A stretch of DNA of 64,000 nucleotides from Roseimaritima multifibrata (lineage in GTDB: Bacteria > Planctomycetota > Planctomycetia > Pirellulales > Pirellulaceae), in assembly GCF_007741495.1 (NCBI RefSeq), contig NZ_CP036262.1, forward strand, positions 3,286,001 to 3,350,000. The letters are read 5' to 3'. Shown here one piece after another: positions 1-64,000 of this stretch (position 1 is the first letter of the stretch; each line of letters begins with the position of its first letter). The translations under genes were made by a program, and so were the position numbers. The notes under the pieces were generated by a model. That model was given only the letters and a program-made list of their open reading frames with translations. It made no database searches and had not been told where the DNA came from.

Positions 1-2844
1 CAATTTGAGCGGCCAACTGAAGGAGTCGGAAGTTTCATTGGCGATGCAATCGGTGACAAAGTCGATCGTTTCGCCAGCCTTCACTGCAAACGCTGGCACC
101 GGGGTCTGCACCGGTCTGTTTTTGCTTTGCCAATCACCTTTCATTCCGCTTGACGAAAAAATACGCGAGCGGACGCCGTCTCCATTTGCACTGCCATGCT
201 GCAGTGTTCCTGCAATGCTAAGTTGTCCGTCGGTCGGTGCGGTCCATCGACGGATCGCGGGGTGGGCGGGATTTCCAGGATGCCCGCCGCTGGCGTTAAG
301 GATGGTCCAGCCGAATTTAGCGTCCGGAGCCGTTGGGCCCCCTTGCCATGAAGAGCCTGTGTAATGAGGCAGGTCGACAAAGTCGTTGATCACGCCAGCC
401 TTCTCGTCTACTTTGCCGGATCCGTAACGCCAAGCGAGCGGCGGCATTTCTGGTAACCAGGATGCTATTGCCTGATCACCGGTAGGTGCTGTTTCGGCAG
501 CTCGCTTGATCGCTTGGTCCGCGACCATGCCAGCTTGCTCGAGAACGAAAGCACCATTCAGCATCATCAATGACTGAGGCGCTACGGTCGTGACGGTCCG
601 CACATCACAGTTGACACCCATCACCGGTGCATCAAACGTTTGCAACATGCCAACCGGTTGGCTTCGGCGGACGCGCGCGTATATGCTCCGCCGCGGTTGG
701 CTAGCGTCGACGCGAACTTGCCCGGTTTCATCTTCCGCAACCGCTACCGGAGGCCCATAAAATTTCAGGTCAAGACTCCCGGAAACTGCCAGCATCGAAT
801 CACGCAGGATTTCGGCGTCAACGCGTTGTAGTGATTTGCGCCAATAGAATTGATTCTCCGCATCGATCGCTTCCCCTTCCGGCCGACGCAAAGAGCTCTG
901 CCGCCAGGTTGTTGACGTTAAAATCTGCCGGTGTAGCCGTTTTAAACTCCAGCCATGCTTGACGAAATCGCTCGCCAACCAATCGAGCAATTCCGGGTGT
1001 GACGGCTTTTCGCCTAAACGCCCGAATTCGCCCGGTGTCGCTACGATGCCGTGCCCGAAGTGGTGCATCCAAATCCGATTGACGATGGCTCTAGCGGTCA
1101 ACGGATTGCTTTCGGCTGTCAACCATTTCGCGAATGCCAGACGCCGGCCCGTCGTCGGTAGCTGAGGATCATTTACCGGGAACGTTACACGAGATCCTTC
1201 GGCGGAAGCGACCGTTAAGCCTGCAGGTTCAATAACTTGTTTCGGTTGATTGAAATCGCCACGGTGAAACAGATGGCTGACGGGAACATGGTTTGCGGGC
1301 TCGACGAACGCTTGGACGAATTGTTCGACAGGTTTGGAAGCTCGCAACTCGGCAATCTTTGCGTCGAATTTTTTCAATTCGGCAGCGGCGTCGGGGCGGT
1401 ATTGATACAGAACACCGGGGGTGATGTTGATACTTGGATTATTGGCCAACAATTTGCTTTGTTCCGCATCCCGTTTGTCCTTTGGCGTTTCATAAGCCGT
1501 CCGCAATTGGGAACGGAGTGGTTCCTCGAACTTCAGCAGTTCTTGCTCGAACACCTCTTGGATGAACACCGTTTGTTGGGCGGCACGCTCGGCAGCCACA
1601 CTGCTGACTTCGCTCTCAATCTTTGCTGCCGCAGCGCGATCTTGCTCGGTCGCGAGGGAAACCAACCTTGCAGCGGGCGGTTTCCAGGCCTGCCAATCCA
1701 ACGCCGGTTCGAAAACGGCTCGCAGGGAAAAGTAGTCCGCGTGTGAGATCGGGTCGTAGCGGTGGTCGTGGCACTGGGCGCAGTGAACGCTCGAACCAAG
1801 CAACGTTGAACAAACAATTTGCAGCGTGTCGGCGATGACTTTGTTGCGAGCTTCGGGACTGTTGTCGCCGCTGCCCGTGCCGTCGGCTGCCATTCGCAGG
1901 AACCCGGTGGCGGTCAGCAGTTCAATCTGGCGCGGCGTCCAATCGCCTTGCTTGGGGCCAGCGATTTCATCGCCCGCAAGCTGTTCGTGGATGAATTCGT
2001 CGAATGGCTTATCTTCGTTTAAGGCTTGCGTCACATAATCGCGGTAACGCCATGCCCATTCCCGGTTGCTGTCGGCGACCGTGTAGCCGTCGCTATCGGC
2101 GTATCCCGCTGCATCTAGCCAGTGCCTGCCCCATCGCTCGCCATAGTGCGGCGACCGAAGCAATTCATCCACCAAGTTTTCAAACCAGAGAGGATCTTCG
2201 TTGTGCAGCCATGGTTCGATTTGCTCGATTGTCGGTGGCAGACCAAGCAAGTCGTTATAGACGCGTTGTACCAGCGTGAATCGATCTGCATCGTCAGAAA
2301 AGGTCAATCCGGCAGGCATCTGTGCGGCGATCAACGCATCGATGGGGGAGCGGATGCTCTTATTGTTTACGTAGGCCGGAACGGACACTTCCGCGATCGG
2401 TTGATAAGCCCAGTAGTTCCGCTCTTCTTCGGTGATCGGAATCCCTGGTTCCAGTGTTTTGGGTTCATCGCGCAGGGTTGCTGCGCCGGCTCGTATCCAC
2501 GCTTCTAAAATAGCGATTTTTTCGTCAGATACCCGGGCATCGCCTGGGGGCATATCGCCGTCACGGACGCGTTGCAGCAACAAACTGACATCCGGGTCGC
2601 CCGGGACAACGGCTTCACCTGAATCGCCACCGGAAATCATTAGGTGGACGAGACGCAGATCCAGTCCGCCTTCCAATTCTTCCACGGCACCATGGCAATC
2701 GAAGCAGTACTCACGCAAGATCGGACGGATCTCGGTTTCAAAGTGAGGGGGCTCGGCAGCGTACGTCGATCCGCACGCGAGTACGAACAGACAGCTGACC
2801 ACTACAAAACGATGGGGGCATCGTGAAGCCAACCAGAAGTGCAT
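1..2844 (-). CDS. PSD1/DUF1549-DUF1553 cytochrome-like protein, C-terminus cut by window edge
   Basis: The frame is open from ATG 2844 to base 1 (948 codons, no stop), so the C-terminus lies outside the window. The N-terminus has a signal peptide (hydrophobic stretch around residues 13-27, VVVSCLFVLACG). A planctomycete-type cytochrome motif follows: CFDCH, with Cys47, Cys50 and His51. Next come the GGDSGEAVVPGDP and DGDMPPGD signatures that precede DUF1549. The later part reads as DUF1553 (HPELLDWL-like segment near 1000 on the minus strand). The last ~100 visible residues (AIRRWTAPTDG, IAGTL) resemble the carbohydrate-binding-like domain found in some members. Family members are exported, and their biochemical role is not established. 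A DUF1501 partner would be expected just beyond the left edge. It is transcribed away from the Anbu gene with no overlap. Confidence 0.88.
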   Translation of the reverse strand, partial: MHFWLASRCPHRFVVVSCLFVLACGSTYAAEPPHFETEIRPILREYCFDCHGAVEELEGGLDLRLVHLMISGGDSGEAVVPGDPDVSLLLQRVRDGDMPPGDARVSDEKIAILEAWIRAGAATLRDEPKTLEPGIPITEEERNYWAYQPIAEVSVPAYVNNKSIRSPIDALIAAQMPAGLTFSDDADRFTLVQRVYNDLLGLPPTIEQIEPWLHNEDPLWFENLVDELLRSPHYGERWGRHWLDAAGYADSDGYTVADSNREWAWRYRDYVTQALNEDKPFDEFIHEQLAGDEIAGPKQGDWTPRQIELLTATGFLRMAADGTGSGDNSPEARNKVIADTLQIVCSTLLGSSVHCAQCHDHRYDPISHADYFSLRAVFEPALDWQAWKPPAARLVSLATEQDRAAAAKIESEVSSVAAERAAQQTVFIQEVFEQELLKFEEPLRSQLRTAYETPKDKRDAEQSKLLANNPSINITPGVLYQYRPDAAAELKKFDAKIAELRASKPVEQFVQAFVEPANHVPVSHLFHRGDFNQPKQVIEPAGLTVASAEGSRVTFPVNDPQLPTTGRRLAFAKWLTAESNPLTARAIVNRIWMHHFGHGIVATPGEFGRLGEKPSHPELLDWLASDFVKHGWSLKRLHRQILTSTTWRQSSLRRPEGEAIDAENQFYWRKSLQRVDAEILRDSMLAVSGSLDLKFYGPPVAVAEDETGQVRVDASQPRRSIYARVRRSQPVGMLQTFDAPVMGVNCDVRTVTTVAPQSLMMLNGAFVLEQAGMVADQAIKRAAETAPTGDQAIASWLPEMPPLAWRYGSGKVDEKAGVINDFVDLPHYTGSSWQGGPTAPDAKFGWTILNASGGHPGNPAHPAIRRWTAPTDGQLSIAGTLQHGSANGDGVRSRIFSSSGMKGDWQSKNRPVQTPVPAFAVKAGETIDFVTDCIANETSDSFSWPLKL

Positions 2845-3064
2845 GGCGTCAATACCGATTCGGCGGGGCTGGGATTACGAGGCAGGTTTTCAGGCGGGGC
2901 TAGTCCAGTATGTGAACTAGACCATGTATTATGACGCCACTCACCACCGATATCAACGGCTTAAGGGACTATCTCGCCCAAAGGGATGCTTGGTCAGAAA
3001 GTTCCCGTGTTTTAGTGACCGTCGCCGGTGTCGCTCATGCTGGTTCCTTGAGAAACCCTGCGAT

Positions 3065-3787
3065 CTAGGGGCCGGTGAGCAAGTCATTCGCCCAGTCCAT
3101 TGGCAACTGTTGCAGTGAATTGGCGAGAGTGGCAGACCACCAAGCGGTTGTGGTTGCGAGATCGGCTTCCGTGTATCGGCGGAACGTGGGCACGGTGGCG
3201 TGGGTGGGCAGGACGGCGACATCAATCGGACAATCGACATCCGTCACGCTGGTGCGGGTGGCATCGAACGCCAACAGTGCCAAACCAATGGCCGTCTTCA
3301 GCGTCGTCTCGTGCGTCAACAGGCGGTCTAGGATGGGCTTGCCATAGTACGTACGTCCGATCACGAAGTACGGCGCGTCTTCGGCGGCTTCGATCCAGTT
3401 GCCTTCTGGGTATACGTAGAACAACTGCGGCATCGCATCGCCGAGTAGCCGTCCGCCAATGATCGCGTGCGAGTTGAACTTGTGGTTGGTGGACTGTAGG
3501 GCTTCACCGTCTTCGGCTTTGACACGGCGTAACTGCTCGCCGAACCGGTTGGCGACTTGATACAACCGATCGACGCCCTGAGGATCATTCCGCAAGGATT
3601 CATCCAGATAGATAATCGCTTTGTCGCGTACCGATCGCAGACCGCTGGTCATCGTGAACAGACTTTGACCATTGTGCTGGAATTCGGACAGCTTTTGCTT
3701 GTTCGATTGCTCGCCACCGCGGACGATGCGGGTGTCCGCCAGGGCAACGATTCCCTCGCGGACTTTGATACCGATACAAAATGTCAT
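3065..3787 (-). CDS. Proteasome-type peptidase, Anbu (ancestral beta subunit) family
   Basis: This 240-residue protein starts MTFCIGIKVREGIVALADTR. Thr2 is therefore positioned to be the N-terminal nucleophile once Met is removed, which is how Anbu is organised and fixes the start. An Asp in ADTR (residue 18) corresponds to the conserved proteasome Asp, and Lys30/Lys32 are candidates for the catalytic lysine. The length fits Anbu (about 240-250) better than HslV (about 175). Anbu is a cytoplasmic Ntn-hydrolase-fold protein that forms open helical or ring assemblies. Elsewhere it is usually encoded with an alpha-E protein, a transglutaminase and an ATP-grasp protein. None of these is beside it here: its neighbours are a PSD1 gene and a sulfatase. 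No strong Shine-Dalgarno sequence precedes the ATG. Confidence 0.85.
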   Translation of the reverse strand: MTFCIGIKVREGIVALADTRIVRGGEQSNKQKLSEFQHNGQSLFTMTSGLRSVRDKAIIYLDESLRNDPQGVDRLYQVANRFGEQLRRVKAEDGEALQSTNHKFNSHAIIGGRLLGDAMPQLFYVYPEGNWIEAAEDAPYFVIGRTYYGKPILDRLLTHETTLKTAIGLALLAFDATRTSVTDVDCPIDVAVLPTHATVPTFRRYTEADLATTTAWWSATLANSLQQLPMDWANDLLTGP

Positions 3788-3900
3788 ATTAAACTGACCG
3801 CCGTTTCCAAGTTTTTGGGGTCGAACAGGTCATCACCGGATTGTTGCTCGTTGGCCCACACTTCCATTTCGGTGCTTATTGTACTGCCTTTCGTCGGTAC

Positions 3901-5547
3901 TTAACGCCCGTCGCCCGTGTATTTCATGGTGGCCCCTTGTGGCGCCTGCGGCCAAGGCGTTTCGCCTGGTGCCCATTCGGCGGGCTGGGTTTTGCGGATG
4001 GTTTCGACCAAATCAACCAGCCAGTCCGGGGCCTGCTTGTTTTCAGCTTGACCATAGACGTAGGGGAGGGGAGGGTCCATCAACAAGGTCTTTTCTCCTA
4101 GCGGCGGACGCTGGGCGGACAACTGATTCAGGCGGTCGGTTAGTTTTTTCACCAATAGAGGGTGTTCCGCTGTGATGTCGTTCTTTTCCGTTGGATCGGT
4201 CTTGATGTTGTATAGGGCTTGTCCCATCAACTTGAAGTCGCCGCTCCGGATCGTAGGCAGACGCACGCTACCACCCACTTCAAAAACGATTTCTGTGCGA
4301 GGGCTTGGTTTGCCTTTCAAAAGGACGTCGCTCATGTCCATTCCGTCGATCTTGTAGGGGCCTTCTACTGTGCCGCCCGACAGTTTGGCGAAGGTTGGAA
4401 GCATGTCGACCAAGTGCATCAAACCATCGTTCTTGGTGCCGGCTTCGATGCGTCCGGGCCATCGCATTACACACGGCACTCGCACCCCGCCTTCAAATGT
4501 CGTGTTTTTTGTGCCACGAAAAGGGTGGTTCATTTCTTCGGTCAATCCACCGTTATCGTTTGCGAAAACGACCAACGTGTTGTTGCTGAAACCATTCTGA
4601 TCGACAGCGCCGATGATTCTGCCGATCGCGTCGTCCAGACACTTTAGGGCTGCCTGCCGGGCAGGGTATTGATCGGTGTAACGAGGGACTTCTTCAATTG
4701 GTCCATGCACTGCGTTGAAGGGGACGTACATGAAGAAGGGTTGATTTGCATCTTGTTGCATATTGGCGATTGATCGTTCGGTAAGCAAACGGACCACTTC
4801 ATTGGCGATCAGGTCGGTTGTGTAACCCTGTTCCTGCAGAGGCTGTTGATTGCGGTGCCAGTCGTAGACGGCATACTTTGCCGGAGCGTTATGCGGAATC
4901 GTGTAGTGGTTGTAATCGATGCCCCAGGCATAATGCCCGTACTGGTGATCGAAGCCTTGCCCCATCGGCAGATTCTCAGGCAACCACTCGCCGCAGTGCC
5001 ACTTGCCCGTGATGCTGGTGAAGTAACCCGCCTCGGAGAGCATTTCTGCAATGGTCTGTTCGTCGGTTGCCAACGCGTGGATTCGCCTAGTTTCTTCGCC
5101 CCGTTCGTTTTTGGCCAACGTCAGACCAAGCTTTTTTAAATAGCTGGGCTTGCCAAAGTCCTCGCTTCGCCAGTCCATCCAGTTGCGAAAAGCGTACCGG
5201 CCGGTGAGCAATGCACCGCGGCTAGGGGCGCAAACCGAGTGGGCATAGAACTGAGTCAGCTGCACTCCTTGAGAAGCCAGTTTATCGATGTTGGGGGTCA
5301 ATTCGGGATCGCCACCATTAAACCCAGGTTCTGACCAACCCATGTCGTCACTCAGAATGAAAACGATGTTCGGTGGTTCGTTTGATTCGGCTTTTAGTGG
5401 CTTACTGCAGAGGGTTTGTGAGACTAATAAAGCAAATGCGGGAATGGCAAGTGCCGTCATTTGGTGTAGCAAGTGACGCGGAAGTGTTCGGCGGGAACCG
5501 AACAATCGTTGACTATTCGCCAGCGTTTTGACAAGGAATCTGCACAT
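3901..5547 (-). CDS. Secreted sulfatase (arylsulfatase family)
   Basis: The 548-residue protein has the type I sulfatase signature CAPSR at residues 106-110. The Cys is the site converted to formylglycine by a maturating enzyme not seen in this window. The upstream NIVFILSDDMGW segment provides the metal-binding Asp pair, and later TGKWHCGEW and NDNGG motifs supply further active-site residues. A hydrophobic stretch at residues 31-46 indicates export, preceded by a rather long charged N-region. Met1 is supported by an AGAGGA ribosome site 7-8 bases upstream; Met30 is an alternative. It would hydrolyse sulfate esters, probably on a polysaccharide, in the periplasm or outside the cell. The substrate cannot be read from sequence. 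It is divergent from the ceramidase-like cluster across a 1.1-kb gap. Confidence 0.93.
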   Translation of the reverse strand: MCRFLVKTLANSQRLFGSRRTLPRHLLHQMTALAIPAFALLVSQTLCSKPLKAESNEPPNIVFILSDDMGWSEPGFNGGDPELTPNIDKLASQGVQLTQFYAHSVCAPSRGALLTGRYAFRNWMDWRSEDFGKPSYLKKLGLTLAKNERGEETRRIHALATDEQTIAEMLSEAGYFTSITGKWHCGEWLPENLPMGQGFDHQYGHYAWGIDYNHYTIPHNAPAKYAVYDWHRNQQPLQEQGYTTDLIANEVVRLLTERSIANMQQDANQPFFMYVPFNAVHGPIEEVPRYTDQYPARQAALKCLDDAIGRIIGAVDQNGFSNNTLVVFANDNGGLTEEMNHPFRGTKNTTFEGGVRVPCVMRWPGRIEAGTKNDGLMHLVDMLPTFAKLSGGTVEGPYKIDGMDMSDVLLKGKPSPRTEIVFEVGGSVRLPTIRSGDFKLMGQALYNIKTDPTEKNDITAEHPLLVKKLTDRLNQLSAQRPPLGEKTLLMDPPLPYVYGQAENKQAPDWLVDLVETIRKTQPAEWAPGETPWPQAPQGATMKYTGDGR

Positions 5548-6149
5548 GTTGAATCCTCTTCTTGGGATGGTGGATGCTGCTTGGACTTTCAGTCAGCAGT
5601 GTCGCTAGCGTAGTCGTGGTCCAGCGCAGATGAATGCTCCGCACGCAAAAAGCAGGGGACCGGGGGCGGCAAACCGTGTATCGATCCTTGGATGACAAGA
5701 AACGTAACTTGGTTGCTAACCACAGTGTCGTCTCTGTCATTTCAAGAGTCAATTCTCGGCAGCAATCGGGCTGTCGCGAAGGTCGAATTCAAATGGCAAG
5801 GAATCGAAAATCCGATCGCCAGCAGCACGGATATTTGGCACTGGAAGTGAATCGATTGCTGCCTGGAATCTCGCATGGGACGTGAAAAAAAGGTGCGAGT
5901 GAGGTCGCATGCCGCCGAAATCCTAACTCACTGTGCAGCGGCATGTTGTTTTGTGATTGTGATTAAATCAACAAGCCGGCAAGCGAGTGACCGAAAAAGC
6001 CGACCGCTAGCTCTCCTTTGCGCATCTTGATGTTGCGCGTTTTGGGGTTGGTTACTTTGCTTCCGCCGGGCTTGTCTCGGTGCGAGGCAACAACTGGCAA
6101 CTACTCCCATGCCTCTTTGCTATTTCGTCTTTCTCCGTCAGCCTTTTGA

Positions 6150-6215
6150 TCACCCAATACGGTAGCTGTCCATTGCGAGTCCGCCGCGGCAAGCCGGGAA
6201 ACGGAACTCTGGATG
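6150..6215 (+). repeat. Dispersed intergenic repeat, copy 1 (partial)
   Basis: The stretch from GGTAGCTGTCC through CCGGGAAACGGAACTCT matches the copies at 13705-13815 (opposite strand) and 39222-39320. Only the right part of the longer repeat is recognisable here. Confidence 0.6.
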
Positions 6216-6479
6216 CTTGCAGCTTAAAAAAGTGCTGGAATAGCCGAATGATTTGAGGCATCCGCAAGAGTACGGAAATCAGGGCGACTGATCACAGCAA
6301 TCAACTCAAACGCGCAACTTCAAAGCTTGCGGAGTGGGTTGGGATTCTGGTCTCTTGCCACACCACCGCGATCCGCTAGGAATCCGCCAACTTATAAATC
6401 GCACGTCCCCAGCGATCCGTTTAAAACAACTTTCCGAATTGCTTGATGGTGTGAGCTGGCTTGCGGTGCGGAACCGTTC

Positions 6480-6491
6480 AGACAATTGTCT
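6480..6491. promoter_or_regulatory. 12-bp perfect palindrome, candidate operator
   Basis: AGACAATTGTCT is a perfect inverted repeat 163 bp before the ceramidase-like ATG. A -10-like TACAAT (6492-6497) directly follows it. A related palindrome with the same ACAATTGT core occurs at 21992-22003. Function is inferred only from symmetry and position. Confidence 0.3.
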
Positions 6492-6499
6492 TACAATGT

Positions 6500-6534
6500 G
6501 GGGCTTCGCCGCTCGGAAGTGCGAGCGGCGCCCC
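6500..6534 (+). terminator. Strong GC-rich hairpin in the leader of the ceramidase-like operon
   Basis: GGGGC and GCCCC form an outer stem, and GCCGCTC pairs with GAGCGGC around an 8-nt loop, with a TTC bulge on one side. No clear T-run follows, so it may be a terminator, attenuator or other RNA structure. Confidence 0.4.
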
Positions 6535-6653
6535 CTGTTTACTGTCGCCCCGTACGCGAGGGATTCCCGTTTGATCCTTTGCTCACGCGTCGAGGTATGA
6601 TATTACGGACTTGTTCCGCAACGCCTTTCCCTTTTAATCGTCGGACGCATTGA

Positions 6654-8132
6654 ATGAAGACGCTTTCACTCGCTGCACGCTTAATCTCTTCTGCTTTCGC
6701 TCGTACTGGCATATTGATCGCCTGCGTAACTGCGCTGTGGTGCGGTCCCGCTGTTGATTTGCATGCTGCTGAATTGCTCGTTGGAGCTGCACGTACCACG
6801 ATCACGCCCGACGAACCCGTTGCACTATCGGGGCAGTTTCATACGCGGGTGGCCAAGGAAGTGGAAAGCCCCTGCACAGCAAACGTCCTGGTGTTGGAAT
6901 CACGCGACGGTGATAAGTCGTTGGAGACGGCTATCATGGTTTCCTGCGACTTGGTGGTCATCCGTGAGGACGTGCAATCGCGGATCCGCACCGCAGTCGC
7001 TGCGAAGCTTCCCGAAGTCGATGTGCAGAAACTGTTCGTTAACGCGACGCATACGCACACCGCTCCGGTGATGGTCGAGGGCAAATATGTGCTACCTGCC
7101 GAAGGGGTGATTCAGCCCGCGGAGTACGTTGACTTTCTTGTGGAGCAGGTAAGCGGCGCGGTCGCGGAGGCTTGGAATGGGCGCAAACCCGCCGGTGTCA
7201 GCTGGGGGTTGGGGCAGGCTGTTGTGGCCCACAATCGCCGCGCAGTCTATGCCAACGGTTCGGCAGCGATGTACGGCAAAACGAACAAGCCCGAGTTTCG
7301 TGGCATCGAGGGATACGAAGATCATGATATCGACGTCCTCAGTTTTTGGGACGCCGAAAAGAAGCCGTTCGCGATGGCGGTCGATGTGGCCTGTCCCTCC
7401 CAGGAAGTCGAAGGTCGAAGAGCAGTCAACGCCGACTTCTGGCACGAGACCCGCGAATTGCTGCGGAAACGCTACGGTCAGCAACTTGACGTATTGGGTT
7501 GGTGTGGCGCAGCCGGCGACCAGTCGCCACACCTGATGTACAACCGGGCAGCCGAAACGCGAATGCTCAAACTGCGCGGCCTCACTCGCCTAGAGGAGAT
7601 CGCCCGACGACTGGACGTGGCAGTGGAGGAAGCCAACTCGGCTGCCCAGAACGATATTCGCACCGACGTCAAAATGGTGCATCTGGTGCGAACGCTTAAA
7701 CTTCCGGTTTGGATGGTCACCGAAGCCCAGAACGCGGCGGCCCAAGCTGAGGTCGATCGTCTTTCCAAGGATCCAGCGAACCAACGCAGGATGAATTGGC
7801 AAAAGAAGGTTACCGACCGGTACAAGGAGCAGAAAGAAGGTGATTTGTACGAGCGACAATTCCACGTCATCCGACTGGGGGACATCGCCATCTGCACCAA
7901 TCCCTTCGAACTGTACACCGATTACGGCGTGCAAATTAAGGCCCGCAGCAAGGCAGTGCAGACGTTTGTAATCCAGCTGACCGGTGAGCAATCAGGGACC
8001 TATCTGCCGACAGTCCGTGCGGTCGAAGGGGGCAGTTACAGCGCCATCCCGCCAAGTTGTCCCGTCGGCCCCAAAGGAGGTCAAGCTCTGGTTGACCAGA
8101 CGGTCGAGGCAATCAACTCTTTGTGGGACTAG
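6654..8132 (+). CDS. Secreted neutral/alkaline ceramidase-like protein
   Basis: The 492-residue protein has a signal peptide (hydrophobic core around residues 17-34, cleavage near LHAAE). It then begins LLVGAARTTITPDEPVALSG, typical of the N-terminal domain of neutral/alkaline non-lysosomal ceramidases. The motif NATHTHTAP (near residue 130) supplies the zinc-ligand histidines of that fold, and WCGAAGDQSP corresponds to the later GDxSP segment. It is shorter than true neutral ceramidases (about 650-750 residues) and lacks an obvious C-terminal domain. Planctomycetes encode many such paralogues whose substrates are unknown, so amide hydrolysis of a lipid or sugar derivative is only a suggestion. 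It is the first gene of a plus-strand series with the aldolase, sialidase-like and transporter genes. Confidence 0.85.
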   Translation: MKTLSLAARLISSAFARTGILIACVTALWCGPAVDLHAAELLVGAARTTITPDEPVALSGQFHTRVAKEVESPCTANVLVLESRDGDKSLETAIMVSCDLVVIREDVQSRIRTAVAAKLPEVDVQKLFVNATHTHTAPVMVEGKYVLPAEGVIQPAEYVDFLVEQVSGAVAEAWNGRKPAGVSWGLGQAVVAHNRRAVYANGSAAMYGKTNKPEFRGIEGYEDHDIDVLSFWDAEKKPFAMAVDVACPSQEVEGRRAVNADFWHETRELLRKRYGQQLDVLGWCGAAGDQSPHLMYNRAAETRMLKLRGLTRLEEIARRLDVAVEEANSAAQNDIRTDVKMVHLVRTLKLPVWMVTEAQNAAAQAEVDRLSKDPANQRRMNWQKKVTDRYKEQKEGDLYERQFHVIRLGDIAICTNPFELYTDYGVQIKARSKAVQTFVIQLTGEQSGTYLPTVRAVEGGSYSAIPPSCPVGPKGGQALVDQTVEAINSLWD

Positions 8133-8233
8133 TAAATTTGACACTGGTCAGAGGGTCATCGTCCGATTTGTTTTGATCATGATTCTCAGCGATTTTTTGT
8201 GCATTGATTTCCATACGACCCAGAGACGACATT

Positions 8234-8986
8234 ATGCCCGCTACGTTTCGACAACGGTTTCTTTCCGGCGAACGCTTGCTGGGGACGTTGCTGAGCATTC
8301 CGTCCGGCGCTGTTGCCGAAATTCTTGCGGATACCGGATTTGACTGGCTGTTCGTGGATGCAGAGCACGGACCGCTAGAAGTCACCGAATTGCAAACGAT
8401 TCTGCAGGTGGTCAGCCGCCGTGTCGCTTGTTTGGTGCGAGTCCCTTCGCAGAATGAAATCCCAATCAAGCGGGCGCTCGATCTGGGGGCGGCCGGCATC
8501 ATTGTGCCTCAGGTCAATACGGCTTCGGAAGCCGAACGGATTGTCCAGCTCAGTCGTTATGCTCCGCTAGGTGCGAGGGGGGTGGGGATTGCGCGAGCCA
8601 GCGGTTACGGACTGAACCTGAAACCGTATGTTGCCACGGCCAACGACACGACAACCTTAGTCGTGCAGGCCGAGGATATTCGGGCCGTCGAAAACATCGA
8701 AGCGATTGTCAAGGTTCCTGGCGTCGACGGCGTCCTTGTCGGGCCTTACGATCTGTCGGCAAGTATGGGGCTGATGGGGCAGATCGATCACCCAGACGTG
8801 GTCGCGGCGATTGACCGCGTGACCGAAGTCTGTCAGGCGGCCGATATGAAACTCGGCATTTTTGGCGTCACCAGCGACTCCATTGCTCCATATCGCGATC
8901 GCGGCTTTACGCTGCTGGTAGCAGGAGTTGATACGATTGTTCTGGGCCACGGGGCCGCTGAATTGTTGCAGCAAATGAAGTCTTAA
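8234..8986 (+). CDS. HpcH/HpaI family aldolase
   Basis: From ATG 8234 the protein is 250 residues, the usual size for this family; a TTG 30 bases upstream only adds an unrelated leader. FVDAEHGPLE carries the catalytic His region, and GVLVGPYDLSASMG matches the C-terminal family signature. These class II, metal-dependent aldolases cleave 4-hydroxy-2-oxo acids to pyruvate plus an aldehyde, or run the reverse reaction. The protein has no signal peptide and is cytoplasmic. It follows the ceramidase-like gene by 101 bases and precedes the sialidase-like gene by 19 bases, which suggests cotranscription. A role in breaking down an imported 2-keto sugar acid would fit the tricarboxylate-type transporter downstream, but this is inference. 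Confidence 0.92.
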   Translation: MPATFRQRFLSGERLLGTLLSIPSGAVAEILADTGFDWLFVDAEHGPLEVTELQTILQVVSRRVACLVRVPSQNEIPIKRALDLGAAGIIVPQVNTASEAERIVQLSRYAPLGARGVGIARASGYGLNLKPYVATANDTTTLVVQAEDIRAVENIEAIVKVPGVDGVLVGPYDLSASMGLMGQIDHPDVVAAIDRVTEVCQAADMKLGIFGVTSDSIAPYRDRGFTLLVAGVDTIVLGHGAAELLQQMKS

Positions 8987-9005
8987 TCATCGAGGATCAA
9001 ACAAC

Positions 9006-10613
9006 ATGAGTTCAATGAAACCTTTTCTAAATCGAATCATCCCGCTCTTACTATTTCTCTCAATTTGTTTGACAGGAAATCTAAAGGCGGAGGACTTGCC
9101 GTTTCTGGAACCGCCGCAGTACATCGGTCCCGCCAAGGCGTTGCAGTCTGTGACGAATCGGGCCTTCGCGGGAATTCCAAGCCTCGCCGTTTCAAACGGC
9201 GGGCGGCTTTGGGCGACGTGGTATGCCGGCAAGACACCAGGCGAGGACCAGAACAACTACGTCGTCCTTAGCACCAGCGGGGACGGCGGGGCCACATGGA
9301 AGGAAGTGCTTGTGGTCGATCCAGATGAAGCGGGGCCGGTTCGTGCCTATGATCCGGAATTGTGGATTGCACCGGATGGAAAATTACGGCTCGTCTGGGC
9401 GCAAGCGGTGGGACACCTGGGAGACATAGCCGGAGTTTGGTTTTTGGAAATCGAAGATCCCGACGCAGCACAACCACGCTTCGGCAAACCGAAGCGGATT
9501 ACCGACGGTGTCATGATGTGCAAACCACTGGTCCTGTCGACTGGCGAATGGGCATTGCCGGCTTCGACCTGGCGCGCGACCGATGAAAGCGCTCGGATGA
9601 TTGTCTCGGCCGATCAGGGCAAAACATGGACGCGTCGGGGCGGTTGTAATGTCCCTAAGAACGTTCGAGCGTTCGACGAACACATGTTTATCGAGCGGCG
9701 TGACAAATCGATCTGGCTGCTTGTCCGCACGAAATACGGAATCGGCGAGAGCGTCTCCACCGATCGGGGAAAAACGTGGCCTGAACTGACTCCCTCGACG
9801 ATCGCTCATCCCAGCGCTCGCTTTTTCATCCGGCGGCTCGCGTCGGGCAATCTTCTGCTGGTCAAACACGGCCCTATCGACAAGAAAACAGGCCGCTCGC
9901 ATTTGCTGGCCTTTGTTTCCAAGGACGATGGCAAGACTTGGTCCGGCGGACTGATGCTCGATGAACGAGCAGGCGTCTCTTACCCGGACGGACAACAGGA
10001 CGCCGACGGCGTTATCCACATCATCTACGATTACAATCGCACCAGCGACCGGCAGATCCTCTTTGCCAGTTTCCGTGAAGAAGATGCCGCTGCCGGCAAA
10101 GCTGTCACGGACTCGGTGAAATTGCGTCAACTGGTCAGCCAAGCGTCCGGCGGGCTGGAACGCAAGAAGGGAACGCCGTCTCCGGTCAAGAAACATAAAG
10201 ACGGCAAAGCACTCAAGATTGAACCGGCGGGCGCACTCGCCATCGACGACGTTGCTGTCCATTCGTTCGATGTTGGCGCGACGCTGTTTACGGACCGAGG
10301 CTACACGATCGCGGAACGCCCCAAGGCCCTCGAAGGCACAGACTTTCTTCGCGTCCCGTTGGAAGGAAAGAAGGCGGTGCGTTGCGTGCGTGCCGGGATG
10401 GTCTATTTCTTAAGCCCAGAGCCCGGTCGAAACGGGGACAGCCAAAGCCAAGTATTGCTCGATCAAGGATTTGAAAAGGTTGCGTTGCCAGAGACGCGCC
10501 TATTCGATCCCAATCGTTCGGCAAATTATTGCACCCTTTATCAAAAGCAATGCAAAAAATCGGAGTCGATCGAATTCGGCAAATGGGCGGTCCCCGTCTT
10601 TTTTAGAAAGTAA
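9006..10613 (+). CDS. Secreted BNR/Asp-box sialidase-like protein
   Basis: The 535-residue protein has a signal peptide (PLLLFLSICLTGNLKAED) and a six-bladed propeller signature. Four Asp-box motifs of the form SxDxGxTW are visible near residues 90, 200, 250 and 304 (for example SADQGKTW and SKDDGKTW). The start is supported by GAGGA ten bases upstream. Members of this family include exo-alpha-sialidases but also other glycosidases and lyases, and many planctomycete members have unproven activity. The last ~150 residues (SVKLRQLVS onwards) lie beyond the propeller and are not recognised. The gene ends 3 bases before the TctC-TctB fusion gene, so the two are almost certainly coupled. This links extracellular glycan processing to uptake. 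Confidence 0.85.
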   Translation: MSSMKPFLNRIIPLLLFLSICLTGNLKAEDLPFLEPPQYIGPAKALQSVTNRAFAGIPSLAVSNGGRLWATWYAGKTPGEDQNNYVVLSTSGDGGATWKEVLVVDPDEAGPVRAYDPELWIAPDGKLRLVWAQAVGHLGDIAGVWFLEIEDPDAAQPRFGKPKRITDGVMMCKPLVLSTGEWALPASTWRATDESARMIVSADQGKTWTRRGGCNVPKNVRAFDEHMFIERRDKSIWLLVRTKYGIGESVSTDRGKTWPELTPSTIAHPSARFFIRRLASGNLLLVKHGPIDKKTGRSHLLAFVSKDDGKTWSGGLMLDERAGVSYPDGQQDADGVIHIIYDYNRTSDRQILFASFREEDAAAGKAVTDSVKLRQLVSQASGGLERKKGTPSPVKKHKDGKALKIEPAGALAIDDVAVHSFDVGATLFTDRGYTIAERPKALEGTDFLRVPLEGKKAVRCVRAGMVYFLSPEPGRNGDSQSQVLLDQGFEKVALPETRLFDPNRSANYCTLYQKQCKKSESIEFGKWAVPVFFRK

Positions 10614-10616
10614 CCA

Positions 10617-11960
10617 ATGGCGATGAATGCACGGTTGGAAAGACGCATGCTCCCTGCTGTTTTTCGGTTGCTCTGGATCGCGGCGCTGGCCTGCCTAGTC
10701 GCGGGATGTCATTCCGACGCAGAGTTTCCCTCGCGGCCGGTCACCTTGATCTGTCCCTGGTCTGCAGGTGGCGGAACCGACCGGTTAGCGCGTCAGGTGG
10801 CGGTTTTGCTGGAAGGGGAACTTGGTGTGCCGGTCAACGTGGTTAATGCAACCGGCGGCGGAGGCGTGACCGGGCACACCCGTGGTGCGGTGGCGAGTCC
10901 CGATGGCTACACCCTGACCATTGGGACGGTCGAACTGAACATGCTGCATCACCGCGGGCTTAGTGCAGTCCGACCGGCCGATTTCGAACCCCTTGGATTA
11001 CTGAATCAGGATAGCGCCGCGATTTTCGTGCGTGCAGATTCCAACTGGATGTCCCTGGCCGATCTGGAACAATCGATCGCTGCGGCGCAGCGTCCTCTGA
11101 AGGCGTCGGGTACCGCGGCGGGAGGCATCTGGCATGTCGCCATGATCGGCTGGTTGGCAATGCGGGACCTGCCAACCGATAAGGTCACGTGGATCTCGAT
11201 CAATGGCGCGGCACCGTCACTGCAGGAACTGATGGCGGAAGGGATCGATTTGGTATCCTGCTCGCTTCCGGAGGCAAAGCCACTGCTGGAAGCCGGCGAA
11301 ATCCGCTGTCTGGGGGTGATGTCCCCACAGCGTTTGCCGGCGTCACCGGAGATACCAACGTTCGCCGAACAGGGGATCGACTGGAGTCTTGGAAGCTGGC
11401 GCGGCTTGTTATATCCCAAAGGGGTGCCCCCCGATCGCCTGGCAACGATGCGGACCGCTGTAAGAAATGTTTCACGCAGCGATGAATTCACGCGGTTCAT
11501 GCAACAGTCCGGTTTTCATATCAGCCTTGCGGAGCCAGATGTCTTCACCGAATTGATGGATTCGACGGATCGTCGTTTTGGCGAAACGTTAAGCACCCCG
11601 GTGTTTGCCGAGGCAAATCGTGCCGCTGTCGGAGCATGGTTTTTTCCCGGACTATTAGGCGTGCTGGCGCTGCTCGTTGTCGTATCTGGATTCAAAAGTA
11701 TCGGGTCTGCGGATTCAGGCGGCGTCGCAAGGAAAGGACCGATCATTTGGGTCGTTGTCGGGGTGCTGGCTTTTGTATGGCTCAGTCCGGTTGTGGGTTA
11801 CTTAATCGCCACGGGGATTCTGCTGTTCGGTTTGATGTTCGCGTTTCGGGCTGGTCGCCGGACTGCGGCCGTGGTGACGCTGGTCGCCCCGCCGCTGCTC
11901 TACCAGATTTTCTCTGGGTTTCTCGGCGTCCCTCTGCCCTGGGGATGGCTCGGCTGGTGA
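10617..11960 (+). CDS. Tripartite tricarboxylate transporter: fused TctC (substrate-binding) and TctB (small membrane) protein
   Basis: The 447-residue protein has a lipoprotein-type signal (LACLVAGC). A Bug/TctC substrate-binding domain follows at about residues 30-325, with FPSRPVTLICPWSAGGGTD near the start and the VNVVNATGGGGVTG segment. After residue 335 come four predicted membrane helices (about 339-358, 374-391, 394-413 and 421-440). Their arrangement and the ending GVPLPWGWL match TctB, normally a separate ~150-residue protein. A free TctC ends near residue 325, so this is a fusion. It would tether the binding protein to the membrane subunit and make the usual diffusible binding protein unnecessary. 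It lies between the sialidase-like gene and tctA. Confidence 0.85.
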   Translation: MAMNARLERRMLPAVFRLLWIAALACLVAGCHSDAEFPSRPVTLICPWSAGGGTDRLARQVAVLLEGELGVPVNVVNATGGGGVTGHTRGAVASPDGYTLTIGTVELNMLHHRGLSAVRPADFEPLGLLNQDSAAIFVRADSNWMSLADLEQSIAAAQRPLKASGTAAGGIWHVAMIGWLAMRDLPTDKVTWISINGAAPSLQELMAEGIDLVSCSLPEAKPLLEAGEIRCLGVMSPQRLPASPEIPTFAEQGIDWSLGSWRGLLYPKGVPPDRLATMRTAVRNVSRSDEFTRFMQQSGFHISLAEPDVFTELMDSTDRRFGETLSTPVFAEANRAAVGAWFFPGLLGVLALLVVVSGFKSIGSADSGGVARKGPIIWVVVGVLAFVWLSPVVGYLIATGILLFGLMFAFRAGRRTAAVVTLVAPPLLYQIFSGFLGVPLPWGWLGW

Positions 11961-12006
11961 TGCCGGGCGGGATGAATCCATGAACGATCGAACGTTGTGT
12001 CGTAAA

Positions 12007-12063
12007 ATGAAGCCGATAGACTTTTTAATCTGGGCGCTCTGCCTGGGAATGATCAGGAAATGA
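12007..12063 (+). CDS. Possible 18-residue leader peptide overlapping the tctA start
   Basis: The mini-ORF encodes MKPIDFLIWALCLGMIRK, mostly one hydrophobic segment. Its TGA stop overlaps the ATG of tctA (12060-12063), an arrangement typical of translational coupling. There is no clear ribosome site and nothing to compare with, so it may be chance or a remnant. Confidence 0.25.
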   Translation: MKPIDFLIWALCLGMIRK

Positions 12064-13610
12064 GCGAAGAGTTTCTCCAAGCGTTGAGCGACGTACTCGG
12101 ACGTTGGGACATCTGGTTGATCGTCCTCGCGTCGGCGGTCTACGGCATCTTCGTCGGCGCGATTCCGGGGCTTACGGCAACGATGGCGGTGGCCCTGTTT
12201 GTCCCCATCGCCTATTGGATGGATCCGGTCGCGGCGCTGGCAGCGATTGTCACGATGGTGGCATGCGCGATTTTCTCCGGGGACCTGCCAACGGTTCTAC
12301 TCCGCATCCCGGGGACTCCGGCATCGGCAGCCTATGCGGACGACGCGTATGCGTTTTCCAAGCGGGGAGAAAGTGAGCGTGTCCTCGGGCTGACGCTGCT
12401 GTGTAGCGCGTTCGGTGGTCTTGTGGGAGCGGTCGTGATGATGCTGGTGGGCCGCCAGTTGGCGCGGGTCGCCAGTTGGTTTTCCGTTACGGAGTATTTC
12501 TGGCTCTACCTAGTTGGCTTGGCCTGCGCGGTGCTTGTCGCCCATGGTCCGAAGAGTAAAGCCCTTTTGAGCCTGCTGCTAGGACTGTTCTTTTCCACCA
12601 TCGGTCTCAGTGCGGCGCACATGGAACCTCGTTTCACCTTCGGCATTCCGTCACTGTATCAGGGGATCTCTTTCATTCCGGCAATGATCGGATTGTTCGG
12701 TCTGTCCGAAGTGTTGCTGATCCTGTCCAAAGGGGACGTTCGCAGTCTGTCCGCAACCAATCCGTCGCATCCGCGGCGCCGTTGGACTGCAGTACTTGCG
12801 TCCACGTTTCGTGAATTCGGCGATCGCTTCCGCCACCACAAGGCAGGCACGGCGCGGTCCAGCCTGCTTGGCATTCTCGTTGGCATGCTTCCCGGCGCGG
12901 GCGCCGATATCGCCTCGTGGGTGTCATTCGCCGCATCGAAAAGAGCCGCCTCCAGCAAGGATCTTACCGAGACTGAAACAGAGGCTCTGCATAGCATCGG
13001 TGACGCGACTACGGCGAACAATGCGGCTCTGGCGGGGAGTTGGATTCCGACGCTTGTGTTCGGGATTCCTGGGGATTCAATTACCGCGATCGTGATCGGG
13101 GTGCTGATGATGAAAAATGTGACCCCCGGTCCTCAAATCTTTGACGAGCAAAGCTCTCTCGTCTTTTCGATTTATCTGATCTTCTTTTTGGCGAATCTGA
13201 TGTTGATTCCCGTTGGCTTTTTGGCGATACGGTTAAGCGGCAATATTTTAAGCATCCCCCGAGCGATTTTGTTTCCGATGATCATCGTGTTTTGCATCAC
13301 GGGTTCGTTTGCGCTTAACGGCAGTTCCTTCGATGTTATCACGATGCTGATGATGGGACTGATCGGGTTTCTGCTAACCCGTCGAGGTTTCCCGCTTGGT
13401 CCTGTCGTTCTCGGGATCATTCTGGGAGGTCCCCTCGAAGAGCGATTCGTGCAATCGCTTACCGCATCCGAAGGGAGCCCCCTCGGGCTCGTCAGTCGAC
13501 CGCTTTCAATGGTGCTGGCGTTCGTTTTCGTTGGATTTGTGGTTGCGATTTGGAGCTCCTCGCGGCAAGAGCGTCAACGCGACTCCGATACTGGTCTTCC
13601 CCCTTCGTGA
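12060..13610 (+). CDS. Tripartite tricarboxylate transporter large permease TctA
   Basis: The 516-residue polytopic protein is typical of TctA in length and pattern, with about 11-12 hydrophobic helices. Family motifs are present: GAIPGLTATM near residue 32, the GDLPTVLLRIPGTPASA region near residue 75, and GILVGMLPGAGADIASWVSF and GIPGDSITA in the second half, which form the two-fold substrate pathway. TctA uses an ion gradient to import a carboxylate delivered by TctC. ATG 12060 is preceded at 2-3 bases by AGGAA and overlaps the end of a tiny ORF. The 99-base spacing from the fused TctC-TctB gene suggests one operon. The substrate is unknown; sugar acids or other carboxylates are plausible given the aldolase and sialidase-like neighbours. 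Confidence 0.95.
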   Translation: MSEEFLQALSDVLGRWDIWLIVLASAVYGIFVGAIPGLTATMAVALFVPIAYWMDPVAALAAIVTMVACAIFSGDLPTVLLRIPGTPASAAYADDAYAFSKRGESERVLGLTLLCSAFGGLVGAVVMMLVGRQLARVASWFSVTEYFWLYLVGLACAVLVAHGPKSKALLSLLLGLFFSTIGLSAAHMEPRFTFGIPSLYQGISFIPAMIGLFGLSEVLLILSKGDVRSLSATNPSHPRRRWTAVLASTFREFGDRFRHHKAGTARSSLLGILVGMLPGAGADIASWVSFAASKRAASSKDLTETETEALHSIGDATTANNAALAGSWIPTLVFGIPGDSITAIVIGVLMMKNVTPGPQIFDEQSSLVFSIYLIFFLANLMLIPVGFLAIRLSGNILSIPRAILFPMIIVFCITGSFALNGSSFDVITMLMMGLIGFLLTRRGFPLGPVVLGIILGGPLEERFVQSLTASEGSPLGLVSRPLSMVLAFVFVGFVVAIWSSSRQERQRDSDTGLPPS

Positions 13611-13982
13611 TGTGTCGTTTTCGAAACCATAACCCGCTGCCGGTTTAGTGATGGTCGTCTTTCGCTCGGGACCTGAACTTTATAGGTGACGATTTATAGC
13701 GTCGCCCCTTCGGGCCCGCATCCTACTTGAAGAGTTCCGTTTCCGGGTTCGCCCCGGCGGGCGCACGACTGGCAGTTATCCACATGCGCGATCGAAATGC
13801 GTTTCTTCGCCAGCCCGTAACGGGCCGGCGCACCATCAAGACGCAACTTCAAAAATCACGCGTCGGGTCACCGATTTCAATGCATCAAATAGGAACATCA
13901 GACGTGTCTATTTGAGTCATTCCGGAACGAGATCGGACGACCAACGGCCGCACAGTACGCGTAACTCAATGGACCCTTTCCC
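13611..13982. other. Intergenic region between convergent tctA and glycerophosphodiesterase genes
   Basis: No gene is seen. Most of the stretch (about 13705-13815) is a copy of the dispersed repeat. No canonical hairpin-plus-T terminator was found. Confidence 0.6.
13705..13815 (-). repeat. Dispersed intergenic repeat, copy 2
   Basis: Read on the minus strand, this stretch shares GAAACGCATTTCGAT, then a CTGCCAGT block, then CCGGAAACGGAACTCTTC with the copy at 39222-39320, in the same order and at nearly the same spacing. Both copies lie in intergenic DNA. Confidence 0.7.
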
Positions 13983-14798
13983 TTACTTCTTGCTTTCGAT
14001 GTACTCTTGAACCTGTACCGGGACGTCGGTGCAAATGGCGTCCACGCCTAGGCCAAGCCCGAGGAAATAGTCGCCAAGGTTGTGACCCGGCCAGCCGGTT
14101 ACAGTGAAACCCTGCTTCTGGGCTTGTTGGACGGCAAGGCGAGTGGTGCCTTCCATTTTAGCGGCGATTCGCTTGGATCCGATGGCCTTCGCCGCTTCCA
14201 TCAGTTCGGGAGTCAGGGGGCCGCCCTTGATAAGCATGATGTCTGCTTCGGGATCGAGCTGTTTGATGGCTTTTAACGGGCGTTGATCAAACGAGGTGAA
14301 GATGTAGGTCGAACCATCGGGAACGAAGGCGGTGACAGCCTGGTGTAGTTTTGCCACGTAATCTTGGATGCGTGAATCGGAATAAAGATCTTTGTTGCTG
14401 GTCTTCATTTCGAATTCCACATACATGCCAGGTTTATCCTTCAGGTAGTCCAGCAGGGTATCTAAAAACAACAGCGGTTCATTTTGTTTTTTGGATCGGA
14501 TTTTTTTGGCTTCTTCTGCGGTCAGATGTTCCACGGGCCCACTGCCTTGGTGCGTGCGATCTAGCGAATCATCATGCAACACGACCAGTTCCCCGTCGCT
14601 TGTCATTCGCACGTCCAATTCATAACCTCGGATCCCTTTCTCGTAGCTGCTCTTAAAAGCGAAGAAGGTGTTTTCCTCGAATTCATGTGCTCCTCCGCGA
14701 TGTGCAAAATGGAAGGGCTTCTTCTCGTCTGCATTCGACTGCGGTACCCAGACGAAAAGTGGAAGACTGAGCAGAAAAATTGATTTGAGTGAGTTCAT
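13983..14798 (-). CDS. Secreted glycerophosphodiester phosphodiesterase
   Basis: The 271-residue protein carries the GDPD hallmarks: FAHRGG (His33, Arg34), the FEENT segment, the YELDVRMTSDGELVVLHDD block with Glu/Asp metal ligands and the catalytic His, and the late VTGWPGHN segment. An N-terminal hydrophobic stretch (SIFLLSLPLFVWV) indicates export. The family hydrolyses deacylated glycerophospholipids to glycerol-3-phosphate and an alcohol. Length is normal for a UgpQ-type enzyme. It is convergent with tctA and stands alone between two gaps. The ribosome site is weak. Confidence 0.93.
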   Translation of the reverse strand: MNSLKSIFLLSLPLFVWVPQSNADEKKPFHFAHRGGAHEFEENTFFAFKSSYEKGIRGYELDVRMTSDGELVVLHDDSLDRTHQGSGPVEHLTAEEAKKIRSKKQNEPLLFLDTLLDYLKDKPGMYVEFEMKTSNKDLYSDSRIQDYVAKLHQAVTAFVPDGSTYIFTSFDQRPLKAIKQLDPEADIMLIKGGPLTPELMEAAKAIGSKRIAAKMEGTTRLAVQQAQKQGFTVTGWPGHNLGDYFLGLGLGVDAICTDVPVQVQEYIESKK

Positions 14799-15188
14799 GA
14801 GATTGCTAGTGACTTCGGTATGGAGTGAATTTGCGAAGACATAATTCTAAACGCAATTGGGGCGGCTGAACAACGAAAAGTCGTTCGCGCAAAAGAGCGG
14901 CGATGGGAATGCCGTGGGCGGTAAGGCGGATGGGGCCCAAATCATCCAAGTCTTTTTCCGAATTGCCAGCCTTGGCAGCAAGTCATCAGCGGCGGTCACT
15001 TTGTAAAGCAGAATATCCCGCGGTTTGAGTGAGCATCACCGGGCCACTGAACCGGGTAAGCTTGTGGAGCGTTCCCGGGGAAAAGTTTTAGAAGCTGTGA
15101 TGTTCGGCGCGTCTTCTGCTGCGGACACCTTCCTTGTCTGAACGATTTGTCAGTGAAGGCGCGATGTCGCAGCAAAATGCGAATCAGG
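14799..15188. other. 390-bp gap with no recognised gene
   Basis: It lies between the DUF1501 stop and the glycerophosphodiesterase start on the minus strand, so it should hold the promoter of the latter. No convincing promoter, repeat or RNA gene was seen. Confidence 0.5.
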
Positions 15189-16625
15189 TCAGGATGCGAC
15201 GATCTGCTTGTAGGCGCGGCCCTCGTTTTGATCGATCCGTTCCGGGCGACCTTTGTGAGAATAAACCAATTGTTTATGGTCGACGCCCATCAAATGCAGG
15301 ATGGTGGAATGAATGTCGTGGACATGCAGGCGATCTTCTACTGCATGCAGTCCCAGGTCATCCGTCGTTCCGTAGGCTTGCCCACCTTGGACTCCACCGC
15401 CGGCCATCCACATCGTGAAACCTGTTGGATTGTGGTCGCGTCCATTTCCTTTTTCGCTCATCGGTGTGCGACCGAATTCGCCTCCCCACACGACCAGTGT
15501 TTGATCCAGCAGACCACGTTGCTTCAGGTCCTGAAGGAGTCCTGCAACAGGTAGATCCATGCCACCGCACATCTTCGAGTGATTCCCTTCGATATTGGAG
15601 TGAGCATCCCATTTGCTACCCGCTCCGTGGTAACACTGGACAAATCGCACTCCACGTTCGACCAGTCGACGTGCCATTAACAAGTTGCGTCCATACCCTT
15701 CTGTCTTCTTATCATCGATACCGTACAACTTGTGCGTCTCGGCGGATTCTTGCGACAGGTCGACTGCTTCGGGAGCATGCGACTGCATTTTGAATGCGAG
15801 TTCAAAACTGCGGATACGGGCGTCCAGATCCGAGTTGTCCTCCCGTGATTCGGCGTGCTCACGGTTCAGACGCGAAAGCAAATCAAGTTCTTTCCGCTGC
15901 TGCGCTGTCGCGATATTCTTGGGAGGTACCAAGTCTGCGAACGGAGCCCCTTTTCGCTGCATCGTGGTCCCTTGATAGATCGCTGGCATGAAACCGGTAC
16001 CCCAGTTTCGAGCCCCATTGATCACACGGCCACTCCCTTCTTGCATCACAACGAAGGCAGGCAGGTTTTCGTTTTCGGTACCAAGTCCATATGTCACCCA
16101 ACTGCCGAGCGATGGTCGTCCGGCGAACTGAGTTCCTGTGTTCATTTGGCAGATCCCGCCAGAATGGTTAATACCATTGGTCCAACAGGAGCGGATGACG
16201 GCAAGTTCGTCGGCCATCTTTGCAGTGTGAGGCAGCCAATCGGACATCCACAGCCCACCCTCTCCATGCTGTTTCCATTTTCGTTTTGTCGCCATGATCG
16301 GTGAATCGAATTCGCCCATCGCCGTGATCACGCGACCAAAACTTTCAGGTATCGGTTCCCCGGCCAATTTGTCGAGTGCGGGTTTGGGATCGAACAAGTC
16401 CAGATGACTTGGGCCCCCATCCATGAACAGGAAGATTACGCTCTTCGCTTTTCCAGGATGATGCGTCAACTTGGCAGACAATGGTGATTTTGGCGACGAT
16501 GTCGCGGCGTTTGCTTCGCCATTTTGCAACATGCCCGCCAAGGCCAACGCACCGAAACCTCCACCAGCCTTTAAGAGCATCTCTCGACGAGAGACAACAT
16601 CGCGGCGTTCTTGATCAATCGACAT
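15189..16625 (-). CDS. DUF1501 family protein, Tat-exported
   Basis: The 478-residue protein has a twin-arginine leader (SRREMLLKAGGGFGALALAG). The DUF1501 hallmarks follow: FLFMDGGPSHLDLFDPKP near residue 65, WGGEFGRTP in the second half, and the terminal ILHLMGVDH segment. The fold is related to alkaline phosphatase/sulfatase, but the sulfatase Cys motif is absent and activity is unproven. It overlaps the upstream PSD1 gene by 11 bases and has GAGGTGA in front of ATG 16625, so the two are translated from one message. DUF1501 and PSD1 genes are habitual neighbours in planctomycetes. Confidence 0.95.
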   Translation of the reverse strand: MSIDQERRDVVSRREMLLKAGGGFGALALAGMLQNGEANAATSSPKSPLSAKLTHHPGKAKSVIFLFMDGGPSHLDLFDPKPALDKLAGEPIPESFGRVITAMGEFDSPIMATKRKWKQHGEGGLWMSDWLPHTAKMADELAVIRSCWTNGINHSGGICQMNTGTQFAGRPSLGSWVTYGLGTENENLPAFVVMQEGSGRVINGARNWGTGFMPAIYQGTTMQRKGAPFADLVPPKNIATAQQRKELDLLSRLNREHAESREDNSDLDARIRSFELAFKMQSHAPEAVDLSQESAETHKLYGIDDKKTEGYGRNLLMARRLVERGVRFVQCYHGAGSKWDAHSNIEGNHSKMCGGMDLPVAGLLQDLKQRGLLDQTLVVWGGEFGRTPMSEKGNGRDHNPTGFTMWMAGGGVQGGQAYGTTDDLGLHAVEDRLHVHDIHSTILHLMGVDHKQLVYSHKGRPERIDQNEGRAYKQIVAS

Positions 16626-19600
16626 AAATCACCTCATTGGAGCAAAGGAGTGCGTGGATCAGTGCAATGCGTGCTTGCATCGCAGGTGAAGCGGACGTCG
16701 CTTCGCTATCAGCCACCATGGCATGATGCTGATTTCCCGATTGATCCTGACCTAAATTCTTGACGTCTGTAAATGCAACATCAAACAGCGACTGAGACGT
16801 ATCCGGTTGATCGGCGAACAATTCGTCCTGGTTTAATGCTCGCTGTTGAAGACGAACATTTTGAATCAACCCATCCCAAAGATGATGTTTGCCGCGACCA
16901 CCAATTTCAATCGCCTGCTTGGATTGCACATTCCAGCGTGCTTGGTGAGCGACTTGAGCAACTTCTGGTTTGGCATCTGGTTTCGACAGATCCTTCAGAT
17001 AGAACGTGATGCCTTCCTTGGCAGGGTTGTCCAAATCGATGGACACCGCGACGGAATAAGGCTTGTTCAATTCAAGCCGCAGGTTCGAAGCGACGACTTC
17101 GTATTCCGGTTTGCCGTTCGGATCCGTTCGTGAACCGATCAGCTGCAAGATCAAGTTGCGAGGCTTATAGCCACTCTTGGTGGAAGTCACTCCGAGCGAC
17201 CAGCCAGGCTGAGAATTATTGCCGGTCCAGCCCGCGACGATCGTTCGCACGGAAGCGTCTGGGTACAGTGACTGCAGCATGACGGTCGCTTCAATTGTAA
17301 AGTCACCACCGCTTTCGGGATCATGCAACTCCTTCAGCGGGCCGACTTGGATAGACGTAGGTTTGTCGGGACTTAGCTGGATCGCGGAACCACCACTGGG
17401 TATCGCGGCAAGTCGATTCGGTGGTGTCGGGATCTTTGCATCCGCTTCATACGACTTGATGAACTCGGATGCTATCTCCAGTTCTTCAGGTCGGGGCGAG
17501 CGGAAATAGAGCCGCTGATAGGCTTCCTCCACCAGCGATTCAAGGCTGCTAGAGCCGGCGTTCGCGGTTAGTTTTCTCGCTCGATCGTGCAGCCACGGAT
17601 TGTTCATCATCAGCAGCGATTGTGGCGACGTCGTCGTGCGGTGCCGTTTGCCTTGGCTTTCGACGCGGTCAGGAAAATCAAATACAGCCAACAATGGATC
17701 CAAGGCGTTTCGTTTAACCCTTTTGTAGACCGCTCGTTTTCCCGTTCCCATTTCATCACTGGCCGCGAGGAAGCAATCATGGATTTCTTCACCCGAGAGA
17801 CGTCGCGGATTCTGACGCCACAGAAGGATATTTTGCGGGTCGAGCGCCGCTAGTTGATCGTCCATCTGACGTTCAGACGATTGTCGATAGGTCGCGGACG
17901 TCAGAATTAGACGGTGCAATTTTTTCATGCTCCAGCCGTCCTGCATGAATCGGTTGGCGAGCCAATCGAGCAATTCAGGGTGCGATGGCGCTGTTCCCAG
18001 CCGACCAAAATCACTGGTGTTCTCCGCCAGTCCACGTCCGAAGTGTTGTTGCCAAACGCGGTTGACCATGACTCGAGCCGTCAGCGGATTCTCTTTACTG
18101 ACAATCCAGTTTGCCAGCGCGGTTCGCCGACCCGTCGATTGCAGCGCTTCAGCAGGAGGCTGTATTTCAGGGGTTTCGTCCCCTAAGACCACAGGGAATG
18201 CAGGCTCGATTGGAGTTGTGTCGTGCGAATCGAGAATGAAAGTTGGCGGTGCTTCGGGGCCGACATCGCTGGCGACGAATTTGATCGTCGGGAGAGGCTC
18301 TGGCTTCAAATCATCGAATTTCGCCAGCTCTTGCAATAGTTGTTGACGCTCGGCTTCTTTGGCCTCACCAAGCGCTTTCGGCAGTTCATCAGGCTTCAAC
18401 ACCAGTTGACGCATCATCAACGCCACGATTTGGTATTCGTAAGGACTGATCTCGTCACGTCGACTAGACGCGAGAGCTTGAATTTCCTTGGTGAACATTT
18501 TGAAGCCCTGACCACCTGCTTTCTTCAGCAGCATGGGCGTTTCGATTTCGTGCAGGCGTCGCCGGATGTCTTCGGTCGCTGCCTCCCAGATTTTCTGTTG
18601 CTCGTAATGCTTTGTGCGAGTGGAAATATCCGCAATCGGTTGGTCTTCGCGTGGTAGCAGAGGTGTAAAGAAAGAACGGAGGGCGAAGTAATCTTTCTGC
18701 AGTAGAGGATCAAACTTGTGATCGTGGCAGCGGGCACATTTTAGGCCTTGAGCCAAGAAGACATCGGACGTTGTTTCGGTAACGTCATTCAGAATTTGCG
18801 CCCACTGACCCTCGACGTCACGTTGGTTGTATTCGTAAATCCAGTGGCGTAAGTACATCGTGCCGATCAAGGCATCTCTGTTTCCCGGGTCGACTTCGTC
18901 GCCGGCAAGTTGTTCCAGTACAAAACGGTCGTAGGGTTTGTCTTCGTTAAATGACCGGATCACATAGTCACGGAAGTGGTGGGCTTCCGGACGCGCATGG
19001 TCCGCGTTGTATCCATCCGAATCGGCATAGCGGACGAGGTCCAGCCAGAATCTTGCCTGATTCTCACCATAGGCGGAACTTTCAAGAAGCTGATCGACAA
19101 GCGATTCGTACCATCCCTCTTCGCTCTCCAGCATCGCAGCGGTTTCATTGTTGGGAGGCAATCCTGTGATTGCAAAATGAACTCGCCGAGCAAGTTTTTT
19201 CGGCTTGGCTTCGGCAGCAGGGCTGACGCCATTCTGGACCAAACGCTGGAAGATAAAGTTGTCGATTTCGTTGCGACACCAGCCATTGTCGTCCACTTCG
19301 GGAACCGGGGTATCTCCAACAGGTTGATAGCACCACCAGTCGCGATCTTTTTGGTCGATCTTCGCAACTTTCTTCAGTTGAAGACCGTTGGGCCAGTCCG
19401 CTCCGGCAGCCACCCAGGCTGCGATGCCGCCCACAAGTGAATCTTCTAGTTGACCACTCGGAGGCATTTCGAACGATTCATAACGCAGGGCTTCAAGCAG
19501 CAAACTTTCATCAGGCTTTCCGGGAACGACCGCAGGACCGGAGTCGCCTCCTTCCAGCAAACCTTCCAGAGTGGTCAGGTTAAGGCCACCCTCTTGTTTA

Positions 19601-19860
19601 TTGTCGTCATGACATTTGATGCAGTTCGTCAGCAGCATTGGTCGAACGTGTTGCTCGAACTGGTCCCGTTCCGCTGTAGTTGGTTCTTCAGCGATGGCAG
19701 GAAGTCCGCAAGCAAGCAGCGACGTTATCGTTAGAACGACAGGAAGGATTGACGACGATAGCCAATCCAAGCCGAGGCGAGAGGATCGTTTGAGAACATT
19801 CCCACGGTCATGGGCTAGGTTACCAGCCACTTGAGTGAGGTGTTGTCCGGCAATTTTCAT
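16615..19860 (-). CDS. PSD1/DUF1549-DUF1553 cytochrome-like protein with LamG-like insertion
   Basis: The 1081-residue protein has an N-terminal hydrophobic segment (around 37-56), then CIKCH (Cys80, Cys83, His84) in the planctomycete cytochrome C domain. DUF1549 follows (LARRVHFAITGLPP) and then a second CxxCH in LKCARCHDHKFDP. DUF1553 is marked by HPELLDWLANRF. Between roughly residues 815 and 1010 it carries a concanavalin/LamG-like domain (GDFTIEATVMLQS, AGWTGNN, IEIGGRGKHHLWDGLI) before the usual C-terminal ALLCSNEVIYVD. The extra domain suggests carbohydrate or polymer binding. It overlaps the FecR gene by 4 bases (ATGA) and DUF1501 by 11 bases, making a tight three-gene operon. Confidence 0.93.
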   Translation of the reverse strand: MKIAGQHLTQVAGNLAHDRGNVLKRSSRLGLDWLSSSILPVVLTITSLLACGLPAIAEEPTTAERDQFEQHVRPMLLTNCIKCHDDNKQEGGLNLTTLEGLLEGGDSGPAVVPGKPDESLLLEALRYESFEMPPSGQLEDSLVGGIAAWVAAGADWPNGLQLKKVAKIDQKDRDWWCYQPVGDTPVPEVDDNGWCRNEIDNFIFQRLVQNGVSPAAEAKPKKLARRVHFAITGLPPNNETAAMLESEEGWYESLVDQLLESSAYGENQARFWLDLVRYADSDGYNADHARPEAHHFRDYVIRSFNEDKPYDRFVLEQLAGDEVDPGNRDALIGTMYLRHWIYEYNQRDVEGQWAQILNDVTETTSDVFLAQGLKCARCHDHKFDPLLQKDYFALRSFFTPLLPREDQPIADISTRTKHYEQQKIWEAATEDIRRRLHEIETPMLLKKAGGQGFKMFTKEIQALASSRRDEISPYEYQIVALMMRQLVLKPDELPKALGEAKEAERQQLLQELAKFDDLKPEPLPTIKFVASDVGPEAPPTFILDSHDTTPIEPAFPVVLGDETPEIQPPAEALQSTGRRTALANWIVSKENPLTARVMVNRVWQQHFGRGLAENTSDFGRLGTAPSHPELLDWLANRFMQDGWSMKKLHRLILTSATYRQSSERQMDDQLAALDPQNILLWRQNPRRLSGEEIHDCFLAASDEMGTGKRAVYKRVKRNALDPLLAVFDFPDRVESQGKRHRTTTSPQSLLMMNNPWLHDRARKLTANAGSSSLESLVEEAYQRLYFRSPRPEELEIASEFIKSYEADAKIPTPPNRLAAIPSGGSAIQLSPDKPTSIQVGPLKELHDPESGGDFTIEATVMLQSLYPDASVRTIVAGWTGNNSQPGWSLGVTSTKSGYKPRNLILQLIGSRTDPNGKPEYEVVASNLRLELNKPYSVAVSIDLDNPAKEGITFYLKDLSKPDAKPEVAQVAHQARWNVQSKQAIEIGGRGKHHLWDGLIQNVRLQQRALNQDELFADQPDTSQSLFDVAFTDVKNLGQDQSGNQHHAMVADSEATSASPAMQARIALIHALLCSNEVIYVD

Positions 19861-21557
19861 TCTAATTCTTCCTCTGGCAGGCCAGCGATGAAAACAGGGT
19901 CGACATAATGACCATCGTCAAGAGCGTCCTGAATAAATAGTCCTTCGGCGACCTCACCGCTCGCATATCCCAGGTCCGAGAGATCAATCCCGACGGCTAG
20001 GCCGCGAAATTTGTTGCTTTGTTGTTGCGATGAAGTCTTCAATGAATCGAGATCCTCGAGCGATCTCGCCGTTTCCGCAAAAAAGTGAACATGGAAACCC
20101 GTCAATACTTTTGTTTCGGTGGATTCCATTGTCAGGTCGTATTTTCGAATCGTGTACGACTTCAGCCCGTCGCGGAACTTAAGCGGGCTGACGTGGAACG
20201 GATCACCATCAAGAGGGGTTCCGAATGTTTGTAAATCGAAAAGAATCACATCCGCTCCGGGACCATTGACGACCGGGCGGTCGAATCGAATTGCCATTCC
20301 AGGCGTTCCCGCATCCCCTTCCAAGACCGGATCGGTGGTCAGTGGGTCGACGCTCCCAGCAGGATTGATCACGCCCGTAACCAGGCTGTTGTCCACAAGA
20401 GACTTAAGTCGCTGCGATGGGAGGGTGACCCCGCCACAAAGGAACGGTCTAGCCTTGGTCGCTTTGAACGAGGTGATCCGAGCAGGAATTAGGGAATCAA
20501 CGGGAAGCTGAGTTACTTTGCCGCCACGTTGAACGGTCACGCTGATCAAGTTTTCAGCACCTCCGTCCGGTCCAAGGGTTGTCTCATAAGAAACAACGCG
20601 GTCAGGCAATTGGCGTCGGTAGGAATTCGCTTCAAACGGGACCTTCTCATTCGCGTAGGCCCCTGCTGTCACAAACCTTTTGGCTTCCCCGCCGGCTAAC
20701 CGTTCCACCGAATCGTCGGCATCGGATGAGTCTGCCGTTCGTTGAACGTTATAGATATCTGCCGCCCCTTCGATTACTTGCACTTCCGTTTCACTTGTTT
20801 CGCCGACGTTCACGGAAAACCGGGTCCCTCGATCGACCACGCGGGTCACCGGCGTTTCCACAAGAAAGCCTTCGGCTCCCTCGGGTGCGTGCACCGAGCA
20901 GCGACCGACATCCAATACCAAACTCTCGTTTGATGAAACGTGAAATACCGCTGGTCCTTCAAGGATCGCCGAAGCCCCCGTAGGAAACAAAATCTCAACA
21001 AGACCGCTCATGAGTACGTACTCACGCTGCGGCGGGAGCACTTCACCCACAGGCGGAGAAAGTTCGCCGAAAAATTTCGCATGCGAACTACTGGCAAGGT
21101 GAACTTGTCGCTCTGCGATGGCATTACCGAGTGGCTGCGATTCAACAACCGCAACCTGGCCCTTCAGTCGAAATGCGAACAGTGTGACAGCGACAAGAAT
21201 CAACGCGGCCAAAATCCAAGCAGGCTGAGAGACAGTAAAGTAATTCCTTCGCTTCTCCTGCTGTGAGGACTGCAAAGTCGCATCTTGAGTGTCGACCTGC
21301 GACATCACCTGGCTGACGAATTCACCCTGGCTTTCCGGTAACTGGGCTAACGTCTGGCGAACGAATGCATCTTGTCGCGAAGGGGACTCCGCCGCAATCA
21401 GTCCAAGTAGCCGATGCGTTTGCAATAAGTCAGCGGCGCGCGGAACGAAGCCTTCGTCAGAGGAAAGCAATTGGTGAAGTTCCTCAAGCCCATTCTCGTC
21501 AAGCTCACCCTCTAGGTAATCCGTCCATAGATCGGCGAAACGATCTTCGTTAATCAT
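19857..21557 (-). CDS. FecR-domain protein, membrane-anchored, anti-sigma-like
   Basis: The 566-residue protein starts with a short acidic cytoplasmic part resembling planctomycete anti-sigma regions (MINEDRFADLWTDYLEGEL). One membrane helix spans about residues 112-133 (WILAALILVAVTLFAF). A FecR domain follows at about 140-275 (SGLVEILFPTGASAILEGP, VVDRGTRFSV). The last ~290 residues are not recognised but look like an extracytoplasmic beta-rich domain. The start has AAGGAG about 9 bases upstream. In this phylum such proteins usually follow an ECF sigma gene; none is found in the 737 bases upstream. It heads the operon with PSD1 and DUF1501, so it may control or sense the product of those secreted proteins. 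Confidence 0.85.
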   Translation of the reverse strand: MINEDRFADLWTDYLEGELDENGLEELHQLLSSDEGFVPRAADLLQTHRLLGLIAAESPSRQDAFVRQTLAQLPESQGEFVSQVMSQVDTQDATLQSSQQEKRRNYFTVSQPAWILAALILVAVTLFAFRLKGQVAVVESQPLGNAIAERQVHLASSSHAKFFGELSPPVGEVLPPQREYVLMSGLVEILFPTGASAILEGPAVFHVSSNESLVLDVGRCSVHAPEGAEGFLVETPVTRVVDRGTRFSVNVGETSETEVQVIEGAADIYNVQRTADSSDADDSVERLAGGEAKRFVTAGAYANEKVPFEANSYRRQLPDRVVSYETTLGPDGGAENLISVTVQRGGKVTQLPVDSLIPARITSFKATKARPFLCGGVTLPSQRLKSLVDNSLVTGVINPAGSVDPLTTDPVLEGDAGTPGMAIRFDRPVVNGPGADVILFDLQTFGTPLDGDPFHVSPLKFRDGLKSYTIRKYDLTMESTETKVLTGFHVHFFAETARSLEDLDSLKTSSQQQSNKFRGLAVGIDLSDLGYASGEVAEGLFIQDALDDGHYVDPVFIAGLPEEELE

Positions 21558-22294
21558 GAGGGCACTCCTTCTATTTTAAGGCTTGCATCCATGCAGTCCT
21601 GTGCGAACTCACTTCCAAATGATCGCTTATCTTGGCGCAGCAATACCCTGAAAACAGCCGTTTCACCATGCGAAACAGGCTGCAGTGCAACTGCGACTTT
21701 TCGATCATCGGGTATGGAGTTAATGCTCATCTCATTGGGATATGGCAGCAGGGCGGGAAAGGTTACCCCCCAATTCCGCTTTTCTTCAAAAAAGCTCGAT
21801 TTATCGCTTCCTAATTGAAAATTTGGATTTTTTACACGTCATACGTACCCCAGTGTTGACTGAAAAATCAGTTAGCTTTTCCGCAGGCATTGGTCGCACG
21901 GCGTCTTGGACATCAAAATCGCAGTATCGCCGGTGCAGTTGTGGTTCACCGCGGTAAAGGCTGCGGATAATGAACAAGGGGCGATATTGTAGAACAATTG
22001 TTCGGCATTGCGAACGTTGGCGGCGGTTTAAGGGCTAGAATCCGTCCACATCCGCTCCCATGACGCCGGTCAGCAAAAATGTGCAACCGTCCAGCGGCGT
22101 TCGTCTTTGGCGACGTGAAGCCTCACTGTGAATGCCGTTCTGGTTGGTGGAATCGGAATGCACCCGGTTTTTGCTCGATTCAAGCGATTGCAAATGGAGA
22201 AAACATGGTTTCATTGAGATTTCGGAAGAAAGAAAATGAAGCGACTGCGTTGCAGAGGCGGATGATGCCTGCGCGGTTGGTAACTTCATCATAA
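21558..22294. other. 737-bp gap upstream of the FecR operon
   Basis: Neither strand shows a credible gene; in particular no ECF sigma factor is present. It holds a 12-bp palindrome at 21992-22003, a small hairpin overlapping it (GTTCG/CGAAC, 22000-22015) and an ACTGA-AAAA-TCAGT hairpin with a short T-run at 21860-21873. The promoter of the FecR operon should lie here. Confidence 0.55.
21992..22003. promoter_or_regulatory. 12-bp perfect palindrome, candidate operator
   Basis: GAACAATTGTTC is a perfect inverted repeat 435 bp upstream of the FecR start. It shares the ACAATTGT core with the palindrome at 6480-6491. No regulator is identified. Confidence 0.25.
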
Positions 22295-23686
22295 TCACGC
22301 CAGGATGTCCTTTACGATCTTTCCTTCCACATCCGTGAGCCGGTAGTCACGCCCGGCGTGCCGGTAGGTCAGTTTTTCATGATCGAATCCCATCAGGTGC
22401 AGGATCGTGGCATGGAGGTCATGAACGTGGACCGGTTTGTCGACCGCGCGGAGCCCGATGTCGTCGGTGGCTCCGTGAACGACACCCGATTTGACGCCAG
22501 CACCAGCTAGCCACGAACTGAAGGCCCATGGGTGATGTTCACGACCTTTCGCTTCCGCCGTATTGTTGAAGGGAGTGCGGCCGAATTCCGTGGTCCAGAC
22601 GACTAGCGTATCGTCCAACAGACCGCGGCGTTTCAAATCCTTCAGCAACGCGGCGATGGGTTGATCGACGTTTTGGGCCAGAGGGACGTGAGTCATCATG
22701 TCGCCGTGCGCATCCCAGTTTCCTGACGAACCGGTATCGATCAGTTCCACAAAGCGTACGCCCCGTTCGACCAAACGCCGAGCGGCGAGGCACTGCCAGC
22801 CAAACCCGGACGTTTGGCCTCGCTGTAAACCGTAAGTCGCCAGTGTTTCATCGCTTTCTTGTTTCAGGTCGAACGCATCCGGGACGGCCATCTGCATCCC
22901 GAAAGCGGTTTCGAAGGTCCGCAATCGTGCGGCCAACAATGGGTCCGCATCGCGAGTGGCAAGGTGGGCTTCGTTGGCCTCGCGGAGGGCGGCGAGTTCC
23001 AGTTGCTGGCGATCGGCCGGAATCCGCGGTGCAACATTAGCCACCGGGTCTGCGCCAGGAACGACAAGGGTCCCCTGATGCGCACCGGGCAGGAAGTCGC
23101 TGGCGTAGACCTGTGTGCCGGCATACGTCTGTTTCGGTGCGATAACCACGAATCCGGGTAGGTTTTGATTCAGGGATCCCAAGCCATATGTTGTCCATGA
23201 TCCGAGGCTGGGACGCGACTGTGTGAAAGACCCCGTATGCATCCCGAGTGTGGCGTTGTAGTGGTTCGAGTGCGACGTATGCATCGAACGAATCAACGCG
23301 ATGTCATCCACACACGATGCGATGTGAGGAAACAGGTCGCTCACCTCCGTGCCACATTCCCCGCGTGGCGAAAATTCCCACTGGGGGCGTTTCAAATAAA
23401 TCCGTTCATAGCCGGCTCGCCCCTTGATTTCGGGATGGTCGGCTTTGATCTCTTTGCCGTGACTGCGAACGAGTTCCGGCTTCGGATCGAAGGAATCGAC
23501 GTGCGACACGCCTCCGGTCATGAAAAGGAAAATCACCCGCTTCGCCTTCGCGGGAAAATGAGGCTCGCGAGGCGCAAGCGGACCAGCTTCCTCGGCCATC
23601 AACTGCTGCATGATACCGGGAAACAATATCGATCCGGAGACCGCAGATTGCACAAATTGTCGACGATTTTGAAAGGGACGTTTCAT
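22295..23686 (-). CDS. DUF1501 family protein, Tat-exported
   Basis: I place the start at ATG 23686 because MKRPFQNRRQFVQSAVSG then opens directly with a twin-arginine leader. An in-frame ATG at 23785 would add 33 unrelated residues and overlap the upstream PSD1 gene by 23 bases. The 463-residue product shows FLFMTGGVSHVDSFDPKP, TTEFGRTP and the terminal ILHLMGFDHEKLTYRHAGRD typical of DUF1501. It is the last gene of the DUF1592-DUF1552-PSD1-DUF1501 series. The family is exported and structurally sulfatase/phosphatase-like, but its chemistry is unknown. Confidence 0.92.
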   Translation of the reverse strand: MKRPFQNRRQFVQSAVSGSILFPGIMQQLMAEEAGPLAPREPHFPAKAKRVIFLFMTGGVSHVDSFDPKPELVRSHGKEIKADHPEIKGRAGYERIYLKRPQWEFSPRGECGTEVSDLFPHIASCVDDIALIRSMHTSHSNHYNATLGMHTGSFTQSRPSLGSWTTYGLGSLNQNLPGFVVIAPKQTYAGTQVYASDFLPGAHQGTLVVPGADPVANVAPRIPADRQQLELAALREANEAHLATRDADPLLAARLRTFETAFGMQMAVPDAFDLKQESDETLATYGLQRGQTSGFGWQCLAARRLVERGVRFVELIDTGSSGNWDAHGDMMTHVPLAQNVDQPIAALLKDLKRRGLLDDTLVVWTTEFGRTPFNNTAEAKGREHHPWAFSSWLAGAGVKSGVVHGATDDIGLRAVDKPVHVHDLHATILHLMGFDHEKLTYRHAGRDYRLTDVEGKIVKDILA

Positions 23687-23762
23687 CCGTCTTGGAACCT
23701 TTGAACAATGATTGTCCGATTGGAAATCGAACCGTTTGGGGACGCAGTCGCTGCTGATGTGG

Positions 23763-26675
23763 TTAGTCCAGGTGTAGGAATTCATTGCTTGCCAGCAGCA
23801 CCCGTGTCTGGGCCGCCCATTTTTCGTCCTGGGAACCAGGGTAGCTGGCGATAAAGGCTTCCACGCGATCTTGTTCGGCAGAGGAGGGCGGACGTTGAAA
23901 TAAGGTTCGGTAAACCTCTGTCGTTCGCGCGTGGTCGTCGGTCAGCTTCCTCAGACGCGTTGCCAGGGCGGCAGCGGAATTATGAAAAAACGGGTCGTTT
24001 AGGAAATACAGAGCCTGCGTGGGAACGGTGGTCATCTGCCGCTCGGGCGTGCTGGCGTTGGGATCGGCGCCGTCAAACAAAGCGAGAAACGGATGCCTTC
24101 GCTGACGCTGCACCATCAGATAGGCACTTCGTTTGGTGGTGTCATAGACGGCGTTGAACGGAGTGTGCTGGCTAAAGGTCCACGTCGATTCCGGTGGAAA
24201 CGGGTGCGCTTCGGCGGGTGTGGGATCCAGTTCTCCGGAGGCCACAAGCAGGCTATCACGGATCTCTTCCGCGTTCAGTCGGCGACGGTTGAAGTGAGCG
24301 AGCAGACGGTTGTCAGGATCGGTCGCCGTTGGCGAAACGCTACGCCGTTGATAGGCCGCCGTGTGGATAATCAGTCGGTGCATCGCTTTCACACTGTAAC
24401 CACTGGCAACGAACTGCGACGCCAGCCAATCGAGTAACTCGGGATGGGTGGGCGCCTCACCGCGGGACCCGAAGTCGTTGGGAGAACGGACGAGGCCATG
24501 TCCGAAGTGCCACTGCCAGATGCGATTCACCATCACTCGTGCAGCGATCGGATGATCTGCGATCCAATCACCAAGTTGTCGCCGACCGCTTCCAGCACCC
24601 TCGGGAACCGAATCGCCGCCGAAGACGGACAGCCAACGGCGAGGCACCTCGTCGCCCAATTTTTCCGGATCACCACCCTGCTGAATACGTGCGTTTGCCG
24701 GGGGCGAATCCACCACGGCATAAGCGACGGGAATCACCGGCGGAGGCTCGGTTTCGCCAGCCCCGGCCATCGATGCCGTTCCGATCCGGGTGAGCGCTGG
24801 GCCGATGTCGGGCGCAGCGATGTGATCCAGCTGAAATGCGACGCCATCCAGTTCAGCGGGATGCACGTCTGCCACCCGGCCCGCAATGCTGACCTGGCCG
24901 TCCAGCGGGCTAATCCACGCGACCGCGACCGGGCGGTTTGCCCCCGGATGGACAAAGAACGACTCCGCGGCCAGCTCCGTCCAGACCATCACCGGTTGGT
25001 CGGCCGTGTTGACGAACACCGAAGGCTCGCTGCCGATACTCCATTTTTTCAATGCGAGGTTTCCGTTGATCGAATCGCTCTTCTCGTTAAGAAACTTCGG
25101 GCCGTCGGTCACTTCAAGGAAGCACCAGTTGCCGCCGTCGTTTCCGTTCTGCGGATTTTCCTGCGTTAGGATTTGAATGAAATCGCTGACCCTCCATTTG
25201 CGTTGGGTTCCGGCGGTTTCGGTGATTGTCCATTCCACCAGCGTGGAATCTCCGCCATGCCCTGCGTTTGGCGAAACGGTCAGCTGAAGAATCTCCCCCT
25301 TTCGCACGTGGATGTGCTGCAGCGATTGACGCGCGCCCTCAGCGAAAGAGACCGACGCTCCTTCATTGATATGCGACGATGAGAGCGTGTGCGTCGTCTC
25401 CTTTGCAAGGACGCTGATGGTTTTCGATTCGGCAGCGATCGATTCCATCCGCTGTTCTTTCTCGGCTTCGGCGACTGCGATGCGAGCATTCCAAGGTTTC
25501 ATCAACGCATCCACGCCCGCCTGAGGAAGCAGCGGTACCAGGTCGCGAGGCTGTCCTATCGGTTCACAGCCTGGGAAAGCGAAGCGAGTGCTGCTGAAGA
25601 TGCCGGAGAGCGCGTAATAGTCCGCCGCCGTGATCGGATCGTACTTGTGATCGTGGCAGCGAGCACATCCCGTGGTCAGCCCCAGAAAATTTTTGCCCAG
25701 GTTGTCGATCACATCCTCGTGCATGAGATGGATGTCTTTATCGATGTCGTGGCCGAAACGCCGCGCTATCGCGAGGTAGCCGGTGGCGATGATACCCTCA
25801 CCTCGCTGCGTCTGGTCGCCGTTGGCACATAGAATGTCGCCGGCCAGTTGCCAGCGAACGAAGTCGTCGTAAGGCATGTCACGGTTGAAGGCGGCGAACA
25901 CCCAGTTTCGATAACGCCATGCGTGGGGCAGCGGCCGGTCGGTGTTCTCGCCCGCCGTATCGGCATAGCGAACCACATCCAGCCAATGACGGCCCCATTG
26001 CACGCCGTACTGCGGAGACGCTAGAAGACGTTCGACAACATTCGTGAACGCATTCAGTGATTGATCTGCGATAAAGGCGTCGACTTCCGCGGGAGTCGGC
26101 GGCAGGCCCGTCAGGTCGTACGTTGTCCGTCGAATCAGCGTTCGCTTGTCGGCGATCGATTCGGGTTCCATATCGTGTGCTTTAAGTTCACGCAGGATGA
26201 ACGCATCGATTTTCGCAGGGGTCGGCAATTCCTCAGCTGTCGGCAAGGGTTGGAAGGCCCACCAACTTTTGGCGTCTGTCAATTTCATGCCGCCCAATTT
26301 CGGAGCAGCGACGCGCGGATCGTGCGCGCCCATGGCGACCCATTTGGTAAGGAGATCAATTTCGTCATCCGTAAGCTTGCCTCCCTTGTCGGGCGGCGGC
26401 ATTTCCAGCGAACCGTAGTTCACTGCCTCGACCAGCAGGCTGTCGCCCGGCTTCCCCGGCACAATCGCTGGTCCCGATTCGCCTCCCTTCTGCCAGCCCG
26501 CGCGAGTGTCCAGCGAAAGGCCCCCCATGGTCTTTGTGCCGCTATGGCACTCGTAACAATGTTTGATTAGCAGCGGCCGCACGTTCGATTCGAAGAACGC
26601 GTCGTCGTCCGCTGCATCGGTGGGCGCAGTGACCAGCAGGAAGGCTGTCAAAAGTAAACAGAGTCTTTCGATCAT
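23763..26675 (-). CDS. PSD1/DUF1549-DUF1553 cytochrome-like protein with internal binding domain
   Basis: The 970-residue protein has a signal peptide (CLLLTAFLLVTAPTDA) and a first cytochrome-type motif CYECH (Cys40, Cys43, His44). DUF1549 follows (LIRRTTYDLTGLPPTP), then a second motif TGCARCHDHKYDPI and DUF1553 (HPELLDWLASQF). Residues of about 440-590 form an inserted beta-rich domain (SLQHIHVRKGEILQLTVSP, TLVEWTITETAG) related to the carbohydrate-binding-like modules in other planctomycete proteins. It lies 9 bases after the DUF1552 gene and 76 bases before the DUF1501 start. The product is exported; haem binding is expected from CxxCH but not proven for this family. Confidence 0.93.
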   Translation of the reverse strand: MIERLCLLLTAFLLVTAPTDAADDDAFFESNVRPLLIKHCYECHSGTKTMGGLSLDTRAGWQKGGESGPAIVPGKPGDSLLVEAVNYGSLEMPPPDKGGKLTDDEIDLLTKWVAMGAHDPRVAAPKLGGMKLTDAKSWWAFQPLPTAEELPTPAKIDAFILRELKAHDMEPESIADKRTLIRRTTYDLTGLPPTPAEVDAFIADQSLNAFTNVVERLLASPQYGVQWGRHWLDVVRYADTAGENTDRPLPHAWRYRNWVFAAFNRDMPYDDFVRWQLAGDILCANGDQTQRGEGIIATGYLAIARRFGHDIDKDIHLMHEDVIDNLGKNFLGLTTGCARCHDHKYDPITAADYYALSGIFSSTRFAFPGCEPIGQPRDLVPLLPQAGVDALMKPWNARIAVAEAEKEQRMESIAAESKTISVLAKETTHTLSSSHINEGASVSFAEGARQSLQHIHVRKGEILQLTVSPNAGHGGDSTLVEWTITETAGTQRKWRVSDFIQILTQENPQNGNDGGNWCFLEVTDGPKFLNEKSDSINGNLALKKWSIGSEPSVFVNTADQPVMVWTELAAESFFVHPGANRPVAVAWISPLDGQVSIAGRVADVHPAELDGVAFQLDHIAAPDIGPALTRIGTASMAGAGETEPPPVIPVAYAVVDSPPANARIQQGGDPEKLGDEVPRRWLSVFGGDSVPEGAGSGRRQLGDWIADHPIAARVMVNRIWQWHFGHGLVRSPNDFGSRGEAPTHPELLDWLASQFVASGYSVKAMHRLIIHTAAYQRRSVSPTATDPDNRLLAHFNRRRLNAEEIRDSLLVASGELDPTPAEAHPFPPESTWTFSQHTPFNAVYDTTKRSAYLMVQRQRRHPFLALFDGADPNASTPERQMTTVPTQALYFLNDPFFHNSAAALATRLRKLTDDHARTTEVYRTLFQRPPSSAEQDRVEAFIASYPGSQDEKWAAQTRVLLASNEFLHLD

Positions 26676-26684
26676 AAGCCTGAT

Positions 26685-28016
26685 TTAGACCTCCTCGAGC
26701 ATGGTTTTCGCGTCGCCGAACGTCTTTGGATGGACGTCCATTTTATCCATCATCGAAAGGAATAGCCTGCACAATTGTCGTTCTGGTTTTTCCTTGTAAT
26801 CCAGGACGCGGCCTCCCTGGATGCGGCCGCCGGCTCCGCCTAACAGGATCACTGGCAGCTGGTCGTTATCGTGTTTCGCGCCGGCCATCATGCTGGAACA
26901 GTGCATCAGCATCGTATTGTCCAGGAGCGTTCGCTCACCCTCTTGAATGGAGTCCAATCGTCCAGCGATGTATGCCACCTGCTCCATGAAGAACTGATTG
27001 ACTTTCAGCCAGTCCTCGCCGTCGGAATGTGACAACAGGTGATGGATCATGTAATCGATCCCGTGCTGAGGTTGTTCGACGCTCTTTAGATTCGGGAACC
27101 TCAGGGCGCTGTGATCGTTATTCAGTTTCAGCGTCGTGATCCGCGTGGTGTCGGTCTGGAATCCGAGCACCAGGATGTCGCTCATCAGTCGCATGTGTTC
27201 GGCGATGTCCTGCGGGATGCCGTCTGCGGGGCGGCCCATGTTCGGTTTGTCGAGAGTCGGACGCCACCCCTGAATGTCGCCTCGTATTCCAGCGTTTTCG
27301 ATGCGGGTTTCTACTTCGCGGACGGAATCAAGATACTCATCCAGTTTGCGTTGGTCGCCGATACTGATGCGGCGTCGTAGGTCCTGTGCGTCCGCCAGCA
27401 CCGCGTCCAGTACGCTCTTGTCTGCGGCGGCGACCTCGTCTTTGAACAGGCGGTCGAATGCGAGTGCAGGATAAAGCTCGAGCGGCGTCGGCGTGGTGGC
27501 TGAATTCCACGAAATGTGCGAGCTATACAGCATTGAGTAGTTCTTGTGGACCGACGGGTTGGAATGTTCGCAGCCCAACACCAAGCTTGGCACCTTTGTC
27601 GATCGCCCGTAGCTTTGCGCCAACAATTGATCGAAGCTTGTTCCCGATCGAATCTCGCCGCCCGATGCGATCGGCGCACCGGACAGGATGTTCCCGGTCT
27701 GCGAGCTGTGGATATTTCCCTTCCTCGCTTCTTCATGATAAAGGCCACGAACGAATAACAGCTTCTCGCGAAAATCGCTCAGCGGCGCAAGCGCCTTGCC
27801 AAGTTCCATCTCGCGGCCTTCACCCTTCGCCCACCAATGTTGCGAATGAAAACCGTTCCCCGAGAACAGCACGGCCAAACGAACCGGCGCTTCGCTAGCC
27901 GATGCGTTCGATCGCGGTTGGTCGCCCCAAACATTGAACGATTCCAACCACGGCAACGCCATGCTGACGCCCACACCACGTAGAAAGAAGCGTCGCGAGA
28001 AATGATGTTGGTTCAT
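26685..28016 (-). CDS. DUF1552 family protein, Tat-exported
   Basis: The 443-residue protein opens with a twin-arginine leader (SRRFFLRGVGVSMALPWLES). The DUF1552 core includes LAVLFSGNGFHSQHWW, the SSQTGNILSGAP segment and LDNTMLMHCSSMM, ending with the usual DAKTMLEEV. The family is related in fold to DUF1501/sulfatase-like proteins and is nearly always encoded beside a DUF1592 protein, as here (8 bases between them). No enzymatic activity is established. The gene sits second in a four-gene minus-strand series. Confidence 0.95.
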   Translation of the reverse strand: MNQHHFSRRFFLRGVGVSMALPWLESFNVWGDQPRSNASASEAPVRLAVLFSGNGFHSQHWWAKGEGREMELGKALAPLSDFREKLLFVRGLYHEEARKGNIHSSQTGNILSGAPIASGGEIRSGTSFDQLLAQSYGRSTKVPSLVLGCEHSNPSVHKNYSMLYSSHISWNSATTPTPLELYPALAFDRLFKDEVAAADKSVLDAVLADAQDLRRRISIGDQRKLDEYLDSVREVETRIENAGIRGDIQGWRPTLDKPNMGRPADGIPQDIAEHMRLMSDILVLGFQTDTTRITTLKLNNDHSALRFPNLKSVEQPQHGIDYMIHHLLSHSDGEDWLKVNQFFMEQVAYIAGRLDSIQEGERTLLDNTMLMHCSSMMAGAKHDNDQLPVILLGGAGGRIQGGRVLDYKEKPERQLCRLFLSMMDKMDVHPKTFGDAKTMLEEV

Positions 28017-28024
28017 GTTGGTTG

Positions 28025-31000
28025 TTATTGGGGATTTGATGAAATGGTGAGGGTTGGTTCAAATTGTTGTCCGCGGATTTTGCGGAACTGGGGACTTCGG
28101 ACGATTTGTTCAATCGCGGTGCTGATGCGATAGTCGTTCGATTTGAGTTGCTCGATTAGGTCGTCCAGCAGTGGTTTGTCTGACAGCTGCACGCTTCGTC
28201 CCAGAGAATAGCCGAGTAGTTTGCGGCAGAATTGGCGGAGGAAGTCGTCTTGACGTTGCTCCAGGAGGTACGTTCGGAGCCCATCCATACCATTTAGCTC
28301 GCCTCCACCTGGCATTTTTGCCAGGGTGTCGATCGGAAGTCCGGCGGCATCTTTGCTGCGTGATCTGCCAATCGCATCAAACCCCTCCAAGGCGAACCCA
28401 AAGTGGTCGATACGATCGTGACAGCGAGCACAACTGGGGTCACTGCTGTGACGTGCGATCATTTGACGTTCCGTCAGACCTTCGGGAGCTTCGTCCGGCA
28501 GGATTGGCACGTCTTTGGGCGGTCGTGGAAGTCTCTCGCCCAAAAGGACTTCGCTGATCCAGTTGCCTCGCAAGATCGGGCTGGTGCGTGATGCACCACT
28601 CTGCTTCGCAAGCGTCGCGGCAAATCCAAGCATGCCTCCGCGACCGTGAGCTCGCATGCCGTCGACTCGCTGCCAGTCGTCGACCGGTAATTCTTTGCCC
28701 GGAAGGTCGATGCCATAGTGTTTGGCAAGGGCGGCGTTCATGAAGGTATGGTCGGCATCTAGCAACGACAAAATCGACCGATCTTCCTGGAATAGATCCA
28801 TCAGGAAACGAACCGTTTCTTCTTGCATCTCGTCACGCACATCGACGAACGTGGGGAAATGCCGCTCGCTCTTTTCATCCAAGGTTTCCAGATCGCGAAT
28901 GTGCAGCCATTGGCATCCGAACTCGGTCGCCAGTCGTCGAATTTTGGCGTCCTTCAACATGCGACGGGTCTGTGTGATCAGTACGTCGTCGGAATGTAGT
29001 TTTCCGGATGCGGCGACGGCGCGTAGTTCTTCGTCGGGAGCCGAAGACCACAGGAAATAGCTCAGCCGCGTCGCCAGTTCCCAGTCGCTGACCGGCGCGG
29101 AAGTCGAACCCGCTCCGGCCGCCTCGCCACGATATAGAAATGCAGGCGACGTCAGCACCCGCGACAAAAGCAGCCGGACCGCATCCTCGTGGTCGACGTC
29201 TTTCGTTCGCAGTGTTTGATAAAGTTCGTGCAGGGCCTTCGTTTCCGGTTCGGTCAGCGTACGTCGCCAAGCCTTCGACGCAAAATCGATCACGGCCTGA
29301 ACCTGGACCGGTTGGACTTCCACAAGCTGTTTTCGAAACTGCTCGGCGCCTCGCATGATCGGTTCCCGCAGCGGCTCCAGACGTTTGTCTCCGTGCGGGG
29401 CATCGGGACCGTCCTGGGTCGAATACTCCCAGATCTGTTCGAATGCGTCGACCAATGTGAGTGCGTCTTGACTGACAAAATGCAATTCCGCCCACAAACG
29501 ATCCAGCGTTGCGTGTTGTTGATCATCCAGCATCAATTGCGACAGCAGGCTGTCTTCGCGGTGAAACAACGTTAGGGTCACCACTTCGTCGACGGGGACG
29601 ATGGTCGTGTAACAGACGGCGGCGGGAAACAGCTGACGGAAATCTTGAAATGCCGCTTCGAATCGCTGGCGGGCCTCGCTTCCATCGTGCACTAACACGG
29701 GAGCAGCGAACGCCATCGACGGCAAGCTGGATGTCCATGCCCCATTCAGTTCCTCGGAGTTGCTCGAACTGGGACGCAGCGGCGTGATGGCCGGTTCCGT
29801 GTTGGTTACCTGGACCTGAACGCTCGCTTCGCCACCGCTGGTCGGATGCAGACGTCCTTCCACAACGAACTCTGCGCCGTCGACTAGGGACGCGGGAAGG
29901 CGGATTTCCAATCGTGACGGAGCCTGCACGCACAGACTTTTCGCAGCGACGTCACCGTCGCTGGGATGTTTGCCAAAAAGGGCTGGATCGATACCGTATG
30001 GGGAATCGGATGTGTTGTCTTGCATGTCGATGGGCAAACGGAATGCTGATGCCAGCAGCGGCCCCGTGAACGACAGCAGTTGTTGATGGGCTGTTCGATC
30101 GGGCGAGTCGGCTGGAAGCGTTTCGAATTCCCGCTGAAGGAGGTTCTGCACTTCAGCAGCGAGACGCGAGCGTTCTTCGGTATCTTCACTGCGACGCCAC
30201 CGATCCAATAGCGACTGACTGGGAAGGTTCGCCGTAACGGCGTCCGTTTCCGGTTCACCAAAGAAATGCCAGACTTCGCGATTGCCAAATCGGTCGGCGT
30301 GTGGATTGCCTGCCAAAATGTCGGGGACGACGTCTTTGGCCAAATCCCATTCTTTCTCCGCACTCTGGATTGTCAATTCGATCGCCGTAAGATCGCAGAC
30401 GTGGCTTCCCTGGCCCGGACCAATCACCAGTGTGACCAGGTCGCCAGCCTGCACGTTCACGTTTTCGAAACGTCCCACACTGCTGACTTCGTTGCCTGAT
30501 GTAACACCACCGGCAAGCGAATCCCGTCGGTTCCCTTTCCGAACTTCAAGTTCCCAAGTCACTCCATTGCCGCAGGCGGTGTGCGCATCCTGAACGCTTC
30601 CGCTGATCGTGACGTTTCCCGCTTCCGGACAACGCCAGGCAATCACCGATGAGAGAGTCGGCGAGGGGTGGGTGGCAATGCTGTGTGGCTTCATTGTGCC
30701 AGGAATTTGGACCGTCGCATCGGATGAATTTGCGAGCACGCTATAGGCCTGTTCGCCACTCCAACCTTTGATGAAGTCGTAGCTGGCTAGGCTTTCCGTT
30801 TTTCCGGTGAGGAGTGTCCCGATTTTCGCCTCGCCCGTTGCGTTGACGCCAAGATAGCTAAGCCAATTCGAAAGGAGTTCACGATCGACGCCATGCTTTT
30901 TCGCAAGGGACGCAATATCGACAGGTTCTTGTGACAGCTGGGCCTCATGTGCGGCCGCCAGGCATTGAGGCACCGTCGAAGCGATGGCTTTTCGCCGTAT

Positions 31001-32386
31001 CGTCAGCTGATGGACTAGGCCACGCAAATCCTTTAGAGGCACATCAGGCTTTCCGGCGGAAACAATGCGCCCGTTTTCCCACAAGGCAAAGTCATGCTGA
31101 TTGCCGTCGCCCGCATCGTCAGCCGATAAATAGATCACGATGTCCCCACCGTCGGCAGGCGCTGCCAGCTTCATACGGAACTCCTGTTGCGACGCAAGCG
31201 GCGTAACGGGCTCCATCCATGCCTTCGGACCACCTGCTTTTCCCAGATGGCCGATGTTTGTGAATCGCCATAGAGAGTGCTGCCACGGTTCGATATCCGC
31301 GACGGTCAGTTTTCCGTTTCGCCACTTCGCACGCAAGCTGTCAAAAAGCAACGACGGCTGTTGGTCATCGAGCATTTCCCATAGGAGCCCGAGATACTTG
31401 GCGTTTAAGTTGTCGTCGCGGGCGACTGAGTCGATGGTCATGGTTCCGTCGGCAACAGCATCGCGGTGCTGGAAGAGTGCCGCAAGGCATTTTTCCAACG
31501 GAATGCGCCCGCCGCCGTTGTGCACGACGCCCGTTCCCCCGACGTTTGTTTCTTCGTCAATGGTCACGGTAAACCGGCGATAGAAATCGCGGATTCGGGC
31601 CAGCGATTCGTTCGTCCAATCACGCCGCGAGGTGGACGGCGAAAACCGCATCCCGCTTGGCAGAAGTACCACGTGATCGGAAACCTTTTGCGCCGCGTCT
31701 AGGTATTTTGTCAAAAAGGAGGGAGACATCACCAAAGCCGCCCCCGTGTTTGTGAACCCCTCGCCGGCAGCTCCATCGGCGGGAAATTGCTTCGCCGGAT
31801 CAAGCGATGCGATGCCCGTTAGATCACGCAACGTGTAGGTGTACTCCCTATTCGAAAGCCGCCGCAGTACGACTTCACCGGGATCGCCAGCACTGGCGAG
31901 TGCCAATTGATTTAATTTTTCCTGCAGCACCGTTGTTAGTTTCAACTTCAGCGGATCTGGCAGTTGCGGTTCATCTTTCGGAGGCATTTCGCCATCGGTA
32001 ACCTGAGCCAGAACCTGCTCCCAAATTTTGGGATGGACTTCATCCGTTTGCGATTTCGCAAACGGTTCTAAATCCAACTCGCCCTCTTTCCGTTCCGTCG
32101 AGTGACATTCAACACAGTACTGACGCAGGATAGGCTGGATCGTCTGTTCGAATTGTCCCTCCGCGCCATTTGCGGTGCTGACCAGGAAAAGGGCCATCGC
32201 GATAAGGGGGCAACCCAACACACGAATCCTCCGGTCCGGCGGTAGAGTCCTCCAGCGTTGAAACGTTAAACGCCTTTTCCATGCTTTCGAACAAAATGGA
32301 ACGACAGCTGCGATAGGACGCTCGGCACTTTGTGGAGGGGCGATTGCCACACCGGTTTCGCGATGATTCGGGGGGGGCTGAGTCAT
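28025..32386 (-). CDS. Very long DUF1592/DUF1588/DUF1585 cytochrome-like protein with large internal insertion
   Basis: The 1453-residue protein is far longer than the 872-residue relative at 59279-61897. It has a delayed signal segment (LGCPLIAMALFLVSTANGA, residues 58-75) and CVECH (Cys91, Cys94, His95). DUF1587 follows (LRRLSNREYTYTLRDLTG). The C-terminal third holds DUF1595, DUF1592 (WELATRLSYFLWSSAPDEEL), DUF1588 (SCARCHDRIDHFGFALEG) and DUF1585. Roughly 700 residues lie between, including a binding-type domain (VTISGSVQDAHTACGNGV) and unrecognised parts. AGGAG about 11 bases upstream supports ATG 32386. It heads an operon with DUF1552, PSD1 and DUF1501. Confidence 0.92.
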   Translation of the reverse strand: MTQPPPNHRETGVAIAPPQSAERPIAAVVPFCSKAWKRRLTFQRWRTLPPDRRIRVLGCPLIAMALFLVSTANGAEGQFEQTIQPILRQYCVECHSTERKEGELDLEPFAKSQTDEVHPKIWEQVLAQVTDGEMPPKDEPQLPDPLKLKLTTVLQEKLNQLALASAGDPGEVVLRRLSNREYTYTLRDLTGIASLDPAKQFPADGAAGEGFTNTGAALVMSPSFLTKYLDAAQKVSDHVVLLPSGMRFSPSTSRRDWTNESLARIRDFYRRFTVTIDEETNVGGTGVVHNGGGRIPLEKCLAALFQHRDAVADGTMTIDSVARDDNLNAKYLGLLWEMLDDQQPSLLFDSLRAKWRNGKLTVADIEPWQHSLWRFTNIGHLGKAGGPKAWMEPVTPLASQQEFRMKLAAPADGGDIVIYLSADDAGDGNQHDFALWENGRIVSAGKPDVPLKDLRGLVHQLTIRRKAIASTVPQCLAAAHEAQLSQEPVDIASLAKKHGVDRELLSNWLSYLGVNATGEAKIGTLLTGKTESLASYDFIKGWSGEQAYSVLANSSDATVQIPGTMKPHSIATHPSPTLSSVIAWRCPEAGNVTISGSVQDAHTACGNGVTWELEVRKGNRRDSLAGGVTSGNEVSSVGRFENVNVQAGDLVTLVIGPGQGSHVCDLTAIELTIQSAEKEWDLAKDVVPDILAGNPHADRFGNREVWHFFGEPETDAVTANLPSQSLLDRWRRSEDTEERSRLAAEVQNLLQREFETLPADSPDRTAHQQLLSFTGPLLASAFRLPIDMQDNTSDSPYGIDPALFGKHPSDGDVAAKSLCVQAPSRLEIRLPASLVDGAEFVVEGRLHPTSGGEASVQVQVTNTEPAITPLRPSSSNSEELNGAWTSSLPSMAFAAPVLVHDGSEARQRFEAAFQDFRQLFPAAVCYTTIVPVDEVVTLTLFHREDSLLSQLMLDDQQHATLDRLWAELHFVSQDALTLVDAFEQIWEYSTQDGPDAPHGDKRLEPLREPIMRGAEQFRKQLVEVQPVQVQAVIDFASKAWRRTLTEPETKALHELYQTLRTKDVDHEDAVRLLLSRVLTSPAFLYRGEAAGAGSTSAPVSDWELATRLSYFLWSSAPDEELRAVAASGKLHSDDVLITQTRRMLKDAKIRRLATEFGCQWLHIRDLETLDEKSERHFPTFVDVRDEMQEETVRFLMDLFQEDRSILSLLDADHTFMNAALAKHYGIDLPGKELPVDDWQRVDGMRAHGRGGMLGFAATLAKQSGASRTSPILRGNWISEVLLGERLPRPPKDVPILPDEAPEGLTERQMIARHSSDPSCARCHDRIDHFGFALEGFDAIGRSRSKDAAGLPIDTLAKMPGGGELNGMDGLRTYLLEQRQDDFLRQFCRKLLGYSLGRSVQLSDKPLLDDLIEQLKSNDYRISTAIEQIVRSPQFRKIRGQQFEPTLTISSNPQ

Positions 32387-32609
32387 ACTGCAGCGCTCCT
32401 GAGCGGTCCCGATGGATGCTCGACGGTTGCGGAGGGGAGGGACGTGGGGGGAGCTGTTTCTGGAGGCAACCGAAATGCGATCGCTAAAGCACTTGATGTG
32501 CGTGTGGAACTTCTAATGGGACGTCTGAACGCGATTGGATTCAGTTCCGTTAGTAACCGTTTGATAGTGGTCGATGTTAGCAGAAGTTGTCTGCTGATGG
32601 GGCGAACAT

Positions 32610-33266
32610 TCATGTCTCCAGCTCCGCCATCGGAAGCCATTCACGCCAACTGAGGATATGTTCGCGTGTCAGTTTTTCGCAGGCGGCGGCGGAGCGGTTT
32701 TGGAAACAATCCAGGATCCCTTCGTGTGAACCAGCCGTGTCGACGCGTGTGTCCAATTCCCGGTCACGATGCTGCTGGTGCAGATAGCCCAACCAGAGTT
32801 CCAGTTCGGTACGGAGGGAACGCCACAATTTCAGAAGCCGTGTGTTACCGGATGCTTCCACGATCAATTGGTGAAAGTCTAAATCTAACCGGGTAACTTC
32901 ATTCAGCGAATTCGCCTTTCGGGTCGCCGAGATGTTGTCTGAGAGCAATTGCTGCTGTTTTCGGCTAAGCGGAAAAGCCGATCGCGCTGCGGCCGGTTCC
33001 AGCAATAGTCGCATCGCAAACAGTTCTTCGAAATCTTGAGGGGTCAGCTGTTTGACGACCGTCCGTCCGGTCTCGGTAAACTCGAGCAGTCCGTCTCGCT
33101 CCAATGCCGCAAACGCCTCTCGCACCGGCACACGGCTAACCCCCAGACGCTTTGCCTCGGCGGCTTCGGCAAGGCGAGTTCCCGGAGGAAGTTGGCCGTC
33201 AAAAATTTCCTGCCGCAGACGATCCACAGCGGAAGCGGCAAGGGTAGAAGTATTTGTATGCATCAT
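32610..33266 (-). CDS. GntR-family transcriptional regulator with FCD domain
   Basis: The ~218-residue protein has a winged helix at about residues 10-70 (LRQEIFDGQLPPGTRLAE, LGVSRVPVREAFAALERDG). The all-helical FCD ligand domain follows (LRTELELW, and the DLDFHQLI metal/ligand motif). FCD regulators usually sense carboxylates or sugar acids and repress their own or nearby genes. In-frame ATGs exist at 33278, 33266 and 33263. I favour 33266 because the 33278 ATG overlaps a GGTATACC palindrome that looks like the protein's own operator. It is flanked by the DUF1592 operon downstream and by the RND pump genes upstream, all on the same strand; its targets are unknown. Confidence 0.92.
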   Translation of the reverse strand: MMHTNTSTLAASAVDRLRQEIFDGQLPPGTRLAEAAEAKRLGVSRVPVREAFAALERDGLLEFTETGRTVVKQLTPQDFEELFAMRLLLEPAAARSAFPLSRKQQQLLSDNISATRKANSLNEVTRLDLDFHQLIVEASGNTRLLKLWRSLRTELELWLGYLHQQHRDRELDTRVDTAGSHEGILDCFQNRSAAACEKLTREHILSWREWLPMAELET

Positions 33267-33268
33267 TC

Positions 33269-33296
33269 GGTATACCATACAGGGAAACGGTATACC
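33269..33296. promoter_or_regulatory. Paired GGTATACC palindromes, candidate autoregulatory operator
   Basis: Two perfect 8-bp palindromes GGTATACC sit at 33269-33276 and 33289-33296, exactly 20 bp apart, or two helical turns. They lie immediately in front of the GntR start. FCD regulators commonly bind short TGGTATACCA-like palindromes, so binding by this protein is plausible. No other copy was noticed in the window. Confidence 0.55.
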
Positions 33297-33332
33297 GTCA
33301 AGTAAATTCTATTCTTTACCCTGAAGAGACGT

Positions 33333-33360
33333 TCTAGCGAGCGTGGATACGCTCGCTGGA
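33333..33360 (-). terminator. Hairpin terminator-like element after the RND permease gene
   Basis: AGCGAGCGT and ACGCTCGCT pair perfectly around the loop GGAT. The stem extends to 12 bp with one wobble (33333-33344 with 33349-33360). It lies 56-83 bases after the permease stop and before the GntR gene. There is no T-run, so a Rho-independent mechanism is uncertain. Confidence 0.5.
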
Positions 33361-33415
33361 GCAACGGGGCCGTAACCAGCCGCCGCTCAGCGATGGTCGC
33401 TGCGTTCGATCCGTC

Positions 33416-36400
33416 TTAGTCGGACGGATGGTCGCCGACCGCGGTTGACCGAGGTTGGTAGAGCAGCCAGTAGGCTGCGGGGATGACAATCAACGTAAAA
33501 CTGGTCGATGTGAGAATGCCGAAAATGATCGCCCAAGCGAGTCCCGAGAAAACGGGGTCTAGCGTGATGACCCAGTTTGCCAGCAGCGTCGTCCCTGCCG
33601 TCAACAGAATCGGCCGTGTGCGAACGGCGACGCTCCGGATGATCGATTCGCGAAGATCGTGTCCTTCGGCTTCGGCTAGGTGAATGAAGTCGATTAACAC
33701 GACAGAGTTTCGGACGACGATGCCTGCTAGCGCGATCATCCCGATCATCGCAGTGGCGGTAAAGAAGACGGGGTTGGGATGACCACCAATGGGCTTGTCC
33801 ATGATGGCATTTAGTAGCCAAAAACCGGGCAAGATGCCGATCATGGAAAGCGGTATCGCGGTCATGATTAGCAATGGCAGAAGACGCGATCCGGTTTGAA
33901 ACATCAGGATTATAAATATTCCCAGTAACGCTGCTGCGAATGCGAGTCCAAGGTCGCGGAATACGTCCAACGTGATGTCCCATTCACCTTCGCCGGACCA
34001 AACAATCGAGTATCCACTTGGAACAAACCAAGGAACACCACCGCCCAATTTCAACCAAGATCGTTCGTCGAGCGGGATCGGTTGGACGCCGTCGGCGACT
34101 GCTGCCGGATCCGAGTTTACGGTGATGTTTGTCGTGCCACCGGTGCTCAGCGGCATCGGCTGGCGATCGTGCTCGATATCCATGATCGCATCGGCTGGCG
34201 GTCGTCCCGCGACTTCGGCGTACACATAAACCACACGGCGGAGGTTTTTGTGATAGATCGTTTTGTCTTCGATGGTTTGTCGGAATTTACCTAGCGACCC
34301 TAGCTGGACGATTTGCCCTTCGTTGCCTTGGATGTAGATCTCTTCCAATTCGTCGAGTGCCGAACGGTTTTCGCGTGGTAGTTTCAGTTCCACCCACAGC
34401 GGTTCGATTTCGCCGGGCAGGTGCATGACCGTCGCCTTGTTTCCGCTCAACACAGCCTCGACGGTTTCTGCAATCGTTTGCGTTGAGATCCCTGACAGTG
34501 CCGCCTTCGGTTTGTCGGTTTCAAACACGAACCGTGTTTGGTCATCTTCGGCACTCGTGTCCAAATCGACCAACCCAGGTTCAAGCTCAAGACGCTTTTT
34601 GACGTTCCTAGCAAGGGCGATTTGTTGCGAGTAGTTACTTTCGGGCGGACCGTAGACTTCCGCCACGATCGACGACAGCACGGGAGGACCCGGCGGGACT
34701 TCCACCAACTTGACGTTTGCATTCATCGAATCGGCCAGTTTGCCGATGTCGTCGCGAATCCGCAGAATCAATTCATGGGATTGCTGAACACGATGGTCTT
34801 TGTCAACCAGATTGACTCGGATGTCAGCGATATTGTTTCCTTGGCGAAGAAAGTAATGCCGCACGAGGCCGTTGAAGTCGATTGGCGAACTGAGCCCCAC
34901 GAAGACTTCATAGTCCTTCACCTCGGACAAACCACCGACGTAGTTGCCCAAGCGACGGGCCACCGCGTCGGTTCGTTCGAGGGTCGTCCCTTCGGGCATG
35001 TCGATGACCAACTGAAATTCGTTTTTGTTGTCATACGGCAGCATCTTGATCGGGACCATGCGGAACACCGGCAACAACATCGCCGCGATCAGCATGACGC
35101 CGATTGCCAGCAACACGCCGTAAGCCATCCCGCGTCCTTTCAAGATCGGCGAAAGAACCAATCGCGAAAGTCGGTACAGCGGCATCTTGGTGATGTCGTA
35201 TTCACTGGTCTCTTTCGTGTCGTTCAGTTTCTTCAGCGATACCATGGACAACCATGGTGTGATCACGAAGGCGACCAGGGTAGAGATCGTTACCGTCAGT
35301 GGGACGTTTAACGCCATCGGTCCCATGTAGGGCCCCATCATGCCGGTGATGAACGCGAGTGGAAGGAAGCTTGCGATGATCGCCAGTGTCGACAGCAATA
35401 ATGCCGGGCGAACTTCCTGGACGGCCCGCAAGACAGATTCGCGCGGAGGCAAGATTTTCATTGCAAAGTATCGGGCAATGTTTTCGACGTCTGTGATCGG
35501 ATCATCAACCAACAGCCCCAGCGAGAGGATGAGAGCGAACATCGTGACTCGGTTGATCGAGTACCCGACCATCAGATTGATGAACAGAGTCAAACTGTAG
35601 CAAACCGGAATCGCGAGCGCGATCACCAGTGCTGGGCGCCAGCCCATTGTCAGTCCGATCAATCCGATCACTGTCAGGACGGCAACCGCCAACCCTTCGA
35701 CCAGCTCGTTGACTTTGTCATTTGCGGTTTCGCCGTAGTCGCGGGTGATGCGGTATTTCACTCCCGTCGGGAGATGCGATTCGGCAAGGCTTTCCATTTT
35801 TTTGTGGACCGCGCTGGCGACTCGTACCGCATTGCTGCCTTTGCGTTTGGCAACGGAGATATTGACGGCAGGGAATACGTCCGACTTGGCAGAGGATGGG
35901 CGTGTCGCCGATTCCAAAGACTGGTCGCCGGGCCCAAATCCGACCCAACTGTAACTCTCCGCTTCGGCTGGCCCGTCGATCACCGTCGCCACGTTCTTCA
36001 AGTAGACCGGGCGGCTTCCGTTGACGCCGACGACCATTTCATTCAGTTCGTTGGCATTGCGGAAAAACGTTCCGGTTTCCACATGGAACGATTGATTTTG
36101 TTGCTCAAACTGGCCGTTGCGATGCGTGACATTGCTGGCCCGCATCGCTTCGGCAACCTGCAAAGGCGAGAGTTGATGAGCTGCCATACGTTGAGTGTCC
36201 AGTTCAACGTTGATGCGTCGAGGTCGTCCCCCGATTACTTCGACGCGATTTGTGTTCGAAATCGACTGCAATTCGTGTTGCAGTTCTTCGGCAATCCGGC
36301 GCAGTTCATGGTCACCGTAGCGTTCGGGTTGCTCGGACCAGAGAGTGGCGATTACGATCGGCACGTCATCAACTTCGATCGGTTTAACGACCCACGACTG

Positions 36401-36808
36401 GACCGATGGCGGAATCATGTCGATGGATGAATTGATTTTGTTGTATAGCTTTACCAGCGAATCTTCACGATCTTCGCCGACGTAGAACCGTACGGTGACG
36501 GTGCACGACCCAGGGCGTGACATCGAATAGACGTATTCAACCCCGTCGATCTGGTACAGCAGTTTTTCGATGCGATCGGTGACCTTGCGTTCGACTTCGA
36601 ACGCCGAAAGCCCTGGAGCCGAAACCATCACATCGGCCATCGGCACAACGATTTGGGGTTCCTCTTCACGAGGCGTCAGGTATAGCGAGGCGGCCCCCAA
36701 CATCAGCGAAATCACGATCAACATGATCGCCACGTCGCCGCGGAGGAAGACTTCCACAATACGAGTCAGAAGCGGGGAATCGTCCGATAGGGCTTGCGGA
36801 TCACTCAT
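33416..36808 (-). CDS. RND-family efflux transporter permease
   Basis: The 1130-residue inner-membrane protein has the RND layout: one N-terminal helix, a large periplasmic loop (PREEEPQIVVPMADVMVSAP onwards), six helices, a second loop and five more helices. The TM4 region reads GLLVDDPITDVENI, whose Asp pair matches the proton-relay position of HAE/heavy-metal pumps. Start 36808 is chosen because AGGAGA precedes it closely; ATG 36835 would add nine residues. It overlaps the adaptor gene by 8 bases, so the two are coupled. The EEPQIVVPMADV subtype is widespread in Gram-negative bacteria and its substrates are mostly unknown. No outer-membrane TolC-like gene is adjacent. Confidence 0.95.
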   Translation of the reverse strand: MSDPQALSDDSPLLTRIVEVFLRGDVAIMLIVISLMLGAASLYLTPREEEPQIVVPMADVMVSAPGLSAFEVERKVTDRIEKLLYQIDGVEYVYSMSRPGSCTVTVRFYVGEDREDSLVKLYNKINSSIDMIPPSVQSWVVKPIEVDDVPIVIATLWSEQPERYGDHELRRIAEELQHELQSISNTNRVEVIGGRPRRINVELDTQRMAAHQLSPLQVAEAMRASNVTHRNGQFEQQNQSFHVETGTFFRNANELNEMVVGVNGSRPVYLKNVATVIDGPAEAESYSWVGFGPGDQSLESATRPSSAKSDVFPAVNISVAKRKGSNAVRVASAVHKKMESLAESHLPTGVKYRITRDYGETANDKVNELVEGLAVAVLTVIGLIGLTMGWRPALVIALAIPVCYSLTLFINLMVGYSINRVTMFALILSLGLLVDDPITDVENIARYFAMKILPPRESVLRAVQEVRPALLLSTLAIIASFLPLAFITGMMGPYMGPMALNVPLTVTISTLVAFVITPWLSMVSLKKLNDTKETSEYDITKMPLYRLSRLVLSPILKGRGMAYGVLLAIGVMLIAAMLLPVFRMVPIKMLPYDNKNEFQLVIDMPEGTTLERTDAVARRLGNYVGGLSEVKDYEVFVGLSSPIDFNGLVRHYFLRQGNNIADIRVNLVDKDHRVQQSHELILRIRDDIGKLADSMNANVKLVEVPPGPPVLSSIVAEVYGPPESNYSQQIALARNVKKRLELEPGLVDLDTSAEDDQTRFVFETDKPKAALSGISTQTIAETVEAVLSGNKATVMHLPGEIEPLWVELKLPRENRSALDELEEIYIQGNEGQIVQLGSLGKFRQTIEDKTIYHKNLRRVVYVYAEVAGRPPADAIMDIEHDRQPMPLSTGGTTNITVNSDPAAVADGVQPIPLDERSWLKLGGGVPWFVPSGYSIVWSGEGEWDITLDVFRDLGLAFAAALLGIFIILMFQTGSRLLPLLIMTAIPLSMIGILPGFWLLNAIMDKPIGGHPNPVFFTATAMIGMIALAGIVVRNSVVLIDFIHLAEAEGHDLRESIIRSVAVRTRPILLTAGTTLLANWVITLDPVFSGLAWAIIFGILTSTSFTLIVIPAAYWLLYQPRSTAVGDHPSD

Positions 36809-37967
36809 TGTCGACGTCTCCTTCAGACGAGCCACGATTGTCGTCTGAATGCAGCACCACCCGTTCCCCTACGTCGACGCCGCTTAGAACTTCTTGCCGT
36901 CCTGGCATTCCCAGGTTGCCGGTTTTAATCATACGCCGCTCAACGATTCCGTCAGGCAACACGACGTCCACGAATTCCAATTGCCCGATACGCACCACGG
37001 CGTCGGTGTTCAGGCATAGGTGGCGACGAATTCCTGCAGGAATCAGCAATCGACCGAACATCCCTTCGTACAAGTCCTCTGATTTTGGAAGGCTCGCTTT
37101 CACTAAGAAGGATCGGCTTGGTGCGTCCGCCTGCGGAACGATTTCGTCAACGGTAGCGCGGTAGACTCGGTTCAGTGCGTCCACTTTCACATCCAGTTCG
37201 TCGCCGGGCCGCAATTTCACTGCCAGATGTTCCATGACCGGAGCCTCCAGTCGCAGCGAGGTTTCGTCGTAGAGCGTTAGGATCGGCTGCCCGGGTTGAG
37301 CGATGTCGCCTGGTTCGGCGGTGCGGTCGACAATTCGGCCGCTTTTCGCTGCGGTCACGGTCGCGTACGAAAGCATGACTTCCGCCTCGCGGACGGCTTG
37401 CATCGCACGGGCTTCGTCAGCGATGGTCACCTGAAGGTCCCGGCTAGCGTCGTCGAAATCCGATCGCGATGCTGCGTTCTGTTCCTGCAGTGACTGCACT
37501 CGCTCAAATTGCTTTTCTGCCTGCTCGCGATTCGCCGTAGCGGCTTCCAACGCTCGCTTTGCTTGAGCCAATCGGCTTTGGTATTCCTGGTCGTTTAAAC
37601 GAATGAGCGTTTGCCCCTTTTCCACTTGATCGCCGGCGGTGACCGTGATCTCTTCGATGGTTGCCATCAGCTTGGCCGAGACAATCGTCCGGCTGGATGC
37701 CTTCAGAGTCCCGATCGCTTCTTCAATCGTTTCTTTGTCGACTTCATGAACCGTGTCCGTTGTTTGGTTGCCTAACCTCCCGCCCGCTTGAGGCTGCCAG
37801 CCCGGTTCGATCTTTTTCTCGAACATTCCCGACAGCCAAGCAACTGTGGCGATGAGGACGCCCATCGCTGCGATCATGCCGATCACCTTCGAGAGTCCGA
37901 AGAAGTTTTTTTTGAGGGCTAGCTTATTCAAAATTCCGTCTCTCGATTGGATGACTTGATACCACAT
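36801..37967 (-). CDS. RND efflux periplasmic adaptor (HlyD/MFP family)
   Basis: The 388-residue protein has an N-terminal anchor helix (VIGMIAAMGVLIATVAWL, about residues 28-45). A lipoyl-like half follows (IVSAKLMATIEEITVTAGDQVEKGQ), then a coiled-coil hairpin of about residues 130-205. The second lipoyl half (GRIVDRTAEPGDIAQPGQP) and beta-barrel and membrane-proximal domains complete the usual order. It bridges the RND permease at 33416-36808 to an outer-membrane channel encoded elsewhere. Export substrates cannot be read from it. Confidence 0.94.
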   Translation of the reverse strand: MWYQVIQSRDGILNKLALKKNFFGLSKVIGMIAAMGVLIATVAWLSGMFEKKIEPGWQPQAGGRLGNQTTDTVHEVDKETIEEAIGTLKASSRTIVSAKLMATIEEITVTAGDQVEKGQTLIRLNDQEYQSRLAQAKRALEAATANREQAEKQFERVQSLQEQNAASRSDFDDASRDLQVTIADEARAMQAVREAEVMLSYATVTAAKSGRIVDRTAEPGDIAQPGQPILTLYDETSLRLEAPVMEHLAVKLRPGDELDVKVDALNRVYRATVDEIVPQADAPSRSFLVKASLPKSEDLYEGMFGRLLIPAGIRRHLCLNTDAVVRIGQLEFVDVVLPDGIVERRMIKTGNLGMPGRQEVLSGVDVGERVVLHSDDNRGSSEGDVDNE

Positions 37968-38231
37968 TCAACTGGAGGGTCCGAACGGAATGGTTTCTCA
38001 GGCCATCCGTCGACTTCGTTGAAGTGCATTTCAGGTCCGTCGGGTAGGGCACTGTCTTTTGTCAACGCATTTCTTTTGTGCGTCGCCTAATTATGTTCGC
38101 GTCACAGTCGACGGGGTTCTTGGATCGTTTGGCTTTGGCTTTGCGGTTGGGGAATCCGGAAACGCGAAAGAGGCTTCAACGTTTGCAACGGACCACTCGA
38201 TCGCAGCCTGCGAAGGAATGGGCGGCTGGAA

Positions 38232-38858
38232 TTAACTGGCAGGTTTCTCGACCCAGAACCACCCACGCAGTTCGCCCTCTTTGAAATCGGTTGCATGATC
38301 GTTTGGATAGAGCTTGGCCAATTGGCTACTGATCATTGGAGGCATCTGATCTTTCGGACCATGGCACATCAAACATTCAGCCTTCAATTTGATCGGAAGC
38401 AACGCAGCCGAATTACCATTGGTGAGCGACACAAACTGCGGCGTGTCTACCTTGGCCTCCGTCATCGCTTTGGCCCAGGCTGGCGGTTGATTATTCGGAT
38501 TTCGTAGTCGTACGCCCGTCCTACCAATTTTAAGGGCGTGGCTTTCACTGACATCTGCGGCCATTTGGGGAGCCTCTTTCTGGCATACCTCAATCGCACC
38601 GGCCGGCCCCTGGTTGCCCATCGCTTCGGTCAATCGGCCGGAGAGCGTTTGAAACAACGCGTCCTTTGCCGCAAGCATGGCTTCCTTCTGTTCGTCGGAA
38701 GGTGTTTCGCCTTCAATGATGGCGACGGTTGCGGTTTCCTCGACCGCAGCTTCTTCAGCGACCGGAGACTGTTCCTTTTGGCAACCAACGTTTCCCAGTA
38801 AAACAACTCCCATGGCCGAAAGCACCCATAGGGAGACGGTTAGTCGTACGTTCATCAA
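38232..38858 (-). CDS. DUF3365 (Tll0287-like) haem-binding lipoprotein
   Basis: The 208-residue protein has a lipoprotein-like signal (VVLLGNVGC) followed by an acidic low-complexity linker (PVAEEAAVEETATVA). The DUF3365 domain includes AIEVCQKEAP, the LRNPNNQPPAWAKA segment, and a c-type haem motif CLMCHG near residue 172. Tll0287-like proteins are single-haem, PAS-like sensory or redox domains. It lies 264 bases upstream of the RND adaptor on the same strand and might be cotranscribed, although the spacing makes this uncertain. The ATG is preceded by GGGGAAAA rather than a standard ribosome site. Confidence 0.9.
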   Translation of the reverse strand: MMNVRLTVSLWVLSAMGVVLLGNVGCQKEQSPVAEEAAVEETATVAIIEGETPSDEQKEAMLAAKDALFQTLSGRLTEAMGNQGPAGAIEVCQKEAPQMAADVSESHALKIGRTGVRLRNPNNQPPAWAKAMTEAKVDTPQFVSLTNGNSAALLPIKLKAECLMCHGPKDQMPPMISSQLAKLYPNDHATDFKEGELRGWFWVEKPAS

Positions 38859-39221
38859 TATTTTCCCCGTTGAAGAACGACCCCGATTTCATGCTTCCCC
38901 GACGGAGCATCGCAAACGAATTGAAGTCGTATTCTTAAGCCAAATTCTCAGCCATTCCGCATTCACTTGGAATGAAACCTGTTCGTATTTCAAATCACGT
39001 TGCACGCCGCATACCGAACACTCACGATCCGAGATTTGTGTCTGTAAACGGAGTCACGCAGGCTTTTCGCTTGGGGGGAGCGTGCGGTTTGCAACCACAA
39101 GGTGTGCTCATGCGGACAGATAAGGCCGCGCCGAGGAACCAAGATCCTTCCGGCAACGCTCGTGCATCGACACTGTAAACAACGCTTGAGAACTTTCCGG
39201 GCTCCTTCGCAAAGACGCCAG

Positions 39222-39320
39222 GCATGAGGGGAAACGCATTTCGATTGCGCAACCGGGTAGCTGCCAGTGGTCAGCCCCCGGCGCAAGGCCGGAAACGGAA
39301 CTCTTCGGTAGGCTCGGAGG
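39222..39320 (+). repeat. Dispersed intergenic repeat, copy 3
   Basis: It shares GAAACGCATTTCGAT, TGCCAGTGGT-like and CCGGAAACGGAACTCTTC blocks in the same order with the copy at 13705-13815. The right part also matches 6150-6215. Confidence 0.7.
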
Positions 39321-39448
39321 GGCGAGGGAAGCCAGACTTTCGTCGCTTATAACCTTCAGGTTCCTCGCGAACGAACGTCCTTTTGCGGAGCTACTTTCGC
39401 GAAGCGAATGGCTACAATCTTTCCCCGCTTTTCCATTAAATAGACAGG

Positions 39449-39482
39449 TTGCGAGCCGTCCGGCAATCGGACTGAAAACACA
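39449..39482 (+). repeat. Solo, truncated copy of the 48.4-kb hairpin repeat
   Basis: GAGCCGTCCGGCAATCGG then CTGAAAACACA matches the left arm and loop of the tandem units at 48408-48886. The right arm is missing. Confidence 0.6.
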
Positions 39483-39606
39483 ATAAATTCGCTGGTCGTG
39501 ATGCGTCGGTCCGCTATGAAAACCGCCCGTCGTGCCAAAGTCGCTGGCATTGGGCGGTTGGTCTGCGTTACGAATCGGCAGACAGCGATTCGTGTTCGTG
39601 CTAACT

Positions 39607-40695
39607 TTATTTGGCTTCGGTGGAGAGCGAGTCTTTCAGTTGTTGGAAAGAAGCTTTGTGAAGCGTTTCGTGTCCCCCGTCAAAAATTTTCAACGATCCG
39701 AACTTTGCCGTTTTCGAGAAAACCACTTGGCGATCCTCTAGCATTTCCGTATCGGTTTGGGCGGGAACGTTTAGCGATAGCAGATCGACTAATTCTTCCG
39801 GGGAAACCGCGTCCTCGGGCGAACCATAGTGTTCGACCAAACGGTTCCAGAAACGGATCGAATGCGAGATGGGAACGCTACCGGTTCGGCCATCTAACAG
39901 ACCCGCATAAATACGAATCTCCGATGGTGCTTCGGCCGGAAAATCCCAATGAATGGGGGAGCGTTTTTTGCATTCGGCGGTATTAAGCGATCCGGCTGTT
40001 TTGGTACCAGACGGGGAAGTACTTGCGATCACATCATCGGCATACTTAGACCCTCGGCGGCGGGATTCGTGATACCAGTCTTCGATGTCCGAAATCGGCA
40101 CCCATGCTTGGCAAGCTTGCAAATCGTGTTTGGAACGCAGAAAGAAACCGAGTGTTGCCAAACCGCCGCCCGAGCCTCCCACAACTAAAATGTTTTCGCG
40201 GTCCACGTTGCCGTGTTTCAGGGCGTAGTCAATCGCATCATCGATGTCCGCAAGGGCTTTGTCGCTCATGCAGGCGTCGAAACTGCGATTGGGACCGCGG
40301 AAGTTGGGATGGACGTAATTCCAGTCCGCAGCGATCGCCATTTCTTCAAACGGAGTTTTCTGGCGAAAATCACCCGACCAGCTATGCAGGGCAACGATCA
40401 GTGGCGCCGGCTTTGATTTGGTGGTTGCGTAGAATTTAGACGGTTGAACCGATTGATCCACCGTGGAAACGATCTCAACTTCCCGGGCCTTGGGAGGGGA
40501 AGGTTTGGGCGACGGACTCCCTTTCGCGTTGATCGCGTCTTTTTTGAGGGCGTCGGACGCGACCGATGGGGATTCGAATCCGAGCGACAGGCCAGCGGCC
40601 AGACCCAGGACTAACAACGGGAGGAATCCCGATCGCTTCGATGTTGCAAATTCTGTTAGACGGGCGTCGTGATCGGTGGGGCGGTTTCGTTGCAT
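39607..40695 (-). CDS. Secreted alpha/beta hydrolase (prolyl-oligopeptidase/esterase type)
   Basis: From ATG 40695 the protein is 362 residues. It has an N-terminal hydrophobic segment (LPLLVLGLAAGLSLGF) and a Lys/Pro-rich linker. The hydrolase fold shows LIVALHSWSGD as oxyanion region, the nucleophile elbow GGSGGG near residue 180, and a late His in FDGGHETLHK. ATG 40773 is possible but adds 26 unrelated residues. Either start overlaps the 3' end of the giant hybrid kinase gene (by 40 or 118 bases), so translation is probably coupled to it. A peptidase or esterase activity is likely; the substrate is unknown. If the kinase senses an ester signal, a linked secreted esterase would be notable, but this is speculation. 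Confidence 0.85.
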   Translation of the reverse strand: MQRNRPTDHDARLTEFATSKRSGFLPLLVLGLAAGLSLGFESPSVASDALKKDAINAKGSPSPKPSPPKAREVEIVSTVDQSVQPSKFYATTKSKPAPLIVALHSWSGDFRQKTPFEEMAIAADWNYVHPNFRGPNRSFDACMSDKALADIDDAIDYALKHGNVDRENILVVGGSGGGLATLGFFLRSKHDLQACQAWVPISDIEDWYHESRRRGSKYADDVIASTSPSGTKTAGSLNTAECKKRSPIHWDFPAEAPSEIRIYAGLLDGRTGSVPISHSIRFWNRLVEHYGSPEDAVSPEELVDLLSLNVPAQTDTEMLEDRQVVFSKTAKFGSLKIFDGGHETLHKASFQQLKDSLSTEAK

Positions 40696-43600
40696 AGTGC
40701 TTGGATCGTTTCGAAGAGCTTTTCGGGTTGAATCGGTTTCGAGATATACGCGTCCATCCCCGCTTCTTTGCAACTGGCCCAGATTTGATCATCGCTGTGA
40801 GCCGTCATTGCAACGATCGGGAATCGCCGCGCGCCTGTCGGTATGTCTCGCATCCGTATCATTCTAGTAGCTTCGATGCCGTCCATGCGAGGCATGTCGA
40901 CGTCCATTAAGCAGATGTCGAATTCTTCCTGGTCAGCGATTTCGACCGCTTCGACTCCATCTTTCGCAAGGACGGCGACGTAAGCCTGCATTTCGAGGAT
41001 CCCGGAAATGACCTCGCGATTGATTACTCCGTCCTCGGCGACCAAAATTCGAGGACTGCGAGTGCGTGAGGGAGGATCCGTCGACACCGGTTCGTTGAAC
41101 GTCTCCGTCGGTTCAGGCGATCGTTCTATTATCGTTTCGTTTTTAGGGGCAATTGCCGGAACCGGGGCGTCGTCGTCGGACACCTGGCGTCGAGGATATT
41201 GAAGCATCTCAGCCGCTGCGGCAAGGATTTCCGGACACATTGCAGGTGACCGAATCTCGGTAAGCCATGGGACGGCGGGAACCGACGCGGTCGACGTTCC
41301 CGAACGTATCCAGAGGGTCGGCGTTTTAGTTGTACTGCAGTGATTCCAAACTTGGTCCGGAATTTCACCACTGCAGATAATCAAATCCAATTCACTCTCC
41401 AACATCGTGTCGATGGTCGAGGGAGACGTATCCGCTGGATTTGGTGAACATGCCATCGTTTTCGCCTGAACCGGTTTCAACGCATTGGCGATGGCATGCT
41501 GTGATGCCGGCAGGGGATCGATGATCATGATCTGTGGAGGCGGAAAGATTGCGATCGGTTCAACCAGTCGGTCCTGGTTCACCGTTGGCATCACCAAGGT
41601 AACGGTGAACGTACTGCCGTTGCCGAATTCACTTTCGACATCGATCGTACCTTCCATTCCCTCTGCCAATTCGCGGCAGATTGCCAATCCCAGACCCGTT
41701 CCGCCATACCGCCGCGTCATACTGCTATCGGATTGGGAGAAAGATTCGAAGACCTTATCGATATGCTCATGCGCGATGCCAATTCCGCTGTCCTGGACAG
41801 TGAACTGAATCGTGCTACTGCGACTGCTTTCCTCAACCGTGCGAATCGCCAAACAGATGTGTCCGGTTTCCGTAAATTTGATCGCATTGCCGACCAGGTT
41901 CATCAGAATCTGACGAATGCGAGAGGGATCGCCGATGACCGTACGTGGGAGGAATGGATCGAGATCACAGACCAGTTCCAGATTCTTCTGCCAAGCGGAC
42001 GCCGCTAACAGGCGACAGACTTCCCCGGCGACCTGGGATAGGTCGGTTGGGATCTGTTCCAGTTCCATCTTGCCCGCTTCCAATTTGGAGAAGTCAAGCA
42101 GGTCGTTGATCAGTGTCAACAACGATTGGCCGCTCAGTTCCACTGAATTTAGGTAGCCAATCAAACGTGAATCCTCGGTCGCTTTCGAAGCTAGGCACGT
42201 CATTCCAAGAATACCGTTCAGCGGAGTTCGAATTTCATGGCTGATGGTCGCCAAGAATCGACTTTTGGCTTCGTTTGCGGTGTTCGCTTGAACGATGGCT
42301 CGCTTTAGGTTGTCCTCGGTAGCAAGTAATTGTTCGTTGCTGACCGTCAGTTGGCGAGCGCGATCTTCAGCGGCCTGAGTTCGTTCTAAGACCCGTTGTT
42401 CCAAGGTGTCGTTGATTTGCTTCAAGCGAAGGAAACCATCCGCGTTTTCTAATGCCGCACCAGCGATCGTTGTCACGAAATCTGCGATGCGCTGCTCGTC
42501 GCAACCGTAGAGGTCTTTCAAATCGTAGTGAGTTACCAAAATGATGGCGACAGGATCCCCATGGAATGCAATGGGAGCCGCGATGGCGCTTCCCGTCGTC
42601 TCATGGAGTGGTGACGGATCGGGAGCGGTGCAGACCGCCTGGTGGGTCGCGAGTGCTTGTTCGATCAAATGATTATATTTTGTGACCCGGGCCTGGGCTC
42701 CGGAATCATCGATGTCTTCGGATAGGATTTCGGTGGTAATCTGATCGCCACTGACCTGGATTTTGACGATGTCGACATGTTGTCCTCGAAGCAACCGCCG
42801 TGCGGCGTCTCGAGCCTCGGCGTAGACCAGATCGGCCGAAAGTGCCTGAGCGATACGTCGGCCCGACTTGAGGACGTTCGAAAATCGATCCGCAAGCGAT
42901 AAGTTTGCGGTCTGCGTTGCGGTTTGCGGCGACGGTTCTGTACTCGATGAATAGAGCGATCTTAGATGCTCCAGGCGTCCCGCCAATGTTTCCGGAAAAC
43001 CATTTTTGGAAGAGTCGCCGAAATGATATAGTTCATCGAAAGCTTCAAGCGTTTCCAGTTCTTCGCATGGCATCCCCATTCGCGAAGCGACCTTTTGGCT
43101 TTTAGCAAAACAGGCGTGTGCCGCTCGCGTTTTGCCTTGGATGGCATTTAGGATTCCAAGTTCGCGCAAAGCATGCGGAAGGTCACCGGGGAACTTGCGA
43201 GCCATTGCGACGGCTTTTCGAATCGCCTTGTTGGCAGCCTTGAAATTTTTCTTGTAGCGGCGACCATCGCGGCGATTCGTTGCTTCCAGCCGCAGCCGGT
43301 AAGCGGTTCCCAGCCAAACAAAGCAAGGGAAGATGTAGGTGTTTAAGCTCCCCGCGTTGTTGCAGTAATCGATCGCATTCCTGAGCGTTTTGATGGCGTC
43401 GTCGATCCGGTTGTGATGCAGCAGAACACGGGCGAAACCAAGTTGTGTCTGTGCGTGGCTTTGGGCGTCCGGACGGTAACGGGCCGCTTCTTCGGTGATT
43501 CGCTCTAGCGGGAGGGTCTCGGGCAAGGCTCGAGCCCAGACGTCCAGGATAATACCAGTCGACTGGCGGTCGCCGACATTTCGGGCGGATTCGTAGACTT

Positions 43601-46600
43601 GGATCGCGGTGGTTACCGCTTCGTCCAGACGACCGGTTCGGTAGAGAGCATTGGCCTTTTGGTATTTGGCCATGTTCATTTCCCACACGTCACCAGTTTG
43701 CCGTAGCAGTTCAACGGCGCGTGAGGAGTCGGTGATCGTCGCTTCGTAATCACCTTCGGCTAATTTGACAACGCCTTTATAGTCAAGGCTTTGCCCTTGG
43801 CCCCACATATCCTCCTTTTCTGTTCGGATCTCCAGCGAACGGTCCAGGTAATGGTTTGCTCGCGTAAACCACCGCACCAGACTCATCGCAGGGCCGTGCT
43901 CGCTATAGACAAGTGCCAAGGTTAACGAAGGCGGAAAACGCTCGGCGTCGTTCATTGATCGCAGGTGATTGCTTAGCGTCCACAATTTGTGGCGGCTGAA
44001 CCAATAGACGTGGGAGAGCCGGCTGAGGAGCTGCAAACGAAGTTGATCAACTTCTGAAAGTTCCTTGTTGCGCACAACCCAATGGGCGGGGAGAAGGCTA
44101 TGGCAAGTTTGCACAACCGTTTGCACAACCAGACTGCCAAGCATCGCTGCGAAGGTCTTGGGAACTTGAACCCCGATCGCCGTCAAAGCCAACTCATAGT
44201 GCGTTGCGGCATCTGCAAACCGACCACGCTTAAAAGCCACTTCGCCGATCTTTTGTTGAACCCTGGCCTGATCGTGTCGGTCATGGGCGATTTCGAGAGC
44301 CTTGAACAGGTATTCGGAAGCCTCCTCGTACTTGCCCGCAAGTAAACAAACATGCCCCAACCGTTCACAAACGATGAACTCCGCTAAAGGTGCGTAACGC
44401 TCGACCCATTTTAACGCGATGCGAAACTGGTCATACGCGACCGATAGCGAGTAACGCTGACGCGCAATGTTGGCGGCCTGCATCGCGGTTTCAAACGCCT
44501 TCAGACCCTTTCCGGCGGCATCATAATGATGGGCCAGATCAAAGTAGTTGGTCGGATCGTGTTTCAGGAGAAAACGGACGGCACCGAGGTGGATGTATTG
44601 TTGTTCATCGTCGCGCAGGTAGTGCTGCATCTGGTGATGAATTTGATTTGCAGCGAAACAGAACCAACCTGGGCGCGGATCACGCCACAGCAAACGACGA
44701 TTTAAGGCGTCGTTTGTCATGTTGATCGTATCGGCAAGACTCTGTTCGGAGATCGCGGCAAGCAGTTCGACGTTGAATTGCTCACCCAACACCGCGGCGA
44801 TTGCCAGCAAGCGGCGATGATCCGGCGTTAAGCCAACCACTTGTTCATGGAGAAGTTCTGCAAGGGAATCGTCGCTGCGCAATGCTTCGTGAAGGGGAGT
44901 TTGTGCAATCCAACCGGAATTCGAACTGGTGACAACCTTCTGACGGATCAATCGGTTCAGGACGGCGATTGCCATTGCAGGATCCCCATCGGCTACTCGG
45001 GTGATCGACTGAGTAATCGTCGGATCCATTTTCCCGGCAGAGGACTGCAGACATTTCTCGACCTCGGCCTCCGAAAGGGGAGCCAGCTGAATGCAGTTGG
45101 TTTCGGAATAGGGCCGCAGCGTGTAGGTAACGTCGGCCGTTACCGCGCAGTAGAACGGATTGTGCTGTTCTTCGGCGGCAAAATCCATAACCGCTCGGAT
45201 CACTGTCCGAGTGAAATCATCGGAGCTGTCCAGTTCATCGAAAAGAAGCGCGATTCCACCGGTTGCACCCGCGATCACTTCGAGGAGTGCGGTCAATGCA
45301 TTCGCGGCGCGTTGACTTCCATGGGCTTCAATTCCAATGGTCCATTCCGCTTCAGGCCAAAATGCCGATAGCTCCGGCAGCCATTCGCTGAGGATTGGAG
45401 CATGCAACTGTGTTTTGGCGGAAACCTTTTTAGCAAGTTCGGGGTCATTGAGGCAAAGGCTGGTGATTTTCTCAAGAACCGGTTCAAGCGACTGCAACGG
45501 TTTTAGTGTTGACGTTTTCGAAACACTACCGCGAAAGACGTTGAAGCCGCCTGCCTTTGCGTCCAGACTGACCTCATCGAGGAATAGTCGACGTTGATTG
45601 ACATCGACGCCAGTGATCACGGTGACGATCCCTTCGCCGTTCTGAGCCGTCTCAAGCCCGGTCCGCACCTGTTCAAGTTCTGCATCGAAACCGATCAACG
45701 GCGTCTCAGCCAACTCCTGGCGAACGTCTTGAGTACCGATCGCAAACGATCCAAAAACCGTGGGGTCGCGATGAAAGAGGAGGATCTGTTCCAGGTCATG
45801 CGTTAGTGCGGCACCGGATTCGTATCGGTTGCGGGGATCGCGTCGGAGCAGCCTCGCAACTAAATCATCCAATGCTGCGGGGACCCGAATGCCTAGCTCT
45901 CGCAGACGAGCCGGTTCGATGCACAGTTGCTTTTCAAAGTAGTCGCTTGCGTTTTCGGCTTCGATAAACGGACGCCCGGCAACCATCCCATACAACAAAG
46001 CTCCCAACGAATAGAAATCGGAAGCTGCCGTCAGCGGGCGCGAAATCAATCCGCTCGCCTCAGGCGATACAAATCCCAGTTCATCCAGAGAGACGTCATG
46101 GGAAAATTTCAGATCCCCTCCGCTGATCGGTCTTTCGCGGATTTCAATATTAAAATCAGTATCGAAAAAGACGGTTCCGCTACTCAGCCAACCGTGGATG
46201 CGAGATCGCTGGTGCCATGATTCCAGGCAACGGGAAAGCGAAATGGCAATTTGTAGGGCATGGTCAAGCTGAAAGCAGGTCTTGAACATCCGGCTGTTCA
46301 GGGATTCCCCGCTGGGGGCGTCAAGAATCCGCGACACCCGTCCGTCATTGTCCCAGAATCGACGTTGCTTCAGACTGCCCTGCGGCTGTTGTTCTGCGTT
46401 GTGACGCCACTCGTTGCGAATGTGGCGAAACGTATCCGCTGAAACGTCTCGCGATTCCAACCACTCGGCCCAGTAATGGACGCCCGAGGAGCGACTTTCG
46501 ACAAGAAGACTTTTGATCGGACCGAAGCTCTCATGATCCGAGTTCGACTGGCCCGAGTTCGATTGGCCCGAGTTCGACTGGCCCGAGTTCGATTGGCCCG

Positions 46601-46850
46601 AGTTCGATTGGCTTGGGCCCGCATGGTCCAAGCCAGCGTCGATCGAAACAGGTGCGCGCCCGGCCTTGGATTCATCCCGTGACACGTAGTCATGGAATTC
46701 AGTCAGGTTTACGAAGGCCGTTGTCATTTCAATGTCATTGTTGAGGCGCAATAGGGCAGCAACTCGTACAAAGGAATTACAAAACTTCATGACGCTCCAT
46801 CGGAAGTCCATTGCAACGTTGCAATCTTTTTTTCGATGGAGAGGTTTCAA
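40656..46850 (-). CDS. Giant hybrid: pseudokinase - degenerate NTPase - TPR - GAF - histidine kinase - receiver
   Basis: The 2064-residue protein follows the order of bacterial Ser/Thr-kinase/ATPase/GAF/histidine-kinase hybrids. After an (QSNSG)n stretch (about residues 80-105), a kinase-like domain spans about 110-365. Its catalytic loop reads HGWLSSGTVFFD near 217, without the Asp, while SPEASG and SDFYSLG are kept. An NTPase-type domain (about 385-750) has TGVDVNQRR where a Walker A GKS/T should be, but LLFDELD near 535. TPR-like helices cover about 750-1310 and a GAF domain about 1315-1473. A coiled coil leads to HisKA with SHEIRTP (His1538). HATPase motifs follow (NAIKF near 1650, DSGIGI, GTGLGLAI). 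A receiver-like segment without a clear phosphoacceptor (about 1775-1885) precedes a canonical receiver with Asp1983 (LMDVDMPRMDG). The true start may be ATG 46790 (GGAG upstream) or 46727. No membrane helix is evident. Confidence 0.9.
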   Translation of the reverse strand: MKPLHRKKDCNVAMDFRWSVMKFCNSFVRVAALLRLNNDIEMTTAFVNLTEFHDYVSRDESKAGRAPVSIDAGLDHAGPSQSNSGQSNSGQSNSGQSNSGQSNSDHESFGPIKSLLVESRSSGVHYWAEWLESRDVSADTFRHIRNEWRHNAEQQPQGSLKQRRFWDNDGRVSRILDAPSGESLNSRMFKTCFQLDHALQIAISLSRCLESWHQRSRIHGWLSSGTVFFDTDFNIEIRERPISGGDLKFSHDVSLDELGFVSPEASGLISRPLTAASDFYSLGALLYGMVAGRPFIEAENASDYFEKQLCIEPARLRELGIRVPAALDDLVARLLRRDPRNRYESGAALTHDLEQILLFHRDPTVFGSFAIGTQDVRQELAETPLIGFDAELEQVRTGLETAQNGEGIVTVITGVDVNQRRLFLDEVSLDAKAGGFNVFRGSVSKTSTLKPLQSLEPVLEKITSLCLNDPELAKKVSAKTQLHAPILSEWLPELSAFWPEAEWTIGIEAHGSQRAANALTALLEVIAGATGGIALLFDELDSSDDFTRTVIRAVMDFAAEEQHNPFYCAVTADVTYTLRPYSETNCIQLAPLSEAEVEKCLQSSAGKMDPTITQSITRVADGDPAMAIAVLNRLIRQKVVTSSNSGWIAQTPLHEALRSDDSLAELLHEQVVGLTPDHRRLLAIAAVLGEQFNVELLAAISEQSLADTINMTNDALNRRLLWRDPRPGWFCFAANQIHHQMQHYLRDDEQQYIHLGAVRFLLKHDPTNYFDLAHHYDAAGKGLKAFETAMQAANIARQRYSLSVAYDQFRIALKWVERYAPLAEFIVCERLGHVCLLAGKYEEASEYLFKALEIAHDRHDQARVQQKIGEVAFKRGRFADAATHYELALTAIGVQVPKTFAAMLGSLVVQTVVQTCHSLLPAHWVVRNKELSEVDQLRLQLLSRLSHVYWFSRHKLWTLSNHLRSMNDAERFPPSLTLALVYSEHGPAMSLVRWFTRANHYLDRSLEIRTEKEDMWGQGQSLDYKGVVKLAEGDYEATITDSSRAVELLRQTGDVWEMNMAKYQKANALYRTGRLDEAVTTAIQVYESARNVGDRQSTGIILDVWARALPETLPLERITEEAARYRPDAQSHAQTQLGFARVLLHHNRIDDAIKTLRNAIDYCNNAGSLNTYIFPCFVWLGTAYRLRLEATNRRDGRRYKKNFKAANKAIRKAVAMARKFPGDLPHALRELGILNAIQGKTRAAHACFAKSQKVASRMGMPCEELETLEAFDELYHFGDSSKNGFPETLAGRLEHLRSLYSSSTEPSPQTATQTANLSLADRFSNVLKSGRRIAQALSADLVYAEARDAARRLLRGQHVDIVKIQVSGDQITTEILSEDIDDSGAQARVTKYNHLIEQALATHQAVCTAPDPSPLHETTGSAIAAPIAFHGDPVAIILVTHYDLKDLYGCDEQRIADFVTTIAGAALENADGFLRLKQINDTLEQRVLERTQAAEDRARQLTVSNEQLLATEDNLKRAIVQANTANEAKSRFLATISHEIRTPLNGILGMTCLASKATEDSRLIGYLNSVELSGQSLLTLINDLLDFSKLEAGKMELEQIPTDLSQVAGEVCRLLAASAWQKNLELVCDLDPFLPRTVIGDPSRIRQILMNLVGNAIKFTETGHICLAIRTVEESSRSSTIQFTVQDSGIGIAHEHIDKVFESFSQSDSSMTRRYGGTGLGLAICRELAEGMEGTIDVESEFGNGSTFTVTLVMPTVNQDRLVEPIAIFPPPQIMIIDPLPASQHAIANALKPVQAKTMACSPNPADTSPSTIDTMLESELDLIICSGEIPDQVWNHCSTTKTPTLWIRSGTSTASVPAVPWLTEIRSPAMCPEILAAAAEMLQYPRRQVSDDDAPVPAIAPKNETIIERSPEPTETFNEPVSTDPPSRTRSPRILVAEDGVINREVISGILEMQAYVAVLAKDGVEAVEIADQEEFDICLMDVDMPRMDGIEATRMIRMRDIPTGARRFPIVAMTAHSDDQIWASCKEAGMDAYISKPIQPEKLFETIQALCNETAPPITTPV
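46539..46613 (-). repeat. In-frame 15-bp tandem repeat encoding (QSNSG)n
   Basis: About five units of CCGAGTTCGAYTGGC (as read on the plus strand) run in tandem near the 5' end of the hybrid kinase gene, encoding QSNSG units. The units differ only at one C/T position. Changes in unit number would keep frame. Confidence 0.85.
46811..46824. promoter_or_regulatory. 14-bp perfect palindrome near the hybrid kinase start
   Basis: TTGCAACGTTGCAA is a perfect inverted repeat 21 bases upstream of the alternative start ATG 46790, and inside the longest reading frame. A half-like CGTTGCAA recurs at 47089-47096, in the methyltransferase promoter region. It could be an operator, which would favour the downstream start. 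Confidence 0.35.
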
Positions 46851-47312
46851 TACAAGTTATATTGCGGCTGCCCGATCTAACCCTAGGTCTGCAAATTACC
46901 TCCCGGCAGATTTTCTGCGGAAACCCGTACGAAATATTGACATAGTTTGCCGGGGTTGTTGCCCCCGCGAGCGAGGGTGACATCGTCTGTCATGCCGCGG
47001 AATGCCTTTTTGGGCCCTGGAGCCTGACATTTGCCAGGAATTTGGCGTTTCGATGCGGATTCGCTCTGCTTGTCGGAATCGGCACGACCGTTGCAATTGA
47101 ACCAAATTAGCACGATTTCTCTTATTAAAGAAAGGAATTTTCGTGCCGCTGCTAGCAAATGTTTTTTAAGAGCGGGGGGTAGGTGTTGACATTTTTTTCA
47201 GCCTTGAAATATTGCAGCCGTCGTACTGACAACGGAGCGTCTCTGACATGATTGTTGGGCCCCTCCGATGTGTCACGAATCTTATCTGTAGACCACCGCC
47301 GGGGCTCGCCTA
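46851..47312. other. Divergent promoter region between hybrid kinase and methyltransferase genes
   Basis: The 462-bp region has no gene. It includes a sigma-54-like element (47081-47095) and a TTGACA at 47186-47191 whose -10 partner (TATTGC) is poor. Both point towards the methyltransferase. Confidence 0.6.
47081..47095 (+). promoter_or_regulatory. Sigma-54-type (-24/-12) promoter candidate for the methyltransferase gene
   Basis: GGCACGACCGTTGCA matches the -24/-12 consensus TGGCACG-N4-TTGC with only the first T replaced by C. The GG and GC dinucleotides have the required 12-bp offset. It would start transcription near 47106, giving a leader of about 205 bases before ATG 47313. An upstream enhancer-binding protein is not identified. 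Confidence 0.45.
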
Positions 47313-48365
47313 ATGAGAATTGCTTCAACGAACAATGGAAAACGAGTCGTTGGTTCGAGTCGTTTAAATACAGCGAACAGCAATAAGTCGACCGGAGAAA
47401 AAACTTCAGAGACGCAAGCTCTGGTACAGGGAGAGCAACGGCTGCTTACGGTTTTAGATAGCGTCCAAGCCGATTTTGAAATCCCTTCGGCCGATGCCAA
47501 CGAAATCGCGATGGCCGTCGACCGACTGTTTCATGAACTCCGCTCAATCCGTCAAAGCGTTAGCGTGCAGGAGTGGAAGGCTCTGATTCAAATCGGCAGA
47601 CAACACCCGGTTTGCAGTCTGGTGCACCAAGATCCGTTTACCGCTCGAGCCTTCAACAAGCCGCGTGGGTATGCCGGGGATGCCGTGATGATGGATTACA
47701 TCTATGGTCGTGAAGAGGATTGGGAACGCCCCGCGGCAACCCGTCTTGGAGAGGCGATCTTTCGCTATACGACCGGCGCACCCGCATCTGCAGGCGTTCG
47801 GGAAAGACGTTGTTACGTCGCCGAACTGTTGGATGGGATCGCCAAACGCCAAACCAATCAGGAAGTTCTGGCGGTTGCCGCTGGTCATTGCCGTGAAGCA
47901 AGTCTTTCGCTTGCCATACGACGTCAACAATTCGATCGCTTTGTTGCGATGGATGCGGACCAAGAAAGCTTAGAAGAAGTTCGTCGGTGTTACGGCAGAT
48001 TTGGGATCGACCCCGAGGTCGCAAACATCCGTCAGATGCTGTCAGGGAAAATCAAACTCGGTAAATTTGATGTGATCTATTCGACGGGGTTGTACGATTA
48101 TCTCGCCGAATCGACCGCGGCCCGGCTGACCGCCAACCTCTTCGAGTGTTTGAATCCCGGCGGTAAATTGGTGATCGCCAATTTCTTGCCCGAGATCCGC
48201 GACATCGGCTACATGGAAATGTTCATGGACTGGCATCTGATCTATCGGGATCGAACCGATATGCTTGGGTTAGCAAGCCAGATCCCAGTATCCGCAATCG
48301 GAGAGATTCGATTGGTAGCGGAACCCAACGATAATATCATCGTGATTGAAATTTCAAAACGATAG
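47313..48365 (+). CDS. SAM-dependent methyltransferase, PhcB-like (3-hydroxy fatty acid methyl ester synthase family)
   Basis: The 350-residue cytoplasmic protein has a helical N-terminal part and the segment DPFTARAFNKPRGYAGDAVM. That segment recalls proteins annotated as extracellular-factor (3-hydroxypalmitate methyl ester) biosynthesis enzymes. The Rossmann-type half follows: EVLAVAAGHCRE near residue 184 as motif I, MDADQESLEEV near 212, FDVIYSTGLYDYL near 252 and LNPGGKLVIANF near 284. In Ralstonia, PhcB makes a fatty-acid methyl ester quorum signal read by the PhcS/PhcR two-component proteins. Here the gene is divergent from the giant hybrid kinase, which makes a comparable role attractive. 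The PhcB assignment rests on motif memory and should be treated as tentative; the methyltransferase fold is secure. Confidence 0.78.
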   Translation: MRIASTNNGKRVVGSSRLNTANSNKSTGEKTSETQALVQGEQRLLTVLDSVQADFEIPSADANEIAMAVDRLFHELRSIRQSVSVQEWKALIQIGRQHPVCSLVHQDPFTARAFNKPRGYAGDAVMMDYIYGREEDWERPAATRLGEAIFRYTTGAPASAGVRERRCYVAELLDGIAKRQTNQEVLAVAAGHCREASLSLAIRRQQFDRFVAMDADQESLEEVRRCYGRFGIDPEVANIRQMLSGKIKLGKFDVIYSTGLYDYLAESTAARLTANLFECLNPGGKLVIANFLPEIRDIGYMEMFMDWHLIYRDRTDMLGLASQIPVSAIGEIRLVAEPNDNIIVIEISKR

Positions 48366-49039
48366 TTTGCCAGCAGATAGCATTGGGTGAGAATCATCAC
48401 AAGCCTTCTTAGCGGAACGGCGCAAGCCGTCCGGCAATCGGTTCTGAAAACACACGCATGGGCCGGAGGGCTCGCGCCCTGCCGCTAAGAAAGTGCGGAC
48501 AGTCTTCTTAGCGGAACGGCGCAAGCCGTCCGGCCATCGGTTCTGAAATTGCACGCATGGGCCGGAGGGCTCGCGCCCTGCCGCTAAGAAAGTGCGGACA
48601 GTCTTCTTAGCGGAACGGCGCAAGCCGTCCGGTCAATCGGTTCTGAAAACACACGCATGGGCCGGAGGGCTCGCGCCCTGCCGCTAAGAAAGTGCGGACA
48701 GTCTTCTTGGCGGAACGGCGCAAGCCGTCCGGCCATCGGTTCTGAAATTGTACGCATGGGCCGGAGGGCTCGCGCCCTGCCGCTAAGAAAGTGCGGACAG
48801 TCTTCTTAGCGGAACGGCGCGAGCCGTCCGGCCATCGGTTCTGAAATTGCACGCATGGGCCGGAGGGCTCGCGCCCTGCCGCTAAGATAGTGCGGACAGT
48901 CTTCTAAGCCGTCCGGCCGGGGCTGCTTAAGGTCTCAGCGTTTCCCAGCTGATTTAGCCAAGCCCAAAAAACATCCACGCACTAGCCGGTCTTCCTCTTC
49001 GTACGATCACGACCGTTCGCATGCTTCTCTAGCGAGTCA
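48366..49039. other. Intergenic region filled by a tandem hairpin-repeat array
   Basis: It lies between the convergent methyltransferase and FadL-family genes. Open frames here are repeat translations and not genes. About 480 of the 674 bases are the array described separately; the rest shows nothing recognised. Confidence 0.7.
48408..48918 (+). repeat. Tandem array of five 82-bp hairpin elements with 99-bp period
   Basis: Full units occupy 48408-48489, 48507-48588, 48606-48688, 48706-48787 and 48805-48886, each followed by a 17-bp spacer (AAAGTGCGGACAGTCTT-like). A truncated copy starts at 48901. Each unit begins CTTAGCGGAACGGCGC and ends GCGCCCTGCCGCTAAG. The two 28-bp ends are inverted repeats matching at 24 of 28 positions, around a ~26-bp loop. 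This is a REP/BIME- or MITE-like structure. Diverged solo copies occur at 39449-39482 and 52614-52660. Confidence 0.9.
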
Positions 49040-50338
49040 CTAGAACCGACGTTGTGCCCCTACGAAGATCATATGGGTTTGTGTCGTGATTTTTGCGTTC
49101 GAGAAATCACCACCTGCATAGACGCTTTGCCCGGTCAACACTTCGGGCGCGAATGCAAATTGGTAGGCTCCGTCCAGTTCCCATCCACGATGTTCCAGCC
49201 CGTATCCGATCGAAAAGTGGTGCTTTAATGTCGTCTGCAGGTAGGTCGTCGTTGTGTTTGCTGGGACAGGATTGTCTTGGTATCGATAACCACAACGGAA
49301 GGTTTGTGAGTCAGTAACATCCAGCTCGTAGCCGGTGCTCACGATGATCGCGTCCTTCCATTGCAGCGGAAAGACTTCGTGAATCGTTGGACCGACAACG
49401 GCACGGTGAACGGGGCTGGTTGGATTGGTAAAGGTGAGGTTTAGATTGTCGAACGCGCTTGACCAGTCTTCCCACTCAAGGTCGACACCAAACCGTTGAC
49501 GGGAATCCAATTTGTGTTGGATCCCGATTCCAACCGAACGTGCCCACGTCATTCCCAGTTTGATGTCGTAATAACTAAATCCTAATGGGCCAGCTAAAAC
49601 TCCCGCTTGTCCTTCGGATTCAAAGCGGTTTTCGCTCTGGTAGTTGATGCCGATGGTTGTCTTATCGGTTAGCTGGTACTGGGTACCAAGTGACCATGTG
49701 AAAGCGGTTCCGGTTGCCTGTAAATCCAGGTTGGTCGGAGTTCCTGTAAGCGGAGCGGAGTTTAGGAAGTAGGGGCCTTCCAGTTCCACGTGACTGATCG
49801 CAAGTCCGATCGTTCCACCGACGGTCCAGCGGTCCGTCAAGCGAACCGAGGCTCCTGGCAACAGTCTTGCCAGTGCACCAAACGATTTGTAGGTTTGCGG
49901 TCCGGGAAGAAACGCAGGTCCGTCAAGCTCGTAATCGGAGGCAAATCCAGCCGGTGTGAACGCACCGAAACCGACAACAATGTCTTCGTTCAGTCGCTTG
50001 CCCAGCATCAGGTAGCCGAGGCCTGTTGGATGATCGGCGGCATTGGTGCGACCATTATCGGAATCGCGGTAGGTCAGGTTGGTGAATAGGCCAGCTCCTC
50101 CGACGTCAATAAACGTATCACAGTTGTCGCAGTCGCCAATCAGCCCTTGGATTCCCGCAGCGTTATCCATCAAGAGGACTCCGTTGTCTTGGAATCCAAG
50201 ATTGACGCCACCTCGCCCTGCTTCTCGTGCTGAAAGTGCATTGCTGATCGTTCCCGCAGCGTTTAGCTGTCCATCGCTAACGCATGACAAAAGGGAGAAC
50301 ACGCACATCCATACGAACCAACGACCCTGTAATAACAT
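49040..50338 (-). CDS. FadL/OmpP1/TodX-family outer-membrane protein
   Basis: From ATG 50338 the protein is 432 residues with a signal peptide (MLLQGRWFVWMCVFSLLSC...). ATG 50383 would add 15 residues. The mature start (NALSAREAGRGGVNLGFQDN) followed by DNAAGIQG matches the plugged N-terminus of FadL-family barrels. The rest is alternating beta-strand sequence ending in Phe (VGAQRRF), typical of outer-membrane beta-barrels. An extra CDNC pair lies near the start of the barrel. The family moves long-chain fatty acids and other hydrophobic molecules across the outer membrane. Its position next to a fatty-acid-methyl-ester-type methyltransferase suggests a possible link, but this is inference. 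Confidence 0.88.
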   Translation of the reverse strand: MLLQGRWFVWMCVFSLLSCVSDGQLNAAGTISNALSAREAGRGGVNLGFQDNGVLLMDNAAGIQGLIGDCDNCDTFIDVGGAGLFTNLTYRDSDNGRTNAADHPTGLGYLMLGKRLNEDIVVGFGAFTPAGFASDYELDGPAFLPGPQTYKSFGALARLLPGASVRLTDRWTVGGTIGLAISHVELEGPYFLNSAPLTGTPTNLDLQATGTAFTWSLGTQYQLTDKTTIGINYQSENRFESEGQAGVLAGPLGFSYYDIKLGMTWARSVGIGIQHKLDSRQRFGVDLEWEDWSSAFDNLNLTFTNPTSPVHRAVVGPTIHEVFPLQWKDAIIVSTGYELDVTDSQTFRCGYRYQDNPVPANTTTTYLQTTLKHHFSIGYGLEHRGWELDGAYQFAFAPEVLTGQSVYAGGDFSNAKITTQTHMIFVGAQRRF

Positions 50339-50787
50339 TTCCCCGCCCGGTAGTTCTTGAGTTGATAAGAGCGGGGACTTCATCGATGCGTACGGAATGG
50401 ATCGATCGTTTCGTCAGAACCGGTACCGCAAGAAACTTTGGAATGCCTCCGCGGCATACCGATTTCGATACCTGATCCCGAATGGAAAACGTGACTCAAA
50501 GCCAAATTTTGATGAAGCGCCGAGGAGTGGCGACAGATTAGTAGCGGACGTTCAAGTGGGGCGACCCGCTTGGAGTAGTGATTCGAATAGTAAAGTCTCT
50601 TCGAATCCGTTTTGTCCGGGAACCTATTTGTGGATGATCCTCAAACCGCCTGATTGCCTAAAACGCCACTCGAGTGCAGTTGCAGGTCGGTGGCTGTCCT
50701 GTTGAATCGGATTCAGCAATTGTTCAGGTACTGCTGAATTCGTAAACTAGTGAAGGAGGCTGGTGCGGGGGGTGCGGCCTGAATCGA
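50339..50787. other. Gap between the FadL-family and HD-GYP genes
   Basis: No gene is seen in this stretch. It must contain the promoter for the FadL-family gene. No canonical promoter, repeat or terminator was recognised. Confidence 0.5.
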
Positions 50788-51891
50788 TTAGAGCGTCTGT
50801 AGTGAAGAAACAATTTCCAGATTGCGTTTGAATCGCGGCAAGAATTCAGCATCTTTACGTTCGGCCGATTCGTTGAAATCGGTTTTGATCTTTCGGAAGA
50901 AATCTTCCAAGCGTAGGAATGCCTTCACGATATCGGGATCAAAATGGGTGCCAGCGCCCTCTCGGATGATCTGCACTGCTTTTTCGTGAGAGAAGGCCTT
51001 TTTGTACACGCGTTCGCTCGTTAAGGCGTCATAGACGTCGGCCACGGCAACAATTCGTCCACATAGTGGAATCTGTTCGCCTGATAGTCCTCTAGGATAA
51101 CCCGTCCCGTCCCAGCGTTCGTGGTGGGTAAGAGCAATCTGGTAGGCCATTTTCAGAACGGTCGCTTCAGGATGAGCGTCGACGACACTTTGCAACGTGT
51201 CGGCTCCGATCTGCGAGTGCATCGACATGATTGCAAATTCATCGTCCGTTAGCTTTCCTGGTTTTAACAGGATGCGATCGGGGATCCCAACCTTGCCGAT
51301 ATCATGCAGTGGGCTGGATTCATAGATCGATTGGATGTAAATCCCGTCGATGACTTCTTTGTAATCTTCCCAGCTGGACAGTTCCCCGCAAAGGGCTCGA
51401 CAGAACTCACGGATCCGCTCCAGGTGGCTTCCGGTTTCATTGTCACGGCTGTCGGCAAGCTTTGCCAAAGCAAAAATCATTAACTCGCGACTTTCTTGCA
51501 GCAGCAACCGCTCGCCCGCTCGAATGCGCATTCTCAGTTCACTTGGGCTGAACGGTTTGGACATATAGTCGTCCGCACCCGCATCCAAGCCCTCGATAAC
51601 GCTTTCGGTGTCACATCGTCCAGTCAGCAGGATTAGGTAGGTGTAATCGCACAAACTCCGCTCTCGAATCTCGCGGCAGAGTTCGATTCCGTTCATGCGA
51701 GGCATTTCGATATCGGAAATGACAATGCGGAATTTCCCCGTCCGGACATGGTGAATCGCTTCCACGCCATCGTTGGCAATGGTTGTTGGATACCCATATT
51801 CCGTCAACGCATGTTGAAGCGTTTCCGCTGCGATCGGGTCGTCGTCGACGACGAGTACATGCGTGTTTTCAGTCGATAGCTTATCCTTCAT
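50788..51891 (-). CDS. Response regulator with HD-GYP domain (cyclic-di-GMP phosphodiesterase type)
   Basis: The 367-residue protein has an N-terminal receiver (VLVVDDDP, phosphoacceptor in VISDIEMPRMNG, Lys in SKPFSP) to about residue 125. A short helix leads to an HD-GYP domain with LHDIGKVGIPD and HHERWDGTGYPRGLSG. The motif is complete, so cyclic-di-GMP hydrolysis is expected (RpfG-like architecture). It overlaps the Hpt gene by 4 bases (ATGA), so the two are translated together and probably exchange phosphate. GGGGAAAAA precedes the ATG. The giant hybrid kinase at 40656-46850 is a candidate phosphodonor through the Hpt protein. Confidence 0.95.
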   Translation of the reverse strand: MKDKLSTENTHVLVVDDDPIAAETLQHALTEYGYPTTIANDGVEAIHHVRTGKFRIVISDIEMPRMNGIELCREIRERSLCDYTYLILLTGRCDTESVIEGLDAGADDYMSKPFSPSELRMRIRAGERLLLQESRELMIFALAKLADSRDNETGSHLERIREFCRALCGELSSWEDYKEVIDGIYIQSIYESSPLHDIGKVGIPDRILLKPGKLTDDEFAIMSMHSQIGADTLQSVVDAHPEATVLKMAYQIALTHHERWDGTGYPRGLSGEQIPLCGRIVAVADVYDALTSERVYKKAFSHEKAVQIIREGAGTHFDPDIVKAFLRLEDFFRKIKTDFNESAERKDAEFLPRFKRNLEIVSSLQTL

Positions 51892-52337
51892 GATTTTTCC
51901 CCGTGAGACTCTACAGTCGGCGGCGATTGCGGAAATTCGGCAGAGACATATTTCTCAATGTCACGGTGCAGGCTACGCAATTGATCGAGTAAATCGAGCT
52001 GTTGCGACGTTTGCGCCTGTGCTGCGTCCGATTCCAGCATTTCGGCAACCTTTGCGATTGGTTCCGATGCCATTGTTTGCGCCGTGCCCCGATGACGATG
52101 CGCAAGAGAACGAATGCTCTCGCGGTCTCCCAGTCGGATTGCGGATTCAAGTAGATCGCATTCTGATACGGAATTTTCGACAAATCGATTTAGCATTCTG
52201 CCCGCCATTGCGGCGCTGCCTAGCATTCGTGCAAGCAATTGCTCACGATCGATGACCGGGGACCCGGTTGGATTTGTTTGAATCATGAAATTCGGTTCGA
52301 TTAGAAATTTGCCCAGCTCCAGGAATCTGGAGCACAT
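51888..52337 (-). CDS. Histidine phosphotransfer (Hpt) domain protein
   Basis: The 149-residue protein (starting at ATG 52337; ATG 52286 is also possible) consists of a helical bundle with SLAHRHRGTAQTM near residues 96-108. This matches the Hpt signature AHxxKG with Arg in place of Lys; the His of AH is the expected phosphoryl site. It overlaps the HD-GYP response regulator by 4 bases. Its likely role is to relay phosphate between a hybrid kinase and that receiver. A GGTGAG sequence lies upstream of 52337. Confidence 0.82.
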   Translation of the reverse strand: MCSRFLELGKFLIEPNFMIQTNPTGSPVIDREQLLARMLGSAAMAGRMLNRFVENSVSECDLLESAIRLGDRESIRSLAHRHRGTAQTMASEPIAKVAEMLESDAAQAQTSQQLDLLDQLRSLHRDIEKYVSAEFPQSPPTVESHGEKS

Positions 52338-52740
52338 GGTTTCTCACCACGTCCAGTAAACGCTAGCTTTCAGTTAAACAGAACCGGTGCGAAAACTTGT
52401 ACGGATTGCAAATCTTGGGTCTGGCGGGGACGGAACCCCCTGTAAGTAATCCGTCCAGCCCCTACATTCGGTAGTTGAAATGGCCTTCGCGATTCAGGAA
52501 TGCGAATAAATGAATCCGCTGCATTCATGTGAAACCGCTTTAATCGCGGAAATACTCGGTTTTATCGAATCCCATATAAGAGGGGGAGGGCGAAGCCCAA
52601 TGCCATCTGCTTTCTTAGCCGAACGGCGTGACCCGTCCGGAAATCGCATCGAAAACAGTATGAACCTGCCGGGCCGCTTGCACCGATCTGCTAAACAAAC
52701 CACCCGCAGATGCCAAGGTCGCTGACTTTGGGCCGAAGCC
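52338..52740. other. 403-bp gap between the Hpt and EamA genes
   Basis: No gene is seen. It carries a solo diverged copy of the hairpin repeat (52614-52660) and should contain the promoter of the Hpt/HD-GYP pair. Confidence 0.55.
52614..52660 (+). repeat. Solo diverged copy of the 48.4-kb hairpin repeat
   Basis: CTTAGCCGAACGGCG then CCCGTCCGG and GAAAACA follow the order of the left half of the array units, with several mismatches. Confidence 0.55.
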
Positions 52741-53643
52741 TTATGGGGCGCAGGTGAGAATCATCACGCCCAGCAGTATCGCTGCGACACACCATGCCTT
52801 GGGACGCCATTGGGCTTCCTGCAAATACCTCGCTCCGTAGGCGAAGGCGACGACCACACTGCAGCGACGCACCGTGGAGATGACCGAAATAAGGGCTTCG
52901 GGGTCGGCGACCGCGGTGAAATAAAGCATGTCGGCCGTTAGCAAGAGCGGACTGATTGCCAGGATCGACCAGTGGAAGTGAAAAGGTTTTTCGGATCGTT
53001 CGCAAAAGAACCACCACAGAAACAACGGAACCATTACCGGAACGAGGTAGATACTGAACCATGCCTGAAGCGTCGCAGGGGGGATAAGTGCGGTTTGCAA
53101 TAAGTATTTATCGTAGATCGAACTAACGGCCCCACTTAGCGTCGCCAAAATCATGCAGCCAACCCAACGGTCTCGACGGAAATTGATTCCCTCGCGACTG
53201 CCAAGAATCGAAAACCGCCAGAACGCCAACAACACAATCGCAATCCCGACCCACTGTCCCATTGAAGGACGTTCGCCAAGAAAAAGCGTGGCGATGGCAA
53301 TTGTCCACAACGGGCTGCTGGATCGGATGGGGGCCGCGATCGATAGTGGCAGATGTTTTAACGCGAACAATGAACAGGTCCAGGAGAACCCGACCAGGAT
53401 GCTTTTTAAAACAATCAAGCCGTGGCTGTAGTAAGACAGCGGTTCGACGCGCAGGCGTGTTATGGGCTGCGACGTCGGGTCAACGGATGCCCAGGTCACC
53501 AATGGAATCCACAACAGAGCACCAACGCAGACACTGATCAGTAGGACCGCAGGGACTGCGTTGCCGTGTGCAGCCTTCTTCTTGGTGATGTCGTAGATCC
53601 CCAACAACAGCGACGAACCGACAGCAAGCAGGATCCAGTTCAT
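52741..53643 (-). CDS. EamA/DMT-superfamily permease
   Basis: The start is ATG 53643, since the longer frame begins at TTG. The ~300-residue protein has ten hydrophobic helices in two repeats of five. The second half of repeat one shows the LPLSIAAPIRSSSPLWTIAIA and LGERPSMGQWVGIAIVL segments diagnostic of the EamA domain; the second repeat ends VRRCSVVVAFAYGARYLQE. Such drug/metabolite transporters export small metabolites, and the substrate is unknown. It follows the Fae gene by 112 bases on the same strand. Confidence 0.92.
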   Translation of the reverse strand: MNWILLAVGSSLLLGIYDITKKKAAHGNAVPAVLLISVCVGALLWIPLVTWASVDPTSQPITRLRVEPLSYYSHGLIVLKSILVGFSWTCSLFALKHLPLSIAAPIRSSSPLWTIAIATLFLGERPSMGQWVGIAIVLLAFWRFSILGSREGINFRRDRWVGCMILATLSGAVSSIYDKYLLQTALIPPATLQAWFSIYLVPVMVPLFLWWFFCERSEKPFHFHWSILAISPLLLTADMLYFTAVADPEALISVISTVRRCSVVVAFAYGARYLQEAQWRPKAWCVAAILLGVMILTCAP

Positions 53644-53755
53644 CGACAAACGGCTTGCTGTCGTGCTTTCTTATGGGGCTTCGTGGGAGGGGGGGAAAGC
53701 CAAATCGCCTTAGCTGTCTATTGCGGCTTCCCGCAGTGGGGGCAAATGCCGTGGT

Positions 53756-54304
53756 TTAAATCTTTCCGTCGAGGCCCATTTGATAATACTTGTGGGTGAT
53801 CTTGTCTTGGTTTTCAAGCAGCCAGTCGATCGAAGGTTGGTGATTCATCGCTTTGTGGATCGCTTGCGCCATCGCTTTACGATGAATATCAAAGAGCGCT
53901 TTATGATCTAAGTTGTCTTCTTTGATCACTCCAGGGTTTAACCAAACGCTACAGATGATGCCCAGGTCGTTGACCTTGTCCTTGGGAAGGTCTCCGGCAC
54001 GTACCGCGTCCAGCACGCCGTTGGCGATCGCCGCTTGCACGGTTCCCATCAGAATGTTGGTGTACCGACTGTTTTTCACGGTCACCTTGCTGACGCATAG
54101 GGTGACGGGACGGACTTGAATGTCGGTGTTCAAAATGGCAAACACCTTCGAATGGCCCATCGACTGGTCGCCGGTCAGCGTAGCCAGTGCGGTCCCCACG
54201 GGACCGTCCAGTTCGCCAATCACCACTTCGGGTTCCGCCGCGGTAAAGGGGGGGCCACCAGCGACAAGCGATTCACCCGTACGAAGAACAATGCGTTCAG
54301 ACAT
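53756..54304 (-). CDS. fae: Formaldehyde-activating enzyme (Fae) homologue
   Basis: The start is ATG 54304 with GGATGG upstream; ATG 54319 adds five residues. The ~182-residue product shows AEPEVVIGELDGPVGTALA, QSMGHSKVFAIL and PVTLCVSKVTV, the core motifs of Fae. Fae condenses formaldehyde with tetrahydromethanopterin to methylene-H4MPT, the entry to the H4MPT-linked C1 pathway known in planctomycetes. The usual position of the catalytic His is kept in the GHSK segment. No other H4MPT genes (mtd, mch, ftr/fhc) are nearby, so it stands apart from the pathway cluster here. It probably acts in detoxification. Confidence 0.92.
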   Translation of the reverse strand: MSERIVLRTGESLVAGGPPFTAAEPEVVIGELDGPVGTALATLTGDQSMGHSKVFAILNTDIQVRPVTLCVSKVTVKNSRYTNILMGTVQAAIANGVLDAVRAGDLPKDKVNDLGIICSVWLNPGVIKEDNLDHKALFDIHRKAMAQAIHKAMNHQPSIDWLLENQDKITHKYYQMGLDGKI

Positions 54305-54319
54305 CAAAAGTCCATCCAA

Positions 54320-54592
54320 TTGAGCAGTAGGAAGTTACCGGGAAAAGGGGGAACCGGATCCCACCTTTCGCAATCCTGATTGCTTGACGTGCCATTTTAA
54401 CGGTTGCATCGTCACGCGATTGATTTGGGGCTAACAAGAAACCAATAAACCCCGTCCGGCAGGTCGACTACCGTAACTTCCGCCCGGAATGCTCGCAACC
54501 GACCCTCCTAGCCGGACGACCATTCGTGCCCGCGATGACTTCGATTCGCAGCTTATTCACCGACGCCGGATGTTTCCTCGGCGAACACGTGG
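54320..54592. other. Short region between Fae and the pseudogene remnant
   Basis: Nothing certain. Faint out-of-frame similarity (NMVHVF around 54580-54596, minus strand) suggests the pseudogene may continue slightly into it. Confidence 0.4.
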
Positions 54593-55545
54593 ACCATGTT
54601 CAACCGGTTCCGGCTATCGTTTTACCACTTTGCGTTCTTGGTTTGTAGGAGATCTGCTTACACCAGGTTCATGAGATTTCAGGCAGACGCAGACGGACCG
54701 AACGGCCATCACCGCAAACCTCAACCGAGTCAACCACAAGCGATTTTCCGTCGTATAACCGCGAACCATCGTTTGCGGAGCGTTTCAGACGCCAGCTATC
54801 GACTAAGTCGTTCTTCGGGTCGCGTGCCAATTCTGAATCGACAGGCTGATTGAACCGTAGCGTCATCCCACTCTCTTTGGCTTCAAGGCCTATCGGCAAT
54901 AAGGTTTCCGCACCGGTATAAAGAATCCGGAGCAGGCCGCCACGACGTTCCGTTCGGTTACTCCCCCATGCGTTCATGCCGCAGGCGTACATCAGACCGG
55001 TTGTTGGGTGAAACCACGCTCGCATGACTCCTGTAGGGAATGAAGGTCGCGGCAAACGACAGATACCTCCCTGCCAGGTATCTCCGACCTTTTTCATGAG
55101 GGATTTTATAAACCTTGCCAAAGCCGTAGGACCGATTCAGCAGAGAACCTTTGAGTGGACCCCAGGAATCTCCTTCCACTCAAAACCATTCCGAAGGCGA
55201 TCGATCGATTGCTTTGTTGGGCCAGCAGCGCGGTTGTTCGATGGCGTCGTCACTGGAATCCTCGGGGGGACCGTAATCGTACATGTTTCCATAAAAGCCA
55301 ACTTCTGTCACTCGATCAATGCGGTTCATCGGTTGCCAGGCTACTTCTTGATCGGTCACGAAATAGGATCCATCCGGATTCTGGCAAATTCCATTGGCAG
55401 CCCGAAAACCGTTGGCGAGAATTTTCGCGGAGCGGCCATCTGCGTTGAACTGGTGGGCGTTGTCAAAGCTTTCTTAGAAATCGGTTTCGCCGTCGCCCTT
55501 TAGATCATTCAGGATCATGATCTGGTCGCGACAGGTTTCGAAGTT
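54593..55545 (-). pseudogene. Remnant of a secreted membrane-bound-dehydrogenase-type (sugar dehydrogenase-like) protein
   Basis: Joined across frames, the minus strand reads as one protein. DQIMILNDLKGDG is followed by an in-frame stop, then FDNAHQFNADGR, NPDGSYFVTDQEV and FYGNMYDYGPPE, then a second stop. GDSWGPLKGSLLNRSYGFG continues in another frame, then WQGGICRLPRPSFPTGVMRA, YACGMNAWGSN and SRLYDGKSLVVDSVEV, then TWCKQISY after another shift. These are motifs of the large secreted planctomycete proteins with a beta-propeller dehydrogenase domain and a cytochrome. The N-terminal part is gone; the remnant abuts the 3' end of the gene at 55515. Confidence 0.8.
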
Positions 55546-56252
55546 TCATCTGCTAGAACGAAAAAGATTCCCATCGCGATCACACAGGGCGGAATGGTCC
55601 ATTTCAAGATAAAACCAAATGCCGGATGCCAGTAATTATTGCCTGTTGAAACCCCCTCGTTGCGGTTTCTAGCGCGAACGGCCGCAGGTTCCATCATCTC
55701 CTGTCGGGGCGAACTTCGCAGTCCCGTCCGCCAATGCGAAGGAGCGACTGGGGACAGGATCGCCGCAGTGCAAATAATGATTAGGAAAAGAGAGAGGAAC
55801 ATCCCGCAGACGAACCCTACAAACGCTCCGATGCCTCCCGACTTTACTCCCTGCATTACTTTTGATGAAAAACCACTCGATTGTGAAATCGTTGGGGAGG
55901 CATCCGTGTCGATTTTGCTCGGCGACGTCGGTTCTTCTTCGTAAACACAATTGGAATCGTCGACTTTGTGCGACTGATTTTCGGAGCGTCGAAGCAGGGA
56001 TGGGATTCGAATCACGCCGACTATAAAGCCAACGGTCCAGCCGACCGCAGGCATGTAGGCACGAACGCTTTTCGTTTCCAGTGTTACAAAACCACTTACC
56101 AACCACGTCAGCATCGCAAATTGTGAGAACACAATTACGCCCATGATGCAGAGCATGGACGTTTCCAGCAGCCATCTTCCAGTTTGGAATACGATTGTGA
56201 CCGCGATGTTGCCCCAGTACGGGCCGTTTTGAAATCGGCGACTAAGCATCAT
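55515..56252 (-). CDS. Hypothetical membrane protein
   Basis: The 245-residue protein is not recognised. It has hydrophobic segments at about residues 30-58 (MLCIMGVIVFSQFAMLTWLV), 65-82, 135-162 (GAFVGFVCGMFLSLFLIII) and 215-235. Between these lies a polar Ser/Glu-rich loop. A tandem ATGATG start follows an AAAGAAG sequence. The last ~10 codons overlap the left-over start of the pseudogene remnant, so the C-terminus may have been altered by the rearrangement that truncated that gene. It has no evident operon partner. Confidence 0.6.
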   Translation of the reverse strand: MMLSRRFQNGPYWGNIAVTIVFQTGRWLLETSMLCIMGVIVFSQFAMLTWLVSGFVTLETKSVRAYMPAVGWTVGFIVGVIRIPSLLRRSENQSHKVDDSNCVYEEEPTSPSKIDTDASPTISQSSGFSSKVMQGVKSGGIGAFVGFVCGMFLSLFLIIICTAAILSPVAPSHWRTGLRSSPRQEMMEPAAVRARNRNEGVSTGNNYWHPAFGFILKWTIPPCVIAMGIFFVLADETSKPVATRS

Positions 56253-56363
56253 TCAACTTCTTTGGAGTGTGCTGGATCCCCCTCATGTAGGAAACAGTTT
56301 AATCCATTTGCGAAGAACGGTTTGCACCCGTGACCATTCATGTCGGTGATATCGGCCGCACCG

Positions 56364-57506
56364 TTAGATAAATAGTGAATTGAAAGTAAGCCATCGAGCC
56401 GTCAACAAGGTGAATGTCAGACAGCCCCACCAAATGGTTCGCCGAGCAAGCGGGTACTGGCGAAGCCAATAGAGAAGGCTGATTGCGATTCCGGTAATCG
56501 TCAATTTGGCGATGAACAAGGTCAAGCCATTTTCAATCAGTTGGCTTCCTAGTGGATTCAGCTCTCGTGTCGCTCCTGTTTGGTATGCAAGGACGGTCCA
56601 AACTAGATCCAATAGTGACATCAGCCCGGCGATCGCAAGGAGCGTGATGGTGGTCTTTCGGTTCGCGCTTAACCACGCATCCTTCGATTCCGGAGTCGCT
56701 TGTTTTGGAGCCGCGGACGCAAACACCGCTTGCGAACTGGTCATCAGGTTTCCCAAGGCGACAACAACCAGTAAGAATGCAAAAATCGTGAGCGGCAACT
56801 GTAGACGTGCTGTCCAGCGGTTTGCTTGGGATGCATAGTAGTTCGATCGCTTAATGCTCTCGATTCGATCGATGTGCTCGCCGGCGCGTTCTTCAAATTG
56901 ATCGGAATATTCCATCTCTTGGATTCTCGCTATCCACGTATCGCGATCGGGTCCCTTTGTGATCAGGGTGTCGATGTCAAGATCGTCGATCGCGGCGGGA
57001 TCGTCCGCCGTGGCAAGTTGCAGAAATTCGAAGGTTGTTTGCCCGGGGGCGATGGCAACTGACGGTTTCGAATCGTTAAGCAGCATTGCTCCGTCGGATC
57101 GCAAGTCTCCAAGTTGCATCGCAAACCGTTGCCAGGGATCAAGCGGGCCCGCCTCTGAACTGCGGAATTTGCCTCTCCCACCATAGCGTCCAAATGAGGA
57201 ATTTTGAGACGATTGACTCGAGAGGTTGAACGCATCTTCCGCGTAGACCGTTCCGTTGATCTTAAAAGAATCGGAGAAAAATTCGATTCGATAGGGTGTG
57301 GGGACATACTGGCCATTCACAAATAGATAGCCGTTTTCGGTATCGATCGTTGGCATGTCCGTTGAAAACGCGCCGGAGGGCCGAGCGGCGCGTTCGCGCG
57401 GCCTATTTTGCTGCCCCAAAACCTCGCCCGCGCAGCACAACCACAGGATCAGCACCAATCCAGAGAAAACGTTTGTAAAGGTCGATCGAAAGTTCGCACA
57501 GGACAC
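56364..57506 (-). CDS. Hypothetical membrane protein with DUF5658-like C-terminus
   Basis: The 380-residue protein starts at GTG 57506, which has GGAG about 8 bases upstream. A signal-like segment (FSGLVLILWLCCAGEVLG) is followed by a basic Pro/Arg-rich stretch. A soluble region carries NGQYVPTPYRIEF near residue 65 and an acidic helical part. Four membrane helices fill the last 160 residues; LLDLVWTVLAYQTGATRELNPLGSQLI recalls DUF5658. The protein looks lineage-specific and no function can be assigned. Confidence 0.7.
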   Translation of the reverse strand: MSCANFRSTFTNVFSGLVLILWLCCAGEVLGQQNRPRERAARPSGAFSTDMPTIDTENGYLFVNGQYVPTPYRIEFFSDSFKINGTVYAEDAFNLSSQSSQNSSFGRYGGRGKFRSSEAGPLDPWQRFAMQLGDLRSDGAMLLNDSKPSVAIAPGQTTFEFLQLATADDPAAIDDLDIDTLITKGPDRDTWIARIQEMEYSDQFEERAGEHIDRIESIKRSNYYASQANRWTARLQLPLTIFAFLLVVVALGNLMTSSQAVFASAAPKQATPESKDAWLSANRKTTITLLAIAGLMSLLDLVWTVLAYQTGATRELNPLGSQLIENGLTLFIAKLTITGIAISLLYWLRQYPLARRTIWWGCLTFTLLTARWLTFNSLFI

Positions 57507-57838
57507 GCCGAAGCTCCGTCAGGTTGGCGCACGGTTGAGGCATTTGTTATTGAAACTCCGTCAACGCCTAAAGGTTTCGGGGCTTGTGTCCCTTCCGGAA
57601 AGATCGTCCGGTGCATAAACGATTGAACCGCCCGCAAGATCTGGCCAATAGAGCCTACTTTTGACGGTTGTGGAGATGCCCGAATCGTTCGCTGGACGTT
57701 ACCGGCCGACGCTATTTGACGTTGCCGACGCTAATTGACGTTGCCGTCGCGGCGACGTTGCGTTGCGTGAGCATCGGAGGCGATCGAGCGACGATCGCCT
57801 GCCGATTTAGTGCCTGTCTACTTTCGAGCTGCTGGGCG
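57507..57838. other. Gap with short internal repeats and a hairpin
   Basis: No gene is seen. It contains a locally repeated GACGTTGCCG/GACGCTA pattern at about 57694-57760 and a perfect hairpin at 57778-57800. Confidence 0.55.
57778..57800 (-). terminator. Hairpin after the DUF1552 gene
   Basis: AGGCGATCG pairs perfectly with CGATCGCCT around a 5-nt loop (AGCGA). It lies 39 bases after the DUF1552 stop. A T-run is missing on the minus strand, so termination is inferred from position. Confidence 0.5.
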
Positions 57839-59242
57839 CTAGACCTCTGCCAGTGTCGTGGTGCTATCGGCAAAACTATCGGTTTCAACACCCAGCTTTT
57901 GCAGCATGGTTAGATAGAGGTTTGAAAGCGGCAGTTCCTCGTAGGCCATCTTTGCTCGCCAGCCGGCATCGGTGCTGATTCCAGCGGTCGCTTGATGGTC
58001 TTCGTTCCCCTGCCCGTACTTCAGGTACTGCCCATGTTTGAAGCCCATGTTTTTCCCCCCTGCGAGGATCAATGGATAGTTGCGTGAAAGGTGGAAAGCA
58101 CTCGATGCCGATCCGAAAAGGAGTAACGTGTTGTCCAGCATCGTCCCGTCGCCATTGGGTTCGGATGTCGATTTTAGCCGAGCCACGAAACGCCCAAATT
58201 CTTCGCTAAGGAAATGACAATAGGTTCCGAAATTCTTCCAGCCGTCCGGTTCCTTGGTCGCATGGGTCAGCTGATGAGTTAATTTGAAACCGACAGCACG
58301 GGCGAGGTAGTCGCTGATTCCAATGCCATTTTCGCGGCCAAGCTGATAGGTCGCAACACGAGTCGAATCGGTTTTGAAGGCCAAGTAGATCAGTTCATAC
58401 ATCGTACGCAAATAGTTGCGTGGATCTTCAGGCGTGACATCCAGATTCAAGTGGTCGACATTGACCTGAGCAAAAGGAATATCCATCCAATGTTTTGCTT
58501 TTTCAACTTTGATCTCGGTGTCTCGAACCGACTGCAGATATTCATCCAGCCGCTTCTGATCGTGACCGGAAAGGCTCCGTTTTAGGGATTGTGCGTCGGC
58601 CAGAAGGTAGTCCAAGGCACTTTCGCTCATCGCCAATCGGCGCGCCGCCCCTTCGTCGTTTGCTGTAAACAGCATGTCGAAGATGCGTTTGGGGCGATGT
58701 TCCGCCGGAATCGCACGCCCGTTGCGGTTGAAGGAGAGCGTTTGCGCGCCGCGTGGTGACCCCGTGCCACCATCTGTGGAAAGAACAAGCGAAGAGAAAC
58801 GGGTGTGCTTCCCCGTCTGCTCCGCAAATAGTTGGTCAAGGGAGATGCTGTTGTGGTAGTCGCCGTTGTTTCCCGTATGGGCCCCGGTCAGGAATTGATC
58901 CGCGTTTCGGTGACCGTGGATGTCTCGCACGCCCGGATGCGAAAGCCCGCTAAGAATCGTGATCTCGTCACGCAGCGGTTCCAATGGATCAAGACATTTG
59001 GTCAGTTGGAAGTCCTTTCCTGATCCGTGAGGAAACCATGCCCAGTCCTGATAGGCCGGGTCTTCTTTTAATGGCATCGGGACGCCATCAGGAATATAGA
59101 AAGCGGCGAATCGCTTTTTGTTTTGGGACTCGGCGGGTGAAGTCGATCCGGCAAACGATTCGAACGCGGGTAACGCGAGGGCAAACCCACCCATCCCACG
59201 TAGAAAGAGTCTGCGGTCTAGTCTTGAGATTCTTACGCTCAT
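57839..59242 (-). CDS. DUF1552 family protein, Tat-exported
   Basis: The 467-residue protein begins with a twin-arginine leader (DRRLFLRGMGGFALALPAFES). The DUF1552 body has FAAFYIPDGVPMP, LSGLSHPGVRDIHGHRNAD, DNTLLLFGSAS and the terminal DSTTTLAEV. It lies 36 bases after the DUF1592 gene and forms the standard DUF1592-DUF1552 pair. It is similar in plan to the DUF1552 protein at 26685-28016. Biochemical role unknown. Confidence 0.95.
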   Translation of the reverse strand: MSVRISRLDRRLFLRGMGGFALALPAFESFAGSTSPAESQNKKRFAAFYIPDGVPMPLKEDPAYQDWAWFPHGSGKDFQLTKCLDPLEPLRDEITILSGLSHPGVRDIHGHRNADQFLTGAHTGNNGDYHNSISLDQLFAEQTGKHTRFSSLVLSTDGGTGSPRGAQTLSFNRNGRAIPAEHRPKRIFDMLFTANDEGAARRLAMSESALDYLLADAQSLKRSLSGHDQKRLDEYLQSVRDTEIKVEKAKHWMDIPFAQVNVDHLNLDVTPEDPRNYLRTMYELIYLAFKTDSTRVATYQLGRENGIGISDYLARAVGFKLTHQLTHATKEPDGWKNFGTYCHFLSEEFGRFVARLKSTSEPNGDGTMLDNTLLLFGSASSAFHLSRNYPLILAGGKNMGFKHGQYLKYGQGNEDHQATAGISTDAGWRAKMAYEELPLSNLYLTMLQKLGVETDSFADSTTTLAEV

Positions 59243-59278
59243 CGTTCACCTCCGTTGCATGAATAATTGCGGTGCATT

Positions 59279-61897
59279 CTATTTAGCCTGAAAAAGCTCA
59301 CTCGTAACGATCAGTGAGACCAGAGTCGAAAGACCATCGCCCTTCTGACGGAGCTGGGCAGTGATTTGATCGATACTCGATCGGTCAGCAAAACCGAGCG
59401 GACGCCCGAGGCCAAAGGTGGTCAATTTGTGCACCATCGCTCGGCAGAATTGGTCTTGGCGGTTCGCCAGTAAGTACCGCTTTAAACCGTCCACCCCGTC
59501 AAGTTTCTGTTGGTTGAACAACCGACTAGACGCATCAACCGGTTTGTCTTTTATCTGGTCACGCCAAAGTCCAACCGCGTCGAAGTTTTCAAAAGCAATT
59601 CCCCAGGGATCAATTTTTGCATGACAGGAAATGCAGGCAGGATCATTCCGGTGATTTTCGATTCGCTCTTTGACCGTCATTTTGGCGATTTCTGGATCGG
59701 CTATATCAATTTCAGGGACCGCCGCCGGGGGAGGAGGCGGAGGGTCGTTTAGCAATCGCTCCAGCAGCCAGATGCCTCGCTTGAGCGGGTGGGAATCCTT
59801 GCCGTCAGAATTCATCGCCAAGAGACCGGCTTGTGTCATCAAACCGCCTCGACGATCGTTCGAGGCAAGCGACACCTTGCGAAATGATTTGCCATGCACA
59901 TCTTGCAGTCCGTAGTGCATTGCCAACCGCTCGTTAACCATCGCGTAGTCCGCATGCACGAAGTCCAGAACACTTCGGTTTTCCGCCAGCATCTGCTGAA
60001 AGAAGGCGATGGGTTCCTGTTGCATCGCGGTTTTCAGTTCGTCATCAAAGTCCGGGTAGCTCGCCTTTTCGACGTCCAGATAGTCAAGCAGTTGCATGCC
60101 CAACCATTGCCGCACGAATTGCTGAACGAACCGTTCGCTGCGCGGGTCGGCCAGCATCCGGTTCGTCTGTTTAAGAAGTGTTTGGTGGTCATTCAGCTCT
60201 CCGCGTTCCGCCAGATCGAGCAGTTCAGCATCGGGCGTGCTGCACCAGAGAAACATAGACAGCCGGGTGGCGAGTTCGAAATCGGTGAGGGCTTCGGATT
60301 TTGTCGCCTGAGGACTCTCTGCAATGAGGTATAGAAATTTCGGCGAGGCCAGCGCAGTTGCCAGTACTTCGATCATCGCTTCTTGGAAATCTTGGCACTC
60401 GGGACGGACGCTTGTGAACAACGCGAGTTGTCTATCGATTTCAGCATCGGTTACTGGGCGTCTCCATGCACGGGGCAAAAATGCGGATAAAATCTCCCGC
60501 GCGTAGGCAGGTTCGTCTTCCTTATTGTCACTGTCGATAAAAATACGAGCATGCGATTCCGGAGGCCACTGCTCGTAAACAGGAGTCGCGATCTGGAGCG
60601 AAAGGATCTCGATTTCCGATTCCTGACGGTTTTTGCGTCCTGAGTAACTGTTCTGAAGAATCAGGTATTCCGTAGGATTGGGCAGGTCGCCCAGTTCGGT
60701 GACTCCCCGGTAGTTGTTCCGTGGAATTTCTGAAAGAGGTACATCCCACCGGTAGTACGCTGGCTGATCGGGGGAGGCCAGGATCGGAACATCCCGGTCG
60801 TCGACCCGTTCGCTGGTTCGGGAGTCATTCGATGGCTGGTAACCAAAACGAAGTCGCAGAGTCGGGGGACTTGGGCTCTCCATCGACACACGCGATGCCA
60901 GCACACGAATGCGTAGGGTGCCTCTGTCGGGCAACTGATCACTTAGGTCGATGCGATGTTCGTTCCCCGGGGGCAGCAGCAGAACTTTGGAAGATTCGAC
61001 GGGGGGATCGGTCAGCTGTTTGCTGGGGAGGTGAGCCATCCGTCCGCCGTTGTACTGATAGGCCGCCCGATAGGTCTCGCCGGTTGCCAAGTCGCGGTAT
61101 CGGGGCCCGCGTTTCAGATCCTGCGGTTTCTTATCATTACGCTCTTTTACCAAAGCGGCATCCATCGGAATGGAATAGTACAAGTTGTCGGGGCGTGGGC
61201 CGCGAACGACTGCCTTCTGTAAAGCCTGTCGTCCAATGGCACGGTAATTGACAAATTGTTTTACCGACATTTGCAGCATCTCCGAACTGTTCTCAAACCC
61301 ATCTTCAGAAATGGTTTCCGGCGAAAGATCGTTGGCAAACTCGTATGGCAATCCAAGCAGATCCTGCAAAGCGTAGTTGTACTCGTACCGAGTCATACGC
61401 CGGAAGGAAGTGTGGTTGCGATCGTTTCGATGAACCTGAGACGCCGTCTGGAGTTCGATCGAAAGCCAGTCAATGATCTGGCCGCGGGCATCACCGGCAA
61501 GCTGAAATTCATTTCCTTCGGGAGGCATTTCACCATTGCTTAAAACATTGATGACTTCGATCCACCAATCGGCGTCGCCACCGCGAATCATATCGGGCGC
61601 TAAAGTATCGACTCGAAATCCGCCCTCTTCTTTTTCTGGGCCATGGCAGGGTACGCAGGATGCCTGCAGCAGCGGTTCGATCGTCGCGTGGAATTCGGCA
61701 GTGTTCGCTTTGGGGACCTGGTTTGTTGGTTCCTGTACCGATGCCGTTTTGCGATAGCCTGATTGAAGACGCCCGCGAATCTTAACTTCCTCGAGGGTCG
61801 GCAGACCGTCTTCACCCGATGCCGAAGAAATCGATAGGCAAAATCCCATAAGAGAGATCAGAAGCAACTTGCAGAAGTCTCTTGCGGTTCTATTCAT
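59279..61897 (-). CDS. DUF1592/DUF1588/DUF1585 cytochrome-like protein
   Basis: The 872-residue protein has a signal peptide (LLLISLMGFCLSISSASG) and a first motif CVPCHG (Cys81, Cys84, His85). DUF1587 follows (RRMTRYEYNYALQDLLG), then DUF1595, DUF1592 (FELATRLSMFLWCSTPDAELLDL), DUF1588 with a second motif ISCHAKIDPWGIAFENFDAVG, and DUF1585 at the end (LTTFGLGRPLGFADR). The length is typical for the family. It is exported and may bind haem through the CxxCH motifs, but no activity has been shown for the family. It precedes DUF1552 in the same operon and lies 58 bases after the beta-helix gene. Confidence 0.95.
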   Translation of the reverse strand: MNRTARDFCKLLLISLMGFCLSISSASGEDGLPTLEEVKIRGRLQSGYRKTASVQEPTNQVPKANTAEFHATIEPLLQASCVPCHGPEKEEGGFRVDTLAPDMIRGGDADWWIEVINVLSNGEMPPEGNEFQLAGDARGQIIDWLSIELQTASQVHRNDRNHTSFRRMTRYEYNYALQDLLGLPYEFANDLSPETISEDGFENSSEMLQMSVKQFVNYRAIGRQALQKAVVRGPRPDNLYYSIPMDAALVKERNDKKPQDLKRGPRYRDLATGETYRAAYQYNGGRMAHLPSKQLTDPPVESSKVLLLPPGNEHRIDLSDQLPDRGTLRIRVLASRVSMESPSPPTLRLRFGYQPSNDSRTSERVDDRDVPILASPDQPAYYRWDVPLSEIPRNNYRGVTELGDLPNPTEYLILQNSYSGRKNRQESEIEILSLQIATPVYEQWPPESHARIFIDSDNKEDEPAYAREILSAFLPRAWRRPVTDAEIDRQLALFTSVRPECQDFQEAMIEVLATALASPKFLYLIAESPQATKSEALTDFELATRLSMFLWCSTPDAELLDLAERGELNDHQTLLKQTNRMLADPRSERFVQQFVRQWLGMQLLDYLDVEKASYPDFDDELKTAMQQEPIAFFQQMLAENRSVLDFVHADYAMVNERLAMHYGLQDVHGKSFRKVSLASNDRRGGLMTQAGLLAMNSDGKDSHPLKRGIWLLERLLNDPPPPPPAAVPEIDIADPEIAKMTVKERIENHRNDPACISCHAKIDPWGIAFENFDAVGLWRDQIKDKPVDASSRLFNQQKLDGVDGLKRYLLANRQDQFCRAMVHKLTTFGLGRPLGFADRSSIDQITAQLRQKGDGLSTLVSLIVTSELFQAK

Positions 61898-61955
61898 TCA
61901 ATTGAATCGGCGGGGATTTGATGCGATTGGCGGGAGGCACTACTGCGGGGGGGCA

Positions 61956-64000
61956 TCACTGCGGGGGGCTGCAACGATTATTTGTGCCTAAATCCCGTAT
62001 AGGGCCAGTGCTAATGATCGTGTTGTCCTCTGACAGTGTACCTAAAACGACGGGATTATGGGTGCTGTTTCGCAGTGTGATTCCCGATGCCCTGTACGAT
62101 TTAGGAGCAAATCGCGAGAAATGAGACTCGTAGCCCGCGGGAACCCGCGGATAATCAACGCAAAGAAAATCGAATCGAAGGGGATAGCCGACGACGATTG
62201 GACGAGGCGTGTCGGCAATGGCGTCGTCAGGACTGGCCAAATTAATGGTGTGGTTGCGCCCCCGGATGGCAGCCAAGACGTGGTCGCCCAGTCCGTGCGG
62301 AGCGGGCTGAACCGTCAGTTCGATCTGCTGGGACGTATGCGAATCGGAATGGATGTATAGCAGCGGGCCATAGGCGGCATTGCCGCGAGAATTCTCAACG
62401 ACACCGCGACTGGGCAACGAGTAGCCCTGGACAATACAGTCCTGCACTTCGCAATTCTTAACCGTAGCGCTTTTCGCCATGTACAATTTGATTCCACCGC
62501 GACTCTTTCGCACCTGGCAGTTCTCGACGGTAACGTGGCCGGATCCCGAATACGCCCGAATCCCATCTTCGGTTAGATTTAGCATGTGCGCTTTGGGGAT
62601 CGGAAGTCCTTTCACTTCTTTCGGCCACTGCAGTTCATAGTTGAATTTTTTAGCAAGGTCACCTTCCTCGGTTTCCAGATACAGATCGTCACTGCGGCGA
62701 ACTTTTCCTTCCACTTGAGTGTTTCGCACCATCAGATCATCGCCACCTTGGACGAAGATTGCGTGACCGAACGACTCCATCTGAATTTTGCATCGATCGA
62801 TAAGGGCTCGGTCACCGCTGATTTGAATCCCGCTGTGCTTTTTCAACCGTACGGCACTCCCGGCTCCGATCCCGTACATGTTTCCATAGCCGTAGGGGAA
62901 GGAACCTCGAATGGTGAAACGGCAGTCAAGGATCTTGGCGTCGTCACCGCTGATACTCACTTCGGTCATGCTGCCAGAGGGGTGGTAGCGTGAAGTCTGG
63001 TTGTAACTTCCGAAATCGGTAACCTCGGTCATCCCGTCTGGGTATTGATTCTCGAAGGTGCCCCCTTTCAAGGTGATATGATCGCCGGTGATCTTGTAAG
63101 CGGCCCTTCCGTGGGGGCCGGAAGAAGTCATTTTCCTAAGCGTGCTTAACGGCATTAGGAGTGTGACGCCCGATAGATCAAAATGATTGTTGGATCCGGA
63201 TAAATAGAAGGCGGTTTTACGGTCTGCCAAATCGGAGACGACGTAACTGCCCGGCTTCATGACAACCCGTTGATTACTTTTCGCCATCGCTTCTCGCAAT
63301 GCTTCTATCGAGGCGACCTGAACCGTCGAAGCCAGCGCAGTGTCGTTACTCGCCTTTGACGCTTGCTCGTTCGCCGGCTCCAAAGCATGGACTCGAAAAT
63401 TTGTATAAATGTGGTGGGTTCCGACCATGCGGAAACCGAAGAATCCTTGTTCGTACGCAGGAAAACGGTCAAGGTCGTAAACCGCTTTTGGGTTCGTAGG
63501 TTTCCCTTCAGGATCGCGGCCTTCCAGCTGAATCGAGTCGCCACGGGCAATTTCGTAGACAAGTTTTTCGTCGACGATGTACTGGACGACGTCGTCGTAG
63601 GCGACCAGTTGCACGGACATCACTTTGTCCGGAGTGATGAGATAGCCGGGCTGCTCGTCTTTGCTGGTGAGCGCTAGATGGTCGATCGGTTTGTCGTCAA
63701 CGCTACGCGGATAACGGCGCATTCGCGTGGTGCGATTGGCGACCGCTCCGCCGCCACCGGTGCTGGCGTAGTATCCATGGATTTTGTCGTAGGAACTAAA
63801 TTTGCCGCTGTATCGATCCGCATCAAATAACCCCGCCCTAGGGTCGGCCGGATCTGTCGCCATCCAGAAGTTGTTGATGTCTCGAGGTTGAACGCCCTTG
63901 ATGGCTGGATGCGGCGTCGGGCAAATAACATCGTAGGAGATAGTAATACGCGTCGGTAAGTTTCGTTTGAACCAGACCGTGCAGCCGCGCCCCGGCAACA
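61956..64000 (-). CDS. DUF6250 - parallel beta-helix protein, N-terminus cut by window edge
   Basis: The frame is open to the right edge, so the true start lies outside. The first ~190 visible residues (AIKGVQPRDINNFWMATDP, RAGLFDADRYSGKFSSYD, TTRMRRYP) match DUF6250, a jelly-roll domain of secreted glycan-related proteins. From about residue 225 the pattern of short repeats (FENQYPDG, GGDDLMVRNTQVEG, GHVTVENCQVRKSRGGIKLY) is a right-handed parallel beta-helix like polysaccharide lyases. Such proteins are exported and probably act on polysaccharides; catalytic residues cannot be identified from sequence. It is upstream of the DUF1592-DUF1552 pair on the same strand. Confidence 0.85.
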   Translation of the reverse strand, partial: LPGRGCTVWFKRNLPTRITISYDVICPTPHPAIKGVQPRDINNFWMATDPADPRAGLFDADRYSGKFSSYDKIHGYYASTGGGGAVANRTTRMRRYPRSVDDKPIDHLALTSKDEQPGYLITPDKVMSVQLVAYDDVVQYIVDEKLVYEIARGDSIQLEGRDPEGKPTNPKAVYDLDRFPAYEQGFFGFRMVGTHHIYTNFRVHALEPANEQASKASNDTALASTVQVASIEALREAMAKSNQRVVMKPGSYVVSDLADRKTAFYLSGSNNHFDLSGVTLLMPLSTLRKMTSSGPHGRAAYKITGDHITLKGGTFENQYPDGMTEVTDFGSYNQTSRYHPSGSMTEVSISGDDAKILDCRFTIRGSFPYGYGNMYGIGAGSAVRLKKHSGIQISGDRALIDRCKIQMESFGHAIFVQGGDDLMVRNTQVEGKVRRSDDLYLETEEGDLAKKFNYELQWPKEVKGLPIPKAHMLNLTEDGIRAYSGSGHVTVENCQVRKSRGGIKLYMAKSATVKNCEVQDCIVQGYSLPSRGVVENSRGNAAYGPLLYIHSDSHTSQQIELTVQPAPHGLGDHVLAAIRGRNHTINLASPDDAIADTPRPIVVGYPLRFDFLCVDYPRVPAGYESHFSRFAPKSYRASGITLRNSTHNPVVLGTLSEDNTIISTGPIRDLGTNNRCSPPQ

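Follow-up and report, generated by a model that had tools for sequence, protein, structure and literature searches.

Comparison with described signalling systems

The closest described system is PhcBSRQ of Ralstonia, in which a methyltransferase, a histidine kinase, a receiver-histidine kinase and a receiver are encoded in one operon, and in which PhcB, a protein of about 464-468 aa, makes a fatty-acid methyl ester (PMC8578825); its characteristic products are 3-OH PAME or 3-OH MAME. The locus described here lies in a 64-kb stretch of DNA (the window) and likewise combines a methyltransferase of this superfamily with a histidine kinase and receivers, the signal proposed below also being a methyl ester. 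However, its methyltransferase belongs to another clade with another motif I and without the N-terminal extension, the methyltransferase and kinase genes are divergent, and the locus contains a giant hybrid kinase, an Hpt plus HD-GYP output and a FadL channel. A role for FadL in signalling is known from Sinorhizobium meliloti, where it facilitates the sensing of long-chain acyl-homoserine lactones (AHLs) (PMC5977203). We similarly propose that FadL lets a long-chain signal through the outer membrane, but in the window the FadL gene sits within the sensor locus itself, and neither an AHL synthase nor a LuxR gene was found among the genes of the locus that were scanned.

The BarA/ArcB-type relays also lead from HisKA-HATPase-REC to an Hpt and a response regulator, whereas in the window the Hpt is encoded separately, a c-di-GMP phosphodiesterase forms the output, and a kinase-like/AAA/TPR/GAF array, in which no clear membrane anchor was found, makes up the N-terminal half of the kinase. 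Other bacterial kinases also combine Ser/Thr kinase, AAA, TPR, GAF and histidine kinase domains in this order; the window kinase differs from them in its eroded kinase-like and Walker A motifs and in being tied to a methyltransferase and FadL. Finally, the rhizobial pair of an MT1-subfamily methyltransferase and a GGDEF-EAL protein also places MT1 next to a c-di-GMP enzyme, but with GGDEF-EAL rather than HD-GYP domains and without the giant kinase or a linked FadL.

The surface-bound, biofilm life of planctomycetes invites cell-cell signalling, which the literature consulted, on stieleriacines (PMC7293339), only speculates about. A limited search of the open-access literature gave no paper uniting PhcB, methyltransferase and Planctomycetes, and none on the window locus among the top matches listed. 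The locus has the look of a planctomycete cell-signalling system that has yet to be described, and as it offers a candidate signal-making enzyme, channel, sensor and output, it makes the signalling question directly testable.

Organisation of the locus

All genes named by the sequence-only reading of the window are open frames at the positions in Table 1, and the methyltransferase, which contains KPRGYAGD, is indeed divergent from the kinase. The true start of the kinase is probably Met42 at 46727 rather than the TTG, as relatives L036 and L040 begin near its equivalent (compared by eye). The Hpt and HD-GYP genes overlap by 4 bp, and the esterase ORF, counted from its listed TTG start, overlaps the end of the kinase gene by 118 bp. 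The esterase, which weakly matches Peptidase_S9 and a PHA-depolymerase model, had been suggested to degrade an ester signal, but no relative of it was found at the kinase loci of relatives (BLAST >55 bits or phmmer E 1e-5), and it was set aside as a partner.

Table 1. Positions of genes and kinase domains in the window
Feature	Position	Strand	Details
Esterase ORF	39607..40773	-	TTG start as listed
Giant hybrid histidine kinase	40656..46850	-	TTG ORF, 2064 aa; Pfam HisKA, HATPase_c, Response_reg, TPR_12
C-terminal receiver domain of kinase	40704..41048	-	residues 1935-2049; PF00072, 95 bits
HisKA + HATPase_c transmitter of kinase	41592..42269	-	residues 1528-1753; SHEIRTP intact
GAF domain, candidate ligand-binding site of kinase	42351..42923	-	residues 1310-1500
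AAA-like region of kinase	44451..45713	-	residues about 380-800
Kinase-like (pseudokinase) domain	45795..46436	-	residues 139-352; PF00069 30.7 bits, cut-off 31.7
PhcB-superfamily class I SAM methyltransferase, MT1 subfamily	47313..48365	+	350 aa; Pfam Methyltransf_25, tree
FadL/TodX outer-membrane channel	49040..50383	-	PF03349, E=8e-28
Response regulator with HD-GYP c-di-GMP phosphodiesterase domain	50788..51891	-	PF00072, PF13487
Stand-alone Hpt phosphotransfer protein	51888..52337	-	PF01627

The 7.2-Mb genome contains a single PF03349 (FadL) gene, a single giant kinase of the window type (E <= 1e-30), two PhcB-superfamily methyltransferases (E <= 0.001) and eight HD_5 genes over the cut-off, and by our own arithmetic the one FadL gene would fall within ~5 kb of the kinase in ~0.2-0.3% of placements. 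The rarity of the members genome-wide, together with the recurrence of the same set in relatives, indicates that the grouping is more than chance. It is hardly credible that accident or common descent alone, with no joint function, keeps these genes together: many genomes of the family do lack one or more members, but the kinase is tied to distant or unrelated methyltransferases and to several FadL lineages, in varied gene orders.

The methyltransferase and its relation to PhcB

The AlphaFold2 model of the window methyltransferase (pLDDT 86) has the Rossmann-type fold, SAM-site acids and helical N-terminal domain of a class I SAM methyltransferase, with G191, E195, D214 and D253 conserved. In a Foldseek search the best match was 3ocj (TM 0.50), followed by small-molecule methyltransferases, the matches being modest throughout (normalised by query length, none of the first 50 has a TM above 0.50); these fold neighbours suggest a small-molecule substrate.

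The protein had been read as PhcB-like from its PRGYAGD segment, but GYxGD is present in every subfamily of the PhcB superfamily, which counts against this segment as evidence of orthology, and PhcB orthology was rejected on tree, motif and gene order. The 17 PhcB-type rows form one clade (SH-aLRT 99) and the 57 MT1 rows, including the window protein, another (99), and a single clade of Pirellulaceae MT1 plus PhcB type is rejected (AU p 0.0016). Motif I reads AxGHxRE in MT1 vs GCGPAxE in the PhcB type, and His192 is found in all 56 MT1 rows besides the window and in none of the 17 PhcB-type rows. Matches scoring <60 bits or shorter than 200 aa were kept out of the tree, including L049, L070, L071 and L124 (the last with a stop in its frame), as were repeats (L001-L031, L052-L055, L057, L076-L108, L140, L141) and also L042, L050_10854, L139 and L118. 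For the AU tests 21 further long-branched or near-duplicate rows were dropped, including L047 and L048 (labelled Pirellulaceae MT1, no kinase nearby), and 87 were kept. Twelve plasmid loci were selected for diversity from 146 records, after the first four. No relative was found in the viral contigs searched.

The same genome does contain a Phc-like operon, 0.2 Mb from the window locus (G000:C1 about 3121.75-3127.1 kb), with a PhcB-type methyltransferase of 479 aa, a fused PhcS-PhcR-like gene and a receiver gene, and this operon provides an internal comparison. Methyltransferases from 12 Burkholderiaceae loci in phcBSR order match the 479-aa paralogue at 35-41% over 459-471 aa, vs only 24-30% over 236-269 aa for the window protein, and the first 170 aa of this paralogue were matched by no MT1 row at E 1e-5. 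A PilZ domain suspected by eye in the paralogue was not found by Pfam and was dropped. A PhcQ-like gene was seen in five Burkholderiaceae loci only, and neither a PhcR- nor a PhcQ-like gene was found in the window locus. It is very unlikely that the window locus is a PhcBSRQ system of the Ralstonia kind, in which PhcB produces 3-hydroxy fatty acid methyl esters. While the superfamily is common to both, as are the GYxGD, DY and W-x-x-x-x-R positions, and the methyltransferase adjoins a histidine kinase, the separate clade, the different motif I, the missing N-terminal extension and PhcR/PhcQ-like partner, and the presence of a Phc-like operon elsewhere in the genome largely refute this identity as orthology.

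Conservation of the kinase neighbourhood in relatives

We examined 56 of 57 full-length kinase matches, which were retrieved independently of the methyltransferase (the 57 were hand-picked as covering at least about 660 of the 701 residues, with G143 left out). Within 5 kb of the kinase, a PhcB-superfamily methyltransferase is present at 29/56 loci and an LCM-hotdog gene at 12/56, so that 41 loci have one type or the other and none has both, while FadL is found at 23, HD-GYP at 29 and Hpt at 27 loci; the window members, including an Hpt that sits 5.04 kb off, were added to these counts by hand. Some retrieved stretches or contigs end <5 kb from the kinase, which makes the absences upper bounds, and the HMM and phmmer screens used queries from the same loci and may miss distant members. 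The comparison bears out that methyltransferase, kinase, FadL, Hpt and HD-GYP are a recurring unit, the tie between kinase and methyltransferase extending across Pirellulaceae. Fifteen loci have neither methyltransferase type: four adjoin polyketide synthases, three keep Hpt and HD-GYP, one is on a contig that begins inside the kinase, and seven are without any such partner, although one of these seven has a FadL gene and one an HD-GYP gene 3.8 kb off.

The PhcB-superfamily partners of the kinase form two clades, MT1 and MT3 (AU p = 0.0009 against one), which occupy the same, mostly divergent, position beside the kinase, and with the LCM type three methyltransferase lineages thus fill one slot. 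The MT1-linked kinases are not one group on the kinase tree (5 changes). That one kinase has had partners from three exchanged lineages offers a natural experiment on the chemistry it needs. Among 78 control loci without the giant kinase, which were not matched by taxon and of which 21 are from Pirellulaceae, LCM was never found and FadL once; this sole FadL and the sole HD-GYP match are both in L066, which holds a cut-off kinase start. GGDEF was found in 22 and EAL in 21 control loci, nearly all rhizobial.

The window FadL passes the Pfam gathering cut-off (97.4 bits vs 29.7). The FadL genes beside the kinase were recruited in several lineages and at various positions, and in 15 of the 22 genomes with such a gene it is the only PF03349 gene (own count). 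FadL is missing near 33/56 kinases, and at least 26 of those genomes have an over-cut-off FadL elsewhere (own count).

All 11 LCM-hotdog proteins scanned (of 12) match PF04072 and DUF4442, often also YiiD_C, with the hotdog match below the Pfam cut-off for DUF4442 in five of the 11; by these matches the protein is a predicted carboxyl methyltransferase of the LCM family joined to a thioesterase-like fold. Its genes often adjoin FadL, and since such a protein fills the slot in another branch of the kinase family, a small molecule of lipid type best accounts for what the loci have in common, in agreement with the sequence-only reading. At four further kinase loci the neighbour is a type I polyketide synthase with a terminal thioesterase, only the C-terminal part of the synthase being visible at one of them.

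Domains of the kinase and the predicted phosphorelay

The kinase has the domain order kinase-like/AAA/TPR/GAF/HisKA/HATPase/REC, and its best NCBIfam matches are BarA, TorS and LetS, all below cut-off. The sub-threshold PF00069 match covers profile positions 40-261 of 263, leaving the start of the N-lobe unmatched, and HGWL at the HRD position means that the HRD Asp is missing. Walker A is lost in the window kinase, which has GVDVNQRR where for instance GESGxGKS is expected, and in its nearest relatives, but is kept in most other relatives; Pfam AAA_16 was found in relatives L041 and L043 and not in the window kinase. The Pfam scan gave no GAF match in the window kinase, and the GAF assignment comes from an AlphaFold2 model of the region (pLDDT 84), for which the best Foldseek PDB match is a GAF domain (5w10, E 2e-7, TM 0.57).

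The components of a His-Asp-His-Asp relay, namely the HisKA His, the Hpt His and two receivers, are all present at the sequence level, and the phospho-accepting His of Hpt is conserved in 31/31 Hpt rows, window included. The window regulator has both HD-GYP signature motifs (HDIGK and HHERWDGTGYP), which were also present in the relatives checked. HD-GYP lies within 5 kb at 25 of the 29 kinase loci with a PhcB-superfamily methyltransferase, usually with a stand-alone Hpt, and HD-GYP and Hpt were found within 5 kb at none of the 12 LCM loci. The earlier suggestion that the circuit ends in c-di-GMP turnover thus gains support at the former loci and none at the latter, so that this output is not general.

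Proposed signalling circuit

We put a probability of about 0.55 on the reading that the locus is a lipid-signal circuit in which the kinase is constant and the output, here, is c-di-GMP breakdown. The methyltransferase would make or finish a hydrophobic, carboxyl-bearing molecule, most likely an acid resembling a fatty acid or an acyl-amino acid in methyl-esterified form, FadL would pass this across the outer membrane, probably inwards, and the giant, apparently soluble kinase would integrate the signal via its GAF, TPR and pseudokinase/AAA parts. The linkage of the genes and their anatomy are established here, and from these we infer the nature of the signal, its sensing and the direction in which it is transported. 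The predicted phosphoryl route runs from the HisKA His via the kinase's own receiver and the stand-alone Hpt to the receiver of the HD-GYP protein, phosphorylation of which may switch c-di-GMP breakdown and hence surface vs planktonic life. The presence of MT1, MT3 or LCM-hotdog in the slot in different lineages suggests that the acyl or ester molecule read by the kinase differs between species. More tentatively, at somewhat below even odds, these loci represent a family of cell-cell signalling systems that has gone unnoticed in Pirellulaceae, with one kinase lineage, swapped signal enzymes (PhcB-superfamily, LCM-thioesterase-like and perhaps polyketide-synthase), repeated recruitment of FadL, and in part a relay to c-di-GMP breakdown.

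LCM enzymes are best known for C-terminal carboxyl methylation of proteins, which would fit a mechanism other than a lipid signal: the methyltransferase may modify carboxylates of the kinase or a partner in a CheR-like manner, setting sensitivity, with FadL only supplying an external lipid cue. CheR is among the weak matches of the A1 profile in the PDB (E 0.02) and of P0002 in Pfam (E 0.036), and the divergent gene pair suggests co-regulation. We nevertheless consider this quite improbable, as the better PDB matches of A1 are phosphoethanolamine and juvenile hormone acid methyltransferases, the fold matches after 3ocj are mostly small-molecule O-/C-methyltransferases whose N-terminal part is helical, LCM comes with a thioesterase-like hotdog region, and the superfamily includes PhcB, itself the maker of a methyl ester (PMC8578825). 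Nor was a CheB-like partner noticed in the scanned genes.

It is also unlikely that the kinase regulates, rather than senses, a lipid-modifying or specialised-metabolite pathway in response to an unrelated cue, the methyltransferase, LCM-hotdog or polyketide synthase making a membrane lipid or metabolite and FadL serving lipid or hydrocarbon uptake. The four loci with polyketide synthases would agree with this, as would the three at which Hpt and HD-GYP stay with the kinase with no recognised methyltransferase, and FadL channels do take up monoaromatic hydrocarbons (PMC7728783). However, the linked response regulator is an HD-GYP protein without a DNA-binding domain (Pfam), and the window locus has one modifying enzyme and no pathway.

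MT1 genes outside the kinase loci

Rhizobial MT1 proteins are of the same subfamily as the window methyltransferase (~35-42% identity) and are encoded beside a GGDEF-EAL protein at 20/21 loci, the miss (L068) starting at a contig end. A general coupling of MT1 to c-di-GMP enzymes was rejected, since among 15 MT1 loci outside Pirellulaceae and rhizobia (excluding L070, L071 and L139, which are partial or short) only L062 has a GGDEF, EAL or HD-GYP match; the coupling, to HD-GYP in Pirellulaceae and to GGDEF-EAL in rhizobia, is lineage-bound and does not hold for the family as a whole. At L140, one of the MT1 loci with no c-di-GMP enzyme match, a hybrid kinase lies at a distance of 4.3 kb.

Genes of the locus and their linkage in Pirellulaceae

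All genes named in the sequence-only reading were confirmed at their positions by ORF listing and translation (see table), in a genome of 7.2 Mb in a single contig, with near relatives whose names include Rhodopirellula maiorica and Rubripirellula. The Hpt and HD-GYP genes share 4 bp. For the giant kinase, translation from TTG is doubtful, because the kinases of two relatives start close to the residue matching Met42 (46727 in the window, compared by eye). The 674 bp between the methyltransferase and FadL genes contain no ORF of 100 aa; in the seven closest relatives that have FadL, this gap is at most about 50 bp.

Features of the locus, with Pfam domains, and related features within and outside the window
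Feature	Position	Size	Domains or description
Giant hybrid histidine kinase	46850-40656 (-)	2064 aa	HisKA, HATPase_c, Response_reg, TPR repeats; Pkinase sub-threshold
QSNSG in-frame tandem repeat	46539-46610	kinase residues 81-104	Close to the kinase N-terminus; four copies and part of a fifth
Methyltransferase (MT1)	47313-48365 (+)	350 aa	Generic methyltransferase domain
Methyltransferase-FadL gap	48366-49039
FadL	50383-49040 (-)	447 aa	Toluene_X
HD-GYP response regulator	51891-50788 (-)	367 aa	Response_reg, HD_5
Hpt protein	52337-51888 (-)	149 aa	Hpt
Fae (formaldehyde-activating enzyme)	53756-54319		PF08714; adjoins an EamA transporter gene, just past the locus
Phc-like operon	Source contig, about 3121754-3127105 (L126:7755-13106)		Lies 0.2 Mb from the window's MT1 gene, beyond the window itself; genes for a 479-aa PhcB-type methyltransferase, an 891-aa kinase and a 410-aa receiver protein
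Duplicated MT1	L042:9239-11443	734 aa	Domains in tandem in one frame, between two giant kinase genes
Further PhcB-superfamily group	L200:3239-8127		Similar in L202, L205, L212, L213

Some match to the window methyltransferase was found in 61 of the 149 family genomes, with its own kind among the top matches only, and its close relatives are confined to a minority of the family. At most such loci a kinase and an HD-GYP gene adjoin, usually with Hpt and at some with FadL, while the esterase gene, suggested as a possible degrader of an ester signal, was present at no relative's methyltransferase locus examined. The family was also searched independently of the methyltransferase, using only the TPR-GAF part of the kinase, and this query matched in 58/149 genomes. 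We chose 57 full-length kinase matches by hand and examined 56, window included, for genes within 5 kb of the kinase, counting in the window's Hpt gene at 5.04 kb. The linkage of methyltransferase, kinase, FadL, Hpt and HD-GYP recurs among these loci, as had been supposed: a PhcB-superfamily methyltransferase is present at 29/56 and an LCM-family methyltransferase at 12/56 (either at 41, both together at none), with FadL at 23, HD-GYP at 29 and Hpt at 27. Among the 15 loci with neither methyltransferase, four kinases lie next to type I polyketide synthases that have a terminal thioesterase (two in G028, one each in G060 and G101), Hpt and HD-GYP are retained at three loci, in one case (G062) the contig begins inside the kinase, and no such partner was seen at the other seven, of which G140 has a FadL gene and G137 an HD-GYP gene 3.8 kb away. 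The polyketide synthases stand beside another giant-kinase branch (L172, L174, L175 and L169; G028 is of the same genus) and read KS-AT-DH-ER-KR-ACP-TE, L169 being seen only in its C-terminal part.

Three lineages in the methyltransferase slot

In a methyltransferase tree of 108 rows, the window protein falls in a clade of 57 proteins (MT1, SH-aLRT 99), with a PhcB-type clade of 17 proteins (support 99) and a clade of 15 further proteins found beside the same giant kinase (MT3, support 99). Placing Pirellulaceae MT1 and MT3 in one clade was rejected (p = 0.0009, 87 rows) by a test in which both branches are long and which carries the weaknesses of its model. The third occupant of the slot, an LCM-family methyltransferase (PF04072), is the divergent neighbour of 12 kinases within a distinct 15-row clade of the kinase tree, and has an N-terminal DUF4442/YiiD_C hotdog region (by Pfam in the 11 scanned out of 12), although the DUF4442 match is under its cut-off in 5/11. 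Most slot genes are divergent from the kinase; those in L058-L060 are convergent and those in L042, L162 and L165 co-directional. Fitting MT1 linkage to the kinase tree takes five changes, of which well-supported branches force four, which indicates that joint descent alone does not explain the pairing of methyltransferases and kinases. The linkage of the genes, together with the interchange of methyltransferases, is both the surprising and the solid part of the results.

LCM enzymes carry out carboxyl methylation. The PhcB product is a fatty-acid methyl ester (PMC8578825). The chemistry that LCM, PhcB and the thioesterase-like domain would have in common is that of a methylated lipid acid, and this is our main reason for preferring a lipid-ester signal circuit as the best explanation of the locus, with a probability of roughly 0.55. 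Its main rivals are that proteins rather than lipids are methylated, and that the kinase only regulates lipid chemistry. The AlphaFold2 model of the window methyltransferase is confident (pLDDT 86); Foldseek matched it best to 3ocj, a functionally uncharacterised Bordetella protein, and next mostly to small-molecule methyltransferases, with TM-scores of 0.50 or less by query length. For the lipid-ester circuit, the nearest known kind is a methyl-ester signal with a histidine kinase, and no description of a methyltransferase-kinase-FadL locus was found in the literature searched.

In L047 (G118, genome 90% complete) the MT1 gene retains its HD-GYP neighbour, its GYAGD segment is altered beyond recognition and the genome is absent from the giant-kinase matches, a single case that would fit decay of the enzyme once the kinase is gone. 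The further group represented by L200 lies 0.1-4.5 kb from a kinase of 568-595 aa, which is FHA-GAF-HisKA-HATPase in L200, the sole one scanned.

Kinase, proposed relay and FadL channels

The window kinase has an intact transmitter and receiver. In its kinase-like domain the aspartate of HRD is missing (the site reads HGWL), and neither the window kinase nor its nearest relatives retain the glycines and lysine of Walker A, which most others keep; the N-terminal half is thus probably a regulatory scaffold. Residues 1310-1500 have a GAF fold in the predicted structure (pLDDT 84), with a cAMP-binding GAF as best PDB match (TM 0.57), but no GAF match in Pfam. Two hydrophobic stretches exceed the hydropathy threshold without an obvious membrane anchor, and 32 of the 57 giant kinases (the window's being one of the 57) have none; any signal would therefore probably act within the cell.

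The simplest reading of the locus would be a His-Asp-His-Asp relay, because one conserved locus combines a hybrid kinase that has no Hpt of its own with a separate Hpt protein and a receiver-HD-GYP protein. The phospho-accepting histidine of Hpt is kept in 31/31 rows, and almost every HD-GYP row has the HD and GYP motifs, a strict pattern having missed GYP in five whole genes; the L044 HD-GYP gene is split into two frames. Neither Hpt nor HD-GYP was seen at any of the 12 LCM loci, which suggests that the relay output differs between kinase branches.

With regard to FadL, the window's genome has one PF03349 gene, at this locus, and 51 family genomes gave 0 to 3 matches apiece, in some cases two fragments of a single gene. 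Of 22 genomes with a kinase-linked FadL, 15 have no other (counted from the listing). Linked FadLs belong to several lineages, with identity to the window's FadL down to about 20%, and their genes stand between those for HD-GYP and the methyltransferase, upstream of Hpt, or behind either the kinase or the LCM gene, which points to repeated recruitment and would fit hydrophobic-ligand transport. A precedent comes from Sinorhizobium meliloti, where FadL facilitates sensing of long-chain acyl-homoserine lactones (PMC5977203). Against ligand transport counts that FadL is missing from 33/56 kinase loci, while at least 26 of those genomes have a FadL over the cut-off elsewhere.

PhcB relatives and MT1 outside the family

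The window methyltransferase was rejected as a PhcB orthologue, since MT1 and the PhcB type form separate clades and the PhcB relative is a 479-aa paralogue. The GYxGD segment, which was noticed in the sequence-only reading, is common to all subfamilies of the superfamily; the hallmark of MT1 is motif I, AxGHxRE, which in PhcB-type proteins is GCGPAxE. The paralogue is followed by an 891-aa protein, with a receiver flanked by two HisKA and two HATPase domains (by layout a putative PhcS-PhcR fusion), and a 410-aa receiver protein. Together these genes make a Phc-like operon, so named by its layout, in planctomycetes; similar genes occur in the same-genus genomes L127 and L128. Methyltransferases from twelve Burkholderiaceae loci match the 479-aa protein at 35-41% over 459-471 aa. 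At most of these loci the next genes encode a kinase (about 440-535 aa) and a receiver-kinase (about 390-450 aa), and five loci add a receiver protein of 323-326 aa. These sizes roughly fit those published for PhcB (464-468), PhcR (368-374) and PhcQ (336-337 aa; PMC8578825), and the name Phc is here a putative one, based on layout and size, with Pfam domains from one operon (L111).

GGDEF, EAL or HD-GYP matches are absent from 14 of the 15 MT1 loci in acidobacteria, betaproteobacteria, a calditrichian and other planctomycetes; L140, one of the 14, has a hybrid kinase at a distance of 4.3 kb. Rhizobial MT1 genes adjoin a GGDEF-EAL gene in 20/21 loci (L072-L075, L129-L132 and L142-L153) with otherwise varied surroundings, divergently except in L132, where the two are co-directional, and 127 of the 146 plasmid records matching MT1 are from Rhizobium.
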